Part shown: positions 1 to 64,000 of the stretch, one piece after another | How the letters are laid out: every line of letters begins with the position of its first letter | Position numbering within the stretch: the stretch's first letter is position 1 | Source: SAR86 cluster bacterium AG-422-E19 | GTDB lineage: Bacteria; Pseudomonadota; Gammaproteobacteria; Magnimaribacterales; AG-339-G14 | DNA: 64,000 nucleotides | Direction of reading: 5' to 3' | Assembly (NCBI GenBank): GCA_003213595.1 | Contig: QCMR01000002.1 | Span: forward strand, 1 to 64,000 | Made by a program: the position numbers and the translations under genes | Notes under the pieces: model-generated | Seen by the model: only the letters and a program-made list of their open reading frames with translations | Databases searched by the model: none | What the model was told of the DNA's origin: nothing

Positions 1-13
1 TTTTCTTCTGTTG

Positions 14-754
14 TCATTGGATTATTTTAGTATATTTCTGGATAGTATTCTCGATTCCATAAATTAATGATTCTGATATTAAAGCATGTCCTATAGATAC
101 TTCTTTAATATCTCCATAAGATAATAATGTAGCCAAATTTTCTAAATTCAAGTCGTGACCGGCATTAACCTCTAAATTTATCTCGTTTGCATACATAATG
201 GCCTCTCTATAAGTAGCAAGAGTATTATCGTCATTTTTTTCAAAAGCTTCGGCGAATGGACCAGTATAGATTTCTATTCTGTCCACACCTATATCCTTCG
301 CAGCATCTAGTTGGGATATATCCGGATCAATGAATACGCTACTTCGAATATTATTTTGTTTAAGATATGACAAGACGTCCTTCAATTTGTTGTGTTCAGA
401 ATGTATGTTCCATCCATGATCAGAAGTGAGTTGGTTGCTGTCATCTGGAACGAGAGTGCATTGAGATGGCTTTACAGCATCAATTAAGTTTAAAAATCCA
501 GGGTAATCGCCAAGACGCTCTTCATAAGGATTTCCTTCAATATTAAATTCCACATCCAGCTCTTTGGTTATCAAAGAGATATCTGATAAATCGTCGGGTC
601 TTATATGTCTTAAATCGGGCCTTGGATGAACAGTAATTCCATGAGCTCCCGATTCAATAATTTTCTTTGAAAAAAATTCTAAAGAAGGATTATTCCCTTT
701 TCTTGAATTACGAATCAAAGCAATTTTATTTATATTTACACTAAGCTTGGTCAT
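14..754 (-). CDS. pdxJ: Pyridoxine 5'-phosphate synthase PdxJ
   Basis: PdxJ condenses 1-deoxy-D-xylulose 5-phosphate with 3-amino-2-oxopropyl phosphate to give pyridoxine 5'-phosphate, the last step of DXP-dependent vitamin B6 synthesis, in the cytoplasm. The 246-residue length is normal. Family signatures are all present: LSVNINKIALIRNSR at the N-terminus, HPRPDLRHI (H43, R45, H50), FNIEG (E73), LVPD, EIYTG, VNAGHDLN (H200) and SIGHALI. H43, E73 and H200 match the catalytic His/Glu/His known from the E. coli enzyme. It is the last gene seen of the long minus-strand unit starting at gspC and overlaps the TSUP gene by one base. In many gammaproteobacteria pdxJ sits with era/recO, so this position is unusual. 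Identity is very secure. Confidence 0.97.
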   Translation of the reverse strand: MTKLSVNINKIALIRNSRKGNNPSLEFFSKKIIESGAHGITVHPRPDLRHIRPDDLSDISLITKELDVEFNIEGNPYEERLGDYPGFLNLIDAVKPSQCTLVPDDSNQLTSDHGWNIHSEHNKLKDVLSYLKQNNIRSSVFIDPDISQLDAAKDIGVDRIEIYTGPFAEAFEKNDDNTLATYREAIMYANEINLEVNAGHDLNLENLATLLSYGDIKEVSIGHALISESLIYGIENTIQKYTKIIQ

Positions 755-1515
755 TACATATAACTTTGCAAACCATCATAAACTAACTTTAATCCAGCGA
801 TAAGCGTACAAAAGTAACCTATGCGGTAAAACCAGTCTTGGTTAATTTTATCTACTAAATACGCTCCTGCATAAACACCAATAGGCGCAAGAGGCAAAAG
901 TAACAGAGACGTATAAATATTTTGGAAGTTCATTTGACCTAAATAGGCATAGGGGAAAATCTTAAATAAATTTATTAGCAAATAAAAAAGTCCTGCTGTG
1001 GCAACATATATTCTTCTGTCTAGCCTCATTGGTAAAAGATAAAAACTCAAAGGAAGACCGCCAGCATGAATCGAAAAACTTGTGAATCCTGATAAGGAAG
1101 GCCAAAAATAAGACCCCCAGAAGGAAGGTTTTCGAGGTTCTGTAGAATTTTTTCTTAAATAGTAATCAAGACAGAAAATAACTGCCATCAAACCAATAAT
1201 GACTCTCACGCTATCTTCGGAAAGATAGCTAAATGACAGCGTACCTATGATGATGCCTAGAAATGCTAAAGGTACAATAAATTTTAAAATTTCTTTATCC
1301 CACATCCTTCGATATCTCCAAACCGTGACCAAATCCATAAAAATCAAGGGAAGCAAAAGAATTGCGACTGCCTGAAAAGGAGGGATAAATATTGAAAGCA
1401 TAGGAATTGCAAGCAATGAGCCAAATGAACCTGCTCCAATAAAACCACCCTTGCCCATTCCATGAAGGAATACTGAGACCACTGCAATAAAATAAAAGTA
1501 TGGTTCTAAAATCAT
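754..1515 (-). CDS. TauE/SafE (TSUP) family membrane permease
   Basis: This 253-residue, highly hydrophobic protein has about seven to eight predicted membrane segments. It begins inside the first helix and has the glycine-rich loop GMGKGGFIGAGSFGS near residues 19-33, typical of the sulfite exporter TauE/SafE family. A second family-like segment with SLSGFTSFSIHAGGLP lies near residue 140, which gives the internal two-fold symmetry of these transporters. Family members move sulfite, sulfoacetate or other small organic anions across the inner membrane, but the substrate cannot be read from the sequence. It overlaps pdxJ by one base and lies 10 bases after the serine hydrolase gene, so co-transcription is likely. 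Confidence 0.88.
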   Translation of the reverse strand: MILEPYFYFIAVVSVFLHGMGKGGFIGAGSFGSLLAIPMLSIFIPPFQAVAILLLPLIFMDLVTVWRYRRMWDKEILKFIVPLAFLGIIIGTLSFSYLSEDSVRVIIGLMAVIFCLDYYLRKNSTEPRKPSFWGSYFWPSLSGFTSFSIHAGGLPLSFYLLPMRLDRRIYVATAGLFYLLINLFKIFPYAYLGQMNFQNIYTSLLLLPLAPIGVYAGAYLVDKINQDWFYRIGYFCTLIAGLKLVYDGLQSYM

Positions 1516-1525
1516 TTAAATGTGA

Positions 1526-2746
1526 TTAAAGAATCTCATAAAGTTTCTTAGCTAGGCTATTCGAGGTTCGATAAAGCTTACCTAGAGAATGTTGTCGATT
1601 GTTTGTAAAACCAAATCCAACCTTATGATTCAAATCCGCAAAACCTGTTGCTCCAGCAATTCCAGTATGTCCAAACATCCCATCTTTCATACCAATTGGG
1701 GAAAAAGGTGCATCTACTTGATACCCCAAGCCAAATTTGTAAGGTGCCTGGAATAAGACCAAATCTGGGCCTGAAGTTTTAGGAGTTGTTGCTTCATTTA
1801 TTGTTTCGGATTTAAGTAATATCTGGCCATCTCTTGACCCTCCAGAAGCTAAAATCCCAAAAAACTTTGCTATTCCTGAGGCGGTGCCGTGACCATTAGC
1901 TGCTGGGATTTCTGCTTTACGCCAAGAATTTGAATTAGGATAGTCGGCAGGCGAAGCATTACCCTCTTCTATTTCCATAATCTCTAGAAAAGCTTTTGCA
2001 TATTCTTTACTTCTTAATGTTTCTTTAACTATTTTTACCTGTGCCGGTAGAAGCCAATTGGGCAAGGATAAAATTAATCTAATCAATGGATTGGGTTTAC
2101 CTGACAGCATTAACAGATCGGCACATCTGTTTATTTCTTCATCCGATAAACCAATAATAAAATCGATATCGAATTTATTAGCAATCTCTTCTTTAAAGTA
2201 ATTTCCCAAAGATCTACCATCGATTCTTCTGACCAATTCACCAACTAAATAACCAAAAGTAACAGCATGATATCCCTGAGTTGTTCCTGGCTCTCTAATG
2301 GGCTCTTGCTTTGCAAGCTTATCAACAATCATATCCCAGTCTTCCCATGAATCGGTTGGAAGAGGTTCTTGAAAGCCGAACATGCCTGCCCTATGCGTAA
2401 GGAAATCAATCACTTTAGTATTTTCCTTCCCTGCACAGGCATATTCTGGCCAGTACTCAGCGACCAAAGCATCGGGATTTAATTTTCCGGATTCTATTAA
2501 CTGCAAAGCACAAGTAGAAGTCATTGCCTTCGTAACGGAAAATACATTTACCAAAGTATCTTCTTGCCAATTTGTTGTGTGCTCTCTATCGGAGAATCCT
2601 CCCCAAAGATTTAAAACTTCCTTACCTTCAACTTCCAAAGCAAATCCTGCACCATCATCAAAACCAGATTGAATCGATTTGACAAAAATATCTTCTAGCT
2701 CGGAGAATTCTGGTTCACAAAAACCATCGACTAATGGTTTGGTCAT
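1526..2746 (-). CDS. Serine hydrolase of the beta-lactamase (class C/esterase) family
   Basis: The 406-residue protein has the penicillin-binding/beta-lactamase fold (Pfam Beta-lactamase, PF00144). The nucleophile motif SxxK is S70-V-T-K73 within NVFSVTKAMTS. A tyrosine motif, Y159-H-A, stands where YxN is expected, and HTG at 360-362 replaces the KTG box, as in esterase-type members such as EstB. No signal peptide is visible, so a cytoplasmic esterase or amidase is more likely than a true beta-lactamase. Its start overlaps the end of the alpha/beta hydrolase gene by four bases, which suggests translational coupling. A related but distinct member lies at 42855-44012. The substrate is unknown. 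Confidence 0.88.
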   Translation of the reverse strand: MTKPLVDGFCEPEFSELEDIFVKSIQSGFDDGAGFALEVEGKEVLNLWGGFSDREHTTNWQEDTLVNVFSVTKAMTSTCALQLIESGKLNPDALVAEYWPEYACAGKENTKVIDFLTHRAGMFGFQEPLPTDSWEDWDMIVDKLAKQEPIREPGTTQGYHAVTFGYLVGELVRRIDGRSLGNYFKEEIANKFDIDFIIGLSDEEINRCADLLMLSGKPNPLIRLILSLPNWLLPAQVKIVKETLRSKEYAKAFLEIMEIEEGNASPADYPNSNSWRKAEIPAANGHGTASGIAKFFGILASGGSRDGQILLKSETINEATTPKTSGPDLVLFQAPYKFGLGYQVDAPFSPIGMKDGMFGHTGIAGATGFADLNHKVGFGFTNNRQHSLGKLYRTSNSLAKKLYEIL

Positions 2747-3621
2747 TTTGAAAGCAAACTTTTAATTAATGAAGTAAATTCTTCCGGCATATCTAAGAAA
2801 AGATGATGCATAGCTCCTACTAGTGAATGAATGTTTTTATCATCTACATTTCCGACATACGTCATATACTCCAAAACCTCTTGAGTAACTAATTGACTGA
2901 GCTGACCATAAACATAGTCAAAAGAACAATTCATTTTTGTAAAAGCATCATGCAGATCATTGTATTTGTAAGTATTTGGTATCAAAGGATCCGATTTTAA
3001 ATACCAACCATCAGATCTTTCGGTATAGGAGTTTTCCGCAACATGTCTGAGGACATAATCTTTACAAGGTTGCGACGGGGTAAGTCTAAATCTTGCAACA
3101 GCGGTTTCTAGATCAGGACTTGCAACAACCAATCTTGCGGACGGTCTATTGGAAGACATTCTTTCAGCAACATTTGGAGGTATCACAATCATTGAATCCA
3201 ATAAAATTAAGTGCTCAAAGATATCTGGATAAATGGATGTCGCTAAAGTTGCTATTGAACCGCCCATGCTATGTGCAATACAAGTACAAGATTTCCAAGA
3301 CAAATCATCAATCACACCTTTAACATCATCAACAAAAATTTCTTGAGAATATTCTTCTCTTCTGTCGCTTTCACCCATACCAGAAAAATCAAGGCCAACT
3401 ACGCAATGATTTTCTGTCAAAGAAGGTGCAATATGATCCCACCAAAATGAATGAGCGTTGTAACCATGAAGCAGAAGCAGAGGTTTTTTGGACTTATCTC
3501 CCCAAATAAAATACTTTATATTGGCGCCATTCACGTTGGCTGAACATTCTTCTGGTCGTTCAGCAATATTTTTTTCAAACCATTCTGGAGCCTCGTTAAG
3601 AGGATTTTTACCTATTAGCAT
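2743..3621 (-). CDS. Alpha/beta-fold hydrolase
   Basis: This 292-residue single-domain alpha/beta hydrolase has the oxyanion motif LLHGYNAHSFWW (residues 50-61), the GDFSGMG-like strand LDFSGMGESD near 78-86, and the nucleophile elbow AHSMGG with S118. H272 or H273 in GAMHHLF is the likely catalytic histidine. Its stop is read from the base next to the gspN start side, so it follows gspN with no gap (gspN ends at 3622), and it overlaps the next gene by four bases. It therefore seems to be the first of four non-secretion genes appended to the Gsp operon. Haloperoxidase, esterase or lipase-like activity is possible. Nothing in the sequence decides the substrate. Confidence 0.87.
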   Translation of the reverse strand: MLIGKNPLNEAPEWFEKNIAERPEECSANVNGANIKYFIWGDKSKKPLLLLHGYNAHSFWWDHIAPSLTENHCVVGLDFSGMGESDRREEYSQEIFVDDVKGVIDDLSWKSCTCIAHSMGGSIATLATSIYPDIFEHLILLDSMIVIPPNVAERMSSNRPSARLVVASPDLETAVARFRLTPSQPCKDYVLRHVAENSYTERSDGWYLKSDPLIPNTYKYNDLHDAFTKMNCSFDYVYGQLSQLVTQEVLEYMTYVGNVDDKNIHSLVGAMHHLFLDMPEEFTSLIKSLLSK

Positions 3622-4341
3622 TTAATCTTGAAAGAAATCGAATAAATTCCCTCTAAGTTTAACATCTGGACTAGAGGTAAAACCACTCTCAAAAAATGAT
3701 GTTATCTTTGCAAAAAGACGTTTTGAATTAGCAATCACTACATAATTCAATTCTTTATCCAGTTCAAAGGTTCCTTTCAAAACATCATCCTTCGGGGTAG
3801 AGAAAAATGAGCCAAGCATCTTGGTATCCTTACAAGAAATTGTTCCGGATAATTTCGCATTAGAAAGTTGATCCAACTTATTTGTTTGTCTCAAGGAGGC
3901 ATATATGTTTCCTTCTGAAAAATAACAGCCATTAACATCAAATATAATTGAAATCTTTTCGCCGGATACAGATGAAATCACCGGTACTTTTCTTAAGAAT
4001 CGCTTTGAATTTAAATTCAAATTTATATCTTCTAAAGAAACTTGGTTGTTTAGAATTGTTGATATTAGATTTATATTTCCTTCCAAGAAAAGACCTCTTT
4101 CATCAACCAGAAAAGATAAATTCCTCAAATTAAAGCTGGTGTTTAAACTACCTAGATACTCATCAGCAAAAGATAGGTTATTGATTCTTCCTGACCAAAT
4201 GGTCCCCTCCATACTGGTATAACTAATTTGAGGAAATAATTCTTTTACTGTTGGAGAGACTAAACTTAAAGGGATCCTAAGAATAGTAATTCCAGCAATG
4301 AAGAATATGAGAACAAAGGTTACTAAAAAAAACTTTTTCAA
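3622..4341 (-). CDS. gspN: Type II secretion system protein N
   Basis: GspN is a poorly conserved inner-membrane protein of type II secretion, anchored by one N-terminal helix with a periplasmic beta-rich domain. Here 239 residues start with a basic, hydrophobic segment (MKKFFLVTFVLIFFIAG). The family-like stretch TSMEGTIWSGRINNLSF at about residues 43-59 follows, resembling the GTVWSG motif common to GspN proteins. Start overlaps the gspM stop by four bases, and position at the end of the gsp genes supports the call. GspN is dispensable in several species. Sequence alone would be weaker evidence than the genomic position. Confidence 0.82.
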   Translation of the reverse strand: MKKFFLVTFVLIFFIAGITILRIPLSLVSPTVKELFPQISYTSMEGTIWSGRINNLSFADEYLGSLNTSFNLRNLSFLVDERGLFLEGNINLISTILNNQVSLEDINLNLNSKRFLRKVPVISSVSGEKISIIFDVNGCYFSEGNIYASLRQTNKLDQLSNAKLSGTISCKDTKMLGSFFSTPKDDVLKGTFELDKELNYVVIANSKRLFAKITSFFESGFTSSPDVKLRGNLFDFFQD

Positions 4342-4790
4342 TTTGTTTTCAATAGTACCGATATTTGAGCATTAACTTTATCTTTTTTGGATTTTCGGAC
4401 ATTCATCTTTTCAATCTCTCCTCCCTGCTCACCCATTAAAATCATCCAATTATAAAGATCAATAAAATTTACTTCATTAACCCACACCATCATTGAATTA
4501 TCATCCAATGGTTGTGTTCTATCAATTTGGATATTTTTTTCTTTGGAAGTTGAATTTACCAAAATAGAGATATTGTCTGAATAAAGATTTCTATTTGATG
4601 AAACCGAGCTAGGAATAGACTCAATATAGTTAAGTCGACTTACGATATTTTGATTTTCCTTTTCCAAAGATTGATTTTTGGTGTTAAGCCAAGAAATTAC
4701 AAATATCAAAGCTGAAATGAATATCAAAATGATGAGGCCAAAAATAAGTATCTGTTCTCGGTTTGAAAATTTATTAAAGTTAAAAGGCAT
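4338..4790 (-). CDS. gspM: Type II secretion system protein M
   Basis: The 150-residue protein has the GspM layout: a short cytoplasmic N-terminus with NREQ near residue 11, one membrane helix at about 16-33, a short coiled segment rich in Glu/Asn/Lys, and a small periplasmic ferredoxin-like domain. In the inner-membrane platform GspM partners with GspL and stabilises it. The NREQILIFGL start region resembles the SPRER/REQ motif of the family. It overlaps gspL by 11 bases and gspN by four, which implies translational coupling. Conservation is low as is usual for GspM, so the call rests on layout and order together. Confidence 0.85.
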   Translation of the reverse strand: MPFNFNKFSNREQILIFGLIILIFISALIFVISWLNTKNQSLEKENQNIVSRLNYIESIPSSVSSNRNLYSDNISILVNSTSKEKNIQIDRTQPLDDNSMMVWVNEVNFIDLYNWMILMGEQGGEIEKMNVRKSKKDKVNAQISVLLKTN

Positions 4791-5913
4791 TGATGCTTAT
4801 CTCTCCTTGAATGAAATTATTAACTCTTCTTGAAGCTCCTAGATTGACACTCAATCCCATGGAATTGACCAAATCAACATATTCTTGAAGTTGGTCATAA
4901 GAATTGGTTTGAACCTCGATAATAAATCTTGAGCGCTCATAAGAAATAGAAACTAAGACAATATTTTCACTATTGCTCACTGCATCAGAAACAATACTCA
5001 CTGCATTTAGAGCAGAATAATCTATTTGGCCCTGATTGATTAAACCATTAACCTGACTAATGAGATCGGATTCAAGAGTTTCAGAGGGAAATTTTTCTTT
5101 AAAAGTATCAATGATTTTATTTTTCAATAGATTGTTGGAAACGCTTAAATAAGAAAACTGAACAATCGCTGAAAGAAGAAAAATACCAAAAAAAGCAAGT
5201 GATGAATATCCATAAAACTTATAACGAAGAAAAATCGATCGCCAATCTATTTTCTTTTCGTATTCTTTACTGAAAAAATTAATAGAATCCTTTAAATCCA
5301 ATATTTGAGAAAATTCGTTCAACAAATCTTTCTTGGATGAGAAATATTTTTCTTCGGTATCGATATCTAGATTTGGAAGTTTTAATTTTTTCTCGGTAGC
5401 CCAAATATTAAGCTTCTTTATTTCATATTTTCTTAAGGTAAGTGCCAAAGTATTCAAAATTGATTTTTTATCAGCAAACCAATACCAGTTATCTTGTAGA
5501 GAAATAAATGCTTTATCATCAAGAATAACCAATAGATTTTCTATAGAAGAAGATAACGCTTGTATGGGAATTAACTTGTTTACTTTAGGATCTAACTTAT
5601 CTTTTATTTCCTGAATTTTTTGATGTTCAATGATTCCAACTATTTCCGATTGACTGCCTTGGATCCAAAAATAATCTTCAACTTCGCCAAGTATTTCTTC
5701 ACCCAACATGAAAGGAATGACTTTTTTTAAATTCCTTTGAGAAGTAGTGGGTAAATTAAATTTATAAAAAGAAAAGTCATTGGAAGCAATGATTGCAATA
5801 TCTTCCTTATTGGAATTTACCTTAAGAATTGATTGTTCTTCATCACTTGATGTTTCTGAAGAAAACAAAATATTTAATGATTCATCGTAAAAAGATATTT
5901 TTTGACTGCTCAC
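4780..5913 (-). CDS. gspL: Type II secretion system protein L
   Basis: GspL links the cytoplasmic ATPase GspE to the inner-membrane platform. The 377 residues show a cytoplasmic actin-like region to about residue 230 (with LPTTSQRNLKKVIPFMLGEE near 52-71), one membrane helix at about 235-256 and a periplasmic ferredoxin-like domain to the C-terminus. The start codon is GTG at 5911-5913, which overlaps the gspK stop (TTGTGA). GGAG lies just upstream at about 5924, so the GTG start is well supported. Length is close to the usual 380-400 residues. Order L-M-N after K is canonical. Confidence 0.92.
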   Translation of the reverse strand: MSSQKISFYDESLNILFSSETSSDEEQSILKVNSNKEDIAIIASNDFSFYKFNLPTTSQRNLKKVIPFMLGEEILGEVEDYFWIQGSQSEIVGIIEHQKIQEIKDKLDPKVNKLIPIQALSSSIENLLVILDDKAFISLQDNWYWFADKKSILNTLALTLRKYEIKKLNIWATEKKLKLPNLDIDTEEKYFSSKKDLLNEFSQILDLKDSINFFSKEYEKKIDWRSIFLRYKFYGYSSLAFFGIFLLSAIVQFSYLSVSNNLLKNKIIDTFKEKFPSETLESDLISQVNGLINQGQIDYSALNAVSIVSDAVSNSENIVLVSISYERSRFIIEVQTNSYDQLQEYVDLVNSMGLSVNLGASRRVNNFIQGEISINAF

Positions 5914-6896
5914 AAATATTCTCCAAATTTTCTTCGAATCACTTTGGGAGATTCATTTAACATGAAAATATGACTTTTAAGATGAAAATCTTTGTCATCA
6001 ATTTTTATGTTTGTATTTAAAATAAAATATTTTGTCTCAAGAGTGAGATTTGATTTGGAAAACTTACTGGAAAAAGCTGTTTTTATTTCTTGTTGATTTA
6101 AGAAATCTGAAACTGACGAATACCCACCTAAAGGTTTGCTATTCAAAATGTTTCTTGCTTCAAGATCGCTCAGAGTATTTGAACTAAGAGCCACCAAGAT
6201 ATTCGGATAAAAGGGATTTAACGAATTGATATTAATTTTTGTTTCAACGGAATTGAAGGCACATATGTAGGGTTTTAATTTTTGGAAGATCTCTTCGGTC
6301 ATACCTTTTACGTCTCTAAGTTCTGTAATATCAAAAAAGAACTGATTTGAAGTCAATTTCGAAGGTTTTTCATTTCTGTAATAGTCATCTTCAACACCAA
6401 GATAAGAATCTGGAAAAAAATCTTTATCAAGCCAATCAATAACAGCAGGAGAAATTTCTTCAATTTTTTGATCTTGAATAAACAAACTCTTCATGAGATT
6501 TTTAAAAAATTCTAAATTTTCTTGATTAGCAGTTTCTTCGCCTGTCGCCGATATGGAGATTAAGGAATTCAAATTAAAACATTGGCCCATATCAACAATA
6601 TTTGCTTCGAGATTTCCTCTTTCCAAAGGAAGATTTATTGGGCTTTTTTGAGAAAAATTATTTGCGGCAAGAACAATATTGTTTCTATTTTCTTTGTTGT
6701 TGAGATATTTTTTTGTGAAGGATTCTAAACTTAATGTTGTGAGGATTGCTTGCTGCTCACTAATCATATTTTTTTCATTTTCAAGGTTCGTAGATACCAT
6801 TGAAAATAAACCTGCACTCACTGAAGCAATGATTGCAGTTACAAAAAGCGCCATAATTAAAGCGGCACCCTTAAATTTTTTATCCAACAATGTCAT
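5910..6896 (-). CDS. gspK: Type II secretion minor pseudopilin GspK
   Basis: GspK is the large minor pseudopilin that caps the pseudopilus with GspI and GspJ. The N-terminus has the prepilin-type cleavage pattern KFKG before AALIMALFVTAIIASVSAG, and as in other GspK proteins there is no Glu at position 5 of the mature chain. The 328-residue length fits the extra alpha domain of GspK. Motifs such as VIDWLDKDFFPDS and a later FNSVETKININSL (residues about 216-227) match the family, where an Asp-rich loop binds calcium. The start overlaps gspJ by 17 bases. It should be processed by the prepilin peptidase encoded at 13689. Confidence 0.92.
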   Translation of the reverse strand: MTLLDKKFKGAALIMALFVTAIIASVSAGLFSMVSTNLENEKNMISEQQAILTTLSLESFTKKYLNNKENRNNIVLAANNFSQKSPINLPLERGNLEANIVDMGQCFNLNSLISISATGEETANQENLEFFKNLMKSLFIQDQKIEEISPAVIDWLDKDFFPDSYLGVEDDYYRNEKPSKLTSNQFFFDITELRDVKGMTEEIFQKLKPYICAFNSVETKININSLNPFYPNILVALSSNTLSDLEARNILNSKPLGGYSSVSDFLNQQEIKTAFSSKFSKSNLTLETKYFILNTNIKIDDKDFHLKSHIFMLNESPKVIRRKFGEYL

Positions 6897-7488
6897 CTCC
6901 GCTTATGAATAGTATTTTTTTGAAATTGCCCTCAGAAAACTTAATGTTGACCTCCATCAAAGTAGGATAAATATCTAAATCAGCTTCATTGAATGGTGGC
7001 CAGGTGAGATATTCATTTTTCTCATACAAAACTTTGATTTCTAAATCTTCAATTTCTGAAATCAAAGCAAAAGCCTTCTCCTCATAAGAAGAATTTAAAA
7101 AATTTGAAAAATTTCTATACAGAACATTATCTTCTATTTTATAAATGACTTTATTGATAGCCCCAAGATCATCCAAGCCGTCGGAAGATGAATTTCTTAC
7201 CAGTTCTAATAGTGGTTCGCCATCTCTAAAGTTATTATTTAACTTAAAAAAACTTGGAAACTGATCGATTTGACTGGGTCTTGGAAATTGTTTGGCTACA
7301 TGAAATAAATCATCTTCTAGCAGCTCGCTGAAAACAGCTAATTCATTGAGAAGTTTAGATTTTGAACTGATACCAATTGAAGATGAAACCGAAGTATTAA
7401 GAAAGGTTAAAGATAAAAGACTTATCAATGAAAACAATGACATGACAATCAAAACTTCAACGAGAGTGTAGCCTTTTAAATTATTCAT
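6880..7488 (-). CDS. gspJ: Type II secretion minor pseudopilin GspJ
   Basis: The 202-residue protein begins MNNLKGYTLVEVLIVMSLFS, a type IV prepilin leader of five residues with cleavage after G6 and Glu at position 5 of the mature chain. The rest of the chain, including EDLFHVAKQFPRP and a Glu-rich C-terminal beta region, has the size and pattern of GspJ. GspJ joins GspI and GspK in the pseudopilus tip complex. It overlaps gspI by eight bases upstream and gspK by 17 bases downstream. Identity is set by order and size as much as by sequence. Confidence 0.9.
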   Translation of the reverse strand: MNNLKGYTLVEVLIVMSLFSLISLLSLTFLNTSVSSSIGISSKSKLLNELAVFSELLEDDLFHVAKQFPRPSQIDQFPSFFKLNNNFRDGEPLLELVRNSSSDGLDDLGAINKVIYKIEDNVLYRNFSNFLNSSYEEKAFALISEIEDLEIKVLYEKNEYLTWPPFNEADLDIYPTLMEVNIKFSEGNFKKILFISGDDIVG

Positions 7489-7834
7489 TGATTGCTTTGT
7501 ATATTTCCAATTTAGTTGATTTTTCAGTCTCTTCGGAGATGACTTCTACTTCGATATTTAAAGAACTCTGCTTTGGATCAAGCGTTATTTTTCTATTCCA
7601 AATATAGGGATAACCCATGAATTCTTCTCTTTGAGTGAGTAAATTGTTGGTCAGGTAGTTTTCATCAAAATAAGATCTAATGATTATATTTTCTGCCAAA
7701 GTCCCTCGATAAAAATCATCGCTTAATGAGGAGATGGTTTTTGTGCTATACGATAGAGAGGTTATTCCTGTAACTGCAACCAGCGACAGAATAAAAAGCG
7801 AAACGAGAACCTCTACTAACGTAAATCCTTTCAT
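7481..7834 (-). CDS. gspI: Type II secretion minor pseudopilin GspI
   Basis: The protein is 117 residues long if translation starts at the ATG at 7832-7834, whose first base is the last base of the gspG stop (TAATG). A longer reading to 7843 would need TTG and is less likely. The start MKGFTLVEVLVSLFILSLV is a classical prepilin leader with cleavage after G3 and Glu5 in the mature protein. Size and neighbours fit GspI, which nucleates the GspI-J-K tip complex. GspH, normally encoded between gspG and gspI, is absent here: the two genes abut directly. Confidence 0.9.
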   Translation of the reverse strand: MKGFTLVEVLVSLFILSLVAVTGITSLSYSTKTISSLSDDFYRGTLAENIIIRSYFDENYLTNNLLTQREEFMGYPYIWNRKITLDPKQSSLNIEVEVISEETEKSTKLEIYKAINE

Positions 7835-8268
7835 TATTCCCAATTGCCTATATCTCGATCCATCCCCTCGCCTCCTTGTTGACCATCGGCACCATAAGAA
7901 AATAAGTCAAAGGGTCCGTTATCTCCGGGTCTTTTGTATTGATACTCATTACCCCAAGGATCTGTTTCTAGTTTTCTGATGTAGCCACCTTGACGGTATC
8001 TATTTTTAAAACGATGGTTTGCAGGAGCTTGGGTAAGAGCTTGTAAACCTTCATCGCTGGTCGGATAAGAGAACATATCCAATCGATAAAGCTCTAAAGC
8101 TTGTTCGTATATTCTTATGTCAGTCAATGCTTTATCTGCTCTTGCTCTATCTTGGCTAGGCAGTACATTGATGGCAACAACTGCAGTTAATAAACCGATG
8201 ATCATTAGCACCACAAGAATTTCTATCAAGCTGAAACCTGATAATTTTTTTAGAACGATTTTTTTCAT
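7834..8268 (-). CDS. gspG: Type II secretion major pseudopilin GspG
   Basis: GspG is the main subunit of the pseudopilus that pushes substrates through the secretin. The 144-residue chain has the leader ending LSGFSLIEILVVLMIIGLL (cleavage after G11, Glu5 of the mature chain) and the diagnostic GspG core: DKALTDIRIYEQALELYRLD, YPTSDEGLQALTQAP, and WGNEYQYKRPG...FDLFSYGADGQQGG...DIGNW at the C-terminus. The last region includes the calcium-binding Asp residues typical of major pseudopilins. Length matches the family. It is followed at once by gspI. Confidence 0.97.
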   Translation of the reverse strand: MKKIVLKKLSGFSLIEILVVLMIIGLLTAVVAINVLPSQDRARADKALTDIRIYEQALELYRLDMFSYPTSDEGLQALTQAPANHRFKNRYRQGGYIRKLETDPWGNEYQYKRPGDNGPFDLFSYGADGQQGGEGMDRDIGNWE

Positions 8269-8272
8269 AGTA

Positions 8273-9478
8273 TTAATTTAAAGTTAAAGTGTTTAATTGG
8301 ATTAATGGTAACAGGATAGCAAGGACGATAAGAGCTACAAACATGCCAAGGAATACTACAATTAGCGGCTCGAGTAGATTCATGGTGATTTTTGTAGAGC
8401 TTTGGAATTTATTTTCTAAATAAACCGATACTTTCTCAAGCATTTCTTCAAGTCTTCCTGACCGTTCTCCGTTTTCGATCATTTGCGTCACCAGAGGTGG
8501 GATAACTTGGATTTTTTCTAAACTAGATGCCAAAGACTCCCCTTCGGCAACTTTATTCGCTGTTGATTTAACCTGTTGGCGTAAATAACTATTTGAAATG
8601 GTATCAGCTGAAATTTCAAGAGCGTTTATTATGGAAATGTTACTGGATCTTAAAATACTCAAAGAATTGGTAAATCTAGACAAGTCTGAATCTATTAAAG
8701 AGTTCTTAAGAACGGGAACTGAAAGAAGAAATTTGTCTAATTTTGATCTAAATAATTCATAACCAATTGATCTTATGGTGATAAAACCAATCAAACCACT
8801 AATTAATATTGCTGAGTAAAAGAGATAACTGGTAAATACAGATGACATAAATAACAAAGATTTTGTAATAAATGGTAAATCTCTATTCAAAGAAGAAAAT
8901 TGACTTACAACTTCTGGAACGACAAAAGACAAAAGCAAAACAATCACAACAATCGCAATGGCAAAAAGAATAAATGGATAAACCAAGGCACCGATAATAT
9001 CTTGGGATATTTTTGATTTTCTCTCTAGAAAATCAGATGTTTTTTCTAAGACCATACCTAAATCACCAGAAGTTTCTCCGGCTCTGACCAAAGAACAATA
9101 AAGTCGATCAAAGCTCTCCGGATGATCTTCAAGCGATTCCGATAGTTTGAAACCCGCTTTTACCTTATTGGAAATATTTGAAAGTTTTCCTTTGATCAAA
9201 GGCGAATCTATTTGTTTGGCTACTGATTCTAAGGCCTGATCTACCGGAATACCGCCATTGATCAAAGTTGAAAGTTGACGGGTAATGAGACTTAACTTTG
9301 ATGAAGATATTTTTCTAAATAAAGAGATATTGAATCTATTTTTTGACTCTTTTAGGTTTATCGGAATGAGTCTTCTGTTTTTTAATTCTTCTTGAGCTTC
9401 ACTTAAATTCTCAGCAATCAGAACTCCAGTTTCTGTTATTCCGGTAGAGTCTAAAGCTTTGTAGGAATAATTTGGCAT
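8273..9478 (-). CDS. gspF: Type II secretion inner-membrane platform protein GspF
   Basis: The 401-residue protein carries two copies of the T2SSF domain (about residues 65-190 and 265-390), each followed by hydrophobic segments near 168-190, 213-235 and 370-395. The start MPNYSYKALDSTGITETGVL and motifs QLSTLINGGIPVDQAL, LVRAGETSGDL and MIENGERSGRLEEML are hallmark GspF/PilC sequences. GspF connects the ATPase to pseudopilus assembly. It lies between gspE and gspG with gaps of two to four bases. No abnormality is seen. Confidence 0.97.
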   Translation of the reverse strand: MPNYSYKALDSTGITETGVLIAENLSEAQEELKNRRLIPINLKESKNRFNISLFRKISSSKLSLITRQLSTLINGGIPVDQALESVAKQIDSPLIKGKLSNISNKVKAGFKLSESLEDHPESFDRLYCSLVRAGETSGDLGMVLEKTSDFLERKSKISQDIIGALVYPFILFAIAIVVIVLLLSFVVPEVVSQFSSLNRDLPFITKSLLFMSSVFTSYLFYSAILISGLIGFITIRSIGYELFRSKLDKFLLSVPVLKNSLIDSDLSRFTNSLSILRSSNISIINALEISADTISNSYLRQQVKSTANKVAEGESLASSLEKIQVIPPLVTQMIENGERSGRLEEMLEKVSVYLENKFQSSTKITMNLLEPLIVVFLGMFVALIVLAILLPLIQLNTLTLN

Positions 9479-9480
9479 TT

Positions 9481-10848
9481 CTAATTCTTCTCTTGGAGAA
9501 CTCTTCTGAGCTCGTCTTCCGAAGTTAAGCCTAAGTTAACTTTCTCTTGTCCATCGAGCTCCAGAGTATTGTTATCATTGAAAGCGATATTCTTAATTTC
9601 ACTTTCCGAACCCTTGTTATGGATCTGCTCTTTGATATCGTCATTTATCAGAATAGATTCAAAAACACCGATTCTTCCAGAGAGTTCCTGACTTGCAGGA
9701 TCAATTTTTCTAACTAGCCTTTGTGCAATTACCATTCGCAATGAACTAGCAATTAGATAGGGCTCCACACCCATATCTATGAGCCTTGTAATTGCACCAA
9801 CCGAATCGTTGGTATGAACAGTAGATAAAACCAAGTGTCCGGTTAAACTTGCTTGAATTGCGATATCAGCGGTTTCTTTATCTCTGATTTCTCCAACCAT
9901 AACGACATCCGGATCTTGTCTTAAAATTGCTCTTAAACCTTTTTCAAAAGTTAAACCAACTCGATTATTTACTTGTGTTTGGCCTACTCCTTCAATTGCA
10001 TACTCAATGGGATCTTCAACGGTTAGGATGTTTCTGGTTTGATCGTTTAAAAAATTTAAACCTGAATACAAAGTAGTGGTCTTACCTGATCCAGTAGGAC
10101 CAGTGACCAGAATGATGCCACTGTTGTTTTTTAATTCAGTTTGGTAATTGCCCAAAAGACTCTCCGTCATACCTAGTTCTTTAAGATCAAGGCTGGAATC
10201 TGCTTTATCGAGTAATCTCAAAACTATTCGTTCCCCATAGCTTGAAGGCAAAGTTGAAACTCTTATATCCACCCATCGTTCTCCAAGTTTGAGAGACATC
10301 CTGCCGTCTTGAGGGATTCGTCTCTCTGCAATATCCAAATTAGACATAATTTTTATTCGCGCATTCAATAATGGTGAAATTCTAGAGCTAGGTCTTATTT
10401 TTTCTTTAAGAATTCCATCGGTTCTGAATCTGATAATTAAATTCTCCTCATAAGGTTCAATATGGATATCGGAGGCTCCGTCCTTGATTGCCTCCGATAA
10501 AATCGCATTGATTAGTCTGATTACCGGAGAATCTGTACTGTCATCCAGCAAATCTTCAGTTTTTGGTAAATCGAGAACTAAAGAATCCAAATCAACATCC
10601 TCGTGGATATTCTCTGCTAAGGATTCTGACGACTGAGTTTTATCGGAATAAGATTCAGAAAGTTTTTTGTTGAACTCGGAAAAATCTATTTGTCTGGTTT
10701 CTACAGGTAATTTGTATTTGGACTGAATATGAGCGATTGCATTGATGTCGCAATCGTCGGTATGAAAAATCAATATCGAGTCGTTACTCACTTCTGGAAG
10801 AAGTTGATTATCCTTGCAAAATTTATAACTGAAGTCTTTGTCAGTCAT
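9481..10848 (-). CDS. gspE: Type II secretion ATPase GspE lacking the zinc-binding module
   Basis: GspE is the hexameric ATPase that drives pseudopilus growth. The N1E-like region is divergent (residues 1-90). The catalytic part has the Walker A motif GPTGSGKT (250-257), Asp box TVEDPIEY (276-283), Walker B-like DVVMVGEIRD (314-323) and His box TGHLVLSTVHTND (336-348). At 455 residues it is shorter than the usual 490-570. The missing part is the zinc module: after IAQRLVRKI (about 374-382) the chain goes through DPASQELSGRIGVFE with none of the four cysteines of the usual CxxC...CxxC loop. The rest is intact, so the protein should still be an ATPase. GspE proteins of most proteobacteria keep the cysteines. 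Confidence 0.95.
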   Translation of the reverse strand: MTDKDFSYKFCKDNQLLPEVSNDSILIFHTDDCDINAIAHIQSKYKLPVETRQIDFSEFNKKLSESYSDKTQSSESLAENIHEDVDLDSLVLDLPKTEDLLDDSTDSPVIRLINAILSEAIKDGASDIHIEPYEENLIIRFRTDGILKEKIRPSSRISPLLNARIKIMSNLDIAERRIPQDGRMSLKLGERWVDIRVSTLPSSYGERIVLRLLDKADSSLDLKELGMTESLLGNYQTELKNNSGIILVTGPTGSGKTTTLYSGLNFLNDQTRNILTVEDPIEYAIEGVGQTQVNNRVGLTFEKGLRAILRQDPDVVMVGEIRDKETADIAIQASLTGHLVLSTVHTNDSVGAITRLIDMGVEPYLIASSLRMVIAQRLVRKIDPASQELSGRIGVFESILINDDIKEQIHNKGSESEIKNIAFNDNNTLELDGQEKVNLGLTSEDELRRVLQEKN

Positions 10849-10851
10849 CTT

Positions 10852-12768
10852 TTATACTTCTTCTTCCTCGATTTTAGGTTTGTTTTCTTCCTCAGCATCG
10901 AAAATTAATTTTTCAAGCAAGTCCAAGTCAGGTGAGGTTTTTCCTTTCTTACTTCTAAGCATCTCTTGAGCTCTTAAATAGTCGTACTTTGTATTTGTCA
11001 GAGCCTGCATATCTTGAGCGGTTCTGATGATTGTCGGTTTAAGGAATACTACTAAATTTTTCTTATTGATGGTGGTTTGTTCCTGGCGAAAAGCCTTACC
11101 GATAACAGGTATGTCGCCAAGCAAAGGAACCTTTCTTATTGATTCTTGGATGTCGTCATCGATCAATCCTCCCAATACAATAGTTTGGTTATCTTCAACC
11201 ATGACCACTGTTTCTATAGCCCTTTTGTTAGTAACAATTTCTGCTGATCCTGCAGAAATGGGCCCAGAAAGAGAGGAAACTTCCTGTTCAATATCTAATT
11301 TGATTGAGTTGCCTTCATTGATTTGAGGTTTAACACTTAATTTGATTCCAATTTCTTGACGCGTAACTGTTCTAAAAGGATTTGAATTATTGGTACCTAA
11401 AGACTCTCCAGTGGTAATAGGTATCTCTTGACCAACAATAATTGATGACTCTTCGTTATCCATAGTCAATATTGAGGGAGTTGAAAGTACATTTGAGTCA
11501 CTATTTTTTGCAAGCACATTGAGGATTGCCGCAAAACTATCGCCGCCTTTTTTATACTTTCCAACTCCAGTTGCAAAGCCATCCAAACTCAACAAAGTAG
11601 ATAAGACAGCGGTTGTGCTTCCTCCTGGGGTTAATCCAGCTACAAGAGCTGAAAGATCAGGCGTTGGATTACCAAATCTTTGAGATGCAATCGGTGAGTT
11701 CGATCCTTCGCCGCCAAATAAAAATTGGAAACCCAGATCTTTTGATAACTGATCTGATATCTCAACAATGATGGCTTCAACTAGAACTTGCGCTCTCCTT
11801 ATATCAAGCTGACTAATAATTCCGGTTAAGGACGTCATCACATCTGGCTCGGCTGAAATTATGAGTGAATTTGTTTCTTCATGAGCCGTGATCGAAGTAT
11901 TGCCTTTGTTCGAACTTTTTTCATCAATATTCGGTGTCATCTTATTGAGAATTTCAACCAATGCAGCGGCATCAGCATATTTTAAATAAACAACCTTTAA
12001 GGAACTTGTACCTTGGTCTTTTACATCGAGTTTTATTACGACAGCCTTCATTCGCTCTACAATTTCTTGATCACCAAAAAGTAATACGCTGTTGCTCCTT
12101 TCAATTGCATAAGCATTAAAATCATTTGGTGCCATACCGCCAGAGTTCTCTGAAAAAACTTTATCAATCAATTTTGAAATTTGAGTGGAAGAAGAGTTTT
12201 TCAATTTAACGATTTCATAAACATCGGCAGGATTTTTATCCAGCTCATCAACAAGTTGTCTAATTCTTTTAACATTTGCATTTCGATCGGTAAGTATCAG
12301 ACTGTTGCTAGGCGCATAAACTGCAATGTGTCCCTGAGAATTTATGAGTGGTCTTATTAAAGGAATCAAAGCATTTGCAGATGTTTGACTAGGCCTAATG
12401 ATAGTCGAAACCAATGCATCTTCGGGTGAAACGGGTTTTGATACCTCAGTAAAGCTTTGCCTGCCCATTGAGGCAGGAACTATTTTGACGGCATTTGCTT
12501 GTTCAACTGCGGTAAAACCGTGAACACTGAGGACTGAAAGAAAAATTTCGTAAGCTTCTTCGATCGTTAAATCATCTCTTGAAATAACAGTTACGTTTGC
12601 CTTCACTCTTGGATCTACGACAAAAGACTTACCCGTCAAAGATGCAATATCTGAGACAAAAGATTTAATGTCTGCATCTCGCATATTAATCGTCACCGAC
12701 CATAAGCTTGATGAAAGTCCAAAAATAAGCGCATAGGCGCAACAATTCTTATAAATTGAATAAATCAT
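10852..12768 (-). CDS. gspD: Type II secretion outer-membrane secretin GspD
   Basis: GspD forms the outer-membrane channel. The 638 residues begin with an export signal up to about residue 24. A TonB-short-like N0 domain follows (ITINMRDADIKSFV...GKSFVVDPRVK, 25-95), then N1, N2 and N3 domains: VYEIVKLKNSSSTQISKL near 183, LKVVYLKYADAAALVEIL near 258 and RRAQVLVEAIIVEISDQL near 320. The secretin core ends with VPLLGDIPVIGKAFRQ near 548 and the GGLIDDD motif. The C-terminal tail is Glu/Lys-rich. Length is normal. It lies between gspC and gspE. No pilotin gene is recognisable nearby. Confidence 0.96.
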   Translation of the reverse strand: MIYSIYKNCCAYALIFGLSSSLWSVTINMRDADIKSFVSDIASLTGKSFVVDPRVKANVTVISRDDLTIEEAYEIFLSVLSVHGFTAVEQANAVKIVPASMGRQSFTEVSKPVSPEDALVSTIIRPSQTSANALIPLIRPLINSQGHIAVYAPSNSLILTDRNANVKRIRQLVDELDKNPADVYEIVKLKNSSSTQISKLIDKVFSENSGGMAPNDFNAYAIERSNSVLLFGDQEIVERMKAVVIKLDVKDQGTSSLKVVYLKYADAAALVEILNKMTPNIDEKSSNKGNTSITAHEETNSLIISAEPDVMTSLTGIISQLDIRRAQVLVEAIIVEISDQLSKDLGFQFLFGGEGSNSPIASQRFGNPTPDLSALVAGLTPGGSTTAVLSTLLSLDGFATGVGKYKKGGDSFAAILNVLAKNSDSNVLSTPSILTMDNEESSIIVGQEIPITTGESLGTNNSNPFRTVTRQEIGIKLSVKPQINEGNSIKLDIEQEVSSLSGPISAGSAEIVTNKRAIETVVMVEDNQTIVLGGLIDDDIQESIRKVPLLGDIPVIGKAFRQEQTTINKKNLVVFLKPTIIRTAQDMQALTNTKYDYLRAQEMLRSKKGKTSPDLDLLEKLIFDAEEENKPKIEEEEV

Positions 12769-12781
12769 AATTTTTTTTGGT

Positions 12782-13636
12782 TTAGTTAATGTTTATATCG
12801 ACAGATACAACTTGATCGTCTCTAACTAAATCGAGGTTAAGCGATGCTAAATCAGAGAAAAAAGAATTAATTGAATCTTGATCAGAGAGGTCAATTTCTG
12901 CAACGGAAAGTCCATTGATGGACTTCACAATATCCCCAGGTCTTAATTCCGAAGAATCAAAAAGCGCAGTACTCTCCCCTGGACTTATTTCAAGACCGGA
13001 AAAAGTTCCGTCATCAAAAACAGGTGCAAAAGTGATTAACTTCGCAATTTCCTGATTTTCAATCCACTCTTTGCTGATGGTGGGTTTTTGCTGCGATGCA
13101 ATTTTTATAGAAGTATTCCCCTGAACAACTCTTTCCATACCCTTTATTACTGAGCCCTTAAAAAAGGACAAGCTTTCGGTTATGCCAGAACGCTTGATGG
13201 TGACAAAATCTTTGTTAATTGAATCCAAGTAAACGTTATCGGAAATCATATCTCCCACGAGATAAGTTTTTTGATCGTTTTGGTTGAAGCCAATTATTGC
13301 CGATTTAACTTCATCAGAAGAAGTAACACCGTAAAGTTTTAAAGATAATGAAGTTTCAGGAGCTTTAACAAGACTTTCATAGATAGATAGACCATCAATT
13401 TCAACATCAGATGAAAATGGATTATCTATGATTCTAGGAGCATCGCTAGATGCAAAAGAGTTGTTAAAGTTATTTGAACTTAATTGGTTATTAAAAATCA
13501 ATCCGAGTAATATCGAAGAAAACTCTAAAGAAAATACTAATAAAAGTGCGCCGGAAATAGAGAATTTAAGATTTTTCTCATTCAAGTAACTTTTGTATCT
13601 TTCTAAATTGATACCTTTTAAGTAGTCCAATACCAT
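12782..13636 (-). CDS. gspC: Type II secretion protein GspC
   Basis: GspC links the inner-membrane platform to the secretin. The 284 residues show a short cytoplasmic start, one membrane helix at about 27-48 (SGALLLVFSLEFSSILLGL), a linker, the homology region at about 90-160 (SLKLYGVTSSDEVKSAIIG, typical of GspC), and a C-terminal PDZ-like domain from about 205 (SGLEISPGES...LRPGDIVKSINGL). The PDZ domain classifies it as GspC rather than the coiled-coil type. It is the first gene of the operon. There is no Shine-Dalgarno sequence before ATG 13636, and a possible -10 box lies close to the start, so a leaderless message is possible. Confidence 0.93.
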   Translation of the reverse strand: MVLDYLKGINLERYKSYLNEKNLKFSISGALLLVFSLEFSSILLGLIFNNQLSSNNFNNSFASSDAPRIIDNPFSSDVEIDGLSIYESLVKAPETSLSLKLYGVTSSDEVKSAIIGFNQNDQKTYLVGDMISDNVYLDSINKDFVTIKRSGITESLSFFKGSVIKGMERVVQGNTSIKIASQQKPTISKEWIENQEIAKLITFAPVFDDGTFSGLEISPGESTALFDSSELRPGDIVKSINGLSVAEIDLSDQDSINSFFSDLASLNLDLVRDDQVVSVDININ

Positions 13637-13646
13637 ATATACATTG

Positions 13647-13676
13647 ATTTTATGTCATATTTAGTCAAATTGACAA
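13647..13676 (-). promoter_or_regulatory. Candidate promoter of the gsp operon
   Basis: On the minus strand TTGTCA (13676-13671) and TAAAAT (13652-13647) stand 18 bases apart, each matching five of six consensus positions. The expected transcription start falls only a few bases before the gspC ATG at 13636, which would give an almost leaderless transcript. The whole gap between gspC and the divergent peptidase gene is 52 bases, so both promoters must be packed here. Confidence 0.4.
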
Positions 13677-13688
13677 AGATTTATACCA

Positions 13689-14453
13689 ATGATTATCTCT
13701 ATCTATATTATTTTCTCTGCGCTTTTGGGTAGCTTTCTAGCAAGCTTTATCTATCGCTACGTTAATAACAATATCGAAGCAGATGCATATGTGGAAAGCA
13801 TAAATATTTATACTGAACCCTCTTTTTGTCCTGCCTGTAAGACTAAAATTGATTGGTATCACCTCATTCCTGTCTTGAGTTACTTATTCTTAAGAGGAAA
13901 AGCCAAATGCTGTGGTGCAACAATCTCCTCAAGATACTTCTTGATAGAAATATTGGTCATTTCTTTGTTTTTATTGATTTTCATTACAAATGCTTCGTGG
14001 GGTTTAATACTTTTTAAAAGCATTATTGCTCTAACTTTGATATTTATTGCCTTGATAGATTATCAATACAAAATCATTCCTTTGAGCTCGCTTTTAATAT
14101 TATTTATTTTGGCTTTGATGCTTTCAGCGTTGGAGGGTCTTTTAATATTGCCCGAAATATTTATGGCAATTATTTCAGGCTTTCTCCTTTTGGCAACGAG
14201 ATGGTTATTTTTCAAACTCAAGGGAAAAGAAGCTTTGGGTTTAGGAGATGTAATCCTTTTTCCAATTTTAACTTTAATGATCCCAATGACTTTAGTCCCT
14301 ATTCTATTGCTTACTGCATCACTTCTTGGAATATTAGAGTTTTTTCTTAGCTCCAAACTGAAGAGAGATTCTGAGATTGCTTTTGGCTTTCACTTAGCAA
14401 TTGCAAGTTACTTAGGATTGGTAAATTTTTATCCTATCCTGCCTTTGATATAG
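13689..14453 (+). CDS. gspO: Prepilin peptidase (GspO/PilD)
   Basis: This bifunctional inner-membrane aspartyl protease cleaves prepilin leaders and N-methylates the new N-terminus. The 254 residues contain the cytoplasmic cysteine loop (FCPAC with C47 and C50, [16 protein letters not shown], then C74-C75) and the two catalytic aspartates: D124 in [11 protein letters not shown] and D187 in GLGDVIL. About seven membrane segments are evident. The second cysteine pair is adjacent (KCCGATIS) rather than the common CxxC. It is divergent from gspC and should process the products of gspG, I, J and K. Its 3' end overlaps the convergent pstB by 25 bases. Confidence 0.95.
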
Positions 14454-15253
14454 TTTTGAGTAAGTTCGTGATCTGGGTCGCCAAATATTTTTGATGTTTT
14501 GCCTGTCTCGACAAGGTGACCTAAATGAAAATAAGCTGCTCTTTGAGAAACTCTTGAAGCTTGGCTCATTGAATGCGTAACTATTACGATTGCATAGTTC
14601 TCTTTTAATTCACTTATCAAATCTTCGATTTTTTCTGTAGCGATTGGATCTAAAGCTGAACATGGCTCATCCATTAGGATAACATCGGGACGAACTGCTA
14701 TGGCCCTTGCAATACAGAGTCTTTGTTGTTGTCCTCCAGAAAGTGCTGTACCAGGAGTGTTTAATCTATCTTTAACCTCATCCCACAAACCTGCTCTTAA
14801 TAGAGAAGTTTCAACTATCTCATCCATATCTGATTTTGATTCAGTCATGCCGTGGATTCTTGGCCCATAGGCAATGTTTTCATAAACAGATTTTGGAAAT
14901 GGATTCGGTTTTTGGAAAACCATACCCACTCTGGCTCTAAGAAGAACAACATCCAAATCTCCATGATAGATATCAATATTTTCTAAAGTGATTTCGCCAG
15001 TTACTTTTGCGGAATCAATTGTGTCATTCAGTCTATTAAGACATCTTATAAAAGTTGACTTTCCACAACCTGAAGGCCCAATCAACGAAAGAACTTCTTT
15101 TTTACCAACTTCGATATTTATGTTCTTTAAAGCCTGATTATCGTCATAAAAAACGCAGCAATCTTTCGCTTTCATAATGACTTCTTTTTCTGTGGTTGAA
15201 TCACCAACAGTTTTAAAGTCATCTGCTAACTCTATAAGTTCTGTTTTGCTCAT
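14429..15253 (-). CDS. pstB: Phosphate ABC transporter ATP-binding protein PstB
   Basis: PstB powers high-affinity phosphate import through PstCA. It has Walker [11 protein letters not shown]-loop [15 protein letters not shown] signature [14 protein letters not shown], Walker [14 protein letters not shown] and the H-loop THSM. The start is taken at ATG 15253, four bases after the pstA stop, giving 274 residues. An upstream in-frame TTG at 15274 would overlap pstA by 17 bases and is less likely. The N-terminus is about 20 residues longer than the E. coli protein. No phoU gene follows: the next gene is the convergent prepilin peptidase. Confidence 0.97.
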
Positions 15254-15257
15254 TGAA

Positions 15258-16556
15258 CTACCACTTAGTTTCAAATTTATTTCTGAGCCAAATTGCTGTC
15301 GAATTCATTAATAGTAAAAAGAATAACAAAACTAAAATTGCTGCAGATGTTCTCTCTACGAAACCCCTCTCTGGAGCATCGGCCCATAAGTATACTTGAA
15401 CTGGAAGCGCTGCGGAGGAATCTAGTGGCGAGGATGGAACATCAACTACAAAAGCAACCATGCCAATCATCAACAAAGGAGCAGATTCGCCCAATGCTCT
15501 TGCCATTCCGATAATTGAACCGGTTAACATGCCGGGTAATGCTAAAGGAAAAACATGATCAAACACGGTTTGAATTTTAGACGCCCCTACGCCAAGCGCA
15601 GCGTCAGTAATACTCGGTGGCACAGATTGAAGCGCAGCTCGAGAAGCAATAATAATTACTGGAAAGGTCATTAATGCCAGGACCAACCCACCAACCAAAG
15701 GGGCTGATCTAGGCATACCAAAAAAGTTTATAAATACTGCAAGCCCCAACAACCCATAAATGATGGATGGCACAGCTGCTAAGTTATTGATATTCACCTC
15801 TACAAAATCTATAAATCTATTTTTTGGAGCAAACTCTTCCAAATAAATAGCGGCTGCCACACCAAGAGGAAAAGCAACTATAAAAGTTATGATTAACATG
15901 AAAAACGATCCCACTAGTGCTCCTAGTACGCCAGCGAGCTCAGGCTCTCTAGAATCTCCAGCTGTAAACAAAGTAGAGTTGAAATTTTGCCTGATTAGGT
16001 TTTGTTCTTGTAACTCTTGAACCCACCTAACTTGATTATCTGAAATTCTTCTTTGTGATTCATCCAAAGATACGTCGATATTCCCTTTCAGATACATATC
16101 AATGTCACTATCCAATCGTACCCAAATATCTATCTCTTGGCCTATCAACGAATAATCGTTTAAAACCATAGACTGTAATCGCAAGGACGTTCCCGAACTT
16201 ACCAGAGACTTCAATTCTTTTCTTTCCTTTCTAGAAGAAACTTCAGGAAAATAAGTCTTTAGAGAATCTAAGACTAATTTATCGAAGTTAGCATATCTAA
16301 TTTCTTCTTCATCTCTAAGCCGATCAGGATCGATAACTTCTTCATTTAAATAGATCTTCATATTGAGCTCACCTTGAGTAAAGGCGCTGTAACCTTTGCT
16401 GATGATGCTGCTAAAGAAAACCAATAAAAAAACTACCGCAAATAAAATTGAGACAACGCCATAAAATCTAAACATAAATTCAGAACGATATCTTTTTTTG
16501 AGACCGCGGTTTACGATTTCGGAAATATCTTGTGTCTCTTGCAAAGTATTACTCAT
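15258..16556 (-). CDS. pstA: Phosphate ABC transporter permease PstA with periplasmic insert
   Basis: The 432-residue protein is much longer than E. coli PstA (296). After one N-terminal helix (about 29-52) comes a periplasmic region of roughly 150 residues (DUF3333-like, with [21 protein letters not shown] near 70). The permease domain then starts near 205 with five further helices and the EAA-type loop [24 protein letters not shown]. Such long PstA proteins are common in marine and other gammaproteobacteria. It overlaps pstC by eight bases. PstA and PstC form the channel for phosphate delivered by PstS. Confidence 0.95.
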
Positions 16557-17925
16557 ATTGTTCTCTGTATTTTCTGACGATTTTTAGAGCGTAAAAATTT
16601 AATGCCAAAGTTACTAGGAATAGAGTTAGTCCCAGAGCAAAAGCAGCTAAGGTCTTTGGACTATCAAACTCTTGATCTCCGACCAAAAGCGTCACTATCT
16701 GCACAGTTACCGTTGTTACTGCATCTATTGGATTAAAAGATAATCTTGCAGATAAGCCTGCTGCCATTACAACAATCATGGTCTCCCCAATTGCCCTTGA
16801 AGCTGCTAAAAGTATTCCTCCAACAATTCCTGGTAAAGCAGCTGGGATGATTACCTTCTTGATTGTTTCTGATTTAGTTGCGCCCAAACCATATGAACCA
16901 TCTCGCATTGCCTGAGGCACTGCAGAAATTACATCATCAGATAAAGAAGAAACGAGTGGAATGATCATAATTCCCATAACCAAACCAACGCCAAGAGCAC
17001 TTTCTGAGGCGATATCCAAACCAATGGTTACTCCGAAATCCCTTATAAAAGGAGCTAAAGTAATTGCGGCAAAGAATCCATAAACAACAGTCGGTATTCC
17101 AGATAAAATTTCCAACATTGGTTTTGTGTAGGATCTAACTTTGGAAGGAGCATATTCGGAGAGGTAAATTGCCGTCATAAGCCCAACGGGAACAGCTACT
17201 GTCAATGAAATTAAAGATATCAACGCCGTACCAGCAAATAATGGAATGGCGCCAAACAAACCTGAAGAGCCGACTTGATCTTCACGAATTGCCATTTGCG
17301 GACTCCAAGTGAGTCCAAATAAAAAATCATCAAAGCTGATAATTTGGAAAAATCTTATGGCTTCAAATAGAACAGAAAGCAGAATTCCCGCTGTAGCAAA
17401 TATTGCAACAGTCGCAGAAGCTAAAAGTAAGTTACTGATGATCTTCTCAACTTTGTTTCTAGCTCTTAAAGTTCCAGAAATCGATCTATAGGAGAATATG
17501 AACAAAGCTAAACTTAAAACCAATGAAGAGTAAATTGCTACATCCTGAACTAATTTTGTAATTCTGTTGTAATTAGCCGCTGCCTGCTCAAGACCAATGA
17601 ATGACTCTCCTGCAATTAGATTTCCTGCAGCTAAATTTTTAACGTCATTCATTCTTAATGTAATTTCATTAGGAGACAAAGCTCTAATGGACTCTGGTAA
17701 AAGAGAAATGACTTGATTAGTTACAAATGATTCAGAAAAAAGAAGCCAAAGAAATATGATTAATAATGAGGGTGCTGCAAACCAAGCCAAGGAATAATAA
17801 CCATAATATCTTGGTAAAGAATGAAGACTCTCTGTATTTTTTAATAAAAGCGCCTTCCTTTTTCCCCAAAAAAAACTAAGAAAACCTAAAAAAATTATTG
17901 AGATTAAAAATAGACTTAATGACAT
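16549..17925 (-). CDS. pstC: Phosphate ABC transporter permease PstC
   Basis: The 458-residue permease has two helices in an N-terminal extension with a periplasmic loop (residues about 60-125) and then the conserved permease core. The EAA-like loop reads DGSYGLGATKSETIKKVIIPAALPGIVGG near 350-378, and SSGLFGAIPLFAGTALISL opens the domain. Partner of PstA in the PstSCAB importer. It is separated from pstS by 87 bases holding a strong hairpin terminator, so its expression is probably a fraction of pstS expression. It overlaps pstA by eight bases. Confidence 0.95.
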   Translation of the reverse strand: MSLSLFLISIIFLGFLSFFWGKRKALLLKNTESLHSLPRYYGYYSLAWFAAPSLLIIFLWLLFSESFVTNQVISLLPESIRALSPNEITLRMNDVKNLAAGNLIAGESFIGLEQAAANYNRITKLVQDVAIYSSLVLSLALFIFSYRSISGTLRARNKVEKIISNLLLASATVAIFATAGILLSVLFEAIRFFQIISFDDFLFGLTWSPQMAIREDQVGSSGLFGAIPLFAGTALISLISLTVAVPVGLMTAIYLSEYAPSKVRSYTKPMLEILSGIPTVVYGFFAAITLAPFIRDFGVTIGLDIASESALGVGLVMGIMIIPLVSSLSDDVISAVPQAMRDGSYGLGATKSETIKKVIIPAALPGIVGGILLAASRAIGETMIVVMAAGLSARLSFNPIDAVTTVTVQIVTLLVGDQEFDSPKTLAAFALGLTLFLVTLALNFYALKIVRKYREQYE

Positions 17926-17931
17926 TTTTTA

Positions 17932-17971
17932 AATTAAAAAAACGAGGGTAACTTAAATCATTACCCTCGTT
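17932..17971 (-). terminator. Rho-independent terminator between pstS and pstC
   Basis: On the minus strand an 11-base arm AACGAGGGTAA is mirrored by TTACCCTCGTT with a 9-base loop, followed at once by a run of seven T. It sits after pstS and before pstC in the same direction. Partial termination here would give more binding protein than permease. Confidence 0.85.
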
Positions 17972-17993
17972 CATTCTAAACTACTTCTATCCA

Positions 17994-18002
17994 GGGGGGG
18001 GG
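17994..18002. repeat. Nine-G homopolymer in the pstS-pstC gap
   Basis: A run of nine consecutive G (C on the coding strand) lies between the pstS stop (18013) and the terminator hairpin in otherwise AT-rich DNA. It is outside coding sequence. It may be a length-variable tract or an assembly error. Confidence 0.9.
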
Positions 18003-18012
18003 ATTAAGTAGC

Positions 18013-19065
18013 TTAATTAAGACCTGAAAGTGTAGATAGTTTTCTAGCTGCAGATCTAAACTGACTGTATTCACCACTAGGCATTGGAATCAAACCTTTA
18101 TCAGTAAGATATCCATCTTGTCCTATGGTTTTATCAGCAGTAAATTCTCTTAAGAATTCTTTCATTCCAGGAATGGTTCCAATGTGGGCTTTTTTTACGT
18201 AGAAGTACAACGGTCTGGAAACTTTATAGTCACCTTGTGCAATATTTTCAAAAGTTGGAAGTACTCCATCAACAAAAGAACCTTGAATGGAATCAGAATT
18301 TTCCACTAAAAAGCTGTATCCAAAAACGCCAAGAGCTTTTGGGTTGGCATTTAATTTTTGTACAATTAAATTATCATTTTCGCCAGCTTCAATGTAAGGA
18401 CCATCTTCTCTAACAGAGCGACAAATCGCCTTATATCTTTTTTTGTTTTCTTTCTTAATATCTTTTAGCCACTTAAAGGTTTTACATCCGCCTTCCATAG
18501 CTAATTCTGCAAAAGCATCTCTGGTTCCTGAGGTCGGAGGTGGTCCTAAAACTTCAATTTTTATGTTTGGCAAAGAAGAATCAACATCTCTCCAAGTAAC
18601 ATTTGGATTCTTTATAAGCTGTTTTGCACCATTAGGGTGAGGAATTTCAGGAGCTAGTGCTAAAAATATTTGTCTTTTTGTTAAAGCCAAAACATCAGCT
18701 TTTTTAGAATTTGCAATAACAATTCCATCATAGCCAATTTTAATTTCAACAATATCTGTTACTCCTGCCTTAGCACAATTATCAATCTCTTTTTGCTTGA
18801 TTCTTCTCGACGCGTTTGTAATGTCAGGATGTTCGACGCCTATACCTTTGCAAAAAAGCTTCAGACCGCCTCCAGATCCAGTTGATTCGATAACTGGTGT
18901 ATTAAATTTAGTTGATTTACCAAATCTTTCAGCTACGACTGTAGCAAAAGGATAAACGGTTGAAGAACCAACAATTTTAATGGTGTCTCTTGCAGCTGCA
19001 CTTGCAGTTAAAGGTAATAAAAGCATTAATATAGCCGCTGCAAAAATTGATATAGATTTTTTCAT
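18013..19065 (-). CDS. pstS: Phosphate-binding periplasmic protein PstS
   Basis: The 350-residue protein starts at ATG 19065, with GGAG eight bases upstream; a GTG at 19074 is a less likely alternative. A signal peptide ends near TASAAA. The mature chain begins DTIKIVGSSTVYPFA, the phosphate-contacting SSTVYP motif, and continues with ESTGSGGGLKLFCKG, DITNASRRIKQKE, and a second ligand loop GPPPTSGTRDAFAEL. It belongs to the PstS group with the longer SxGxxG loops and is 30 residues longer than a compact PstS. It delivers phosphate to PstCA and should be PhoB-controlled through the site at 19117-19134. Confidence 0.96.
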   Translation of the reverse strand: MKKSISIFAAAILMLLLPLTASAAARDTIKIVGSSTVYPFATVVAERFGKSTKFNTPVIESTGSGGGLKLFCKGIGVEHPDITNASRRIKQKEIDNCAKAGVTDIVEIKIGYDGIVIANSKKADVLALTKRQIFLALAPEIPHPNGAKQLIKNPNVTWRDVDSSLPNIKIEVLGPPPTSGTRDAFAELAMEGGCKTFKWLKDIKKENKKRYKAICRSVREDGPYIEAGENDNLIVQKLNANPKALGVFGYSFLVENSDSIQGSFVDGVLPTFENIAQGDYKVSRPLYFYVKKAHIGTIPGMKEFLREFTADKTIGQDGYLTDKGLIPMPSGEYSQFRSAARKLSTLSGLN

Positions 19066-19100
19066 TATGTTCACTCCAATATAAAAAGAAATACTATTAA

Positions 19101-19134
19101 ATAATATTAAAGATATGTGGCATATCTGTTACAT
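19101..19134 (-). promoter_or_regulatory. Pho-box-like site and -10 element of pstS
   Basis: On the minus strand ATGTAAC-AGAT-ATGCCAC (19134-19117) forms two 7-base repeats at 11-base spacing, the layout of the E. coli Pho box (CTGTCAT-n4-CTGTCAC). Exactly 10 bases further lies TATTAT (19106-19101), the spacing expected when PhoB replaces a -35 element. The next gene in that direction is pstS. Confidence 0.7.
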
Positions 19135-19166
19135 GGATGGAAAAGCTAAGAAACTTGTAGGGAAAC

Positions 19167-19586
19167 TTAAATGTAGTTGCTGATATTTAAGATGAAATCA
19201 AGAATTTCATCCCTTACTTTTCTGTAGATATTTAATTTTTTTACATCATCGTCTATGTCCTCTGTGAGCTTAGGAGGATCTTCAAAGCCTATATGAATGG
19301 TCTTACCTTTGAAAAAGACTGGGCAGTTTTCTTCAGCATCTGAACATAATGTAAAAACATATTCGAAATCTTTATCTTCCAGTTCGTTTATGGTTTTAGA
19401 AAATTGATCTGATATGTCAATTTTTATTTCTGACATTACTTTGACGGCGTATGGATCTAATTCTGATTTTTTAGTACCAGCCGAGAAAGCCTGAAAACAA
19501 GTAAATTTTTTTGCAATACCTTCAGCCATTTGTGATCTACAAGAATTACCTGTACAAAGAAATAATATTTTTTTTAACTCACTCAT
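19167..19586 (-). CDS. arsC: Arsenate reductase, thioredoxin-coupled ArsC type
   Basis: The 139-residue protein is of the low-molecular-weight phosphatase type. The P-loop is C11-TGNSC16-R17-S, and a redox pair C81...C88 sits in TLCSDAEENCP. These match the C10/C82/C89 triad of the thioredoxin-dependent S. aureus ArsC. D103 in FEDPP is the general acid candidate. It reduces arsenate to arsenite in the cytoplasm. It overlaps the aquaporin gene by four bases (19583-19586), so the two are translationally coupled, and pstS follows about 100 bases downstream. No arsB or acr3 pump is near, which leaves the aquaporin as the likely exit for arsenite. Confidence 0.94.
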   Translation of the reverse strand: MSELKKILFLCTGNSCRSQMAEGIAKKFTCFQAFSAGTKKSELDPYAVKVMSEIKIDISDQFSKTINELEDKDFEYVFTLCSDAEENCPVFFKGKTIHIGFEDPPKLTEDIDDDVKKLNIYRKVRDEILDFILNISNYI

Positions 19587-20227
19587 CTTAGAAATTTATA
19601 TATATAAAAGGCAATAAACAGACCGACTAACTGACCCGAAAAGAAATAAATGATTGACTCTGGAGAAATTCCAGTGAACGTATCGGTAAATGTTCTAGCT
19701 AGAGTAACTGCTGGGTTTGCGAATGAAGTAGATGATGTGAACCAATATCCAGCTGTTATAAATAAAGCAACTGAAATAGCTACATTAGATTTATTATTTT
19801 TCCTTACCATTAAGATAGTTAAAATTAATCCAAATGATGCAATTATTTCGCTGAAAAACATGCTCATACCCATCCTGGGTTTAGATGAAATCTGAAACAA
19901 ACTTAATTCAAATATGAAATGTACAAAAAAAACTGCCAATATTCCGGCAATAAACTGAATGATTAAATATGAAATCAAATCTTTTAGATTAATTTCATCT
20001 AAGAAATAAAAAACGATTGAGACTATAGGGTTGAAATGAGCTCCAGATACATCCTCAAAAGATTTAATAATTACATACAAAATTGCACCTGTTGCTATAG
20101 TATTGCCTAATAAGGCAATAGCTGGATTACCAGCTGATAAATTTTCTCCCATAATCCCGGATCCAATTACTGTAGCCACTAAAAAAAAGGTTCCTAATAA
20201 TTCAGCAAGGTATTTTTTTATTTCCAT
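19583..20227 (-). CDS. Aquaporin/glycerol-facilitator family channel (AqpS-like)
   Basis: This 214-residue MIP-family protein has six hydrophobic helices and two asparagine motifs: N66-P-I in SGAHFNPIVS, where NPA would be usual, and N171-P-A in FANPAVTLAR, with the selectivity arginine R178. Being co-transcribed with arsC, it most resembles AqpS of Sinorhizobium meliloti, where an aquaglyceroporin next to arsC releases arsenite down its gradient. That role is inference from context. A triple 11-base-phased Pho-like site lies about 64-94 bases upstream. Water or glycerol transport alone cannot be excluded. Confidence 0.9.
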   Translation of the reverse strand: MEIKKYLAELLGTFFLVATVIGSGIMGENLSAGNPAIALLGNTIATGAILYVIIKSFEDVSGAHFNPIVSIVFYFLDEINLKDLISYLIIQFIAGILAVFFVHFIFELSLFQISSKPRMGMSMFFSEIIASFGLILTILMVRKNNKSNVAISVALFITAGYWFTSSTSFANPAVTLARTFTDTFTGISPESIIYFFSGQLVGLFIAFYIYKFLR

Positions 20228-20290
20228 AAAGTCTTATAAATATTCTTTTTATTATCATTTAATATAAAAATTCACACTATTTCCTTGTTT

Positions 20291-20321
20291 ATGACACATA
20301 TTTGTCACATAATTGTCACAT
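20291..20321 (-). promoter_or_regulatory. Triple Pho-box-like repeat upstream of aquaporin-arsC
   Basis: Three 7-base units stand at exact 11-base phasing: on the minus strand ATGTGAC, ATGTGAC and ATGTGTC, separated by AATT and AAAT. On the plus strand the same bases read ATGACAC, TTGTCAC, TTGTCAC. Because TGT-N-ACA is almost self-complementary, orientation is not decided by the sequence. The nearest gene start it could serve is the aquaporin at 20227; no convincing gene follows on the plus strand before the porin terminator. Confidence 0.65.
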
Positions 20322-20422
20322 GGAATTAAGAGTAAAAAAATTATTTTCAACAATTTTCTTTGGGTCATTTTTAGCCTGGAGCAATTTCTTAATTCTCTTA
20401 GCTACTTATAGCCTTTTCATTT

Positions 20423-20458
20423 AAAAAAAAGGGCCCAACCACTTCTGATCAGGCCCTT
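20423..20458 (-). terminator. Terminator of the porin gene
   Basis: On the minus strand AAGGGCC (20458-20452) pairs with GGCCCTT (20435-20429) across a 16-base loop and runs into eight T. It starts about 30 bases after the porin stop codon at 20488. In the other direction the hairpin has only a poor T-run. Confidence 0.85.
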
Positions 20459-20487
20459 CCCTTTATTAACCTTATAAAGAGAGATGA

Positions 20488-21429
20488 TTAAAATTTGTAC
20501 TCAAATCCTACGCCTGTGTGAGCTACGTCTTTATCAGCAGCATCTTCTGTGCGAATTGTGTGATATGCAAGGATTTTAAAGCCCTTAAATAATTTGTGAT
20601 CGTAACCAATTTGAGTTTGACTAAGACCGGTCTTCCCTTTGTAGTCAGAAGTACCATATTGAAATTTTACTTTACCTTTTCCATCTGCTACTTTTCCAGC
20701 GATACTGAAAGTGGTTGCATCATTTTCATAGGTCCCGTTTGATTCTTCTGTAGTAGTATAGATTAATCCAATTGTAACGGGTCCAGCAGGAATCATCATT
20801 CCAAGCCTAGTATTGTCATTACCTTTAATGGAATCTTGTTCAGTTGCTATAGCAAACTTAATAACATCAATATCATATTTTAAAGATACTGATACATTGT
20901 CTCCAAATTCTCCTGAATTAGGCATATCATCTTTACCTTTTCCAACACCAACATGAATACTTACTCCACCACCAAACGTAGGAGAATCATATCCAAAAAA
21001 TGAACCTATTCTGTTTTCGCCATTGTGCACATTTTTAATATCCCCTTTGAGGTCATTAAATAGATCGGCTTTTAGCTGAGCTAACTTAAGAGGTGTATCG
21101 TGAGTACCTATCTTTAAGGTACCAAAGCTTCCTTTCAAACCAACAAAAGAGTTTCTCTGATCAAAAGTCTTACCTTTAGTGCTGTCATTTGTAACATCTA
21201 CCTGATATTCGATTTGGTAGATCCCGGTAAGGCCATTTTTCATATCAACTTTACCTTTAAAACCTAATCTTGAAGCATTGCTGACAAGATCAATTTCTTT
21301 CTCATTTACACCGTCAGATCCATCGTTGTTAACAGCCATATTTAATTTACCGTAAACTTTTGGAGCTGAAATTGCACTCATTGATATCAGAACTAAGGCT
21401 GATATAAATACTGCTTTAAATTTATTCAT
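20488..21429 (-). CDS. Outer-membrane porin, probably phosphate-starvation induced
   Basis: The 313-residue protein has a signal peptide ending AISA before PKVYGKLN and a beta-barrel pattern of alternating residues. It ends GVGFEYKF with the terminal Phe that marks outer-membrane insertion. Stretches such as DLVSNASRLGFKGK and RNSFVGLKGSFGTLKIG are typical of general gram-negative porins (Porin_4 type). The mature chain is compact, consistent with a 16-strand barrel. Upstream is a Pho-like site (21521-21540), suggesting a PhoE/OprP-like role in anion uptake. Ion preference cannot be told from sequence by eye. It has its own terminator. Confidence 0.9.
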   Translation of the reverse strand: MNKFKAVFISALVLISMSAISAPKVYGKLNMAVNNDGSDGVNEKEIDLVSNASRLGFKGKVDMKNGLTGIYQIEYQVDVTNDSTKGKTFDQRNSFVGLKGSFGTLKIGTHDTPLKLAQLKADLFNDLKGDIKNVHNGENRIGSFFGYDSPTFGGGVSIHVGVGKGKDDMPNSGEFGDNVSVSLKYDIDVIKFAIATEQDSIKGNDNTRLGMMIPAGPVTIGLIYTTTEESNGTYENDATTFSIAGKVADGKGKVKFQYGTSDYKGKTGLSQTQIGYDHKLFKGFKILAYHTIRTEDAADKDVAHTGVGFEYKF

Positions 21430-21520
21430 GAAATGTTCTCCTAATGAATTATTTATTAGAAGAACTGTAGACTAGGAAAATTACAATTTAGATACAGATA
21501 AAGTAAATTTTTCGATATTT

Positions 21521-21540
21521 TTGTGACATCTAAGTGACAG
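21521..21540. promoter_or_regulatory. Pho-box-like site between porin and ppk2
   Basis: On the minus strand CTGTCAC-TTAG-ATGTCAC (21540-21523) is close to the E. coli Pho box consensus and faces the porin gene. Read on the plus strand as TTGTGAC-ATCT-AAGTGAC (21521-21538) it is followed after 10 bases by TTTAAA (21549-21554), so the one site could also serve ppk2. Confidence 0.7.
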
Positions 21541-21577
21541 TTAGCTTATTTAAAAATTTTTGTATTAAAATCGACAG

Positions 21578-22408
21578 ATGATCGAATTCGATATTCCAGA
21601 CTATAAAAGAATAAATGAAGAGCTTTATGAGAAAGAAAAAAGAAAGCTTTTAATTGAATTGGTAAAACTGCAAAACTGGATTATTAAGTCAAAGCGAAAG
21701 ATTGCTTTGGTTTTTGAAGGAAGAGATACCGCGGGTAAGACCGGAAGCATCTCGGTGCTTACTAAATATTTGATACCAGATCACTGTAAGCTCGTTGCTT
21801 TAGGCAAGCCAACTGAGAAAGAGTCAAAAAAATGGTTCAAAAGATATGAAAAGCATTTGCCCAATACCGGTGAAATAGTTTTTTTCGATCGATCTTGGTA
21901 TACCCGAGCGTTGGTTGAAGCAACTATGGGTTATTGCACGAAAAGGCAATATACCTACTTCATGAAAAATGTAATTCCCTGGGAAAAAAAACAGATCGAA
22001 GAAGGTGTTGAATTTTTTAAGTTTTATCTCTCAATTGAAAAAAACACTCAACAAAAGAGAATAGATAAAAGAGCTACCAGCCCTCTCGTTTATTGGAAGA
22101 TAAGCGAAAATGATTTAAAGATGCTTGATAAATGGGATGCCTTCACCCTATACAAAGAACAAATGTTCAAAAGAACTTCATATGACGAGGCACCCTGGAT
22201 TGTTTTAAATGCCAATAATAAAAAAGTCGCAATATTAAGTGCCCTCAGATTTATCTTGAATGCCTTTGATTATCCAGATAAAGATTTACCTAAGCCAAAA
22301 ATCTGGTCAGAAGGTTTGAACAATTACAAAGTTGAAATCAATAAGGTACTTTTTGAAAATTTATCGTATCAACAGTATAAAACTTTAAGAGTTTTTGCTG
22401 ATGAATAA
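21578..22408 (+). CDS. ppk2: Polyphosphate kinase 2 family protein
   Basis: PPK2 enzymes transfer phosphate between polyphosphate and nucleotides. The 276-residue chain has the Walker A variant EGRDTAGKTGSI (G48 to K54; most members read GRDAAGKGG), the lid region, and the Walker B region FFDRSWYTRALVEATMGYC with D104-R105. The C-terminal KISENDLKMLDKWDAFTLYKE block is also typical. Class I (NDP) versus II/III (NMP) preference cannot be settled here. It is coupled to ppx by an 8-base overlap, making a polyphosphate-handling pair inside a phosphate island. No Shine-Dalgarno sequence precedes the ATG; TAAAAT lies six bases before it. Confidence 0.93.
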   Translation: MIEFDIPDYKRINEELYEKEKRKLLIELVKLQNWIIKSKRKIALVFEGRDTAGKTGSISVLTKYLIPDHCKLVALGKPTEKESKKWFKRYEKHLPNTGEIVFFDRSWYTRALVEATMGYCTKRQYTYFMKNVIPWEKKQIEEGVEFFKFYLSIEKNTQQKRIDKRATSPLVYWKISENDLKMLDKWDAFTLYKEQMFKRTSYDEAPWIVLNANNKKVAILSALRFILNAFDYPDKDLPKPKIWSEGLNNYKVEINKVLFENLSYQQYKTLRVFADE

Positions 22409-23291
22409 ACAATCTAAGAAAGTTTCTTGCATAGATATCGGCACAAATGCCATTAAGTACCGGCAATACCGTTTGTTGCCGAATAGCCATCTTGAATTAG
22501 ATACCTTTAAAAGAGTTAGCTTAAGGTTAGGGTCTGACGCCTTTAGCAGTGGGAAAATGACAGATGAGACTTATCTAGACTTTTTAACAGTTTTAAAAAA
22601 ACTAAAAAAACATGCAAAAAAAAAGAATGCAGCTTTACTGGGAATATTTGCAACCTCCGCAATGCGTACTTTTTCTAACAGAGAACAAGTTATTAAAAAA
22701 GTAAAAAAAGAATTGAATTTAGAAATTGAAATTCTCTCTGGAAATGAAGAAGCTTCATTATTAAAATTTTTTAACTACAAAGAATTCATCGACTCAGAAA
22801 GTCTTTTAGTAGATGTTGGTGGTGGAAGCACAGAGCTTTATCTTTGTGATAAAAATGAAGAAAAACTTAAATCTTTCAATTTGGGTGCCATAAGAATTCT
22901 AAAAGGCTTAGATAAAGAAAAAAATTGGCAAGAATTGTCTGACTTTTTAGCAAATATTAATTCCAGACAAGTACAAAACATCATTGGTATTGGGGGTAAT
23001 GCTAGACAGATTATTCAAGCTGCTGGAGTTTTAAAAGATTCTTTAAATTTAGAGGAACTCCAAGAAATAAGATCCCGACTAGGAAAATTATCTCTTGAAG
23101 AGAAAGTATCTGATTACAATTTTCCTTCGGATAGAGCAGATATCATTGAACACGCTGCAAACATTTTTGAATTCATTTTATTATGTTTTGAAAATGCTAA
23201 ATTCTTTGCTTCAAATTGGAATATAAGCGACGGCTACATTTTCAAGAAAAATGCTGAAATCTCTCAGGCCACTTCTTTAGAAGTTTCTTGA
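22401..23291 (+). CDS. Ppx/GppA family exopolyphosphatase-like protein, short form
   Basis: The start is ATG 22401, overlapping the ppk2 stop by eight bases with AAGAG upstream; a TTG six bases earlier is less likely. The 296-residue chain is the two-lobed ASKHA core of Ppx/GppA: phosphate-1 loop CIDIGTNAIKY, then FATSAMRTFSNRE, EILSGNEEASL with the catalytic Glu, phosphate-2 loop LLVDVGGGSTELYL and the later IIGIGGNARQI. The C-terminal HD-like domains of full Ppx (about 500 residues) are absent, as in short actinobacterial-type Ppx. It could hydrolyse polyphosphate or pppGpp. Its 3' end overlaps convergent phoR by 28 bases. Confidence 0.92.
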   Translation: MNKQSKKVSCIDIGTNAIKYRQYRLLPNSHLELDTFKRVSLRLGSDAFSSGKMTDETYLDFLTVLKKLKKHAKKKNAALLGIFATSAMRTFSNREQVIKKVKKELNLEIEILSGNEEASLLKFFNYKEFIDSESLLVDVGGGSTELYLCDKNEEKLKSFNLGAIRILKGLDKEKNWQELSDFLANINSRQVQNIIGIGGNARQIIQAAGVLKDSLNLEELQEIRSRLGKLSLEEKVSDYNFPSDRADIIEHAANIFEFILLCFENAKFFASNWNISDGYIFKKNAEISQATSLEVS

Positions 23292-24610
23292 TGAATTTTT
23301 ACATCGATATAAAAAACAGATCCTTTGGGTTCGTTTGATTCTACCCCAACGGAATAACCCATCATCAATGCTAAATTCTTAGAGATTGAGAGCCCAAGTC
23401 CTGTTCCACCAATTTTTTTGGATCTGCCTTTATCAACTCTGAAAAATCTTTCGAAAACTCTCTCACGGTATTTTTTAGCTATCCCAATACCATTGTCTAT
23501 AACCTTGATACGACAAAAATCTTTATCTATCTTTTCGTTATCAATCTCAATAATCTCGTCATTGGGACTGTGCTTTATTGCGTTGGTTATGTAATTTGAA
23601 ATTATTATTTTTATTGCTGATTCATCACCAATAATATGAGTTATATCAGAGATCTTATTTACCAATTTGATGTTACTTGACTCAGTCATTGGGTTTAATT
23701 CTTTGATGGCAGAATCAACAATATTTTTAATATTGAGTTTATCTAAAGAAATCGGATAGTCTCCAGACTCCATGCTAGAAATTGAAAGTAACTCGTTCAC
23801 AATAGTCGCCATCCTTTCACTTTGAGATTGAATTGCTTTGGTAAAATTTATTGCATTCTCATCTTTTATTAATTTAGTTGATAACAAAGTTTCAGAATTT
23901 GCTTTTATTACACTAATCGGCGTTCTTAATTCATGAGAGACATTGCCGATAAAATCCTCACGCATCTTTTCAAGGGTCTTTAATTTTGAAATATCAGAAA
24001 AAACAATTAAGAGCTGATTATCATTTGAAAATTTCTGTGAACTTACAAGATAAACTGTTTTTATTGTTCTTGGGCCTGCTATTTCTTTGGTGTATTCATC
24101 TTTCTCCCAAGCTTTCTTGATGAATTTTTTAAATGCGGGATATGAAATATTTTTAAATAAATCATCACCAATTTTTAATTCAGGGAAAAAATCTTTTGTA
24201 ATGGTCTGATTGAAATACATCACGTTTAAATCTTCGTTCACTAAGATAACTCCCTGACCCATTCTTGATAATAAATTACTGATGAATGAAAGTTGTTTTG
24301 AATAGCTCTCCAATTCATTTTGAACAACAGCAGTTGATGTCCTCAAAGTATCAAAAGCTGATTCAGAATCAATGTCTTCATTATTGTCTGGTCCTGAAAT
24401 TATCCTTGATGCCTGAATAACAACGTCTCTTAAAAATCTATAAAGAGTGGTGCCAGCGGCAAGTATAAGAATTAAAAAGAGAGAAATACCAGCAAGGATG
24501 TTTTCACTAAAGTATTCATTTCCCCTTAAAATGATGGCGCTAATCAAGAATGAGGCAAGAACAGTAAAAACTATCAGTATAAATATTCTAATTTTTAAAG
24601 AGAACTTCAT
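23264..24610 (-). CDS. phoR: Phosphate regulon sensor histidine kinase PhoR
   Basis: The 448-residue kinase has two N-terminal membrane helices (about 7-28 and 37-58), no large periplasmic domain, and a PAS domain (about 105-210). The dimerisation box FIGNVSHELRTPISVIKAN holds H226, and the ATPase domain has N-box NYITNAIKHSP, G1 DNGIGIAK and G2 GGTGLGLSI. Lack of a sensory periplasmic loop is typical of PhoR, which reads phosphate status through PstSCAB and PhoU. It follows phoB by nine bases. No phoU is in the window. Confidence 0.94.
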   Translation of the reverse strand: MKFSLKIRIFILIVFTVLASFLISAIILRGNEYFSENILAGISLFLILILAAGTTLYRFLRDVVIQASRIISGPDNNEDIDSESAFDTLRTSTAVVQNELESYSKQLSFISNLLSRMGQGVILVNEDLNVMYFNQTITKDFFPELKIGDDLFKNISYPAFKKFIKKAWEKDEYTKEIAGPRTIKTVYLVSSQKFSNDNQLLIVFSDISKLKTLEKMREDFIGNVSHELRTPISVIKANSETLLSTKLIKDENAINFTKAIQSQSERMATIVNELLSISSMESGDYPISLDKLNIKNIVDSAIKELNPMTESSNIKLVNKISDITHIIGDESAIKIIISNYITNAIKHSPNDEIIEIDNEKIDKDFCRIKVIDNGIGIAKKYRERVFERFFRVDKGRSKKIGGTGLGLSISKNLALMMGYSVGVESNEPKGSVFYIDVKIHQETSKEVA

Positions 24611-24619
24611 AAATTAAAA

Positions 24620-25318
24620 TCAAATCTTATTAAATATATATCCGACACCTCGAATTGTTTCGATATTGTCTCCATACTTTCCTAACTTAGATCTCAGTCT
24701 TTTCACATGAGTATCTACTGTACGAGTAGTGACAGAACTATCGTACCCCCAAACTTTATCCAAAAGATTATCTCTGGTTTGAACTTTATCAGCTCTTTTA
24801 ATTAAATATTTCAACAGGGTGAATTCTTTTGCCGTAAGCGCAATTTTCTTATCCTTTAGGAATACTTTATGTTTACTTGTATCTATTAGGAGGTCTTGAT
24901 AAGAGATATTTGGCTCATCATCGGAAGTGTCTTTGGGCGACTCTTTTTCACCTCTTCTCAATTGAGCTTGAATTCTTAACATCAATTCTCTAACGCTGTA
25001 TGGCTTAACGATATAGTCATCGGCACCGAGTTCAAAACCCACGACTCGGTCTACCTCCTCACCCTTTGCGGTAACAATTATCACGCTGATATTCTTTAGA
25101 CTATCTTTTGATCTGATATGTCGACAAATATCCAATCCTGGCATGTCCGGAAGCATCAAATCTAAAATTACCAGATCTGGAGCTGGTGCATTTTCTAGAA
25201 TTTCGAGAGCCTCAGAACCTTTAAGTGCAGAAGTTACCTTATAGCCTTCGTTTTCAAGATTGAAACTTAAGGTCTGATTAAGATCTTCTTCGTCTTCGAT
25301 GACTAGAATTTTTTTCAT
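24620..25318 (-). CDS. phoB: Phosphate regulon response regulator PhoB
   Basis: The 232-residue regulator has a receiver domain with acidic pocket E8-D9-E10, phospho-acceptor D53 in LVILDLMLPDMPG, and the conserved Thr and Lys in VTAKGEE. An OmpR/PhoB winged helix follows, with LTAKEFTLLKYLIKR, VWGYDSSVTTRTVDTHVKRLRSKLG and the C-terminal IETIRGVGYIF. The combination with PhoR, pst genes and Pho-like boxes makes PhoB the only sensible call among OmpR-family members. Upstream at 25382-25401 lies a Pho-like site, pointing to self-activation. Confidence 0.95.
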   Translation of the reverse strand: MKKILVIEDEEDLNQTLSFNLENEGYKVTSALKGSEALEILENAPAPDLVILDLMLPDMPGLDICRHIRSKDSLKNISVIIVTAKGEEVDRVVGFELGADDYIVKPYSVRELMLRIQAQLRRGEKESPKDTSDDEPNISYQDLLIDTSKHKVFLKDKKIALTAKEFTLLKYLIKRADKVQTRDNLLDKVWGYDSSVTTRTVDTHVKRLRSKLGKYGDNIETIRGVGYIFNKI

Positions 25319-25381
25319 AAGCTTGGGTATTTTACTATATTCGTTCTTTTGAATAAGTTTTTTATATTTAAATTTTCAATT

Positions 25382-25401
25382 CTGTAACTTTGCTGTCAAA
25401 G
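25382..25401 (-). promoter_or_regulatory. Pho-box-like site upstream of phoB
   Basis: The plus strand reads CTGTAAC-TTTG-CTGTCAA (25382-25399), two 7-base units at 11-base phasing close to the Pho consensus. The only gene start nearby is phoB at 25318 on the minus strand, where the same bases read CTTTGAC-AGCA-AAGTTAC. Autoregulation of phoBR is known in many bacteria. Confidence 0.55.
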
Positions 25402-25404
25402 AAT

Positions 25405-25884
25405 TCACATTTCTTTTGGATAGTGATAAAAAATTTTCTCCGCCAAATGAAGATTATTTTCTTTTAGATATGCTGCTTTGATTGAAAAACCTGCACAACC
25501 ACAAGTGGGGAAAAAAATAGGTTCAGGAGAGAACTGCGAAGCACACTCTGATATTCCAGGGTTGTGACCGATAAATAGAATTGCTTCGTCGTTATCGTTA
25601 TTGATCACATGTTCTAGATAATTTATCGGGGAACCGTGATAGAGGGCATCATCAAATTCAATGGAAAAATTTCTTTCATAGTCAGTAAAAAATAATTCCA
25701 AAGTTTCTTTGGTTCTTTTAGCAGGACTGGAAATTACTTTTAAATTTTTTGGGAAATAATGATGTAATTTCTTTCCCATCAAAGGAGCATCTCTCAAACC
25801 TCTTTTATTGAGAGGTCGGTCAAAGTCTTTCAATGAAGGATTACCCCAATCGGACTTAGCGTGCCTTAAAAAGAAAAGTTTCAA
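25405..25884 (-). CDS. sixA: Phosphohistidine phosphatase SixA-like histidine phosphatase
   Basis: The 159-residue protein belongs to the histidine phosphatase superfamily. The phosphate pocket LRHAKSDW holds R7 and H8, and RPLNKRGLRDAP and SSPAKRTKETLE follow. The second histidine is in LFIGHNPGISE near residue 105. SixA removes phosphate from phosphohistidine proteins such as ArcB or PTS components. It is the last gene of a minus-strand unit with an SDR and an FAH-family gene, three bases after the latter, and ends just before the phoB regulatory region. Substrate is not determined by the sequence. Confidence 0.88.
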   Translation of the reverse strand: MKLFFLRHAKSDWGNPSLKDFDRPLNKRGLRDAPLMGKKLHHYFPKNLKVISSPAKRTKETLELFFTDYERNFSIEFDDALYHGSPINYLEHVINNDNDEAILFIGHNPGISECASQFSPEPIFFPTCGCAGFSIKAAYLKENNLHLAEKIFYHYPKEM

Positions 25885-25887
25885 ATA

Positions 25888-26772
25888 CTAAGCAATGAAT
25901 TTGGTCGAGTCCGGTTCTTTAACAACTTTATTGCTAAGAGTTCCTACTTTTTCCAATTCAATTTTGATTTCATCGCCCTCTTGAAGCCAACTTGCTCTTC
26001 CTGCCATGACTTCAACGCCCAATACACCACCTGGAGTTCCAGTAGGTACAACGTCCCCTGGCATGAGCGTAAAGGCTGTAGATAAATGTTCAATTAAATC
26101 GTAACAGTTAAAAACGAGTTCCTTGGTATTGGAATTTTGTTTTTCTTCACCATTTAAGAAAAGTTTGATGTCCAAGTTATGTGGATCGCCAATTTCATCC
26201 ATGGTTACTAAACAAGGACCTAAAGGACAATGCGTATCAAAGCTTTTTCCCATGGTAAAAGTTGGGACAGCCAATTGCCAATCTCTAACACTGACGTCGT
26301 TGCAGATGGTGATACCTGCAATCACAGATGCCGCTTCATCTTTAGAAACATGTCGGCATTGCTTACCAATCACAAACGCCATTTCTGCTTCATAGTCCAA
26401 AGCTTCTGAAGCCCTTGGTAAATGGATAACTCCATTGTGACCGGTTACCGAAGAGGATTGTTTATTGAAAACCATGGGAATCTTAGGAGTTTCCATCCCA
26501 GATTCTTTTACGTGGTCAGCGTAATTGAGACCAATAGCCAGAATTTTTTGCGGATTTAAAATTGGCGACAATAAAGTAACCGAATCTACAGGTATTAAAT
26601 TTTCTGCCTTTTCAAGCAAGTCTGTCGCTTTATTCATGTTCACTTCCCCACCCTCAAGAAATGCTTTCATTTCATTCGGTAAAGAAGAATCGTTGGTAAA
26701 AGGACAAATGCTATCTTCGAGCAACGCCCCAATTGCTGGCATATCGCTATTGGAATAAGTTACTAGTTTCAT
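25888..26772 (-). CDS. Fumarylacetoacetate hydrolase family protein
   Basis: The 294-residue chain has the FAH C-terminal catalytic domain. Metal ligands are in ALDYEAEMAFVIG (the two Glu) and ICNDVSVRDWQ (Asp), together with ILAIGLNYADHVKESG, GKSFDTHCPLGPCLVT and the late TGTPGGVLG. Members hydrolyse fumarylpyruvate or acylpyruvates, decarboxylate oxaloacetate, or isomerise/hydrate products of aromatic ring cleavage. The upstream SDR (two bases away) and the divergent crotonase operon suggest a role in degradation of a small organic acid, but the substrate is unassigned. Confidence 0.9.
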   Translation of the reverse strand: MKLVTYSNSDMPAIGALLEDSICPFTNDSSLPNEMKAFLEGGEVNMNKATDLLEKAENLIPVDSVTLLSPILNPQKILAIGLNYADHVKESGMETPKIPMVFNKQSSSVTGHNGVIHLPRASEALDYEAEMAFVIGKQCRHVSKDEAASVIAGITICNDVSVRDWQLAVPTFTMGKSFDTHCPLGPCLVTMDEIGDPHNLDIKLFLNGEEKQNSNTKELVFNCYDLIEHLSTAFTLMPGDVVPTGTPGGVLGVEVMAGRASWLQEGDEIKIELEKVGTLSNKVVKEPDSTKFIA

Positions 26773-26774
26773 AA

Positions 26775-27542
26775 TTATTTCGGTTGCATCCTGATTCCAC
26801 CATCGAGACGAATCGTCTCACCATTGAGGAAAGGATTTTCAATTATTTGTGTTGCCAACATCGCAAATTCGTCGGGGTTACCCAAACGTTTTGGAAATTG
26901 CGTCATTTCAATAAGAGGATTTCTTACTGCATCGGGTGCCATAGCCATCAAAGGTGTGTCAAAAATTCCTGGAGCAATGGTGTTGTTCCTAATTCCCATT
27001 CTTGCTAAGTCTCTTGCTATAGGTAGAGTCATACCAACAACTCCACCTTTACTTGCACTATAAGCAGCTTGTCCAATTTGACCGTCAAAAGCAGCAACTG
27101 ATGCTGTGTTGATAATTACCCCGCATTCGTTATCTTGTTCCGGTTCATTCTTTCCCATGACTTCAGCGGCAAGTCTCAAGCAATTAAAAGTTCCGTTAAG
27201 ATTGATATCGATTACCAACTTAAAATAATCCAATGGATGAGGACCGTCTTTACCAACCGTTTTAGAAGCACTTCCTATTCCAGCACAATTAATCAGAATG
27301 TGAATGGCACCAAATTTTTCTACAGTTTTATCCATTGCAGCTTTGACATTTTCTTCCTCAATGACATTGGTAATGCAGTAATCTGCATCATCGCCCAATT
27401 CTGCAACCGCTGCTTTGGCGTTGTCTTCATTTAAATCCAACAACATTAATTTTGCGCCCTTTTCTTTTAAGGCCTTGGCAGTAGCCAAACCCAGTCCGGA
27501 TGCGCCACCGGTAATTACGGCAACTTTATCTTGTATATTCAT
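26775..27542 (-). CDS. SDR-family 3-hydroxyacyl-CoA dehydrogenase (HSD10-like)
   Basis: The 255-residue short-chain dehydrogenase has the cofactor motif TGGASGLG (residues 11-18), an acidic residue at LLDLNED that favours NAD, NCAG, the catalytic Ser in TASVAAFDG and Y-S-A-S-K. The insert GKDGPHPLDYFKLVIDINLNGTFN and the C-terminal FPKRLGNPDEFA and IRLDGGIRMQPK resemble type 2 3-hydroxyacyl-CoA dehydrogenase (HSD17B10), which oxidises short branched 3-hydroxyacyl-CoA. A clear GAGGAGAG site precedes the ATG. It is divergent from the crotonase gene at 27667 and leads the SDR-FAH-sixA unit. Confidence 0.9.
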   Translation of the reverse strand: MNIQDKVAVITGGASGLGLATAKALKEKGAKLMLLDLNEDNAKAAVAELGDDADYCITNVIEEENVKAAMDKTVEKFGAIHILINCAGIGSASKTVGKDGPHPLDYFKLVIDINLNGTFNCLRLAAEVMGKNEPEQDNECGVIINTASVAAFDGQIGQAAYSASKGGVVGMTLPIARDLARMGIRNNTIAPGIFDTPLMAMAPDAVRNPLIEMTQFPKRLGNPDEFAMLATQIIENPFLNGETIRLDGGIRMQPK

Positions 27543-27626
27543 AAACTCTCCTCAAAAAAGTGACTAGCATTATTGCAGTTTTAAAGAAAAAATAAAGTAA
27601 CCCATCTCCTATGGACTCAAGCGTTA

Positions 27627-27646
27627 ACCTTTATTAAGATTAAGGT
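27627..27646. promoter_or_regulatory. Possible operator between divergent acyl-CoA genes
   Basis: ACCTT (27627-27631) and AAGGT (27642-27646) form a short inverted repeat with a 10-base AT-rich spacer in the 124-base gap between the HSD10-like gene and the crotonase operon. It lies about 20 bases before the crotonase ATG. No regulator gene is adjacent; this is only a candidate. Confidence 0.25.
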
Positions 27647-27666
27647 CCACTTTTTAGGGAGAAAAT

Positions 27667-28458
27667 ATGAAAACCGATTATGAATTTTTAAAAACCGAAG
27701 TCGACGGTCACATCTTAACCGTCACCATAAATAGACCGGACAGAATGAATGCTTTGCATCCACCTGCGCACGCAGAATTTGATGAAGTTTGGAATGAATT
27801 TGATAAAGACGAAAATCTCTGGGTTGGCATTGTCACCGGTGAAGGCGATCGTGCTTTTTCGGCAGGAAACGATCTTAAGTTCCAAGCTGAAGCTGGTGGA
27901 AAAATGGATATTAATATGGCCTCTTCAGGTTTCGCTGGATTAACTTCTAGATTCAATTTAACCAAACCTCTGATTGCTGCAGTGAATGGTGTTTCCATGG
28001 GTGGTGGATTTGAAATTGCGCTTGCCTGTGATTTGATTGTGGCTTCCACCAATGCAAAATTTGCTTTGCCAGAACCTAAGGTTGGTCTTGCTGCACTTGC
28101 TGGCGGTATGCAAAGACTCCCAAGACAAATTGGAATGAAAAATGCTCTAGGTATGATGTTAACCGGCAGACACGTCTCTGCAGAGGAAGGCATGCGACTT
28201 GGTTTTGTTAACGAAGTGGTCGAGCCAGAAAATCTCATTTCAGCTGCAAAAGCTTGGGCGAAACAAATTGAAGAATGTTCTCCTATGTCTATCAGAGCAA
28301 CCAAACAAGTTGCTTATGAGAATTTCAATGAGCCGGACTTAGAAAAATCAATGAAAACGCATTACTCCGCGGTTAAAGAATTATTCGGTAGTGAAGACTT
28401 TATTGAAGGACCTGTGGCATTTGCTGAAAAAAGATTGCCAAATTGGAAAGGCAAATAA
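27667..28458 (+). CDS. Crotonase-fold enoyl-CoA hydratase/isomerase family protein
   Basis: The 263-residue protein has the crotonase core: RPDRMNALHPPAH, GDRAFSAGNDLKF (CoA/oxyanion loop), AAVNGVSMGGGFEIALACDL (second oxyanion loop) and FALPEPKVGLAAL with one acidic residue at the place of rat hydratase Glu144. At the place of the second catalytic Glu (Glu164 in rat) it has Met in GMMLTGRH. It may thus be an isomerase, racemase or other crotonase rather than a simple hydratase. GGGAG lies seven bases before the ATG. It opens a five-gene plus-strand operon (crotonase, SDR, crotonase, acyl-CoA synthetase, SDR). Confidence 0.9.
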   Translation: MKTDYEFLKTEVDGHILTVTINRPDRMNALHPPAHAEFDEVWNEFDKDENLWVGIVTGEGDRAFSAGNDLKFQAEAGGKMDINMASSGFAGLTSRFNLTKPLIAAVNGVSMGGGFEIALACDLIVASTNAKFALPEPKVGLAALAGGMQRLPRQIGMKNALGMMLTGRHVSAEEGMRLGFVNEVVEPENLISAAKAWAKQIEECSPMSIRATKQVAYENFNEPDLEKSMKTHYSAVKELFGSEDFIEGPVAFAEKRLPNWKGK

Positions 28459-28476
28459 TTTTAAGGAGAAAATACA

Positions 28477-29235
28477 ATGTTTGATTTAACCGGAAAGAAC
28501 GCCATCATTACTGGCTCCTCCAAAGGTATTGGAAAATCCATCGCCGCTGCGATGGCTCAACAAGGGGCCAATGTAGTCATCTCAAGTCGAAAAGCAGATG
28601 TTTGTGAAGCAACGGCCGAAGAAATTAACTCCATGGGTTTTCCAGGAAAAGCCATTGTCATCCCTTGCAATATCTCCGATAAAACTGCTTTGGAGATGCT
28701 GGTTGAAGAAACCAGATCGCAGTTGGGGCAAATAGATATTTTGGTTTGCAATGCAGCGAGTAATCCTTTTTTTGGTTCTATCAAAGACATCCCCGATGAT
28801 GCTTTTGAAAAAATCATGAATAACAATATCAAAGCAAATCACAATTTATGTCAGATGGTTATTCCTGAAATGATGGAACGCAAAGATGGAAGTATTATTA
28901 TTGTTTCTTCTATTGGAGGCTTAAATGCAAGTCCAGTCATAGGTGCTTACAATATTTCCAAAGCTGCAGATATCATGCTTGTGAAAAATTACGCTTTGGA
29001 ATTTGGTCAGTACAACATTCGTACCAACGCCATTGCTCCTGGACTTTTTCGAACGGATTTTGCAAAAGCACTTTGGGAAAATCCAGAAATTTTGAAACAA
29101 TCTACTGCAACTTGTCCTATGAAAAGAATAGGTGAACCGGATGAAATCGGAGGTGCGGCAGTATTTTTAGCTTCCCAAGCGGGAAGTTTTGTAAATGGAC
29201 ACACTTTAGTAATAGATGGAGGCACAGTAGTCTAA
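28477..29235 (+). CDS. SDR-family oxidoreductase
   Basis: The 252-residue enzyme is a classical SDR: cofactor motif TGSSKGIG, SSRKADV after the second strand (basic residue suggesting NADPH), NAAS, catalytic Ser in SSIGG, Y-N-I-S-K, and C-terminal GHTLVIDGG. LFRTDFAKALWENPE is seen in dehydrogenases acting on acyl-CoA-like or alicyclic substrates. AAGGAG precedes the ATG. Its stop overlaps the start of the next crotonase gene by one base, so the products are probably made together. Substrate unknown. Confidence 0.9.
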   Translation: MFDLTGKNAIITGSSKGIGKSIAAAMAQQGANVVISSRKADVCEATAEEINSMGFPGKAIVIPCNISDKTALEMLVEETRSQLGQIDILVCNAASNPFFGSIKDIPDDAFEKIMNNNIKANHNLCQMVIPEMMERKDGSIIIVSSIGGLNASPVIGAYNISKAADIMLVKNYALEFGQYNIRTNAIAPGLFRTDFAKALWENPEILKQSTATCPMKRIGEPDEIGGAAVFLASQAGSFVNGHTLVIDGGTVV

Positions 29236-30059
29236 TGAGTAATGAAGTAGTTTTATATGACAAAAAAGATTCGGGGGTGGCTTTAATTTCCCTCAATCGT
29301 CCGGATAGACTTAACGCAATCACCGGAGAATTGACTGCGAGACTGAAAGAAAAAATTGATGATGCTTGTAAAGACGATGATGTCAAAGTGATCGTGCTTA
29401 CTGGCTCGGGTAGAGGTTTTAGTGCTGGTGCTGATATGGATAGTCTCTCTGACATTTCAGCCAATAATAAAGAAGAAAATCCAGACCAACCTGAAGACAG
29501 AAACTATGAAACCAATGGTTTATCGGAATGGGAAGGCACTTACAGTTACTTTCCTTCTGTACCAAAGCCGATAATTGCGGCAATCAATGGTCCAGCTGCA
29601 GGTGTTGGTCTAATCATGTCTTTGTATTGTGACATGCGTGTTGCCTCTGAAGATGCCGTGTTCTCAACAGCTTTTTCTAAAAGAGGACTCATTGCTGAAT
29701 GGGGCGTGGGTTGGATACTGCCAAGAATCATTGGAATTGCCCACACCATGGATATCATGATGACCGCTAGAAAATTTGATGCCAAGGAAGCAGAACGTAT
29801 AGGTTTGGTTAATCGCTGTTTTCCTGCAGAAAGTTTTATGGAAGATGTTATGACTTATGCAGAAGATATCGCACAAAATGTTTCTCCTCGATCAGTACAG
29901 ATTATGAAACGTCAAATCTATACTGCCTTGGGTGAAGACATCAAAACCAATCTTAAATCATCCATGGATGAGATGGTAAAAAGTTTTGGTTCGGAAGATT
30001 TCAAGGAAGGTGTCAAACATTTCATTGAGAAGCGCCCCGCTAAATTTACAGGAAAGTAA
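29235..30059 (+). CDS. Crotonase-fold enoyl-CoA hydratase/isomerase family protein
   Basis: The 274-residue protein shows RPDRLNAITGELTARL, SGRGFSAGADMDSL and AAINGPAAGVGLIMSLYCDM, the two oxyanion loops of the crotonase fold. The active-site region differs from classical hydratase: FSTAFSKRGLIAEWGVGWILPR, with Glu in IAEWG and Asp in TMDIMMTAR. An insert of acidic residues (ANNKEENPDQPEDRN, about 77-91) precedes the second loop. This pattern is common in a broad bacterial crotonase subfamily of undetermined function. It overlaps the SDR stop by one base and precedes the acyl-CoA synthetase gene by two. Confidence 0.9.
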   Translation: MSNEVVLYDKKDSGVALISLNRPDRLNAITGELTARLKEKIDDACKDDDVKVIVLTGSGRGFSAGADMDSLSDISANNKEENPDQPEDRNYETNGLSEWEGTYSYFPSVPKPIIAAINGPAAGVGLIMSLYCDMRVASEDAVFSTAFSKRGLIAEWGVGWILPRIIGIAHTMDIMMTARKFDAKEAERIGLVNRCFPAESFMEDVMTYAEDIAQNVSPRSVQIMKRQIYTALGEDIKTNLKSSMDEMVKSFGSEDFKEGVKHFIEKRPAKFTGK

Positions 30060-30061
30060 TC

Positions 30062-31771
30062 ATGACAAATGCAATGGATTTTATTGATCCTGCTAATCGC
30101 CTTGCTGTTTTAGAACAAGTGACAGCTGAGGGTATGCTATCCCTTAAGAAAGAAACTGTTAGGGGTAATGAGTACCATGTTTTTGCTGAAGCTCCTAATA
30201 ACCTCAGAGAATTTTTTGAAATTGGTCTGTTGCATGGTGATTGGGAACATATCGTTTATGAGGAAGAGCGAATCACTTATCCAGAAACTTATGCAAGAGC
30301 CAATCAATTAGGTAATGTCTTGCAAAGTACTTTCGGTATTGAGAAAGGAGATAAGGTTTCATTTTCCATGCGTAACTATCCTGAGTGGATGTTTTGTTAC
30401 ATGGCAATTACTTCGATTGGCGCAATTGTTGTTCCGCTTAATTCCTGGTGGCAAGGCGATGAACTTGAATACGGAATTACCAACAGCGAATCAAAATTAT
30501 TCATTGGTGACGAAGAGCGTTTGGATCGTCTTGGCGATCGCTGTTCTGATGTAGCAAAAATATCGGTGCGTTCCAATAATCCAGATCACCAAGCATTTGA
30601 TTTTTATAAAGTGATTGAAGGCGCGAGCGATAAACTTGAAAATCCTGTAGAAATTTTACCTGACGAAGATGCTTCCATAATGTATACCTCAGGAAGCACA
30701 GGTTATCCTAAAGGGGTTGTTTTAACTCATCGGTCGATTATTTTTGCTCCCTATTATTGGATCACTCTAACAACTATGGGCAAGGCTGCACTTGGTGAGA
30801 CTGCCCCTGAAGCTTCTCAAGATCAAATGGCAACTCTTGTGAGCGTTCCCTTATTTCATGTAACCGGTTGTCATGCTATTTTCTTACTCTCTATTCCTGT
30901 CGGTAGGAAAACGGTTTTGATGTATAAATGGGATCCGGATGTAGCGCTGGATTTGATTGAACGTGAAAAAATATCTATTTTCACTGGGGTGCCAACCATG
31001 TCCTATGAAATGGTTGAAGCACAAAAGAAAAATCCCAGGGATATTTCTTCGCTTAAGGATTTAACCGGTGGAGGAGCTGCTAGACCACCTGAACAAGTCA
31101 AAGAGATGAAAGCTAATATGAAAGATACCAATCCTGGTATTGGCTATGGACTCACAGAAACGAATGCTTTAGCTGCGAACAATACCGGTGATGTGTATCT
31201 GCAAAAACCTGATAGTACTGGTTTTGCTGTTCCCAAGCTGATTGATTTAAAAATAGTCGATGATGATGGTAATGAATTGCCCAGCGGAGAAATTGGTGAA
31301 GTTTGTATTAGAGGTGCTTGTACTTTTCGTTGTTATTGGAAAAACCAAGAAGCTACAGATGAAGTTTTGGATTCAGAAGGATGGTTTCGTTCCGGCGATA
31401 TTGGTTTATTGGATGAGGATAATTTCCTTTATATCAAAGACCGAAAAAAAGATATCGTCATACGTGGTGGAGAAAATATTGCTTGCTTGGAGGTGGAAGC
31501 AGCAATCACTGAACACCCTGCTGTCTTAGAAGCTTCGGTATTCGGTGTACCTGATGAAAGACTTGGTGAAAAATTAGCAACAGTGGTTTCATATAGAGAT
31601 GATCAAAATATTGATGAAACTGAACTATCTTCTTTTTTAGCAGAAAAATTAGCTAAATTTAAAATTCCCGAATTCATGTGGTTTCAAACTGAGCAACTGC
31701 CTCGTATTGCCTCAGGGAAAATTGCAAAAAAACAAATGCGTGAAGAAGCTATTGTAAAACTAGGAGAATAA
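30062..31771 (+). CDS. Acyl-CoA synthetase (AMP-forming)
   Basis: The 569-residue adenylate-forming enzyme has the A3 P-loop YTSGSTGYPKGVVLTH (near 209-224), A5 motif GYGLTETNA, the hinge and A8 region IKDRKKDIVIRGGENI, and A10 with the adenylating lysine in PRIASGKIAKKQM. It activates a carboxylic acid to its CoA thioester with ATP. Its substrate should feed the crotonase and SDR enzymes of the same operon. Substrate class (fatty, aromatic or terpenoid acid) is not visible by eye. It lies two bases after the crotonase and two before the last SDR. Confidence 0.93.
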   Translation: MTNAMDFIDPANRLAVLEQVTAEGMLSLKKETVRGNEYHVFAEAPNNLREFFEIGLLHGDWEHIVYEEERITYPETYARANQLGNVLQSTFGIEKGDKVSFSMRNYPEWMFCYMAITSIGAIVVPLNSWWQGDELEYGITNSESKLFIGDEERLDRLGDRCSDVAKISVRSNNPDHQAFDFYKVIEGASDKLENPVEILPDEDASIMYTSGSTGYPKGVVLTHRSIIFAPYYWITLTTMGKAALGETAPEASQDQMATLVSVPLFHVTGCHAIFLLSIPVGRKTVLMYKWDPDVALDLIEREKISIFTGVPTMSYEMVEAQKKNPRDISSLKDLTGGGAARPPEQVKEMKANMKDTNPGIGYGLTETNALAANNTGDVYLQKPDSTGFAVPKLIDLKIVDDDGNELPSGEIGEVCIRGACTFRCYWKNQEATDEVLDSEGWFRSGDIGLLDEDNFLYIKDRKKDIVIRGGENIACLEVEAAITEHPAVLEASVFGVPDERLGEKLATVVSYRDDQNIDETELSSFLAEKLAKFKIPEFMWFQTEQLPRIASGKIAKKQMREEAIVKLGE

Positions 31772-31773
31772 TT

Positions 31774-32559
31774 TTGGATATTGTAGATAAAAGAGTTGTT
31801 GTCACCGGTGCTGCTAGTGGCATTGGTAAAGCTCTAGCCGTTGAATTTAAAAATGAAAAAGCCAAAGACGTTGTTCTGGCTGATTTGAATGAGGAAGTTG
31901 TAAAAGTTGCAGAAGAATTGGGATTTTCTGGTTTCGTTTTAAATGTTGGCAAGGAAGACGAAGTTAAAGATTTGATAAGTTTCGCAAATGAAAAAATGGG
32001 CGGCATTGATATTTTTTGTTCCAATGCGGGTATTGGAGGAGAAATTGGTTTATTGGATGTCTCAACCGAAGCTTGGCAGACTATTTGGGATGTTAATTTC
32101 ATGGCTCACACTCATGCAGCCAAACATTTGATCCCGCAAATGTTAGACCAAGGTTCGGGATATTTGGTCAATACTGCCTCTGCTGCTGGCTTACTAACGC
32201 AAATTGGCGCTGCACCCTATTCGGTTACAAAAGCAGCAGCAGTCAGTCTCGCAGAGTGGATAAAGATAACATATGGTGAAAAAGGCATTGGCGTTTCTTG
32301 TCTTTGTCCGCAAGCAGTAAAAACTGCAATGACTGCACAAGGTCCCGGAGTTGCTGGTGTTGATGGCATGATCGAAGCCGATGAATGCGCCAAAGATGTC
32401 ATCGATGCGATTCAAAAAGAACGTTTTCTTGTTACGCCGCATGAAGAAGTGCTCGAATACATTAAAAGGAAAACCACCGATTACGATCGATGGATTACCG
32501 GTATGCAAAGACTTCAAGATCGCTTTGAGGAATTTTACGAGGATTTTAAAGATCAGTAA
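31774..32559 (+). CDS. SDR-family oxidoreductase (TTG start)
   Basis: The 261-residue SDR starts at TTG 31774 with AGGAG seven bases upstream; no in-frame ATG lies before the cofactor loop, so TTG is well supported. Motifs are TGAASGIGKA, LADLNEE (Asp pointing to NAD), SNAGIGG, catalytic Ser in NTASAAGLL and Y-S-V-T-K. The C-terminal region LCPQAVKTAMTA and the long tail TDYDRWITGMQRLQDRFEEF differ from the other two SDRs of the region. It ends the five-gene operon and overlaps the convergent lipoprotein gene by 14 bases. Confidence 0.9.
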   Translation: MDIVDKRVVVTGAASGIGKALAVEFKNEKAKDVVLADLNEEVVKVAEELGFSGFVLNVGKEDEVKDLISFANEKMGGIDIFCSNAGIGGEIGLLDVSTEAWQTIWDVNFMAHTHAAKHLIPQMLDQGSGYLVNTASAAGLLTQIGAAPYSVTKAAAVSLAEWIKITYGEKGIGVSCLCPQAVKTAMTAQGPGVAGVDGMIEADECAKDVIDAIQKERFLVTPHEEVLEYIKRKTTDYDRWITGMQRLQDRFEEFYEDFKDQ

Positions 32560-32953
32560 GATCTTTGCAGTTTCTTGCCAAGAGATGATTCAAAGTTCCT
32601 GACTTGGAACTCTCGCCCCAGATTCTACACATTTGCAAACCATCCACTCTATTGAAAAACTCTATTTCTGTAACTTTGATGCGATCTAGGTAATCCATAC
32701 TAGGTAGCTTATATATCTCTAAAATACCGCCGATATAAGCTTCCTTGGCCCCAACATCAACAAAATAAGTTACCTCGTAATTTTCCAGATTCTCTGAAAA
32801 ATAATCCAGGGAAGAATCCCAAGCGGTTTTCTTAATCTGATAGTCGTTTGAACAAGCAAAGAACTGACATAAAATAATCACTAGGATTATTTTTTTTGAA
32901 AAAACTTTTTTATGTTTGAGATTGAACCCTTTCAAATATTTGGTACTGATCAT
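32546..32953 (-). CDS. Putative lipoprotein of unknown function
   Basis: I do not recognise this 135-residue protein. The N-terminus has basic residues, then the hydrophobic stretch KKIILVIILCQFFACSND, in which FFAC could be a lipobox with Cys34 as the lipidated residue. The rest is a small soluble domain with YFVDVGAKEAYIGGILEIYKLP and two further cysteines (MCRIWG and ARNC) that might pair in the periplasm. The reading start at 32953 overlaps the divergent membrane protein gene by 42 bases. A shorter start (TTG at residue 7) is possible. Convergent overlap with the SDR gene is 14 bases. Confidence 0.6.
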   Translation of the reverse strand: MISTKYLKGFNLKHKKVFSKKIILVIILCQFFACSNDYQIKKTAWDSSLDYFSENLENYEVTYFVDVGAKEAYIGGILEIYKLPSMDYLDRIKVTEIEFFNRVDGLQMCRIWGESSKSGTLNHLLARNCKDLTDL

Positions 32954-33631
32954 CTTTCGGTTTTGATCTTTATTTTATCTCTGTCTATCTTAATTCCCTA
33001 TTTTTTAAGAAATCAATCCGAAACTATCAAAACAAGATTTGGACAAGGTTTGGCAGTTTTATTGATAACCAATGAACTCTTAAAGCCATTTATTTACTCA
33101 AGCGTTTGGCCAGAAGATTTTCCATTTTTAAAAATGCTGCCAATGCACTTTTGTCATTTAGCAAGTTTCTCTGCAGCGATTTATATGTTGACACGAAAAA
33201 GAATATTTTTTGAAATTGCTTTTTTCTGGGGAATTGGCGGTGGTCTGATGGCAAATACCCAGCCGGATGTGAAATTTGACTTTCCGCATCTGCATTTTTT
33301 ACTTTTTTTCGTCAGTCATGGCTTGATGTGGTTAGGTATTGGGTTCATTTCCATAGGACTGAACAATCGCCCTACTCTTAAATCAATTACAGATGTTTTG
33401 AAAGTCACCTTCCCGGTCTTATTTTTGGTTTACTTAATCAACGTCATCATTAATTTCTTTGCCGAAGGAGAACCTGCAAATTACTGGTTTATGATGCAAC
33501 GTCCTGCTGGACAATCAATTGTTGATTTGATGCCGGATCCGCCCTTTCATTACATCTTCTTTATAATTCTAGGCGTTGCGATGTTCTACATAATTTACTC
33601 TCCCTTTTATCTGAGGGATAAACTTAAGTGA
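32912..33631 (+). CDS. TMEM164/YwaF-like (TIGR02206) integral membrane protein
   Basis: The 239-residue protein has about seven membrane helices and the signature of the TIGR02206/YwaF family, related to eukaryotic TMEM164: FGTDHLSVL near the N-terminus, LPMHFCHLASF in the third helix, FFWGIGGGLMANTQPD and FPHLHFLLFFVSHGLMWL. The conserved His and Cys residues are in place. TMEM164 acts as an acyltransferase in ether-lipid metabolism in animals, but the bacterial role is unknown. It starts 42 bases inside the divergent lipoprotein reading frame. Position beside acyl-CoA genes is suggestive only. Confidence 0.85.
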   Translation: MFEIEPFQIFGTDHLSVLIFILSLSILIPYFLRNQSETIKTRFGQGLAVLLITNELLKPFIYSSVWPEDFPFLKMLPMHFCHLASFSAAIYMLTRKRIFFEIAFFWGIGGGLMANTQPDVKFDFPHLHFLLFFVSHGLMWLGIGFISIGLNNRPTLKSITDVLKVTFPVLFLVYLINVIINFFAEGEPANYWFMMQRPAGQSIVDLMPDPPFHYIFFIILGVAMFYIIYSPFYLRDKLK

Positions 33632-33738
33632 TTATTTCCTCGTCTTTACTTAAATTTCTCTGAGATATCTCTCAACTGGAGATAGAAATTAAAGGCAGAA
33701 ACTGACAAAATAAACTTCTTTTTTTGGGGAGAACTGCA

Positions 33739-35502
33739 ATGAGTTTAAAATGGGCAATTAATGGAGTACTAGACGATATTTATTTTATGGCACAAGGATT
33801 ACCGCGTCTTCTCTTTACCTGGAAACCTGAAAATCAACTATCCATTCTCAATTTTTTTGAAAAGAATGTAAAAAAATATCCAAACGAGATTGCTTTTGTC
33901 TTTAAAGATCAATCTACAACTTGGCAAGAAGCTGACAAAAAAGTTTCTCAGTACGGAGCTTATTTGCAATCGCAAGGTATTGAAAAAGGAGACTGTTTTG
34001 CATTGTTGATGGACAATTCAGCGGATTTCTTAATGCTCCTTCTGGCTGCACATCGAATTGGAGCGATAGCAGCTTTAATCAATACAACCGTTACTGGCGA
34101 GGGTTTAAAACACGTTGTCACAATTGTTGATGCAAAGGCAGCAGTACTGGGTGCCTCTCATCTTGAAAAATTTGAATCATCTATGCCAGAAGCTGAATTG
34201 CAGTCACTAAAACTTTTCTTACTGGAAGACTCCATGGCTGTTCCAGAGGGATATACAGATATAAATATTGCTGCTCAAAGTGCAGGAGAAGTAGTTCCGT
34301 ACCCTTTAAAAATCAAAGATGTTGGTATGTATATCTATACATCAGGAACTACAGGCTTACCAAAAGCAGCTTTGATTACAAATGGCCGAGCCGTAAAAAC
34401 AAGTTATGCAGGTCAATTTTTTGGTTTTAAAGCTAAGCAAAAAGATGTGCTCTATCTTACTTTGCCGCTTTACCATGCTACTGGATTGCTTTGGTCTTGG
34501 GCCGGTTGCCTGAGAGCTGGTGCTACTACCGTAATCAAAGAAAAATTTTCTGCTTCTGAATTTTGGCCTGATGTAAGAAAACACAAAGCAACTATGTTTG
34601 GTTATGTCGGGGAACTATGTCGTTATTTAATGAACGTTCCGCCTAACGATGATGATCAAAATCATCAGCTTCAAGTTATTTCGGGAAACGGTTTGAGACC
34701 TGATATATGGGAGAAATTCCAAACGCGTTTCAACATACCAAAAATTAGAGAACTCTATGGAGCAACTGAGGGTGTTGGCGCATTGGTTAATACTCACGGT
34801 CGACCTGGCATGGTGGGAAGATACATGAGAGGTTCGCTTGTGGTTAAGTGTGATTTAGAAAGTGGCGAGCCCATCAGAAATTCTGAAGGCTACTGTGAAT
34901 CTGTAGAAATTGGCGAAACAGGATTGTTCATTTCAAAATTATCCAAACTTGCAACTTTTGAAGGATATTTGGATAAGCAAGCGTCTAATAAAAAGATTAT
35001 GGCCGATGTAATGGAAGATGGGGATGCTTGGTTCAACTCCGGAGACTTATTGACACGACATGAAAACAACTGGCTCTCTTTTGCCGACAGAGTTGGTGAT
35101 ACTTATCGTTGGAAAAGTGAAAACGTTTCTACCATGGAGGTTGCCGCGATAATCAATAAATATCCTGAAGTTTTGGATTCTAACGTTTACGGAGTGGAAG
35201 TAGAATCTGCGGACGGCAGAGCTGGAATGGCATTGATGAACGTCACAGGCGAATTTGATTTTGAAGTTTTTTCTGAACACGTTGAAAAAAATCTCAATGC
35301 CTTTCAAAGACCGTGTTTTGTCAGAATTGCAGAAGAAATGAAAACCACCGGAACTTTTAAACATCAAAAAGAAGACTTAAAAAAACAGGGTTTCGATCCA
35401 TCTGCAATTGAAGATAAATTGTTTTTTTATCAAAAAGGAAATTATGTAGAAATTGATGATTCTTTGTATCAAAGAATTCAATCAGGTGAGGAACGTTTTT
35501 AA
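33739..35502 (+). CDS. Long-chain acyl-CoA synthetase, FATP-like
   Basis: Translation starts at ATG 33739, with GGAG seven bases before; a TTG at 33724 lies inside that site. The 587-residue enzyme has the AMP-binding motif IYTSGTTGLPKAALITNGR, LPLYHATGL, ELYGATEG and the FATP-type segments FADRVGDTYRWKSENVSTMEV and the late FKHQKEDLKKQGFDP. These resemble the very-long-chain acyl-CoA synthetase/fatty acid transport protein group (SLC27-like) rather than FadD. It likely activates long-chain or steroid-like acids at the membrane. Its stop overlaps the next gene start (TAATG). Confidence 0.92.
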   Translation: MSLKWAINGVLDDIYFMAQGLPRLLFTWKPENQLSILNFFEKNVKKYPNEIAFVFKDQSTTWQEADKKVSQYGAYLQSQGIEKGDCFALLMDNSADFLMLLLAAHRIGAIAALINTTVTGEGLKHVVTIVDAKAAVLGASHLEKFESSMPEAELQSLKLFLLEDSMAVPEGYTDINIAAQSAGEVVPYPLKIKDVGMYIYTSGTTGLPKAALITNGRAVKTSYAGQFFGFKAKQKDVLYLTLPLYHATGLLWSWAGCLRAGATTVIKEKFSASEFWPDVRKHKATMFGYVGELCRYLMNVPPNDDDQNHQLQVISGNGLRPDIWEKFQTRFNIPKIRELYGATEGVGALVNTHGRPGMVGRYMRGSLVVKCDLESGEPIRNSEGYCESVEIGETGLFISKLSKLATFEGYLDKQASNKKIMADVMEDGDAWFNSGDLLTRHENNWLSFADRVGDTYRWKSENVSTMEVAAIINKYPEVLDSNVYGVEVESADGRAGMALMNVTGEFDFEVFSEHVEKNLNAFQRPCFVRIAEEMKTTGTFKHQKEDLKKQGFDPSAIEDKLFFYQKGNYVEIDDSLYQRIQSGEERF

Positions 35503-36845
35503 TGATCCAAGCCTTTAGAAACTTTATAACGCGAAGAACCTTTGCCTATAAGCTGAGAAATAAAGCTATGAACATGTTTTCAAGCTTTGAAAACTTCAAC
35601 TTGATCAGAGAAAAAGCAGAGGCAAGCCGAAAAGCAGAAAATCGCCCTCATGAAGTTTTGTATTTTCATAAAGTGGATGACCCCTATTCTCACTTAACTG
35701 TTCATTATATTGATAAGTTTAAAGAAGCCTATGACGTTCAATTCAAACCCATCTTAGTTGGGGAAGAGAATCCTGCAGCATTGCATGAACCTACGCTCTA
35801 TACAGATTATTGCCTCGAAGACGTCAAGAGAATTGCATCTTATTATGATGTTGATTTCCTAGGCAAAAGCTATCCTGAAAAAAAATTAGTTGATAAAGCC
35901 AATTCCATTCTTACTGCAGTGAATCCTGATGAATTTGGTTCTGTAGCAAAAACAGTTAGTCATGCTCTTTGGAGTGGCGATTCAGATAAACTTGAAGAGC
36001 TTGAAGTTTCTTATAAATCATCCGAGCAAGAGGTCATTGAAACCCTTAAAGAAGGTAATGAGATCAGAAACGGCTGCGACTATTATTTTGGTTCGGCTTT
36101 TTATTACGAAAAGGAACTCTATTGGGGTGTAGATCGCTTAAATCATCTGGAAGACCGATTGACAGAGTTGGGAGCCAACAAATCGAGTGATAACGAACCT
36201 GTATGTTTACTGCAAACCAAAGCGCCTGACACTTTAACTGCTGAAAAAAGCGTTAATTTAACTTACTACCCATCTTTAAATAGTCCATATACCTTTGTCA
36301 GCGCCAAAAGAGTTAAAGAATTTCGAGAGGAGTATCCGATCAATCTCATTACTAAGCCTGTCCTTCCAATGCTGATGAGAATGATGGTCATTCCAACTTT
36401 CAAGGGAAAATACATCATCTCAGATGCTGCCAGAGAAGGTCGTAAATACGGCTACGAAATGAAAGAGGTCTTTTCGCCAATTGGTAAACCCGCCAGAAAA
36501 GCATACTCCCTTTTTCCTTTGATTGACTCCTTAGGAAAAGGATTTGAATACATAGATGAATTACTTAAAGCTTCTTTTCAAGAAGGAATAAATATTGGGG
36601 ATGATGACTACTTAAAGAACACCGTTACGGAATTAGGTCTGGATTGGGATTCTGTTAAAAGAGATTTGAATACATCAAAATGGAAAAAAGTTTTAAACGA
36701 TAATGTCGACGACATGTATCAAGGTAATTGTTGGGGCGTGCCTAGTTTTAAAATAACCGATGCCGATGGTTCTAATCCTTATTACGTTTGGGGCCAAGAT
36801 CGTATGTGGCTACTAAAGGAAGAAATCAATAGACGTTTGACATAG
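35502..36845 (+). CDS. Tandem DsbA-like/2-hydroxychromene-2-carboxylate isomerase-like protein
   Basis: The 447-residue chain appears to hold two thioredoxin-fold domains of the DsbA/HCCA-isomerase/kappa-GST type. The first runs from about 50 (VLYFHKVDDPYSHL) to 223 (FYYEKELYWGVDRLNHL). The second runs from about 250 (LTYYPSLNSPYTFVSAKRV) to 445 (CWGVPSFKI...YYVWGQDRMWLL). Each half has the N-terminal SPYS-like strand-helix and the C-terminal WG-DR-L signature. No CxxC motif is seen, so it is not an oxidase; glutathione-dependent isomerase or transferase chemistry is more likely. It overlaps the acyl-CoA synthetase by one base and is probably cotranscribed with it. Confidence 0.82.
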   Translation: MIQAFRNFITRRTFAYKLRNKAMNMFSSFENFNLIREKAEASRKAENRPHEVLYFHKVDDPYSHLTVHYIDKFKEAYDVQFKPILVGEENPAALHEPTLYTDYCLEDVKRIASYYDVDFLGKSYPEKKLVDKANSILTAVNPDEFGSVAKTVSHALWSGDSDKLEELEVSYKSSEQEVIETLKEGNEIRNGCDYYFGSAFYYEKELYWGVDRLNHLEDRLTELGANKSSDNEPVCLLQTKAPDTLTAEKSVNLTYYPSLNSPYTFVSAKRVKEFREEYPINLITKPVLPMLMRMMVIPTFKGKYIISDAAREGRKYGYEMKEVFSPIGKPARKAYSLFPLIDSLGKGFEYIDELLKASFQEGINIGDDDYLKNTVTELGLDWDSVKRDLNTSKWKKVLNDNVDDMYQGNCWGVPSFKITDADGSNPYYVWGQDRMWLLKEEINRRLT

Positions 36846-36870
36846 CCTCAAGCAAAATAGCTTGGTTTTT
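36846..36870 (+). terminator. Probable terminator after the HCCA-like gene
   Basis: CAAGC (36849-36853) pairs with GCTTG (36860-36864) across the loop AAAATA, followed by G and five T. The stem is short, so termination may be partial. Confidence 0.5.
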
Positions 36871-36914
36871 AAATATTTCAATCGTTTATCTTCTCGAATA
36901 AAACTCAGTTTTAA

Positions 36915-37052
36915 GTGTCAAAGGAAAAAGACAAACAAAAGAAAAAAAGGTTAAATCCGGTTGCTAAAAATGCCGCTAAGTTTAATCGAGCTTCAGTATT
37001 TAAAGACAAAACAAAGTACGACAGAAAAAAAATTAAAAAAGATGAAGACTAA
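36915..37052 (+). CDS. Small Lys/Arg-rich conserved protein (45 residues)
   Basis: A GTG-started frame runs directly after an in-frame TAA and encodes 45 residues: a Lys-rich start, then RLNPVAKNAAKFNRASVF, KDKTKYDRKK and an acidic end DED. The NPVAK-x3-KFNRA-x-VF-x-D pattern looks like a family of very short basic proteins found widely in gammaproteobacteria (DUF7230-like, from memory). Such proteins may bind RNA or ribosomes, but no function is established here. It overlaps the cystathionine beta-synthase start by 11 bases, which would explain why that gene has no Shine-Dalgarno sequence. The weak point is the GTG start without a clear ribosome-binding site. Confidence 0.6.
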   Translation: MSKEKDKQKKKRLNPVAKNAAKFNRASVFKDKTKYDRKKIKKDED

Positions 37053-38019
37053 TTTTAATAATCTCTTGGAAATGGTGGGCAATACGCCAGTGGTTAAAAT
37101 TAATAACATTGATACCGGTCCTTGCGAGTTATACGTAAAACTTGAAAATCTAAATCCAGGGGGATCTATCAAAGATCGGGTAGGTATCAAGATTATCGAG
37201 GAAGCTGAAAAAAGCGGTGCTCTGAAATCTGGAGGCACTATTGTTGAGTGTACTGCAGGAAATACAGGCTTGGGTTTGGCTTTAGCGGCAAAGTTGAAAG
37301 GCTATGATTTGATCTTGGTCATTCCAGATAAAATGAGTCAAGAAAAGGTAATGCATTTAGAAGCTATGGGAGTCGAAATTGTTTTTACTCGCTCTGATGT
37401 TGAAAAAGGACATCCAGAGCATTATCAAGAAATGGCTGCTGCTATCGTAAAAAAAACTCCAGGTTCTTTTTTTGCTGATCAATTTAGTAATCCAGCCAAT
37501 CCTCTTGTGCATGAAACCACAACCGGACCTGAGATTTGGTCGCAAATGGAAGGTGATGTTGATGCCTTCGTTGCAGGCGTAGGAACTGGAGGTACTATCA
37601 GCGGTGTTGGAAAATACTTAAAAGCCCAAAACAAAGACATTCAAATAATCATTGCAGACCCAATTGGCTCGGTCGTTGCAGATGCGGTAAACACTGGGAA
37701 TTATAAATACGAAGGTGGTTCGTGGCTGGTAGAAGGTATCGGTGAAGACTACATTCCTGATAACTTAAATTTAGATATCATCGATGAAGGAATTTACGTC
37801 TCCGACAAGGATGCTTTTGCAAGAGTGGATGAACTACTAAGAAAGGAAGGCATTTTAGCTGGGACTTCTTGTGGAACATTAGTGGATGCAGCAATAAAGT
37901 GGTGTCAAAAACAAACAGAACCAAAAAAAGTAGTAACATTAATATGTGATACTGGTAATAAATATTTATCCAAAGCTTTCAATAAAGATTGGTTAAAAGA
38001 AAATGAATTAATTGACTGA
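37042..38019 (+). CDS. Cystathionine beta-synthase (PLP enzyme, no CBS domain)
   Basis: I place the start at ATG 37042 (325 residues), since NLLEMVGNTPVVKI is the usual N-terminus of the family; a TTG at 36961 is in frame but lies inside the small basic gene. PLP lysine K44 is in NPGGSIKDRVG. Features nearer to cystathionine beta-synthase than to cysteine synthase are IPDKMSQEKVMHLEAMGVEI, SNPANPLVHETTT, VEGIGEDYIPDNL and the end KAFNKDWL. CBS makes cystathionine from homocysteine and serine. The C-terminal regulatory CBS domains of human CBS are absent, as in many bacteria. With the next gene it forms a reverse transsulfuration pair. Confidence 0.88.
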   Translation: MKTNFNNLLEMVGNTPVVKINNIDTGPCELYVKLENLNPGGSIKDRVGIKIIEEAEKSGALKSGGTIVECTAGNTGLGLALAAKLKGYDLILVIPDKMSQEKVMHLEAMGVEIVFTRSDVEKGHPEHYQEMAAAIVKKTPGSFFADQFSNPANPLVHETTTGPEIWSQMEGDVDAFVAGVGTGGTISGVGKYLKAQNKDIQIIIADPIGSVVADAVNTGNYKYEGGSWLVEGIGEDYIPDNLNLDIIDEGIYVSDKDAFARVDELLRKEGILAGTSCGTLVDAAIKWCQKQTEPKKVVTLICDTGNKYLSKAFNKDWLKENELID

Positions 38020-38024
38020 GAATC

Positions 38025-39188
38025 ATGAGTAAAAAAAATAAAGAAGGTTTTGAAACCAGAGCAATACATGCTGGTCAAAAGGCAGATCCGACTACAGGCG
38101 CGGTGATGATGCCTATTTATACATCCTCAACTTATGAACAAGAAAGTCCTGGAGTTCATAAAGGCTTTGATTACTCTCGCTCTATCAATCCAACCAGAAA
38201 AGCTTTTGAAGAATGTATTGCAAGCCTTGAAAACGGTGAAGTTGGTTTTGGATTTTCATCTGGTGTAGCTGCCATTTCTGCTTGTGTTGAATTACTTTCT
38301 CCTGGCGATCACGTGATTGCTATGAACGATCTCTACGGCGGCACGGTCCGCCTTTTCAATGAAATCAAAACACTTTCACAAGGCATCGAGGTGACATATG
38401 TCGATATGACTGACATGCAAAACGTCCTTGAGGCTAAAACGGACAAAACAAAAATGATATTTGTTGAAACGCCGACCAATCCCTTATTGAGAGTCGTTGA
38501 TTTGTCGGCAATTGCTGATTTTGCCAAAGCGGAGAATATTTTAAGCGTGTGTGATAATACGTTTGCTTCACCCTATGTGCAGCAACCATTGAATCATGGC
38601 ATCGATATTGTTTTGCATTCCGCAACGAAATATTTAGGAGGTCACTCCGACCTGATAGCAGGTGCCTTAGTCATTGGTAAAAAAGACGATGCGCTAGTTT
38701 CTAAAATGGCAAATATTGTTAATTCTTTGGGCCCTATTACCGGAGCTTTCGATAGTTATCTAATTCTCAGAAGTTTAAAAACTCTTGCCGTAAGAATGGA
38801 ACGACATTCTGAAAATGCTATGGCCATTGCTAAGCATTTTGAAAGCCACAAAGAAATTTCGGAGGTAATTTATCCTGGACTCACAAATCATCCGCAGCAT
38901 GATCTAGCATCAAAACAAATGAATGGTTTTGGCGGCATAATTTCAATGAATATCAAAGGTGGTTTGGAAAAATCAAAAAGTTTTCTTGAGCGAACAAAAA
39001 TTTTTGCTCTTGCCGAAAGTCTAGGCGGAGTAGAAAGTTTAATTGAGCATCCTGCTTTAATGACGCACGCTTCATTACCCAAAGACCGCAGGGAAATGAT
39101 TGGCATTTCTGATGGGCTTGTGAGGTTATCCGTTGGCTTAGAATCTTTAGATGATTTGATAGAAGATATTGAACAAGCGCTAAAATAA
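38025..39188 (+). CDS. Cystathionine gamma-lyase/gamma-synthase family enzyme
   Basis: The 387-residue PLP enzyme of the Cys/Met metabolism family has IYTSSTYEQESPG, YSRSINPTR (phosphate-binding Tyr/Arg), FSSGVAAISA, the Asp of SVCDNTFASPY and the PLP lysine K202 in HSATKYLGGHSD. SLGGVESLIEHPALMTHAS closes the active site. Downstream of a cystathionine beta-synthase by five bases, gamma-lyase activity (cystathionine to cysteine, 2-oxobutyrate and ammonia) is the likely role. Gamma-synthase or methionine gamma-lyase cannot be excluded by sequence alone. Confidence 0.9.
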   Translation: MSKKNKEGFETRAIHAGQKADPTTGAVMMPIYTSSTYEQESPGVHKGFDYSRSINPTRKAFEECIASLENGEVGFGFSSGVAAISACVELLSPGDHVIAMNDLYGGTVRLFNEIKTLSQGIEVTYVDMTDMQNVLEAKTDKTKMIFVETPTNPLLRVVDLSAIADFAKAENILSVCDNTFASPYVQQPLNHGIDIVLHSATKYLGGHSDLIAGALVIGKKDDALVSKMANIVNSLGPITGAFDSYLILRSLKTLAVRMERHSENAMAIAKHFESHKEISEVIYPGLTNHPQHDLASKQMNGFGGIISMNIKGGLEKSKSFLERTKIFALAESLGGVESLIEHPALMTHASLPKDRREMIGISDGLVRLSVGLESLDDLIEDIEQALK

Positions 39189-39216
39189 AACATTCTGAGT
39201 TATGGGGAGAAAGAAT

Positions 39217-40773
39217 ATGTATTATCTTCTGTTTTTCATCTTATTCTCTATAAATTTGATGGCTACAGATAAACCCAATGTGGTTATTATTCTTACAGAC
39301 GATCTTGGATGGGGAGATGTTTCATATCATGGAAGCCATATTCCAACTCCTAACATTGATCAACTAGCTAAGGAAGGAATGGAATTAAATCGATTCTATT
39401 CAAACCCTGTTTGCAGCCCCACTAGAGCTTCCCTATTAACTGGCTTGCATATCTTTAATCATGGGGTTGTCAGACCGTTCATGAATCCAGCAGCTGAACA
39501 AACGGGCATGCCTCCTGAATTAAAGGTCATGCCACAATATTTTAAAGAAGCCGGTTATCAAACAGCCTTATCTGGGAAATGGCATCTAGGGACAGCAAAA
39601 GAAGAATTTTGGCCAACAAACAGAGGTTTTGAAACAAGTTACGGTCACATGACCGGCGGTATCGGATATTTTGATCATACTGCAGCGGGTCGATTGGATT
39701 GGCATAGAAACGAAAGCACTTTGAGAGAAGACGGTTATTCGACTGAATTAATTGCTAACGAGGCAATAAATATAATTAAAAATAAAGATCAAAGTCGTCC
39801 TTTGTTTTTATATGTAGCTTTTAATGCTCCACATACACCAATAGAAGCACCCCTTCAAAATATTGAAAAATTTTCTTATCTGAAGGATGAAAGTGATCGG
39901 GTATACGCAGCCAATGTTAATGCTTTGGATAATGAAATAGGCAGAATTATCAAAGTAATTGAAGCAGAAGGTTTATTAGAAGAAACCATTATTCTCTTTT
40001 TTAGTGATAACGGACCAGTTTTTGATATTGACCCTATTGTAAAAGTTATTGCACCGAATTTGATAGATGCAAAAGGCAGTACCGCAGGTTTGAGAGGGAG
40101 TAAATCTTCCGCATTGGAAGGTGGAATAAGGGTTCCTGCTGTAATTTGGTGGAAAGGCATCATTGAAAATAAGAAATCCGATCAGTTTTTCTTTGTCCAA
40201 GATGTACTACCAACTTTATTGACTGCTGCAGATATTAAAACTTCTAATTCAGACAAATTTGACGGTGAAGATAAATGGACGAATTTGCTTACCGGAAACA
40301 TTGTTCCACCGAAAAATGCGTTTATTGGGGCAAGAATTATTTCCGATGAACGAGCCTTATTCAATGATCAATGGAAACTTTATTCAGTAAAACCTACTTT
40401 AATTCCAGTTTCACCCTCTTATCAATTATTCAATATCATTGAAGACCCTTTTGAAAAAAACAACCTGGCTGAAGAAGAACCCGAAATATTCAAGACGATG
40501 AAAAAAACAATCACCTCTTATACTGAACGAGATGTGGTGGGCAATATGAATCCTGCACATGCATATCTGCATGGTGACGACCGACAAGGTGGTGTTGAAT
40601 TGGGTTCGCCTTGGATGGATGGAAACTATGAGTTGAATAGTCCCCCTTCAGCAATATCAAGTTTTTTTATTTTTCTTTGGATAGTAATTCAAGCTTTTAA
40701 ATATCAGCTGATAATTACATTTTTATTCATTATTCTTGCTTTTTACGCTTTTAAAAAATTAAGACAGAAATAA
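39217..40773 (+). CDS. Sulfatase (arylsulfatase family) with C-terminal membrane segments
   Basis: The start is ATG 39217, with GGAG seven bases upstream; the ATG at 39202 lies inside that site. The 518 residues begin with a signal peptide (MYYLLFFILFSINLMA) and the metal motif VIILTDDLGWGD (D28, D29). The formylglycine motif C66-S-P-T-R70 is followed by LTGL, and LSGKWHLG lies downstream. It would cleave sulfate esters in the periplasm after conversion of C66, which needs a maturase not seen in the window. The last 45 residues contain two hydrophobic stretches and a basic end (KKLRQK), so the enzyme is probably membrane-tethered. Substrate unknown. Confidence 0.92.
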   Translation: MYYLLFFILFSINLMATDKPNVVIILTDDLGWGDVSYHGSHIPTPNIDQLAKEGMELNRFYSNPVCSPTRASLLTGLHIFNHGVVRPFMNPAAEQTGMPPELKVMPQYFKEAGYQTALSGKWHLGTAKEEFWPTNRGFETSYGHMTGGIGYFDHTAAGRLDWHRNESTLREDGYSTELIANEAINIIKNKDQSRPLFLYVAFNAPHTPIEAPLQNIEKFSYLKDESDRVYAANVNALDNEIGRIIKVIEAEGLLEETIILFFSDNGPVFDIDPIVKVIAPNLIDAKGSTAGLRGSKSSALEGGIRVPAVIWWKGIIENKKSDQFFFVQDVLPTLLTAADIKTSNSDKFDGEDKWTNLLTGNIVPPKNAFIGARIISDERALFNDQWKLYSVKPTLIPVSPSYQLFNIIEDPFEKNNLAEEEPEIFKTMKKTITSYTERDVVGNMNPAHAYLHGDDRQGGVELGSPWMDGNYELNSPPSAISSFFIFLWIVIQAFKYQLIITFLFIILAFYAFKKLRQK

Positions 40774-40785
40774 AGCTTGAGAGTT

Positions 40786-41166
40786 CTAAAAGTTGAAAAA
40801 ACAGAGTTTGTTACCGTCCAAATCATAAACGTAAGCACCATAGAAATTCCCTGCTCTTTGACCAGGCTCGCCATCATCAGTAGCGCCTAATTCGATTGCT
40901 TTGGTATACATTGCATCTACTGCTTCGTGCGAATCAAGAGGAATTGCTTTCATGGTGCCGTTACCATGTGAGGCAGTTTTTCCATCATAAGGTATAGCTA
41001 TAGCTAATATTACTTTACTGCCATCTTCAGACATCCACATTGTAATTCTATCGTTGGCCGGAAACTTTGATGCATTTATTTGAGCCAACAGACCATCATA
41101 AAAAGCTTCGGCAGCTTCTTTATTGTTAGTTCCTATGGTGGAATAGCCTTGTAATTTGGACGTCAT
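40786..41166 (-). CDS. VOC-family (glyoxalase/dioxygenase fold) protein
   Basis: The 126-residue protein has the two beta-alpha-beta-beta-beta modules of the vicinal oxygen chelate fold: TIGTNNKEAAEAFYDGLLAQ at the start and NFYGAYVYDLDGNKLCFF at the end. YDLDGNK with the following aromatic residues is the most recognisable VOC signature. The sequence PYDGKTASHGNGTM resembles the small PhnB/glyoxalase-like proteins common in proteobacteria. Function is unassigned. GAGGAG stands before the ATG, and the epoxide hydrolase gene is 18 bases upstream on the same strand. Confidence 0.85.
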   Translation of the reverse strand: MTSKLQGYSTIGTNNKEAAEAFYDGLLAQINASKFPANDRITMWMSEDGSKVILAIAIPYDGKTASHGNGTMKAIPLDSHEAVDAMYTKAIELGATDDGEPGQRAGNFYGAYVYDLDGNKLCFFNF

Positions 41167-41184
41167 GTTCTTTCTCCTCTAAAT

Positions 41185-42171
41185 TTAAATATTTTTTAAA
41201 AAATCTATCATGTGGCTGGTTACTGCTTCTGGATTTTCTTGCTGAGTCCAATGACCAATACCTTCTAAAATTTCTACTTTCCGCAAATCATCATAATTCT
41301 TTGTAAAAGCTTTGAGAATATCTTCCCCTGAAGCGCTCTCATCTCTTGCAAAGAAATTAACCGGATCTAAAGTACCTGTGATGAAACAAGCAGGTAAAGG
41401 ATAAGAAACATTTTTAAATTCTTGTAATTCCTCAAAATCAATATCTTGAGCACGATATCTGTTAAATGGACCACGAAAACCACTTTGCTCAAATTCATTG
41501 ATGAAATAATTCATATCCTCTTGAGTAAGCCAATTTGGATAAGTATCGAATTCTGGTGAATTTTCTAACATTTTTGATTCAGGTGTTTTTTTATAAGCAG
41601 GATTACCGATATTGTTCATCATAAATTGCATCCCTCTTCCATCGCCACTGAAATAAGTTATTTCCAGAGCTTTTCTAACATCGGCTTCGAATTCTGCCTC
41701 AGCAACTCCTTCTTCTTGAATATAGAGTTGGTAGAAGAATTTATCTTTATAAAGTTCCCTGAACAATTGAATCAAGGATTTTTCACCAATTGGTGTATAG
41801 GGTACTGAAAGCGCTCCTACTGCTTTGATGGTATCTTGGTAAAGCAGTCCAGTAGTCCAAACAATTGGCCCACCCCAATCGTGACCAAAAAGATAGGCCT
41901 CTTTATATCCCAGTGAATCGATCACACCAGCTATGTCGGCTGCTAAGTTTTTTAAAGAATACGCCGCTATCTCGTAAGGCTTATCCGAACCACCGTAACC
42001 ACGAACATCAACAGCAGCTACTTTAAAGCCTGCTTTGGCTAGAGGTTCTATTTGATGACGCCAGCTGTACCAACTTTCTGGCCAACCATGAACCAAAACA
42101 ACAAGGGGTCCTTCACCTTCTACCACTGCTCTGATTTTTAAGTTATAACCGTCTAACAGTTGAAAATTCAT
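41185..42171 (-). CDS. Epoxide hydrolase-like alpha/beta hydrolase
   Basis: The 328-residue protein has the soluble epoxide hydrolase pattern: HGWPES with the oxyanion H29-G-W-P31, VRGYGGSDKP, and nucleophile elbow GHDWGG with D98. Tyr residues in the lid (TYFSG, FNRYRAQD) could activate the epoxide. The catalytic His is in LEGIGHWTQQENP near the end. It would open an epoxide to a diol through an aspartyl ester. Haloalkane dehalogenase is less likely given the HGWPESWYSWRHQ start, the usual epoxide hydrolase form. It is divergent from the metallo-hydrolase gene with a 30-base gap. Confidence 0.92.
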   Translation of the reverse strand: MNFQLLDGYNLKIRAVVEGEGPLVVLVHGWPESWYSWRHQIEPLAKAGFKVAAVDVRGYGGSDKPYEIAAYSLKNLAADIAGVIDSLGYKEAYLFGHDWGGPIVWTTGLLYQDTIKAVGALSVPYTPIGEKSLIQLFRELYKDKFFYQLYIQEEGVAEAEFEADVRKALEITYFSGDGRGMQFMMNNIGNPAYKKTPESKMLENSPEFDTYPNWLTQEDMNYFINEFEQSGFRGPFNRYRAQDIDFEELQEFKNVSYPLPACFITGTLDPVNFFARDESASGEDILKAFTKNYDDLRKVEILEGIGHWTQQENPEAVTSHMIDFLKNI

Positions 42172-42201
42172 AGGTTATAATGATGGCAGTTTTTTTTAAT
42201 C

Positions 42202-42858
42202 ATGGCTACATTAAAAGCAGCAATCATTCCTGTGACTCCCTTGCAGCAGAATTCTTGTGTCATTTGGAAAGAATCTTCAAAAATTGCAGCGGTGACTGAT
42301 CCTGGCGGCGATTTATCTTTGATCGAAAACTTCATTGCAGAACAAGGGTTGACTCTTTCTAAAGTCTTTATCACGCACGGTCATTTAGATCATGCTGGTG
42401 GTGCATTCGAACTAGCAGAAAAGTACAACGTTGAAATTGAAGGGCCTCATAAAGATGATGGTTTTCTAATTAACGCTCTAGAAGAGCAAGGCAAACGTTA
42501 TGGTTTGGATAGTGCAAAAAATTTTGAGCCAAACCGATGGTTAACCGATGGCGACCAAATCGAAATTGATGGTGAAAAGTTAGATGTTTATCATTGTCCT
42601 GGGCACACTCCTGGTCATATAGTCTTTCATCATCCAGAATCAAAGCTTGCCATAGTTGGCGATGTTCTCTTTCAAGGGTCAATAGGCAGAACGGATTTGC
42701 CTCGAGGTAATACACAAGATCTACTCGACGCCATTCGAGGAAAATTATGGCCTTTGGGCAATGATGTGACTTTTGTTCCAGGGCATGGGCCGGTATCTAC
42801 GTTTGGCCAAGAGCGTCTAACCAATCCCTACGTTGCAGATCAGCTTTTTAAAGCCTAG
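42202..42858 (+). CDS. Metallo-beta-lactamase-fold hydrolase, glyoxalase II-like (YcbL type)
   Basis: The 218-residue chain has the metal motif T-H59-G-H61-L-D63-H64-AGG, the third histidine in CPGHTPGHIVFH, the bridging Asp in AIVGDVLFQGSIGRTDLP and the last His in PGHGP. QDLLDAIRGKLWPL is typical of the YcbL/GloB-like subgroup, which hydrolyses glutathione thioesters or related compounds. It is shorter than true GloB (about 250 residues), having no HAGH C-terminal domain. Its stop overlaps the convergent serine hydrolase stop by four bases. Confidence 0.93.
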   Translation: MATLKAAIIPVTPLQQNSCVIWKESSKIAAVTDPGGDLSLIENFIAEQGLTLSKVFITHGHLDHAGGAFELAEKYNVEIEGPHKDDGFLINALEEQGKRYGLDSAKNFEPNRWLTDGDQIEIDGEKLDVYHCPGHTPGHIVFHHPESKLAIVGDVLFQGSIGRTDLPRGNTQDLLDAIRGKLWPLGNDVTFVPGHGPVSTFGQERLTNPYVADQLFKA

Positions 42859-44012
42859 AGCGAACGATAAACTGCTTCTTCAAACCTTTGCAACACCATT
42901 TTGGGTTTTGCGTGGTAACAAGGAGCAATTTGCATCATGATGGTTCCTCCGATATCTTTTTCATAATCGAACCAGAAAAAAGTGTTCATGATGCCGGACC
43001 AGGCACAAGAACCTTTTGACCTTTGATTTGGAACTTCTTCGGTATTGATCATAAATCCATAACCCCATTTTTTCTCGATACCTGGAAACCACTCATTAGG
43101 TGCTATGATTGCTGGATTAAAACTAGGCTGAAAAGGGACACTCAAATCACCAATTTGATTGGAGGTCATTTCCGTGATTATTTTTTCAGATAAAAACTCT
43201 TTTCCATTAACCTGTCCCTTGTTCAAAAACATTCTTAGAAACTTCGCGTAATCCTCTGGGCAAGAAAATATCCCTCCTCCGCCATAAGCAAAGTCCTCTA
43301 TTTGAGGTGAAGCCATGAAATCACTGATGTCGGTCAGTCCATCATCTTCATCTTTAGCATAAATATTTGGCAAACGGTCTGCTCCTAACTTGGAAATATC
43401 AAAAGAAGTCTCATGCATCTCAAGGGGTTTAAAAACATTTTCAGTCATAAAATTATTCAACGATTGCCCAGATAATTTTTCAATGGCTTTGCCCAACCAT
43501 CCAATACCAATTCCATAATGCCAGTAAGTTCCAGGCTGCTCTATCAAAGGTGCATTGAGAAATTTTCCCTCTTTATCCAAGAGATCGGCAATTTCTCCTT
43601 GCAGCAGCAAATGCGATAAAGTTTGGTGATGAAAGTCATAGCCAAAACCTGAGGTATGAGTCAATAATTGATGGAAAGTTATTTTTGAATTTGGAGACTC
43701 ATAATGAATTTCATCGTTTTCTAGCTTGGCAACTTTAAGATCTTTAAAATCACCTAAAATGTTCTCAACCGGAGTATCCAAAACAAGGTTTTCCCTCTCA
43801 GCAAGTAATAGGAATGCAGATGAAGTCAAAGCTTTGGTCATAGAGGCAATTCGAAAAATGGCATCTGAACTTAGAGGTATTTTTTTTTCTAAGTCAGTAA
43901 ATCCAACTGAACCGGAAGCAAGCGTTGTTTCAGAATTGGTAAGCGCATAAGCGGCGTAAGGAATATTACTTTCTTCAAGCGCTGCTTCTACTACTTTATT
44001 AAAATCTTCCAT
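42855..44012 (-). CDS. Serine hydrolase of the beta-lactamase family
   Basis: The 385-residue protein has the SxxK motif S57-M-T-K60 in RIASMTKALTSSAFLLL, a Tyr motif within GTYWHYGIGIGWLGKAIE, LLTHTSGFGYDFHH and a C-terminal region with SGIMNTFFWFDYEK in place of KTG. There is no signal peptide. It belongs to the same PF00144 fold as the gene at 1526-2746 but is a separate branch. Esterase or transesterase activity is likely (for comparison, LovD-like enzymes). A strong AGGAGAGG site lies between its ATG and the tRNA-Gly gene 17 bases upstream. Confidence 0.9.
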   Translation of the reverse strand: MEDFNKVVEAALEESNIPYAAYALTNSETTLASGSVGFTDLEKKIPLSSDAIFRIASMTKALTSSAFLLLAERENLVLDTPVENILGDFKDLKVAKLENDEIHYESPNSKITFHQLLTHTSGFGYDFHHQTLSHLLLQGEIADLLDKEGKFLNAPLIEQPGTYWHYGIGIGWLGKAIEKLSGQSLNNFMTENVFKPLEMHETSFDISKLGADRLPNIYAKDEDDGLTDISDFMASPQIEDFAYGGGGIFSCPEDYAKFLRMFLNKGQVNGKEFLSEKIITEMTSNQIGDLSVPFQPSFNPAIIAPNEWFPGIEKKWGYGFMINTEEVPNQRSKGSCAWSGIMNTFFWFDYEKDIGGTIMMQIAPCYHAKPKMVLQRFEEAVYRSL

Positions 44013-44028
44013 GAACCTCTCCTCTTTC

Positions 44029-44103
<75 letters not shown>

Positions 44104-44179
44104 AAATCTCAAAATGAAAGGTGATTATACATCTCCAAGAGTTAATTGTGAGGAGGATTTTTTTAATCTCAATTGAGAG

Positions 44180-44557
44180 TTAAAGCAGTTTTTCAAAAAA
44201 AAGCTCTCTCAATTCTGTAACGTTACTAAGATTTTCAAAATCTTTAAATGCTACCCTGTTAACGATTTCTTTCAATTCTTTATCAGATTCACCAATCACA
44301 CAAGGGAACAAAAAATTTCTTTCTTGAACTTTTGTTGGTAATTCGTTCCGATGCAACACTTCTACCTTATATTTTTGCTCTAGCTCTGCAACAAACTTTA
44401 GCCATGCATCTCTGACAAAAAATGTTCCGTGAGTAATGTCACAAAGTTCACAGGCACTACCTTTTTTTAAAATATTTTTGTTTACCCAATATTTAACTTT
44501 ACCCAATATGCCGCCATCAGCATCGTAGACAAAGTAAATGGTTTTGAGTTGCGTCAT
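44180..44557 (-). CDS. Conserved protein with CxxC motif, unknown function
   Basis: The start is ATG 44557 (125 residues) with AGGA upstream; a TTG at 44572 is less likely because it overlaps the upstream gene. The protein begins with a beta strand (KTIYFVYDADGGILGKVKYW) and has SACELCDITHGTFFVRDAW, which contains CxxC and a conserved Thr-His-Gly. I recall small proteins with the same YNADGG...CxLCxLT(Y/H)G pattern in several phyla, without an assigned role. A redox or metal site is possible. It follows the small membrane protein gene by seven bases. Confidence 0.75.
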   Translation of the reverse strand: MTQLKTIYFVYDADGGILGKVKYWVNKNILKKGSACELCDITHGTFFVRDAWLKFVAELEQKYKVEVLHRNELPTKVQERNFLFPCVIGESDKELKEIVNRVAFKDFENLSNVTELRELFFEKLL

Positions 44558-44564
44558 GAATATC

Positions 44565-44783
44565 CTAAACAAATTGTCCCGGATTAGTGAGAAGATAGAT
44601 TAATCCTCCGATCCCAAACAAGGTCATGGCAATACCGCCTGTAAACATACTTAATTTAGTTCCTAATGAAATGATCATCTTTTCTTTTGTCTTAATAAAG
44701 TCTCTGTAGTCATCTCGAATACGAAAAAGACCCACGATAATAAAAATAATCCAGAGGACTACCATAAAGTCATATCCGCCCAT
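44565..44783 (-). CDS. Small membrane protein, two helices (72 residues)
   Basis: This unrecognised 72-residue protein has two hydrophobic segments, residues about 5-22 (DFMVVLWIIFIIVGLF) and 45-66 (LSMFTGGIAMTLFGIGGLIY), separated by a charged loop RIRDDYRDFIKTKEK. A second ATG at 44765 is possible. The next gene follows after seven bases, so the two may form a unit. No motif indicates function. Confidence 0.6.
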   Translation of the reverse strand: MGGYDFMVVLWIIFIIVGLFRIRDDYRDFIKTKEKMIISLGTKLSMFTGGIAMTLFGIGGLIYLLTNPGQFV

Positions 44784-44861
44784 ATTTATATTCTACAAAT
44801 AATTAGTGAAATACTTATATTCATTATTGTTGGGTTATAAATACAAAAATAAGGATTTGGT

Positions 44862-44867
44862 TATAAT
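44862..44867 (+). promoter_or_regulatory. -10 element of the small membrane protein gene
   Basis: A perfect TATAAT stands six bases before the ATG at 44874, so the transcript would begin at or next to the start codon. AAGGAT lies in between but is too close to act as a normal ribosome-binding site. Confidence 0.5.
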
Positions 44868-44873
44868 AAGGAT

Positions 44874-45089
44874 ATGGATGAAGTCATCGTCATAGTTTTG
44901 TTAGCGACTCTGTTTGCTATTTGTTTTGGTGCCGTGGAAATTTACATCAGGCTGAATGATGATAAAAAAACCATCTGGCTTTGGACGGAAATTGTATCTG
45001 TTGCGTTAATGCTTTTTTTTGGCTCGTTAACTGTCGGCTTATTAACATATTTAGGCTTGAACTTTTTCAGCGGAATAATCTCCAGTTAG
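44874..45089 (+). CDS. Small membrane protein, two helices (71 residues)
   Basis: The 71-residue protein has helices at about 3-25 (VIVIVLLATLFAICFGAVEIY) and 38-68, with a loop LNDDKKTIW between them. I do not recognise a family. It is followed after ten bases by a second small membrane protein gene on the same strand and is divergent from the pair at 44180-44783. A perfect -10 hexamer immediately before the ATG argues that it is expressed. Confidence 0.6.
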   Translation: MDEVIVIVLLATLFAICFGAVEIYIRLNDDKKTIWLWTEIVSVALMLFFGSLTVGLLTYLGLNFFSGIISS

Positions 45090-45099
45090 ATTTCCTAAC

Positions 45100-45267
45100 A
45101 TGTTTATCCTAGCCTGGCCTTTTATAACTTTTGTCTTTTGGTATGTTTTTTACAACTATTTCCACTCCAGTGCTTACAACGGTAAAGAGCCTATTTCCGA
45201 TAGAAAAATTTTCATAATTTCTGCTGCAGTTGGCGGAATAGTTTCTTTTATTTTGCTTGGGATTTAG
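45100..45267 (+). CDS. Very small membrane protein (55 residues)
   Basis: An ATG frame encodes 55 residues with two hydrophobic stretches: MFILAWPFITFVFWYVFYN at the start and IFIISAAVGGIVSFILLGI at the end, joined by HSSAYNGKEPISDRK. Aromatic-rich first helix and glycine-containing second helix are typical of real small membrane proteins rather than chance frames. It lies 10 bases after the previous gene and ends three bases before the convergent gene at 45271, filling the gap exactly. No Shine-Dalgarno sequence is clear. Confidence 0.55.
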   Translation: MFILAWPFITFVFWYVFYNYFHSSAYNGKEPISDRKIFIISAAVGGIVSFILLGI

Positions 45268-45270
45268 GAC

Positions 45271-45558
45271 TTATTGGTAGAAGTGTCTACCACTAATTAC
45301 CCAACGGCTTATGGTAATTATCCAAAATGACCAAAAAAAGAATCTTATAAAAGGCACAAACTCCAAAGGTATGGTTTGTTCAAAGCCAAAAGGCAGTAGT
45401 ATCGCCCACTCAAATAAACTGCTCAGAAAAATAGTAAACGAAATGTTTTCATTTCCTGCAAGAAACGTGATCAGATAAAGAAACGGTACAAAACTAAGCC
45501 ATACAATAGCTATAAGTCTCAAATACCATTTGGTGAGAAAATCCAATCTTGCCGTCAT
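45271..45558 (-). CDS. Small hydrophobic membrane protein (95 residues)
   Basis: The 95-residue protein has two to three hydrophobic segments (about 11-34, 41-57 and 67-86) rich in Phe and Trp. I do not recognise the family. The Arg-containing end SRWVISGRHFYQ is probably cytoplasmic. It follows the gene at 45591 in the same direction with a 32-base gap, so it may be the last of a four-gene minus-strand group beginning with the ion channel. Confidence 0.6.
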   Translation of the reverse strand: MTARLDFLTKWYLRLIAIVWLSFVPFLYLITFLAGNENISFTIFLSSLFEWAILLPFGFEQTIPLEFVPFIRFFFWSFWIITISRWVISGRHFYQ

Positions 45559-45590
45559 AAACTTTAAAAGTTAAAAATATTTTTTTCCAT

Positions 45591-45992
45591 TTACAAAGAA
45601 CTGCCGAAAATATCGTTTTTCCTACGATTGTGTGCTTCTCGTAAAACAAAAAAAGAAACGACCGTTATCAGAAAATAACAAATTTGAATCCAATGAAAAA
45701 AGAAAAACACAAAACCTACTATTTGCGAAATCAAAAAGAAAAAAGTAACGATTAAAATTGGCCAGACGGTTGAGGTTGGATTCTTTCCAGTGAGGTAACG
45801 GTAAGAAAAATAAGCAATCGTTAAAAAATAGGTTGGCACCACCACTCGGTATACCCAAATTCTCATTTCTTCAGGAGTAAAGCCAAGCGCTGTTAACTGA
45901 TCCATATAGGTTGGGACGATCATAAATAATCCGCCTAAAAAGAGGCTCAGAATCATTAAACCAGCTAAAAAATATCTAATGAATCTTTCCAT
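45591..45992 (-). CDS. Membrane protein of unknown function (133 residues)
   Basis: The protein has four predicted helices: about 5-27 (YFLAGLMILSLFLGGLFMI), 48-66, 76-96 and 100-118. It ends in a basic tail (REAHNRRKNDIF). The loop PTYMDQLTALGFTPEEMRIWVYR between helices 1 and 2 is the only soluble-looking part. I do not recognise it. It is four bases downstream of the steroid-reductase-like gene, so co-expression is likely. Confidence 0.65.
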   Translation of the reverse strand: MERFIRYFLAGLMILSLFLGGLFMIVPTYMDQLTALGFTPEEMRIWVYRVVVPTYFLTIAYFSYRYLTGKNPTSTVWPILIVTFFFLISQIVGFVFFFFHWIQICYFLITVVSFFVLREAHNRRKNDIFGSSL

Positions 45993-45996
45993 ACTC

Positions 45997-46761
45997 TTAA
46001 ATGATATTAGGGATTACTGCTTTCCTGTCTTTCGGATAATCTTCGAATTTTGCTTGATACCATTTGTGATTAGAGATGGCGCGTGGGAAAAGATTGCAAA
46101 CCGTCCATAAGAAAAATACCAAGCCAGCCCAGCTGAAGGTCATGATGGCCCAGCCCAGCCATTCAATGAATTCTCCTAAGTAATTTGGATTACTGACTTT
46201 ATTAAAAAGGAAACCTTCCGGAATGTGATAGCCCTCGCCTTTTTCTTTTCGCAAATTGATCATGATCTCATCGGATCTGACATTGATATAAAATCCGCTA
46301 AAAAAGACGAGCAAACCCAACAGGAAAGGAATGGTTGTAAGCCAACCGCTGCTGTAGTCGCTCAATAGAAAAATCCAAGTACCTTGGAAAAATACATTCA
46401 CAAAATTAAAGCCAATGGCAGAGAACACCACCATCAAAGGCATCTTCTTATCGGTCGATTGCGCCCTCATGGGCCAAATGAAACTGCGATTGAAATAGTG
46501 CCCACAATACAGAACTGTAAAAATAACGTGTACCGGATTGGTGTAGTCACCAGCAACGACGAAAAAAATCAGCATCAGGAAAAAAGCTGGACACTCTTCT
46601 ATGATCCAACCGGCTTTGGCTGATATTTCAGGCCCCCAGCCTGTGGAGACGTGTTTTCCATAGGGTGCGGTTTGGAAAAACAAATAGACAAAGGCAGTTA
46701 AGCCAACGGCTAACCAAGCGATGAGTAAATAATTAAAAGTGCTTAGCGTAATAAAGGTCAT
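45997..46761 (-). CDS. Steroid 5-alpha-reductase C-terminal domain family membrane protein
   Basis: The 254-residue protein has six or seven helices and the signature of the 3-oxo-5-alpha-steroid 4-dehydrogenase family in the last 120 residues: FYINVRSDEIMINLRKEKGEG, YHIPEGFLFNKVSNPNYLGE, FIEWLGWA and the end NHKWYQAKFEDYPKDRKAVIP. These include the Asn-Pro-x-Tyr-x-Gly-Glu motif that binds NADPH in the family. It should reduce a carbon-carbon double bond conjugated to a carbonyl in a lipid or steroid-like compound. It overlaps the ion-channel gene by four bases, an odd pairing with no known precedent that I can name. Confidence 0.9.
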   Translation of the reverse strand: MTFITLSTFNYLLIAWLAVGLTAFVYLFFQTAPYGKHVSTGWGPEISAKAGWIIEECPAFFLMLIFFVVAGDYTNPVHVIFTVLYCGHYFNRSFIWPMRAQSTDKKMPLMVVFSAIGFNFVNVFFQGTWIFLLSDYSSGWLTTIPFLLGLLVFFSGFYINVRSDEIMINLRKEKGEGYHIPEGFLFNKVSNPNYLGEFIEWLGWAIMTFSWAGLVFFLWTVCNLFPRAISNHKWYQAKFEDYPKDRKAVIPNII

Positions 46762-47519
46762 AAACCTTCATTGTCTTTGTTTGTTACGTGATCGTTGGCA
46801 TCGATGTTATCAAATAGATTCTCTCTCGCATCACGACTCATTACGTCGACAATGATTCCGATAACCATATTCAGCAATACGACTGATGTAACCAAGATAA
46901 AACTGATGAAATAGATCCAAGAGTAAGGGTGGGCATCAAGTACATTGGTCATAACCGCAGCCCAATCATCGTAAGTAGCCACTTGCGCTAAGGTCAATGC
47001 TGCAATTCCGATGTTGCGCCAATGTTCCGGATCGGTTTCGCTGTAAATCAAAGTGCCGATTGCCGCCCAAATATAAATCACGATAAACATGAGCAAGGCA
47101 ATGAAAGCCACCCTTGGCATCGATTTGAAGAGCGATTCCACAATGTGACGAAATGCCGGCACCACGGTAATGATTCTAAGTACTCGAACAATTCTCAAAA
47201 GACGGGCCACAAAAGCGCTTTCGGCGCCATCGACTGGCACCAAACTGACCACCACAATAATGAAATCGAAAACGTTCCAACCGTTTTTGAAAAAACGTAC
47301 AGGATGGTTGGCTTCAGCAAAAATACGAATCAGGATTTCGACCAAGAAGAAAACCGTAATGGCATAGTCGAAGTAATCCAAAATAACGGTGTATTGATTT
47401 GGAATGTCATAAGAGCTAGCACCAGCGTAAATGGCAGACGCCACAATCACAGAAATCACTAGGCCCGTAAAGAACTTGCTGTCCCGAATACTCAAAAAGA
47501 AATCGATAAACTGTCTCAT
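46758..47519 (-). CDS. Single-domain voltage-gated cation channel (BacNav-like), DD filter
   Basis: The 253-residue protein has six helices of the Ion_trans fold. The voltage sensor S4 carries R106, R109, R112 and R115 at three-residue spacing (RLLRIVRVLRI). S5 and the pore helix (ALTLAQVA) lead to the filter T182-Y-D184-D185-W-A, and S6 is FILVTSVVLLNMVIGII. NaChBac has TLESWAS and the NavAb filter is TLESWSM; the engineered calcium-selective CavAb has TLDDWSD. The natural DD here suggests calcium permeability. The C-terminal tail is acidic with a short helix. The gene leads the minus-strand unit that includes the 5-alpha-reductase-like gene. Confidence 0.9.
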   Translation of the reverse strand: MRQFIDFFLSIRDSKFFTGLVISVIVASAIYAGASSYDIPNQYTVILDYFDYAITVFFLVEILIRIFAEANHPVRFFKNGWNVFDFIIVVVSLVPVDGAESAFVARLLRIVRVLRIITVVPAFRHIVESLFKSMPRVAFIALLMFIVIYIWAAIGTLIYSETDPEHWRNIGIAALTLAQVATYDDWAAVMTNVLDAHPYSWIYFISFILVTSVVLLNMVIGIIVDVMSRDARENLFDNIDANDHVTNKDNEGL

Positions 47520-47552
47520 AATTTCAACCGTCCATTATACATATCTAAAATG

Positions 47553-47583
47553 AAAAAACTGAACCCGACACAAAGCCGGGTCC
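47553..47583 (-). terminator. Terminator after the giant FecR/cadherin gene
   Basis: On the minus strand ACCCG (47581-47577) pairs with CGGGT (47567-47563), extended by an inner C-G pair, and is followed by TCAG and six T. It lies about 120 bases after the stop codon of the giant gene at 47703 and before the ion-channel gene at 47519. Confidence 0.6.
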
Positions 47584-47702
47584 AGAGAGCATAATTTTTT
47601 AAATGTAGTAACGAAATTGTCGCCTAAGTACCAAAAAGACAACGGCAAACGTTATTTAAAATATTACGCTCCTTTAAATTCTTTACATAAAGTTCCTCTT
47701 TT

Positions 47703-50700
47703 CTACTCCGATAAAATAACGGTTCCAATCGCTTGCAAATAATTATCAGCATTTTGTTTGGAATAAATTAGCTCCGCGCCTGCTTCAATGTGTGAGGCGG
47801 TGCCATAAAGACTGCCTTGCATGTACTTCCAAGTACTCACGCCAAGGCCTGCAACACCAGCAGCACTATCTCCTCCACTAAAATTTGGATTTCCATTTGT
47901 GCCGGATGCCATCCAGGTAATGGTGCCCATACTTTGTCCCTCGGTCCAATTATTTGCGTAAGCTCCAGAGCCCGAACTACAAGCGTATCCACTGGCTGCA
48001 CCGTTGTCACAATTGGTTCTACCCAGGTCATGAACATGGATGGTTACGCCGTAATTCCCCGAACCATCAAAGACCACAGAGCCTTGTGCTCTGGAACCTT
48101 CGGTCCAGTTGTAATTGGTCGTAACCCCGCCCACGGTTTGACTTTTCCACATGCTGAACATTGCCATTCCTGCAAGATTTGCAGTTCGACTGACTGGCCA
48201 ATCGCTCGCATCCAATAAATCTCCGGCATACCATGTTCCCATATGCACGGCACTCGGTTGTTCGCCAGACAAGTACTCAATGCCATCGTTTGTGGCCATG
48301 GCCCATATCCCCCAAGTCATGTATTCCAAGGACGGTTCGGGGTCTGCACAATCACTATTTTGAAATCCGGAACAAGTGCTTAGCCAGTCTTTGTCTTTTT
48401 CATCGATGGTATCCCAGGTGACCATCGCCCCGGCATTATCAACATTTCGGCTTTCAAAAGTGGCAGGGCCGATACCAGATTGGTCGATATTCTTTGATTC
48501 GTTTTTCAGTATGGCGCCGAAAACTTTTTTATTGATGTAGGCGGAATTTGCAAAAGTAGCGCTATCTTTTTGATTGTCATCGTCACCAAATTGCAAAGTA
48601 CTGCCACGGGCAGCATCCACTGGATGAACAGGCAAGCAGCTATTGAAAGTCCAAGAAGTTAGGGCGTCATTACAGCCGCTTGGATGAGCATGATACCAAG
48701 TATTTTCTCCAACACTGGTACCCGTATTCCAATCGGGATCCGCATGAATGTTGATATTAGTAGCTACGACTTTGACTCGGTCGTTGGTTTCATCAAAGGT
48801 AGCCGTTAAACCTGATCGAAAATACTGCGGCATGCTTTTTTGGGTTGAATCCACATCGGTCATCCAATGTCCTGAGAATCTTCCAGTCCAAGTATTCGCT
48901 GCAGAATTGTTTCCAGTTCGCCAACTGTTGGAGCCACTTAGATTAATTGAGTCGACGTAATTAGAACCATCGTATTGTTTTTGCTTAACAATTCCTTGAT
49001 AAAAGGTTTCGGTTTTGTATTTCTGATCGCCGATGACGTTGGAAGTGTTTGCTTCCATCGAGTACATCACACCCAATTCCATGGTTTTCGTAGATGTGTT
49101 GATCCCCTGGTCGCATCCCATGCTCCCAAACCCATTTACGGATGAACCAGTTAGAGAGCTACAAGGATCGCTGGTGGTAATGATTGCTGTTGCAGGGGCT
49201 TTAGGGAATGATTCCGCAGCAGTTACAGATTGATTGTCCCCAAAAAAGCAGCCGTTATCTGGACCGGAAGCACAAGCAATGGGATTGATACCAAAAGTAA
49301 TTTGCGAGGATTTTTCTGCACCAGCGTAGGCGCCATCGGTAGTGGTAGTTCTGCCATCTCTACGTTTGTAACTCCAGAAATGTTTTCCGTCCACGATAGG
49401 GCCGTTGGCTTTTTGTTGATAACCTTGGTTATCAAAATGTGATTTATCACCAGCATCGACAATCAAGACTGAGAACAAGCTCTGTTGCGAATTGTGAGGA
49501 GCCCCGGTTTTATTGGCCGTAAACTCACCACAAGGTTTCCCCGTTCCACAACTCCAATTGAGTTGCGCAAACAAACCCACTCCTTTGCCAGTAGGATTGA
49601 ATACTTGATACCAAAGCGACTGACCAACCGGCACGTAATCCGCACTGTCGGCTAAATTACCAAAGCGCTCTGAAGCGACATGATCGTTTTGGTGTAGTGC
49701 TTTTTTAGAGTAGTTGTACATGCCATCAATGTGCGCTTCGGTTTTGGTTGAAGAAGAACCATCCAAAGTATTAAAACTATTACTTCCATCAGTGTTGTAG
49801 ACGATGCAGTTGAAATTGGTTTTACAATAATCGTTGTCGTTCAACTGATGAAAGTCAAAATTTGCATCCGTACCGTTGTCCTTACTTTCCATGTAATCCG
49901 GAGAAATGAATTGCGGCATAAGAGTGTGTACGCGACGAAAACGCACATCGCTTTCTCCAGCGTATTGTGGCAATTCGTACTTGTTGGTATGTAAAATCGG
50001 AATGGGTGCATAAGCGACCACTTTCTTCGTATTGTTCAGAAAATCTTTAAGCGCTGTTTCTTTGTAAACCTCTCCAGCAATGACGATTTCATCTTGCGCA
50101 GTTGTGGAATTTATTACTTGCCCGGCTACAACCGTATCTGAACCAGTTACCCCGCTTCTATTGTTCGCGCCTGAGGTGAAACTACGCACACCTCCGGCTT
50201 GAGTACCTGCAACGGTATTGTATCTCAGACTGACTGGCGCTTTGTCCAAGTGCATCCACATGAATTCGGCCTGAAAACCAGAACGAAAAGATTGTTTGAC
50301 ATCCGAAGGTAAAAGAACGTTTTTCGTAGATCCAGAGCCTAGCGGAGTGAAATCATACATCCTCCCGTTTACATCAAGTCTTGCTGTAGTTGAGTTATAA
50401 GTACTAGAACAAGAGCTCGAAAGACTGCTGCTGCCCCCTGCTCCAACATAACAGTAGGTTGTGCCATTTCTCGCTGTATTTGGAGTAGTGAAATAACTGT
50501 TATACATAGAGTCAATTTGACTTGGCAAGTTATTGCCATCCGGATTTTGGAAAGTCTGCACCGGAGACCATTGGTCAATATCATTGGTTCCGTAAGGATC
50601 AAAATACATCAACTGAATGTAATCTTTTCCTTCACAAGCAGAGATATCTTCGGTAGCAGTTAAACAAGAGATATCTTTGCTGATTCCAGTGAAATAGTTG

Positions 50701-53700
50701 TGATTACTAGAATCAACATTAGTTTGTGCATCTGGAAAACGACCTCCAAATTTACCATGGACGATTTTGAAAGAATCGTCGTTCATATTGAATTGAATCT
50801 CTAAATTAACCTCAGCATTATTATCGGTCGATTTACCTGATCTCAGGTTATACCAACCAACCGTAAAGATTTTCGTTGCTGAATTCCATAAGGTTCTTAT
50901 GCTGAAGTTGGTTTCACCATTGAAATTTTCAGTATTGTAACCACCAAGCAATGCAAAAATAGAATTGTCAAAAGTTCCATCATTGATATCCCTACCCCAT
51001 TGACTAGGAATATAGGTTCCATCTAACCTATCGTTGGAAGTTCCCCCGCCGCCTTCAAAGTGTTTGGCTTCGTCAAAATAAGACAACGGATAAGCACCTC
51101 TATTGCCACCACTAGCTAGATTGTTTATAGATGCATTGTTATAAGGTTTGGTGGAATCCGTATCCAAAGAAACAAAACCGTTTTCATTAATATGCAAATG
51201 CGTAAAGCTATTACCGAAGTACTTAAAAGATTCAGGCAAAGTAATCGTATGATACTCAGCTTCTCCACCAGTAAAGTTTGTCAGCAATTGTGATTCCCCA
51301 CCGTCGTTTTTACCCAAAGCAAGCAGAGTTTGTGTGCCGGTTCCACTTCCTGAATTGGCGCCATTGTTGTTGGCATTCAACAAGTGATTGCCATTGTGAC
51401 CACTTGATATTGCATTCATGTTCAAGTTCCAATCTTTGACGGTGTAGCCTGAGAAACTACTGCCTGAACCTTCTGTAGTTGCCGTCCAATTAGCATCGAT
51501 GGTAAGTGCGGTGGTTCCACTTCCACAACCTTGACCTGAGTCTAAACACTTGTATTGTGCAATTTCATTATCGCTGGTTCGTTCCTGATCCCATTGGGCG
51601 TTGGCCGAAGACATGGGTGCGTATTGACGCCAGGTTGGATCGCTTGTGCCGCCATTTTGCTTATCAATTGGGAAGGAATATTGAAAGTCCAAAACATCGG
51701 TGTTGTGATCGTTGTAGCCATTGTTATAGGTATTAGTTTTGACATTTGTCCCACCACTTCCGTGGTAACTAGCGAAGCCGTTATCTTCGGGTACTGTCAC
51801 AAGTGGGTTTACAAGTCTATCGCTTAGGATTGTTTCGGTAACAACCCGGTTGCTCACACCGCCCGTGCCACTGGCATCTCGATGAGCTACAGCAGTAAAG
51901 GGATTGGCACCAGTAAAGTCATGCTGCACATTGTTATAACCTCCTGCAAATTTCATAACCAAGTTCTTATCTGGTTCAACATTTTTTGGTGCCAGCGTAA
52001 TGGTTCTTTGAACCGTTGGTTCGTTCGGAATATTTATGCTGATGGTCGCTTGTTTCTGCCCACTCACAGCACCAGTAGCACTATTTACTTCAAAAACGTT
52101 AGGGAAAGGAGCAGTCACTCTTCCATCGGAAGAAACCGCTAAACCGCTGGAGGTGTTATTGCTGCTGCTATAAGTAGTTCCAGCTGGCAATCCTTGTCCT
52201 AAGTTAGCAATGACGAAATCGTCAAACTCACCTGATCCTGTTTCCGTGAAATGATAAGTAATGGAGTTATCATTACTAACGTCTCCATCGACTGACATAA
52301 TTCGTTTCGAAGGCGAACCCGAATCGGTCACAGTGTAAGAGATATCGTTTACATTCAACGTATAAGTCTTGGTTTGAGACTCACCGCTTGCGTGTGCAGT
52401 AATATTAAAGGTATGAGACGTTGCTGTTTCATAATCCAAAGGGTTTATCAAAGTAACTTTTCCGGTAACAGCATTGATGGCAAATTTGTTATCGCCTCCG
52501 GTTAGGGTATAAGAAGTGCTCGAATGCACTGCACTCACTCCGGTACCAAAAATTTCTGTTCCAGTTGAGAGGTTTTCTGCTCTACTGTTCCCCATTGCTA
52601 TAAAATTGTCTGTAAGGCCGACAGCTATATCGGATACAGCCAAAGTAATGTTCTCAGTTACAGTCTCCCCTCCTGAGGAAGCTGTTATGCTAAAAGTATG
52701 TGATGTTGCCGTTTCGTAATCAAGCGCATTGGTAAGAGTTACCTCTCCAGTTGAAGAATTGATTGTGAATTTGTTATCTCCTCCGCTCAAGGAATACGTT
52801 GCGCTCTCAACGCCACTCAATGAAGAATTTAAGATTACAGAACCAACAGCAGTGACTTCTTGCGCTTGGTTACTATTATTTTTGATGGGAATGGCATAGT
52901 CATAACTATAGCCAATAGAAACATCGGATACATTTAACGTAAAGTTTCGAGTTTCGGTCTCACCGCCTGCAGTAACAGTTACGGTAAACTCGTGAGACTC
53001 TTTGGTCTCAAAATCTAAAGGATTGGCTAAAGTAACTTGTCCGGAAGAGGCATCTATTGCGAATTTGTTATCACCGCCAGAGATCGAATAAGTAGGATTA
53101 GCAAAATTTGAAATTGAAGAATTTAAAATGACTGTACCTGTAGCTACTGTTTCCGCTTTACTAGCAGAAATAAGACTGCCACTGTAGCCAGGGGATATAT
53201 CCGTTACGTTAAAAGTAGAACTACGTTCTTTGGTAATGCCTTTGGAGTCGGTTGCAATGACTTTTAAGTTGTAAGAATTTGTTGTCTCATAATCCAAAGC
53301 GCTATTTAGAGTAACCTGACCGGTTGTTTGGTTGATGGCAAATTTATTACCAAAATTGTTTTCCAAAGAGTAAGTCAGATCATCGATATCGGTATCGGTT
53401 CTCGAGGCATTTATCACAACTGTTCCGGTAGCTACAGATTCCGCTAAAGCACAAGAACTTTGACAAGCGGTAGTGAAATCAGGCGCGATGTTTTCCAGAA
53501 CGTCAATTTTTACTGGTACGTCTACCGTTTCTGTTCCTGCAGTAACTTTTACCACCAAGTTGAATGCTTTGCGGTCGGTAGAATCAAAAGCTTTATCCAG
53601 TTTGATTTTCCCGTTTTTATTAATTCGGAAATACTCTTTACCTTCACCAGTGATTTCATAAGTTGGCGTCTCATCTGAGACAGGGTTAATGTCTGCAACG

Positions 53701-55667
53701 ATCGTATTAACAGAAGTTGTTCCTTCGTGATAGTTTGTTGCTCTAACCGAAGACGTAGCAGTCAATTCAGAGACATCGGCAATATTGATAGTGAAAGGAA
53801 CTCTTATGGTTTCCCCTTTTCTATTGGTAACTAAAAGTACCAAGTCGTATTTTTCATTGGTTTCGAAGTCTAGGAAATCTTTGGTTTTAATCTTCCCTCG
53901 GCGGTTTACCTTAAATACTCCAAAGTCGTCTTCCAAGGCATAAGTCATACCCTCGCCTTCTACTGCAGTCGTTGCAACCAAAGTGTTTTTTGGCGAACTC
54001 TCAATAAAAGAATCCGCTCGGACAGATACGTTAGCTGACATTTTCTCTTCGATGGCTTCTTGTTGAACAGTCTCAGCTGTGGTGTCTTGAACTTCTTCGG
54101 TGGTTTCTTCTGCTGGTTCCTCTTCTTCTTGTTCAACTTCAAATAAATCGCTCGCACCCAACTCACCACCGATATCATCGGAAGTAGTCAATTGATCAGG
54201 AGCAACATTTGAACTGTTATCGGAAATACCTGAATCGGTCAAAAGCGAATCTTCATCAATGACAATTTCCGGTTCTTCTTGCTCTGAAACTTCATTGAAT
54301 TCATTATTTAAATCCACTTCACCACTGTCTTCTTGTCCGCCAACATCAGGTGTTCCAGAATCAGCTGCAGGACTATCATCACTGGTTTCAATTTGTGCAC
54401 TGCTCTCATCGCTGGCAGCTCTATCTGAACTGATAGGTTGTTCAGTTTCACCTTCTTCATTTTCTAAAGCGGGTCCCTCTTCTGATTGATCTGCTCCAGA
54501 TGAGTCTTCTTGAGCGCCATCATCGGATGTTTGTTCATCAGACCCCGATTCTTCGGCGGGCGCTTGTTCTTCTTGTTCTTCTGATGATTCACTACCAGAA
54601 TCACCTTCGCTAGATTCGCTGTCTCCAGAATCTTCACTTTGTTCTTCTGTGGATTCTTCTTCTGTGGATTCTTCTTCTGTGGATTCTTCTTCTGTGGATT
54701 CTTCAGATTCTTCAGACTCTTCTTCAGAAGATTCTTCTTCTGACTCTTCAGATTCTTCTTCTGACTCTTCAGATTCTTCAGATTCTTCTTCGGATTCTTC
54801 TTCTTCTGATTCTTCTTCGGACTCTTCTTCTTCGGACTCTTCTTCTTCTGATTCTTCTTCGGATTCTTCTTCGGACTCTTCTTCTTCTGATTCTTCTTCT
54901 TCAGACTCTTCTTCTTCTGATTCTTCTTCCTCTTCCTCAGATTCTTCTTCCGATTCGCTTTCGGATTCTTCTTCCTCTTCTTCCTCGCTACCTTCCAAAC
55001 TTGCTGAATAACTCGCTAAAGCTTCAGCAGTTAAAAGTTCAGGAGTGTCGATATCGTCATATGGATCATTAACCTCAACAACAAAACCATCTTCTGTAAG
55101 TACCGTACGACCATCTTGGTTTTCCAGAGGAATGACTTCCATTTCCTGTCCATAGACAAAAGCAGCTGAGGTTGTCTCTGCATCTGAGTCAACGATGACA
55201 ATCCCACCTCGAATACCAACTGTCGCAACATTGGTGTTAATGGTTGCGGCATTTTTCTTGGTTACTTTTCCCCCAACAAGTCTTAATAGACCAGTCGCCT
55301 GCATTTCAAGAAAACCATCATTGGTCTCAGGGTTGTAAACGAATTTGTCCAATATCACTTTGGAGTTCGGTCCAATGGTAAAAGCCGTTCCATCGACAAG
55401 AATCATTTGCGCTTTACCTTTCTCATCGGTTTCGATGGTTCGGTTTTGAATGATCTTGTAACCCTCTTCAACCAGGCGACGTTCAGCGAACATTCCTGAT
55501 GGATCGTAAAAGTTATCAGTCGTAGTCGTATTTACAGCAGCTGCAACACCAATTTCCTCTTGGGCATAGGCAAGCAGTCCCGCCGAAAATCCCACCAAGG
55601 TGACAAAAAGTTTTAAATTGAATTTTTTGGTACTTTGATGAGATAAAAAGTTATTTTTTATCTTCAT
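47703..55667 (-). CDS. Giant exported FecR-domain/cadherin-repeat protein (2654 residues)
   Basis: A signal peptide ends near residue 35 (SAGLLAYA before QEE). Residues about 65-175 form a FecR domain (GYKIIQNRTIETDEKGKAQ, LVDGTAFTIGPNS, VATVGIRGGI). Residues 226-540 are an acidic Ser/Glu/Asp tract. From about 542 to 1115 lie six cadherin-like repeats of about 85 residues; the last four share GGDNKFAI, G-VTL and LDYET motifs. Residues 1115-2654 are unassigned: Asn/Gly/Ser/Thr-rich, with several cysteine pairs. One part (about 1470-1665, PESFKYFGNSFTHLHINENG) resembles a nidogen-like beta domain. No outer-membrane anchor, LPXTG or RTX repeat is seen. FecR-plus-repeat proteins are probably surface adhesins, but the role is unknown. 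It is divergent from a TetR gene by about 60 bases. Confidence 0.88.
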   Translation of the reverse strand: MKIKNNFLSHQSTKKFNLKLFVTLVGFSAGLLAYAQEEIGVAAAVNTTTTDNFYDPSGMFAERRLVEEGYKIIQNRTIETDEKGKAQMILVDGTAFTIGPNSKVILDKFVYNPETNDGFLEMQATGLLRLVGGKVTKKNAATINTNVATVGIRGGIVIVDSDAETTSAAFVYGQEMEVIPLENQDGRTVLTEDGFVVEVNDPYDDIDTPELLTAEALASYSASLEGSEEEEEEESESESEEESEEEEEESEEEESEEEESEEEESEEESEEESEEEESEEEESEEESEEEESEEESEESEESEEESEESEEESSEEESEESEESTEEESTEEESTEEESTEEQSEDSGDSESSEGDSGSESSEEQEEQAPAEESGSDEQTSDDGAQEDSSGADQSEEGPALENEEGETEQPISSDRAASDESSAQIETSDDSPAADSGTPDVGGQEDSGEVDLNNEFNEVSEQEEPEIVIDEDSLLTDSGISDNSSNVAPDQLTTSDDIGGELGASDLFEVEQEEEEPAEETTEEVQDTTAETVQQEAIEEKMSANVSVRADSFIESSPKNTLVATTAVEGEGMTYALEDDFGVFKVNRRGKIKTKDFLDFETNEKYDLVLLVTNRKGETIRVPFTINIADVSELTATSSVRATNYHEGTTSVNTIVADINPVSDETPTYEITGEGKEYFRINKNGKIKLDKAFDSTDRKAFNLVVKVTAGTETVDVPVKIDVLENIAPDFTTACQSSCALAESVATGTVVINASRTDTDIDDLTYSLENNFGNKFAINQTTGQVTLNSALDYETTNSYNLKVIATDSKGITKERSSTFNVTDISPGYSGSLISASKAETVATGTVILNSSISNFANPTYSISGGDNKFAIDASSGQVTLANPLDFETKESHEFTVTVTAGGETETRNFTLNVSDVSIGYSYDYAIPIKNNSNQAQEVTAVGSVILNSSLSGVESATYSLSGGDNKFTINSSTGEVTLTNALDYETATSHTFSITASSGGETVTENITLAVSDIAVGLTDNFIAMGNSRAENLSTGTEIFGTGVSAVHSSTSYTLTGGDNKFAINAVTGKVTLINPLDYETATSHTFNITAHASGESQTKTYTLNVNDISYTVTDSGSPSKRIMSVDGDVSNDNSITYHFTETGSGEFDDFVIANLGQGLPAGTTYSSSNNTSSGLAVSSDGRVTAPFPNVFEVNSATGAVSGQKQATISINIPNEPTVQRTITLAPKNVEPDKNLVMKFAGGYNNVQHDFTGANPFTAVAHRDASGTGGVSNRVVTETILSDRLVNPLVTVPEDNGFASYHGSGGTNVKTNTYNNGYNDHNTDVLDFQYSFPIDKQNGGTSDPTWRQYAPMSSANAQWDQERTSDNEIAQYKCLDSGQGCGSGTTALTIDANWTATTEGSGSSFSGYTVKDWNLNMNAISSGHNGNHLLNANNNGANSGSGTGTQTLLALGKNDGGESQLLTNFTGGEAEYHTITLPESFKYFGNSFTHLHINENGFVSLDTDSTKPYNNASINNLASGGNRGAYPLSYFDEAKHFEGGGGTSNDRLDGTYIPSQWGRDINDGTFDNSIFALLGGYNTENFNGETNFSIRTLWNSATKIFTVGWYNLRSGKSTDNNAEVNLEIQFNMNDDSFKIVHGKFGGRFPDAQTNVDSSNHNYFTGISKDISCLTATEDISACEGKDYIQLMYFDPYGTNDIDQWSPVQTFQNPDGNNLPSQIDSMYNSYFTTPNTARNGTTYCYVGAGGSSSLSSSCSSTYNSTTARLDVNGRMYDFTPLGSGSTKNVLLPSDVKQSFRSGFQAEFMWMHLDKAPVSLRYNTVAGTQAGGVRSFTSGANNRSGVTGSDTVVAGQVINSTTAQDEIVIAGEVYKETALKDFLNNTKKVVAYAPIPILHTNKYELPQYAGESDVRFRRVHTLMPQFISPDYMESKDNGTDANFDFHQLNDNDYCKTNFNCIVYNTDGSNSFNTLDGSSSTKTEAHIDGMYNYSKKALHQNDHVASERFGNLADSADYVPVGQSLWYQVFNPTGKGVGLFAQLNWSCGTGKPCGEFTANKTGAPHNSQQSLFSVLIVDAGDKSHFDNQGYQQKANGPIVDGKHFWSYKRRDGRTTTTDGAYAGAEKSSQITFGINPIACASGPDNGCFFGDNQSVTAAESFPKAPATAIITTSDPCSSLTGSSVNGFGSMGCDQGINTSTKTMELGVMYSMEANTSNVIGDQKYKTETFYQGIVKQKQYDGSNYVDSINLSGSNSWRTGNNSAANTWTGRFSGHWMTDVDSTQKSMPQYFRSGLTATFDETNDRVKVVATNINIHADPDWNTGTSVGENTWYHAHPSGCNDALTSWTFNSCLPVHPVDAARGSTLQFGDDDNQKDSATFANSAYINKKVFGAILKNESKNIDQSGIGPATFESRNVDNAGAMVTWDTIDEKDKDWLSTCSGFQNSDCADPEPSLEYMTWGIWAMATNDGIEYLSGEQPSAVHMGTWYAGDLLDASDWPVSRTANLAGMAMFSMWKSQTVGGVTTNYNWTEGSRAQGSVVFDGSGNYGVTIHVHDLGRTNCDNGAASGYACSSGSGAYANNWTEGQSMGTITWMASGTNGNPNFSGGDSAAGVAGLGVSTWKYMQGSLYGTASHIEAGAELIYSKQNADNYLQAIGTVILSE
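52330..53440 (-). repeat. Four tandem cadherin-like repeats within the giant gene
   Basis: Four units of about 85 codons follow each other. Each has a variable start (A-E-x-V/L-x-T-G-T), then GGDNKFAI or NKFAI, a G-Q/E/K-VTL strand, and LDYET or LDFET. The last three are closest to each other, as if recently duplicated. Two more divergent copies lie at about 53480-54040. Confidence 0.75.
54640..54990 (-). repeat. Ser/Glu-coding low-complexity tract with 15-bp minisatellite
   Basis: This stretch is built almost only of TCTTC, GATTC and GACTC units and encodes Ser-Glu runs. At 54646-54705 a 15-base unit (TCTGTGGATTCTTCT) is repeated four times head to tail, encoding STEEE. Such tracts change length easily by slippage in multiples of three bases. 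Confidence 0.9.
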
Positions 55668-55728
55668 ATGCTCAATATTAAAGCAAAAACTATTAGAACT
55701 GTCATATTATCTGTACACTGTGTCAGAA

Positions 55729-56364
55729 ATGAGTAAAACCAGAGAAAAGTTGATTGATGCAGCCATCACTTACCTTAATACCGAAGGAAAAGAAAAAATC
55801 AGCGTGAAGAAGCTCATCAAGATTGCAGATGTCGGCTATGGCACCTTTTATAACCATTTTGACAGTGTGGAAGCCATTCAATACGAGGCTCTGAATAAAA
55901 CCGTGAGAAATACTTTGATTGACTTCAAATTAGAAGTTAAAAACGAGAAAGACTACGTTTACATCATCTATTTGGCATTGCTCAGAGGCATCAACTTATT
56001 GGTCAATTCACCTTCAATCCATTGGCTCTTGGAAGATGTGCAAATGGTTATTCAAGTTTTCAAAGAAACCTCTCAGCCCAACATGGAAAATAATTTTTTA
56101 AACGCAGTCAAAGCTAAGCAAATTCAAAATACCACTATCGAAGATTTGCTTGAGTTCAGAACAGCGAGACATTACATGCAATGGGCAGCAATGGGTGCAG
56201 TCCAACAAGTGATTGATGGTGAGTTTACTGAGCGCGAAGCTTTTGAAAAATTATCAAAAAACATAAACGTGATTGATATTCCAGAAGAACAGCGTGATGC
56301 TGTTATCGCACGAATCTTAAGTGAGACCCATCACTGGGAAGTTAAGGATAACGACGATAAATAA
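55729..56364 (+). CDS. TetR-family transcriptional regulator
   Basis: The protein is 211 residues from ATG 55729; a GTG at 55720 would add three. It has a TetR_N helix-turn-helix: TREKLIDAAITYL, KISVKKLIKIADVGYGTFYNHF, then EAIQYEALNK. The C-terminal ligand domain is all-helical without a known subfamily signature, and mentions an aromatic WLLEDVQMV and HYMQWAAMGAVQQVIDGE. It is divergent from the giant gene, so control of that gene and of itself is likely. ACACTGTGT (55715-55723) is a short palindrome at its start and may be part of an operator. No ribosome-binding site is clear; TATTAT (55705-55710) precedes the start. Confidence 0.88.
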   Translation: MSKTREKLIDAAITYLNTEGKEKISVKKLIKIADVGYGTFYNHFDSVEAIQYEALNKTVRNTLIDFKLEVKNEKDYVYIIYLALLRGINLLVNSPSIHWLLEDVQMVIQVFKETSQPNMENNFLNAVKAKQIQNTTIEDLLEFRTARHYMQWAAMGAVQQVIDGEFTEREAFEKLSKNINVIDIPEEQRDAVIARILSETHHWEVKDNDDK

Positions 56365-57022
56365 AATCCGTCGAACCCAAAGAGGAATCAACAAAAGCAA
56401 TTTCTCTTACCAGCTCACCGGTGTCATAATAAATTTTCTCTTGGTAGTTCTTGCCATTGAGAGTGCCAAAGATTTTTATTTCCTCTTCTGAGAAAAAAAG
56501 TTCAGCAGAGATATTTAAGTTGTCTGACTGACGCAAAAATTTTAAAGCTTTATTTACTTCAGGTTTTGTTCCTATGGCGAGCGCCTCTTTCACGTCAGTT
56601 AACACTTCTTCAAAGGTCTCCTCAAGCGTTTCTTTCAGCTCGGTTGAAAAATCTTTCATTTCCACTTGAATGTTGGGTTCTTCAATTTCTGCCTGAGCAA
56701 CCAACCAAGTTCTCAAGTAATTAACCGATAAGGCAATTTCAGCACCACATTGTTCAATGCGATAAAGCTGACTGCGTTCTAGTACAAATGGATAAGCGTA
56801 AACTTCCAATAAACTTAAAAAACCAGTGTCTTGACCAAGAGCTTCGTGAAAAGCCTCGTAGTTAGCGATCCGATCTAATTCCCAAAGACCTTGTAATTTA
56901 TTTTCGTTCACCGGAGTATCGCACTCGCTAAAAACCGCTTTTGGAATTGGTGAAAAAGTGCCATAACGTGCGCCTAATACGATGAGCAAAGATGCAAGAA
57001 AAATGACAAGCCAGCGGGACAT
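56342..57022 (-). CDS. Exported/membrane-anchored protein of unknown function
   Basis: I do not recognise this 226-residue protein. It starts with one hydrophobic helix (WLVIFLASLLIVLGARYG) and then a periplasmic region. Two cysteines (ECDTP and EQCGAE) could pair. The middle is strongly acidic and helical (about 118-165, with ELKETLEETFEEVLTDVKEAL, likely coiled coil), and the end GSTDFIYRRYP is beta-like with the preceding GKNYQEKIYYDTGEL. It overlaps the convergent TetR gene by 23 bases. It may be a periplasmic partner of the giant protein, but this is a guess from position. Confidence 0.6.
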   Translation of the reverse strand: MSRWLVIFLASLLIVLGARYGTFSPIPKAVFSECDTPVNENKLQGLWELDRIANYEAFHEALGQDTGFLSLLEVYAYPFVLERSQLYRIEQCGAEIALSVNYLRTWLVAQAEIEEPNIQVEMKDFSTELKETLEETFEEVLTDVKEALAIGTKPEVNKALKFLRQSDNLNISAELFFSEEEIKIFGTLNGKNYQEKIYYDTGELVREIAFVDSSLGSTDFIYRRYP

Positions 57023-57050
57023 GATTTTTTGATTTTAGCGAGTTTGGTTT

Positions 57051-57096
57051 CCAAGCGCCAACAATACTTTTTCTTCTTGCATTGGTTGGCGTTTGG
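57051..57096. promoter_or_regulatory. Long inverted repeat between divergent genes, before the acyl-CoA dehydrogenase pair
   Basis: CCAAGCGCCAAC (57051-57062) is mirrored by GTTGGCGTTTGG (57085-57096) with one mismatch in 12 and a 22-base spacer. It is not followed by a T-run on either strand, so it is not an obvious terminator. It may be an operator or a 5'-leader hairpin of the dehydrogenase operon at 57151. Confidence 0.5.
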
Positions 57097-57150
57097 GTTA
57101 TTTGGCCTTAGAATATTTATTCGCCATTCAATAAAAGTAAGGAGAAACAA

Positions 57151-58398
57151 ATGGATTTAAATTACGGTGCAGAATACGAAGATTTCCGCAAAGACGTACA
57201 AGCTTTTTGTAAAGAGTATCAGGGTATATCTTTCAAAAGTGAGAGCAACGACAACAATATGTCAGATGCGCTAAACGGTTCTTCTGCAGCTAAAAAATCA
57301 AAAAAAGAGGTCACCCGTTCAGAGTGGCAGCAAATTTTAATTGAAAAAGGCTACATCGCTAGAGCCATTCCTAAAGAATACGGTGGTTATGGCGGTGAAA
57401 CCGATATCATCAAAAGTAGAATCATTGCGACTGAATTTTCCAAAGCCAAAGTGCCAGGCGGTATGGGCGGCCAAGGAATTGATATGTTGGTGCCAACCTT
57501 ACTTGAATGGGGAAGCGAAGAGCAGAAACAAAAATACATTCGCCCTACTTTGCACGGTGAGATGATTTGGTGCCAGGGTTATTCGGAGCCCAATGCCGGA
57601 AGTGATTTAGCTAGCCTGCAAACTAAAGGTGAACTTATTGACGGCAATTGGGTCATCAACGGGCAAAAAATTTGGACCAGTACCGCGCAATACTCTCAAA
57701 TGATGTTCTGTTTGGTCAGAACCGAGCCGCAAGCGCCTAAGCATTCTGGTATCAGTTTCATTTTAATTCCGATGGATACACCGGGTATTGAAATCAGACC
57801 TTTAGTAGATATGACCTTGAAGGCTGGCTTCAATGAAGTTTTCTTTGATGACGTCACCGTCCCAGAAGAGAATATTGTAGCCAAACGTGGTGAAGGTTGG
57901 TCAGTCGCCAATTCCGTCTTAGGTCACGAACGTGGTTCCTTGGCCGATCCAAATGCGACGATGAACAGATTGAACACTTTAATCAACATGATGAAAGAAC
58001 AAACCATTGATGGGAGACGCTTAATAGATATTCCTTCTTATCGCGATCGCTTGATGCAAGTTCAAGGCAAAGTCATGGCCAGTCAAGCGCACTCCTTGAG
58101 ATTGCTTTCTTCGAAAATCAATCCAGGGCAAAACGTCAAACTAGGCGGTATGATTCAAAAATTAGTCGGAACTGAGTTGCGTCATGAGCTTGAAGGTCTT
58201 GCTATCGATGTGCTTGGAGAAATCGGTACTTTGTACGAAGACAGTCCTTATCTAAAAGAAGACGGCTCTTTCCAATTTACTTACATGTATTTCCTCGGTC
58301 TGATTATCGGTGGAGGGACCAATCAAATCCAAAAAAACATCATTTCCGAACGTGGTTTGGGAATGCCAAAAGAACCCAAAGTCACAGAGGCCTCATAA
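57151..58398 (+). CDS. Acyl-CoA dehydrogenase, catalytic subunit of a likely heteromer
   Basis: The 415-residue flavoprotein has the acyl-CoA dehydrogenase signatures WCQGYSEPNAGSDLASL, GQKIWTSTAQYS and the C-terminal GGGTNQIQKNIISERGLG. Glu at the medium-chain position (EGT) is replaced by Gly, but E260 in LGHERGSLA aligns with the catalytic base of isovaleryl-CoA dehydrogenase (Glu in DLERLVLA). It is thus likely active. An insert of low complexity (about 30-54, NDNNMSDALNGSSAAKKSKK) follows the first helix. AAGGAG precedes the ATG. It overlaps the second dehydrogenase gene by one base, the arrangement of heterotetrameric dehydrogenases. Confidence 0.93.
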   Translation: MDLNYGAEYEDFRKDVQAFCKEYQGISFKSESNDNNMSDALNGSSAAKKSKKEVTRSEWQQILIEKGYIARAIPKEYGGYGGETDIIKSRIIATEFSKAKVPGGMGGQGIDMLVPTLLEWGSEEQKQKYIRPTLHGEMIWCQGYSEPNAGSDLASLQTKGELIDGNWVINGQKIWTSTAQYSQMMFCLVRTEPQAPKHSGISFILIPMDTPGIEIRPLVDMTLKAGFNEVFFDDVTVPEENIVAKRGEGWSVANSVLGHERGSLADPNATMNRLNTLINMMKEQTIDGRRLIDIPSYRDRLMQVQGKVMASQAHSLRLLSSKINPGQNVKLGGMIQKLVGTELRHELEGLAIDVLGEIGTLYEDSPYLKEDGSFQFTYMYFLGLIIGGGTNQIQKNIISERGLGMPKEPKVTEAS

Positions 58399-59492
58399 TG
58401 TTTTTTGGCTTATCGGAAGAACAAGAACAATTTCAAGATTACGTCAAAAAGTTTTTAGCTGACAACGTTACGGTCAATGAAATTAGAAAAATTGCCAACG
58501 GTGAAGATGAAGCTTTGGCAAAAGAAATCTACAGCGGTCTCATCAACTTAGGCATCAATGCACTTTTGGTTCCAGAGGAACATGGCGGTTTAGGAGCAGA
58601 TTTATTATCTGCCGTAGCAGTGGCCCAAGGCTTAGGCTCTGGAGTTGGACCGATTCCTTTTGCAGGCGCATATGTCATGGCGCCAATTGCCATCAACTTA
58701 GCAGGTTCAGATGAGCAAAAAGGTAAATACTTGCCACAAATCGTCTCGAATGAAACTAAATTCGGAGTGGGTTTAAGTGAATACGTGGCAGCTCGAGAAG
58801 ATGCAGGAATAGATTTGTCTGCGGGTAAAGCAAACGGCAAAGCATTGTTTGTTATTGATGGTGATGAAGCGGATTACTTTTTACTCGCCAATAAAGGAGG
58901 TGTCCTATTTTTGGTTGACGCCAAAGATAAAGGTATCGAGATTACCAAATTGACCTCGGTAGACAAAACCAGATCTTATTTGGAATTGAATCTAAAAAAT
59001 GTTTCCGCTGAAATTCTTCCAGAATCAGAAAGCAATCCTGAAATTGCAAAAAAAGTTTTAGATGCGGGTCGTATCATTTTTGCTGCCGACAGTTTAGGAG
59101 CCTCAGAAAGTATGATCGAAAAAGCAGTTTCTTATGCGAAAGAACGTAAACAGTTCAATCGAGTAATTGGCTCGTTTCAAGCAGTAAAACATATGTGTGC
59201 TGAGATGGCTTCGGATTTGGAACCTTGTTATGCCATGTTGTGGCAGGCAGCGCACTCTTTCGATCACGAGCCGGATGAAGCTCGTCTGCAAGCCTGTCAG
59301 GCAAAGTCACATATTTCTGAAGTAGCAAAAATGGTTTCTAAAAAAGCTACCGAAGTCCACGGTGGTATGGGCTTTACAGATCTTTTAGGGCTGCATTATT
59401 GGTTTAAGAGAATTGGTCTAAACCGTCAGCTTTTAGGCGGTCCGGAATTGATTCGTGAAGAAGCAGCTGAAATTCAGGGCTTCAATCAGTAA
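58398..59492 (+). CDS. Acyl-CoA dehydrogenase-like subunit, probably non-catalytic
   Basis: The 364-residue protein has the N-terminal helical domain (LSEEQEQFQDYVKKFL), the middle beta domain and C-terminal helices with AKERKQFNRVIGSFQAVKHM and ATEVHGGMGFTDLLGLHYWFKR. At both known positions for the catalytic base it has no acid: Gly in DAGRIIFAADSLG (isovaleryl type) and GGP (medium-chain type). It therefore looks like the beta subunit of a two-gene dehydrogenase, as described for FadE26/FadE27-type enzymes of mycobacterial steroid side-chain oxidation. The 11-base convergent overlap is with the amidohydrolase gene. Confidence 0.9.
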   Translation: MFFGLSEEQEQFQDYVKKFLADNVTVNEIRKIANGEDEALAKEIYSGLINLGINALLVPEEHGGLGADLLSAVAVAQGLGSGVGPIPFAGAYVMAPIAINLAGSDEQKGKYLPQIVSNETKFGVGLSEYVAAREDAGIDLSAGKANGKALFVIDGDEADYFLLANKGGVLFLVDAKDKGIEITKLTSVDKTRSYLELNLKNVSAEILPESESNPEIAKKVLDAGRIIFAADSLGASESMIEKAVSYAKERKQFNRVIGSFQAVKHMCAEMASDLEPCYAMLWQAAHSFDHEPDEARLQACQAKSHISEVAKMVSKKATEVHGGMGFTDLLGLHYWFKRIGLNRQLLGGPELIREEAAEIQGFNQ

Positions 59493-60495
59493 TTCGATAA
59501 ACCTTTGCAGCGGTTTGATAAAAGAGCTGATCTTTTTCTGCTGAGCTATACTCTTTAGCTATCTTTTTAAAGGCATTCCAAAGTACCGAGTAAGAAATCG
59601 AAGCTTTGTCTACCGGAAAATTGCTTTCAAACATGCATCTTGCAGGTGTGAAATACTCAAGCGCTGTTTCGTAATAAGCTTTTTGTTTACTAACAAATTC
59701 ATCGGATGTTGGTGGTTTGGCTTGTGTATGAAAACCAAAACCATTTACCGGCATAGCTAATCCCCCAAGCTTGGCAAAAACATTTTCGTGTTGACTGAGT
59801 TCTTTCAAGTCCTTTTGCCATTGAGGAAATATTTCAGCCTGTTTGTTTTCATAAGGTCCGATACCTAAGGGGCCGCTAAAGTGATTCAAGATAATAATGA
59901 GATCTGGAAATTCTTTGGCTAACTCGGTAATTTGCGGAATTTGATGGTGATACTGCCAAGCTTCAAAAACATAGCCCAATTTGGCAAGAGTCTGTAAGCC
60001 GTCTAAAAAATTTGGCAAGAGATACAAACCTTCACAAGCATCGTGATGCGAATTTCGAATGTTGGAATGTGAATCCCAACCGCCAGCATGACGAATGCCT
60101 TTGAACAATTCCTGGCCAACTTCCAAATGTTTCTCCAAAACTCTTTCTGCTTCAAAACCCAATAACATATCGACATGTCCGACGATTCCTGAAATGGTTG
60201 CTTGGTTTGGATCTGCTTTGGAAGCATCTGCCAATTCTTTGACAAATTCCGTCTCCCCTACTGGATTCAATACTGCATCTTCTAAATTCCAATAGCACTG
60301 ACTGCAGTCGATAAAAACCGTATTCGTCACGTTATGTCCAGAGCCGGTATCATCCCAAAGATCATCCAATAGATATTGACTGCCTCCTGCGCTACTAGGC
60401 CAAAGATGATGATGTGGATCAATGATCCTTTGTTTTGGATCAATGATCTCTTCAGATATTTGAGCTAACCATTCTGCTTGAGAAAGATTGCTCAT
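59482..60495 (-). CDS. Amidohydrolase-2 family metal-dependent hydrolase
   Basis: The 337-residue TIM-barrel enzyme (PF04909, L-fuconolactonase/COG3618-like) starts after QRIIDPHHHLWPS, with the HxH metal motif. Later metal/substrate positions are in IIGHVDM-like GIVGHVDMLLG, GIRHAGGWDSH, ILNHFSGPLG and MFESNFPVDKASISY (Asp of the fourth ligand). The C-terminus QTAAKVYRI fits the family. Lactonase or decarboxylase roles are known in the family; the substrate here is unknown. It is six bases downstream of malate synthase and convergent with the dehydrogenase pair. Confidence 0.88.
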   Translation of the reverse strand: MSNLSQAEWLAQISEEIIDPKQRIIDPHHHLWPSSAGGSQYLLDDLWDDTGSGHNVTNTVFIDCSQCYWNLEDAVLNPVGETEFVKELADASKADPNQATISGIVGHVDMLLGFEAERVLEKHLEVGQELFKGIRHAGGWDSHSNIRNSHHDACEGLYLLPNFLDGLQTLAKLGYVFEAWQYHHQIPQITELAKEFPDLIIILNHFSGPLGIGPYENKQAEIFPQWQKDLKELSQHENVFAKLGGLAMPVNGFGFHTQAKPPTSDEFVSKQKAYYETALEYFTPARCMFESNFPVDKASISYSVLWNAFKKIAKEYSSAEKDQLFYQTAAKVYRITD

Positions 60496-60501
60496 CTTGC
60501 T

Positions 60502-62658
60502 TTAGTGAGCTTTTTTAACCAATCGTTGGGCGTGGAGAATCGGCTCGGTATAACCGCTGGGTTGCACCCGACCTTTTAGAACTAAGTCACATGCTGCTTG
60601 AAAAGCATCCCCATCATAACCAGGCGCCATGTTTTCGTATTCTGGATCACCAGAATTTTGATCATCGACTACAACAGCCATTTTTTTCATGGTCTCTAGA
60701 ACTTGCGTTTCATCACACAAACCATGATGCAGCCAATTGGCAATGTGTTGACTGGATATTCGACAAGTGGCTCGGTCTTCCATTAAGCCCACATTGTTGA
60801 TATCCGGTACTTTGGAACATCCCACGCCTTGGTCAATCCAACGAACCACATAGCCCAAGATACCTTGAGCATTATTATCCAGCTCAGCTTGGATTTCTTC
60901 AGCTGATAACTCTTCTTTTAAAAGAGGAATCTCCAAGATTTCGTCCATGTTTGCTTCTTTTCTTTTTTTCAAATCTTCCTGAACACTTGGTACGCTGATT
61001 TGATGATAATGCAGTGCGTGCAAGGTTGCAGCCGTAGGCGAAGGCACCCATGCACAATTGGCACCTGCTTTAGGATGTACGGTTTTGTTTTCGTACATAC
61101 CAAGCATTTCATCTGGCATTGCCCACATTCCTTTCCCAATTTGCGCTTTACCTTTAAAGCCAGTTTGCAGACCTTTATCGACGTTCCAATCTTCGTAAGC
61201 CAAGATCCAAGGCTCTTGTTTCATTTGCGCTTTTCTAATCATTGGGCCAGCTTCCATGGAAGTATGAATCTCATCACCGGTACGATCTAAAAAGCCAGTA
61301 TTAATAAAGATCACCCGATCTTTGGCAACTTTAATGCATTCTTTTAAATTGATTGTCGTACGACGCTCTTCATCCATGATGCCAATCTTTGCTGTCAACG
61401 GCGCTAAACCTACCGCTTTTTCAACCGCAGCAAATAAATCACAAGTTAATTGCACTTCTTTTGGACCATGCATTTTCGGTTTAACAATATAAATGCTTCC
61501 AGTGCGACTGTTTTTGAAAGTACCGTTACTGAGTAAATCGTGTTTGGCAATGGTGATGGTAAACATTGCATCCATGATGCCTTCAAAAATCTCATTGCCT
61601 TCAGCATCCAAAATGGCAGGAGTAGTCATTAAGTGCCCGACATTTCTAACCAACATCGTGCTTCTACCTGGCAAAGTGAATCCAACACCTTCAGGATTAG
61701 AATAATCTCGATCAGGGTTGAGCTTTCGGGTCATGGCTTTGCCCCCTTTATCAAAAGTTTCCTCTAGATTACCTTGCATCAAGCCAAGCCAGTTACTGTA
61801 AACAGTAGCTTTGTCTTCACCATCAACAGCGGCAACCGAATCCTCACAATCTTGGATGGTAGTAACTGCTGACTCGACTAAGATATCTTTAATCCCAGCT
61901 AAGTCGTCTTTACCGACCGAGTCTTCACGATCGATTTGCACCTCAATATGAAGATTGTTATTTTTCATTAAAATCCCAGAGGGATTTTCAACATCTCCAG
62001 AATAACCAACAAACTTATCGTTATCTGCCAGAGTCACTTTGGTTTGATCTTTGAGAGTAATTTCCAAATTGCCTTCATTAATTTGAAATGCAGCAATTTC
62101 TTGATAAGTACCATTGCTCAAAGGAAAGTTTTCATTCATGAAGTTTTTGGAAAATTCAATGACTTTATCTCCTCTGACAGGGTTATATGCGCCTCCACGT
62201 TCTGCCCCACCATCTTCTGAGATCATATCCGTGCCGTAAAGTGCATCATAAAGACTGCCCCATCTGGCATTTGCAGCATTCAAGGCAAACCTAGCATTCA
62301 TGACAGGCACTACCAGTTGCGCGCCTGCGATGGTGGATATTTCAGCATCTACATTAGTGGTTTCTATTTCAAAATCCTCATTGGTGTCGACCCAGTAGCC
62401 AATTTCTTTTAAAAAGGACTTGTACATTTCTTTATCGAATTCTTTATTTTCTTTATGCCAATTGTCTATTTTGGTTTGCAGCTCTTCTCTTTCAGCTAGT
62501 AAAGCTTTATTTCTAGGAGTAAATTCTTTGACAACTTCGTTAAAAGAATTCCAGAATTGCTCAGGCTCCACATCGATATTCACACAAACTTTTTCGCTGA
62601 TTAATTTGTCTAATTCTTCACTTACTTGAAGATCGCCTCTTTGGATACGATTTGTCAT
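60502..62658 (-). CDS. glcB: Malate synthase G
   Basis: The 718-residue protein is malate synthase G, which joins glyoxylate and acetyl-CoA to malate. Typical stretches are [24 protein letters not shown]-like [81 protein letters not shown] and [21 protein letters not shown]. The length matches the G isoform (about 720) and not isoform A. It would work with glycolate oxidation or isocitrate lyase; neither gene is in the window. The amidohydrolase follows after six bases. Confidence 0.97.
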
Positions 62659-62715
62659 ATTGGTTCCTATGATTTAGTTCTAATAAAAGAATGATTTTAA
62701 CAGCAGTAATAAAAT

Positions 62716-62745
62716 TTAAAACTAGTTTGTGAAACGACTTATAAT
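62716..62745 (+). promoter_or_regulatory. Candidate promoter of dapE
   Basis: TATAAT (62740-62745) is a perfect -10 element with TTAAAA 18 bases upstream as a weak -35. The ATG at 62754 is eight bases downstream and no Shine-Dalgarno sequence is seen, so the message may be leaderless. Confidence 0.45.
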
Positions 62746-62753
62746 AGCGCCAA

Positions 62754-63884
62754 ATGGAAATAGAAAGTTTATTAAAAGACTTAATAAAAATTGAATCGAT
62801 TACACCTAAAGACGAAGGTTGTTTTGATCTTATCGAGCCGTTTTTAAAAGATTTGGGCTTCAAGTGCGAACGCATTGATTATGACAATGTCGAAAATCTT
62901 TACGCAGTGCTAGGTAACGAAGGCCCTCTGATGTGTTTCTTGGGACATACCGATGTAGTACCAACTGGACCAGTTGAGAATTGGAGTCAACCGCCTTTTT
63001 CAGCAGTCACCATTGATGGTCATATGTACGGTCGCGGTACTGCGGATATGAAAGGCAACATTGCCGCCTACCTCTTGGCCTTAAAAGATTTCTTAAGCAC
63101 CAATCCCACCTTGAATTATCGATTGGCAGTGCTGTTAACTTCCAATGAAGAAGGTGAACCTGAAGATGGCAAAATCGATGTCATCATTAAAAAATTCATG
63201 GATAATGGCGAACATATTGACTTTTGCTTGGTTGGTGAACCCTCTTCAAATAAAAAAGTTGGCGATACCATTAGAATCGGTAGGCGCGGTTCGTTAAGCG
63301 GAACATTAAAAGTTTTAGGGAAACAAGGCCATGTTGCCTATCCTGAAAAAGTAGAAAATCCTATTTTTACTAGTGCCAAATTAATCTCTGAACTGGAAAG
63401 CATTACTTGGGATGAAGGTAATGAACATTTTCAACCCACGTCTTTTCAAATTTCCAATATCAAATCTGGAACTGGAGCCACCAATGTCGTGCCAGGAGTT
63501 TTAGAGATGATGTTCAATTTTAGATTTTGTTCTGAATCTAATGAAGCTTACTTGAAAGAAACTTTTGAGACTGTACTTAAAAAGCTGAATCTTAAATATG
63601 AAGTGGAATGGGTGTTAAGCGGTCTTCCTTATTTAACTGAAAAAAAATATTTTATCGAACAGATTGTAGACTCGGTTAAATCCATCACCGGCTATGAACC
63701 TATCATCAATAATGGGGGTGGAACTTCTGACGGACGTTTCTTGCAGGTTATGGGATCAGAAATTGTTGAACTCGGTCCTTTAAACGAAACCATTCATAAA
63801 ACCGATGAGAATGTCAGTCTCCAAGACTTAGAGACGCTTAAAGGAATTTATACAAATCTCTTAGAAAGACTCAATTCGAATTAG
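62754..63884 (+). CDS. dapE: Succinyl-diaminopimelate desuccinylase DapE
   Basis: The 376-residue zinc peptidase (M20 family) hydrolyses N-succinyl-LL-2,6-diaminopimelate in lysine and peptidoglycan synthesis. Zinc ligands and catalytic residues are H65 and D67 in FLGHTDVVPTGP, D98 in GRGTADMKG, E132-E133 in TSNEEGE, and the late His in NETIHKTDE. WSQPPFSAVTIDG and NNGGGTSDGRFL are family signatures. Length is normal (375 in E. coli). Identity is firm. Confidence 0.96.
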   Translation: MEIESLLKDLIKIESITPKDEGCFDLIEPFLKDLGFKCERIDYDNVENLYAVLGNEGPLMCFLGHTDVVPTGPVENWSQPPFSAVTIDGHMYGRGTADMKGNIAAYLLALKDFLSTNPTLNYRLAVLLTSNEEGEPEDGKIDVIIKKFMDNGEHIDFCLVGEPSSNKKVGDTIRIGRRGSLSGTLKVLGKQGHVAYPEKVENPIFTSAKLISELESITWDEGNEHFQPTSFQISNIKSGTGATNVVPGVLEMMFNFRFCSESNEAYLKETFETVLKKLNLKYEVEWVLSGLPYLTEKKYFIEQIVDSVKSITGYEPIINNGGGTSDGRFLQVMGSEIVELGPLNETIHKTDENVSLQDLETLKGIYTNLLERLNSN

Positions 63885-63890
63885 CCAAAG

Positions 63891-64000
63891 CTAAACTTCT
63901 TCAATATCTCTAAAATTTGGTTTTCTCTTTTCCAAAAAGGCTTGCACGCCTTCTTTGAAAACCGCTCCATCGCATAAAACACGTTGCGTATCTCTCTCGT
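63891..64000 (-). CDS. Crotonase-family protein, C-terminal end only
   Basis: A frame open to the window edge ends at a TAG (63893-63891) and codes for the last 35 residues: ERDTQRVLCDGAVFKEGVQ, then AFLEKRKPNFRDIEEV. The EG-x-x-AFLEKRKPNF end is the classic C-terminus of enoyl-CoA hydratase/isomerase proteins. The gene runs out of the window and converges on dapE with six bases between stops. Confidence 0.8.
   Translation of the reverse strand, partial: ERDTQRVLCDGAVFKEGVQAFLEKRKPNFRDIEEV

Follow-up and report, generated by a model that had tools for sequence, protein, structure and literature searches.

In surface oceans poor in phosphate, arsenate competes with phosphate, and the locus described here raises the question of what governs an arsenate reductase gene that is placed among genes of phosphate uptake. 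The locus belongs to the SAR86 cluster bacterium AG-422-E19 (1,109,701 bases in 18 contigs, 91% complete) and was studied in a stretch of 64,000 nucleotides of contig QCMR01000002.1, referred to below as the window. A first-pass annotation of this DNA proposed that a channel gene, aqp, and an arsenate reductase gene, arsC, are switched on together with the uptake of phosphate.

Gene organisation of the phosphate locus

The phosphate locus is composed of phoB-phoR-ppx-ppk2-porin-pstSCAB, with aqp and arsC placed within it. The pair is assigned to this locus because of its neighbours, pstSCAB downstream and the porin, ppk2, ppx, phoR and phoB upstream.

14429-15274, minus strand: pstB ATPase (ORF, conserved gene order)
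15258-16556, minus strand: pstA permease (ORF, conserved gene order)
16549-17925, minus strand: pstC permease (ORF, conserved gene order)
18013-19074, minus strand: pstS, phosphate-binding protein (TIGR02136, 154.8 bits, under the cut-off of 206.6)
19167-19586, minus strand: arsC, thioredoxin-type (LMWPc) arsenate reductase, 139 aa (PF01451, 60.6 bits against a cut-off of 23.2)
19583-20227, minus strand: aqp, AqpS-type MIP channel, 214 aa (PF00230, 79.9 bits against a cut-off of 25)
20488-21429, minus strand: porin (Porin_4) of the Pho locus (PF13609, 118.9 bits)
21578-22408, plus strand: ppk2, polyphosphate kinase 2 (PF03976)
22395-23291, plus strand: ppx/gppA-type phosphatase (PF02541)
23264-24610, minus strand: phoR-like sensor kinase (TIGR02966, 243.3 bits, under the cut-off of 334.2)
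24620-25318, minus strand: phoB-like response regulator (TIGR02154, 241.4 bits, under the cut-off of 296.2)

The names pstC, pstA and pstB are assigned here by position and general homology. The proposed coupling of aqp and arsC next to pstS was borne out: the two genes share 4 bases, and arsC is followed after 92 bases by pstS and then by pstC, pstA and pstB, all on the minus strand. No terminator was predicted in the 92-base gap, which carries a conserved block, GTAACAGATATGCCACA. This block may be a weak Pho site of its own, and it is possible that one Pho site drives the whole aqp-arsC-pstSCAB operon. ArsC, PstS, PhoB and PhoR each score under their NCBIfam cut-offs, which we count against the explanation preferred below; so do we count the missing PhoU, found in 0 of 16 genomes of the genus (control, 13 of 14), where PhoR was found in 14 and PstS in 7.

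Search for an arsenic sensor and an arsenite pump

ArsR (HTH_5) was found in none of the 16 genus genomes (control, 14 of 14), and the same holds for Acr3 and, above the cut-off of 22.2, for ArsB, one genome (G009) giving a single 19-bit match below it. Neither pump was detected in the source genome at its 91% completeness. An ArsR HMM that recovered four of four left-out controls gave three matches across 49 loci, two in Acidobacteria (L084 and L086) and one in Opitutia (L090), and none in SAR86, SAR11 or Marinimicrobia; near the SAR86 aqp-arsC pairs neither arsR nor arsH was seen. These results agree with the annotation, which had noted the lack of an arsenite pump and had named an arsR regulator over the pair as the observation that would speak against its proposal. 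As far as the sequence goes, the locus does not appear to be a classical ars operon, with its ArsR repressor and its ArsB or Acr3 pump.

Pho-like sites upstream of aqp and pit

The intergenic region upstream of aqp and the neighbouring regions contain the following elements, the last entry being taken from the Pit locus L050 of a relative.

20292-20318, strand not assigned: triple Pho-like site of 11-bp period (core matches 14/15 on the plus strand, 13/15 on the minus strand)
20308-20313, plus strand: CATAAT, possible -10 hexamer of the 34-aa ORF, 6 bases before its ATG, conserved in the alignment
20320-20424, plus strand: small divergent ORF, 34 aa, one membrane segment by eye, its start codon adjoining the triple site
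21524-21539, minus strand: canonical Pho-like pair upstream of the porin, exact TGTCA-N6-TGTCA, kept in relatives
25383-25398, plus strand: weaker Pho-like pair (9/10), for which its position upstream of phoB is the support
12776-12901 of Pit locus L050, plus strand: ORF of about 41 aa, one membrane segment by eye

On the plus strand the triple site reads TGACA-N6-TGTCA-N6-TGTCA, within a few bases of the coordinates claimed earlier (20291-20321). The TGTCA core is taken by us from known Pho boxes. The 64-kb window has a single instance of the pattern TGWCA-N6-TGWCA-N6-TGWCA, none of 100 dinucleotide shuffles has any, and a Markov control gave triples of at least 14/15 in 0 of 40 simulated windows. 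The exact pair TGTCA-N6-TGTCA was present twice against 0.20 expected (3 of 100 shuffles reached two), once inside the triple and once at 21524-21539, while pairs of at least 9/10 are to be expected by chance about 5 times per 64 kb. The direct repeats at the aqp promoter thus appear Pho-box-like, at a frequency far beyond chance, and PhoB would be expected to bind at 20292-20318 and to confer phosphate-dependent induction.

The triple before aqp is kept in seven of seven Pst-type members of the genus (13/15 in L025 of genome G001), starting at a fixed distance of 91-92 bases from the gene. A triple of at least 13/15, oriented the same way with respect to the transporter gene, also precedes pit, the gene of the permease Pit. 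This holds for 12 of the 13 SAR86 Pit loci that were scanned (L026, L050, L052-L057, L059, L061, L065 and L066; L069, which coincides with L026, was not counted separately), the exception being L060, in which only a fragment of pit was matched. Its presence before pit ties this Pho-like element to phosphate transport. Exact triples were present in 44 of 126 fetched loci, many of them overlapping, and in the 49 loci checked against genes all exact triples are situated in front of aqp or pit.

A Pho site before aqp as a universal feature was ruled out. In six SAR86 loci (L056, L057, L059, L060, L061 and L117) the 300 bases before aqp hold no Pho-like site, the best pair of 6/10 being at the bottom of the background, and in these loci the aqp-arsC pair is retained in or near the phosphate locus, which counts against our explanation. 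SAR11 loci likewise lack a site of this kind upstream of aqp (best 6-7/10), and SAR11 PhoB sites may differ. SAR86 loci of genus g3 reach only 8/10 before aqp and, for the two pit genes of g3 that were scored, only 7/10. Pairs of 9/10 accompany the neighbouring porin in L058, L065, L066 and L071; in the first three, aqp lies within about 65 bases after the porin, and in L071 two 9/10 pairs stand directly before aqp.

The 34-aa ORF seems to be conserved as a protein: 4 of 16 substitutions are nonsynonymous where 12.0 would be expected, and none of 20000 random draws gave so low a number. It occurs in 8 of 40 family genomes, each with pstS, and has no visible ribosome site; its start may be leaderless. 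A similar short ORF was seen by eye at the same place in L071, and in the SAR86 Pit loci another conserved short ORF, of about 41 aa, lies between the triple and pit.

This ORF bears on the first alternative, that the pair detoxifies arsenate constitutively and the triple serves the divergent ORF or some other purpose. Streamlined genomes often have few regulators, and the six related loci with the pair and no site before aqp fit such an arrangement, as does the best core match of the triple, which reads towards the small ORF; the ambiguous orientation of the site (14/15 on plus, 13/15 on minus) is a point against the explanation we prefer. We nevertheless regard constitutive expression as unlikely, because a like triple stands in sense orientation before pit in genomes without the 34-aa ORF, because the distance to aqp is fixed across the Pst loci of the genus, and because arsC of SAR11 is induced in phosphate starvation, as discussed below.

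Pst and Pit forms of the locus

Among the 16 genomes of the genus, aqp was found in eight and arsC in the same eight, adjacent in each; pstS was found in seven, all of them with aqp-arsC. Counted by locus, the pair accompanies Pst in seven of seven cases (the window and L020-L025), the same gene order that the annotation had proposed to seek in relatives, and of six intact Pit loci it is absent from five (L050 and L052-L055) and present in one (L026). These counts leave out L051, at a contig end, and genomes G006 and G008, with no phoR match. One locus therefore occurs in the genus in two forms, with Pst and the pair or with the permease Pit, mostly without the pair.

At the level of the family, aqp was found in 22 and pstS in 9 of 40 genomes, whose completeness of 59-96% limits the reading of absences, and all nine genomes with pstS carry aqp (Fisher p 0.0018, kinship ignored). 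The context of aqp was readable in 21 of 22 cases, a fragment at a contig end (G023) being left out. All 21 are in a phosphate locus, 9 with Pst and 12 with Pit, although for eight of them (G016, G018, G019, G020, G022, G037, G038 and G039) we infer the locus. The link with Pst drawn in the first-pass annotation thus held for the phosphate locus and failed for Pst alone. A pair exclusive to Pst was ruled out by the 12 Pit contexts.

In the L056 group, 4-5 kb separate aqp-arsC from pit, and this interval contains a TonB receptor and a phytase (in L056, positions 11260-16682, between arsC and pit), which suggests uptake of organic phosphate in these Pit loci. A SAR86 single-cell contig (L058, 8950-17472) carries porin-aqp-arsC-pstSCAB followed by a partial second porin-small ORF-aqp, as if cassettes had recombined. 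It should be added that phoR of genome G004 (L047, L049) lies in two frames with stops, a frameshift or an assembly error, and that G001 (L042, L048) has two copies each of phoR and the small ORF on different contigs and is perhaps a mixed genome.

Arsenate reductase and channel

The aqp gene is the sole MIP gene found in the genome (two matched pieces in one frame). Its product, which scores under the curated NCBIfam cut-off for MIP, is 46% identical to AqpS of Sinorhizobium meliloti across 98% of the query and has two NPA-like motifs, HFNPI and FANPAV. Most MIPs have NPAR; here the filter motif is NPAV, arginine-less and with a hydrophobic residue instead, as it is in AqpS. In an alignment of 21 rows, AqpS among them, all 20 complete rows have valine or isoleucine at this position, which we take to be that of the selectivity-filter arginine in other MIPs (the row of L090 is incomplete). 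Relatives of the channel were found in ars clusters that also contain arsR and arsH, and 5 of 50,697 phage records matched aqp, each at less than 60% identity. Such a channel would be expected to carry As(OH)3, in the outward direction.

An arginine-less filter should also pass larger solutes, and SAR11 with the pair is reported to oxidise DMA (PMC6426599). The channel might accordingly serve mainly methylated arsenic (MMA, DMA), a role also considered for SAR11, in import or export, with ArsC as a side guard. We consider this improbable, as the tight overlap of aqp with an arsenate reductase gene points to arsenite.

The product of arsC has the catalytic set of its type, a C11-x4-C16-R17 loop with C81, C88 and D103-P104, of which C11, R17, C81, C88, D103 and P104 are invariant in eight of eight genus members. 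The best NCBIfam match is the thioredoxin ArsC family TIGR02691 (116.4 bits; the curated cut-off of 174.3 is not reached) and the best PDB match is ArsC 1jl3 (E 2.4e-29), with which the three thioredoxin-type redox cysteines align; tyrosine phosphatases match at weaker E-values. The gene is thus predicted to encode a thioredoxin-coupled arsenate reductase of the pI258 type with a full catalytic set. That the pair has no arsenic role and is a low-molecular-weight phosphatase with a water or glycerol channel in phosphate physiology could be argued from the ArsC and MIP scores under curated cut-offs and from the other members of both families, such as the tyrosine phosphatases, but is very improbable in view of the invariant redox cysteines aligned to 1jl3, the identity with AqpS and the channel relatives in ars clusters.

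Proposed mechanism

From the genes, their catalytic and filter residues, the site, its conservation and the absence of HTH_5, Acr3 and above-cut-off ArsB, we infer that an ArsR-free AqpS/ArsC module for arsenate detoxification, driven by PhoB, has quite likely been built into the Pho regulon of SAR86. Under phosphate starvation PhoR/PhoB would act at the triple site 20292-20318, and PhoB would switch on aqp-arsC, with transcription perhaps continuing into pstSCAB. The thioredoxin-coupled ArsC would then convert arsenate that had slipped in with phosphate into arsenite, which as neutral As(OH)3 would leave down its gradient through the AqpS-type channel. Entry of arsenate through Pst is an assumption here, since a Pst-type protein can discriminate strongly against arsenate (500-850-fold, cited in PMC3834237), a point that we also count against this explanation. 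With no ArsB or Acr3 pump and no ArsR, the control looks anticipatory, responding to phosphate hunger and not to arsenic; the phosphate cluster, the starvation switch and the lack of an arsenic sensor together mean that detoxification probably runs whenever the cell is hungry for phosphate.

Comparison with known systems

No description of the SAR86 locus was found among the listed titles and abstract openings of open-licence PMC papers. The nearest case is SAR11 strain HTCC7211, in which LMWPc_ArsC and an aquaporin accompany high arsenate tolerance and ArsC rises 2.3-fold in phosphate starvation; the gene frequency of the pair in SAR11 (Pelagibacter 1a.3) is inverse to phosphate and no other arsenic genes are reported (PMC6426599). 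The same two families are adjacent in SAR11 and in SAR86. SAR86, a different clade, departs from SAR11 in that its aqp comes first and overlaps arsC, in its visible Pho-like triple and in having the locus in Pst and Pit forms.

In S. meliloti AqpS takes the place of ArsB (PMC6205960). The likeness drawn by the first-pass annotation stood for the channel, with its NPAV motif and 46% identity, and did not extend to the layout: the S. meliloti operon is arsR-aqpS-arsC-arsH with a glutaredoxin-type ArsC, whereas the SAR86 ArsC is of thioredoxin type and has no arsR or arsH nearby. Salinispora tropica has a channel-ArsC fusion (Wu et al. 2010, as cited in PMC6205960), which couples channel and arsenate reductase in one polypeptide where SAR86 uses two overlapping genes.

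PhoB control of arsenic genes at low phosphate, as proposed for SAR86, is described for arsenite oxidation in Halomonas HAL1 and Agrobacterium, in Halomonas through a Pho box (PMC7533571). What is switched on there is the oxidation of arsenite (aioBA), and in Agrobacterium Aio and ArsR regulators take part as well; in SAR86 it would be reduction and export without ArsR. Arsenic islands containing pst genes are known (PMC3834237), and ArsR controls pst genes in Agrobacterium (PMC7965956). Already known, therefore, are the SAR11 pair and its rise in phosphate starvation, the replacement of ArsB by AqpS, the channel-ArsC fusion and PhoB-run arsenite oxidation. The SAR86 case adds a Pho-like triple common to aqp and to the alternative transporter Pit, the genus-wide absence of HTH_5-type ArsR, and the alternation of Pst and Pit at one locus.

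Phosphate-linked pairs beyond SAR86

A scan of named genomes gave 36 loci, 16 of SAR86 and 20 others. Eight of these 20 (L076-L080, L082, L083 and L091), of SAR11, other alphaproteobacterial or proteobacterial origin, have pst genes by homology within the stretch that was fetched; several of the other stretches end soon after aqp. In L076-L080 and L091 (SAR11/alpha), all or part of phoR-pstSCAB-phoB is found close to aqp, and in L078 the families checked were PstS, a PhoR-like kinase, a PhoB-like regulator, ArsC, a PHO4 permease and the channel. In the aqp tree, a starred set (97/92) unites the main SAR86 group with Marinimicrobia, SAR86 genus g3 stands outside it, and the pst-linked SAR11/alpha rows fall into two separate starred groups, the deeper forks being weak (83-85). 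This scatter suggests repeated recruitment into phosphate loci.

A broader reading, which we offer tentatively and at rather less than even credence, is that in abundant ocean bacteria arsenate detoxification has moved more than once from arsenic sensing to phosphate sensing, and that the SAR86 triple is perhaps a two-way switch. The recruited aqp lineages would be those of the main SAR86 clade, SAR86 genus g3 and two of SAR11/alpha, all without ArsR, and the recruited pairs would form a feed-forward defence tied to phosphate hunger. As a two-way switch, the triple would turn on aqp-arsC and cover the leaderless promoter of the 34-aa membrane peptide.

If the PhoB-driven module is real, it would explain how streamlined bacteria are defended against arsenic without an arsenic sensor, and transcripts of arsC-aqp would mark phosphate stress as much as arsenic. 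The alternation at one locus of Pst with the pair and Pit, mostly lacking it, offers a ready comparison of phosphate supply and arsenic defence across ocean basins.

Follow-up and report, generated by a model that had tools for sequence, protein, structure and literature searches.

A natural candidate calcium channel with an Asp-Asp selectivity filter in the SAR86 group of ocean bacteria

A single-domain voltage-gated cation channel with the selectivity filter TYDDWA is encoded in the genome of SAR86 cluster bacterium AG-422-E19, and its sequence makes it a natural candidate for a bacterial calcium channel in SAR86, an abundant group of ocean bacteria. Taking all of the evidence together, the explanation that we favor, and consider probable, is a voltage-gated, Ca2+-permeable channel with two rings of aspartates that is characteristic of a clade in SAR86 and in genomes labelled as Woeseiaceae. 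The gene is found in a stretch of 64,000 nucleotides, here called the window, which is part of contig 2 of an assembly of 1.1 Mb. The following features of the window are referred to in the text:

45997-46761, minus strand: steroid 5-alpha-reductase-like membrane protein (PF02544, E 2.9e-51), overlapping the stop of the channel gene by 4 bases
46758-47519, minus strand: voltage-gated cation channel gene of the TYDDW clade; 253 amino acids, one domain, six transmembrane helices
46938-47012, minus strand: pore loop, with P1 helix (170-181), filter and P2 helix (186-194), from the AlphaFold model
46959-46976, minus strand: selectivity filter T182-Y-D-D-W-A187, from reading of the sequence
47175-47204, minus strand: S4 (RLLRIVRVLR) with its invariant arginines R106, R109, R112 and R115
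47559-47585, minus strand: terminator-like hairpin and T-run between the giant and channel genes, a match to the consensus only
47703-55667, minus strand: giant secreted-type protein of 2654 amino acids, the conserved upstream neighbor of the channel

The channel open reading frame starts with ATG, and its product is matched by the Pfam domain Ion_trans (E 1.2e-45, residues 15-230). A first-pass annotation of this DNA had given exactly these bounds for the frame, omitting the strand (minus), and had read residues 182-187 as TYDDWA, as we do from the window; its description of a natural bacterial voltage-gated channel with a DD filter is borne out by the domain match, the fold and the conservation of the filter. 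The frame is not a chance one, given that the gene is carried by 57 of the 203 genomes of the order (a hand count, in which part of the loci were read at the filter) and that the filter residues are invariant despite synonymous codon variation. The opposite-strand frame at 47022-47462 (plus) is not open at that length in most of the relatives with at least 85% identity. The closest relatives of the channel (85-99% identity) come mostly from single-cell and metagenome genomes of the SAR86 cluster.

The AlphaFold model, built from 50 sequences (pLDDT 78.7, pTM 0.59), has all of the helices S1-S6 and a filter loop at residues 182-185 between P1 and P2, and a Foldseek search with this model matched NavAb, NavRh and CavAb (5klb, at rank 7). 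The features of a one-domain voltage-gated channel are all found: Ion_trans spans the whole protein, the S4 arginines are evenly spaced and are accompanied by countercharges in S1-S3 (E61 and D85), and the modeled P1-filter-P2 loop is followed by an asparagine in S6 (N217). Across 50 sequences at 32-94% identity, no change is seen in the four arginines, E61, D85, T182, W186 or N217, which speaks for a functional voltage sensor and pore; the four S4 arginines to which the first-pass annotation had drawn attention thus belong to a sensor that is intact by sequence. The best one-domain match in the PDB is NavRh (4dxw, E 2e-59), ahead of NavMs, NaChBac and CavAb, and four-domain T-type Ca2+ channels score above NavRh over their full length, but only through the sum of several repeats.

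Conservation of the filter in homologues, which had been proposed at the outset as a check on the DD reading, is strict. T182, D184, D185 and W186 are unchanged in all 48 distinct TYDDW proteins while their codons vary between synonyms; Tyr183 is replaced by Phe once, and filter position 7 is Ala, with Asn in one protein. Among loci of the order with at least 57% identity, all those whose filter was read have YDDW or FDDW. The carriers fall in three SAR86 families and in Woeseiaceae-labelled genomes, the channels of the latter being 55-58% identical to the window protein, and no TYDDW filter was seen outside these groups among 369 genomes sampled from the class and 398 sampled from the phylum, where the best other match had 48% identity and those that were read had other filters. 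Three contigs titled as Opitutia (L083), Flammeovirgaceae (L110) and Neomarinimicrobiota (L142) carry channels closest to the SAR86, Woeseiaceae-labelled and NavRh types, respectively, and are probably mis-binned or mis-titled records.

Phylogenetic analysis was used to place the channel in its family, with the filter columns left out and the tree rooted on the canonical set, which was picked as the outgroup; the position of two long rows (L154 and L186) is unsure. The TYDDW proteins form one clade (support 100/100) which, in a tree whose rows did not include CavMr and NavPp, branches away from the canonical BacNavs; the six rows of canonical TLESWSM channels split off from it at 100/100. The same side of the tree holds TFEDWTD channels from Idiomarina, Colwellia, Onishia and others, together with the NavRh clade (99/99), which has SAR86 members of its own and is separate from the TYDDW clade (100/100). 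The nearest group to the TYDDW clade is a small SAR86 clade with the filter TLEGWPD, a position that is not firm (96/75). In the alignment, the stretch after the filter tryptophan is one residue shorter in the non-canonical channels (W-AAVM versus WSMGIV), TFESWAT variants excepted. The window protein is therefore not a canonical BacNav of the NavAb/NaChBac type, from which it differs in its filter, its placement and this missing residue; nor is it a member of the NavRh clade, as it has no TLSSWE-type filter and groups separately. On sequence grounds it belongs on the NavRh side of the BacNav superfamily, not with NaChBac and NavAb. The set with which the first-pass annotation had compared it, NaChBac, NavAb and CavAb, is not the nearest one, as follows from the split in the tree and from the shorter stretch after the tryptophan; the NavRh side is closer both by search and by tree.

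We propose that the protein forms a homotetrameric, depolarization-activated cation channel of the one-domain voltage-gated family. In each subunit D184 would be the high-field-strength site (HFS) and D185 the HFS+1 or “beacon” site, both turned to the pore, so that the tetramer would hold two stacked rings of four carboxylates each (-8 e). In seawater, with about 10 mM Ca2+, the aspartate rings would have a high affinity for Ca2+ and conduct it inward when depolarization moves the four-arginine S4. The outcome would be a Ca2+-permeable and probably Ca2+-preferring channel, and we would guess that the influx is tied to the adjacent giant cadherin-repeat protein.

Support for Ca2+ permeation comes from several published channels. 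In NsvBa, an Asp instead of Glu at the HFS admits Ca2+ and Ba2+, and the D-to-E change abolishes this (PMC4225499); grafts of LDDWAD into NaChBac and NsvBa and of LDDWSD into NavAb favor divalents; and NaChBac mutants with a filter charge of -8 conduct Ca2+ (PMC7764494). We also count in its favor that Asp at HFS+1 is reported to give either Ca2+-selective channels or Na+ channels blocked by millimolar Ca2+ (PMC10120453). Phe at position 2 has been noted in some BacNavs and AnclNavs, and in NavAb a Phe at the position of the Tyr creates no divalent (Ca2+) block (PMC10349818). NavSp with LDDWSD gains affinity for Ca2+ and is not described as Ca2+-selective (PMC4972137). The missing third Asp, the shorter stretch after the tryptophan, the non-selectivity of NaChBac with LEDWAS and the silence of NavRh in heterologous cells count against Ca2+ permeation. 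With published evidence on both sides, we regard a Ca2+-permeable window channel as probable and a highly Ca2+-selective one as possible but rather doubtful.

A Na+ channel with divalent block, in which the Asp rings hold Ca2+ too tightly and Na+ entry is tuned by external divalents, is in our judgment an unlikely description of the protein. NavPp, a channel of a marine bacterium with the filter TLEDWTD, behaves in this way, preferring Na+ and being blocked by Ca2+, and its TLEDWSD and TLEDWAD mutants are still blocked and are not Ca2+ channels (PMC7041947); the TYDDW proteins stand apart from the canonical channels, in which grafted Asp residues confer Ca2+ selectivity, and the NavRh filter grafted into NaChBac is Na+-selective. 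However, the HFS residue of NavPp is Glu and not Asp, and it is Asp at this site which specifically admits Ca2+ and Ba2+ in NsvBa; the NavPp and TYDDW filters also differ at positions 2, 6 and 7. In CavMr, the G4D mutation lowers Ca2+ selectivity (PCa/PNa 7.7; PMC7041947), and from NavPp and CavMr G4D we conclude that, in channels other than the canonical ones, selectivity is not set by the charge of the filter alone. The prediction of calcium permeation in the first-pass annotation is accordingly a reasonable one as far as it follows from the engineered LDDWAD and LDDWSD filters, but the third Asp of those filters is absent here, the background is that of the NavRh side, and Na+-preferring NavPp shows that charge is insufficient off the canonical background.

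Very unlikely, in our view, is a cation channel without selectivity, through which Na+, K+ and Ca2+ would move about equally fast: NsvBa, with Asp at the HFS, and the LEDWAS mutant of NaChBac are both non-selective, and NsvBa with LDDWAD remains permeable to K+ and Rb+ and has a PCa/PNa of only ~30, but Asp at both HFS and HFS+1 favored divalents in all three of NaChBac, NavAb and NsvBa. That the gene might be a pseudogene, a mis-called frame or a non-conducting relic is hardly credible, as nothing speaks for it beyond the failure of NavRh, the closest solved relative, to give a current in insect or mammalian cells, whereas the gene is intact in dozens of genomes with S4 and filter invariant over synonymous codon variation, and the opposite-strand frame is not conserved.

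For the Ca2+-permeable channel that we favor, the genomic context offers a lead. The giant protein encoded upstream has a signal-like N-terminus, a FecR domain, a Ser/Glu-rich stretch, at least five cadherin repeats and a C-terminal region; the terminator-like hairpin between the two genes suggests separate units, so that they may be transcribed apart. An upstream same-strand giant gene of one similarity cluster is found in 23 of 31 TYDDW neighborhoods, the two genes being direct neighbors in 18 of these and separated by a single small gene in the other 5. The pairing recurs across three SAR86 families and the Woeseiaceae-labelled genomes, although the downstream genes differ between groups. 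Segments of the giant protein lie beside 39 of 54 TYDDW/TFDDW loci versus none of 61 loci with other filters, some genomes entering this count twice. By hand count, 47 of the 203 genomes of the order have both genes, 10 the channel alone, 3 the giant protein alone and 143 neither; by genus, the giant protein occurs in six genera, all of which belong to the eight with TYDDW (Fisher p 4e-4, 22 genera, shared ancestry not removed). Weak matches to the giant protein in the more distant families are not proof of orthology, and several genomes of the window's genus have two or more matches. We take the link between channel and giant protein, seen in gene order and co-occurrence, as a lead and not as a mechanism.

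Other candidates for context were rejected. The steroid 5-alpha-reductase-like neighbor is kept beside the channel in the window's genus only, which speaks against a functional link, and a link to Ca2+ export finds no footing in the Na_Ca_ex exchanger, which is present in 155 of the 203 order genomes regardless of the channel and is thus uninformative. A viral origin was discarded, with no relative on an IMG/VR contig and only one weak phage hit (26%), as was carriage on plasmids, where the best matches have ~43% identity and the two that were read (Pseudoalteromonas and Vibrio) are of the TFEDWTD type. The other Ion_trans protein of the genome (L002, 1105-2133, minus strand) has the filter TVGYGD, which rules it out as a paralog of interest; it is a K+ channel, with a C-terminal region that by eye resembles a cyclic-nucleotide-binding domain.

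Three filter types occur within SAR86: TYDDW, TLEGWPD and the NavRh-type TLSSWE. The TLEGWPD channels (L045, L046, L047 and L048) have nearly the TLEGWVD filter of CavMr and are a second candidate Ca2+ channel. NavRh-type channels (TLSSWE, TMSSWE and TVSGWE; L049-L058) are found in other SAR86 genera at ~47-55% identity to NavRh, so that relatives of NavRh are not confined to HIMB114-like alphaproteobacteria. The TFEDWTD set (L112-L139, L161-L207, L219 and L220) is large and mostly gammaproteobacterial. An Arg stands three residues before the filter Thr in all 68 distinct EDWTD proteins, where all other filter types have Gln, and charge compensation is a possible explanation; if the Arg offsets one acid, TFEDWTD would have the same net charge as TYDDWAA and TLEGWPD, -8 per tetramer. 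The TFESWAT channels (L162, L167, L192, L193 and L197) have Gln before the filter and one extra residue after the tryptophan; L162 and L167 are placed inside the TFEDWTD clade, and the sequence TFESWAT suggests reversion to a filter of the Na+ type.

As a native bacterial Cav candidate the window channel was preceded by CavMr, which has a glycine-based filter and was described as the first voltage-gated Ca2+ channel native to a prokaryote. In the literature searched, from which subscription journals were mostly absent, we found neither a TYDDW or TFEDW channel filter in print nor recordings of native TYDDW or DD-filter homologues, and titles and abstracts gave nothing tying SAR86 to voltage-gated channels. 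Asp-rich Ca2+ filters have until now been engineered devices, and here an Asp-Asp pattern is naturally fixed across a whole clade. One order presents three filter chemistries on related scaffolds, namely two Asp rings, a CavMr-like EG and a NavRh-like SSWE. A small set of genes of this kind could reveal which residues of the filter decide between Ca2+ and Na+ in channels not built on NavAb, and whether Ca2+ enters ocean bacteria through voltage-gated channels; a first clue to the purpose of such entry comes from the cadherin-repeat gene linked to the channel. The boldest reading, which we consider quite unlikely, is that SAR86 evolved a highly Ca2+-selective natural Asp-Asp channel independently of the glycine mechanism of CavMr, working with the adjacent giant cadherin-repeat surface protein of Ca2+-binding type. 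If true, membrane voltage, Ca2+ entry and cell-surface behavior would be linked in abundant ocean bacteria.

Among known systems, NavRh (4dxw, from alphaproteobacterium HIMB114) is ~43-47% identical to the TYDDW proteins and shares their S4 arginine spacing and the shorter stretch after the filter tryptophan, but its TLSSWE filter has no acid at HFS or HFS+1. CavMr and NavPp, of the AnclNav group, likewise occur naturally in prokaryotes, lie outside the canonical BacNav branch and carry additional acidic residues in the filter, and their filters TLEGWVD (PMC7041947) and TLEDWTD are nearly equaled by the TLEGWPD and TFEDWTD of neighboring clades; TYDDWAA differs from them in combining an Asp at HFS with another at HFS+1, in its Tyr at position 2 and in lacking the Asp at position 7. 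With CavAb and CaChBac (NavAb TLDDWSD and NaChBac TLDDWAD) the window protein shares the fold and an Asp-Asp-Trp at the same filter positions, whereas those are engineered on a canonical background and have a third Asp, in place of which the window protein, with D184 and D185 at positions 3 and 4, has Ala at position 7, and one residue fewer after the tryptophan. NsvBa is, like it, a natural bacterial channel with Asp at the HFS, and is Ca2+-permeant; unlike it, NsvBa is a canonical Bacillus channel, non-selective, whose filter TLDSWGS has Ser at HFS+1. Asp at both HFS and HFS+1 is also reported for the Ca2+-selective CatSper1 (PMC10120453), which is part of a eukaryotic heterotetramer.
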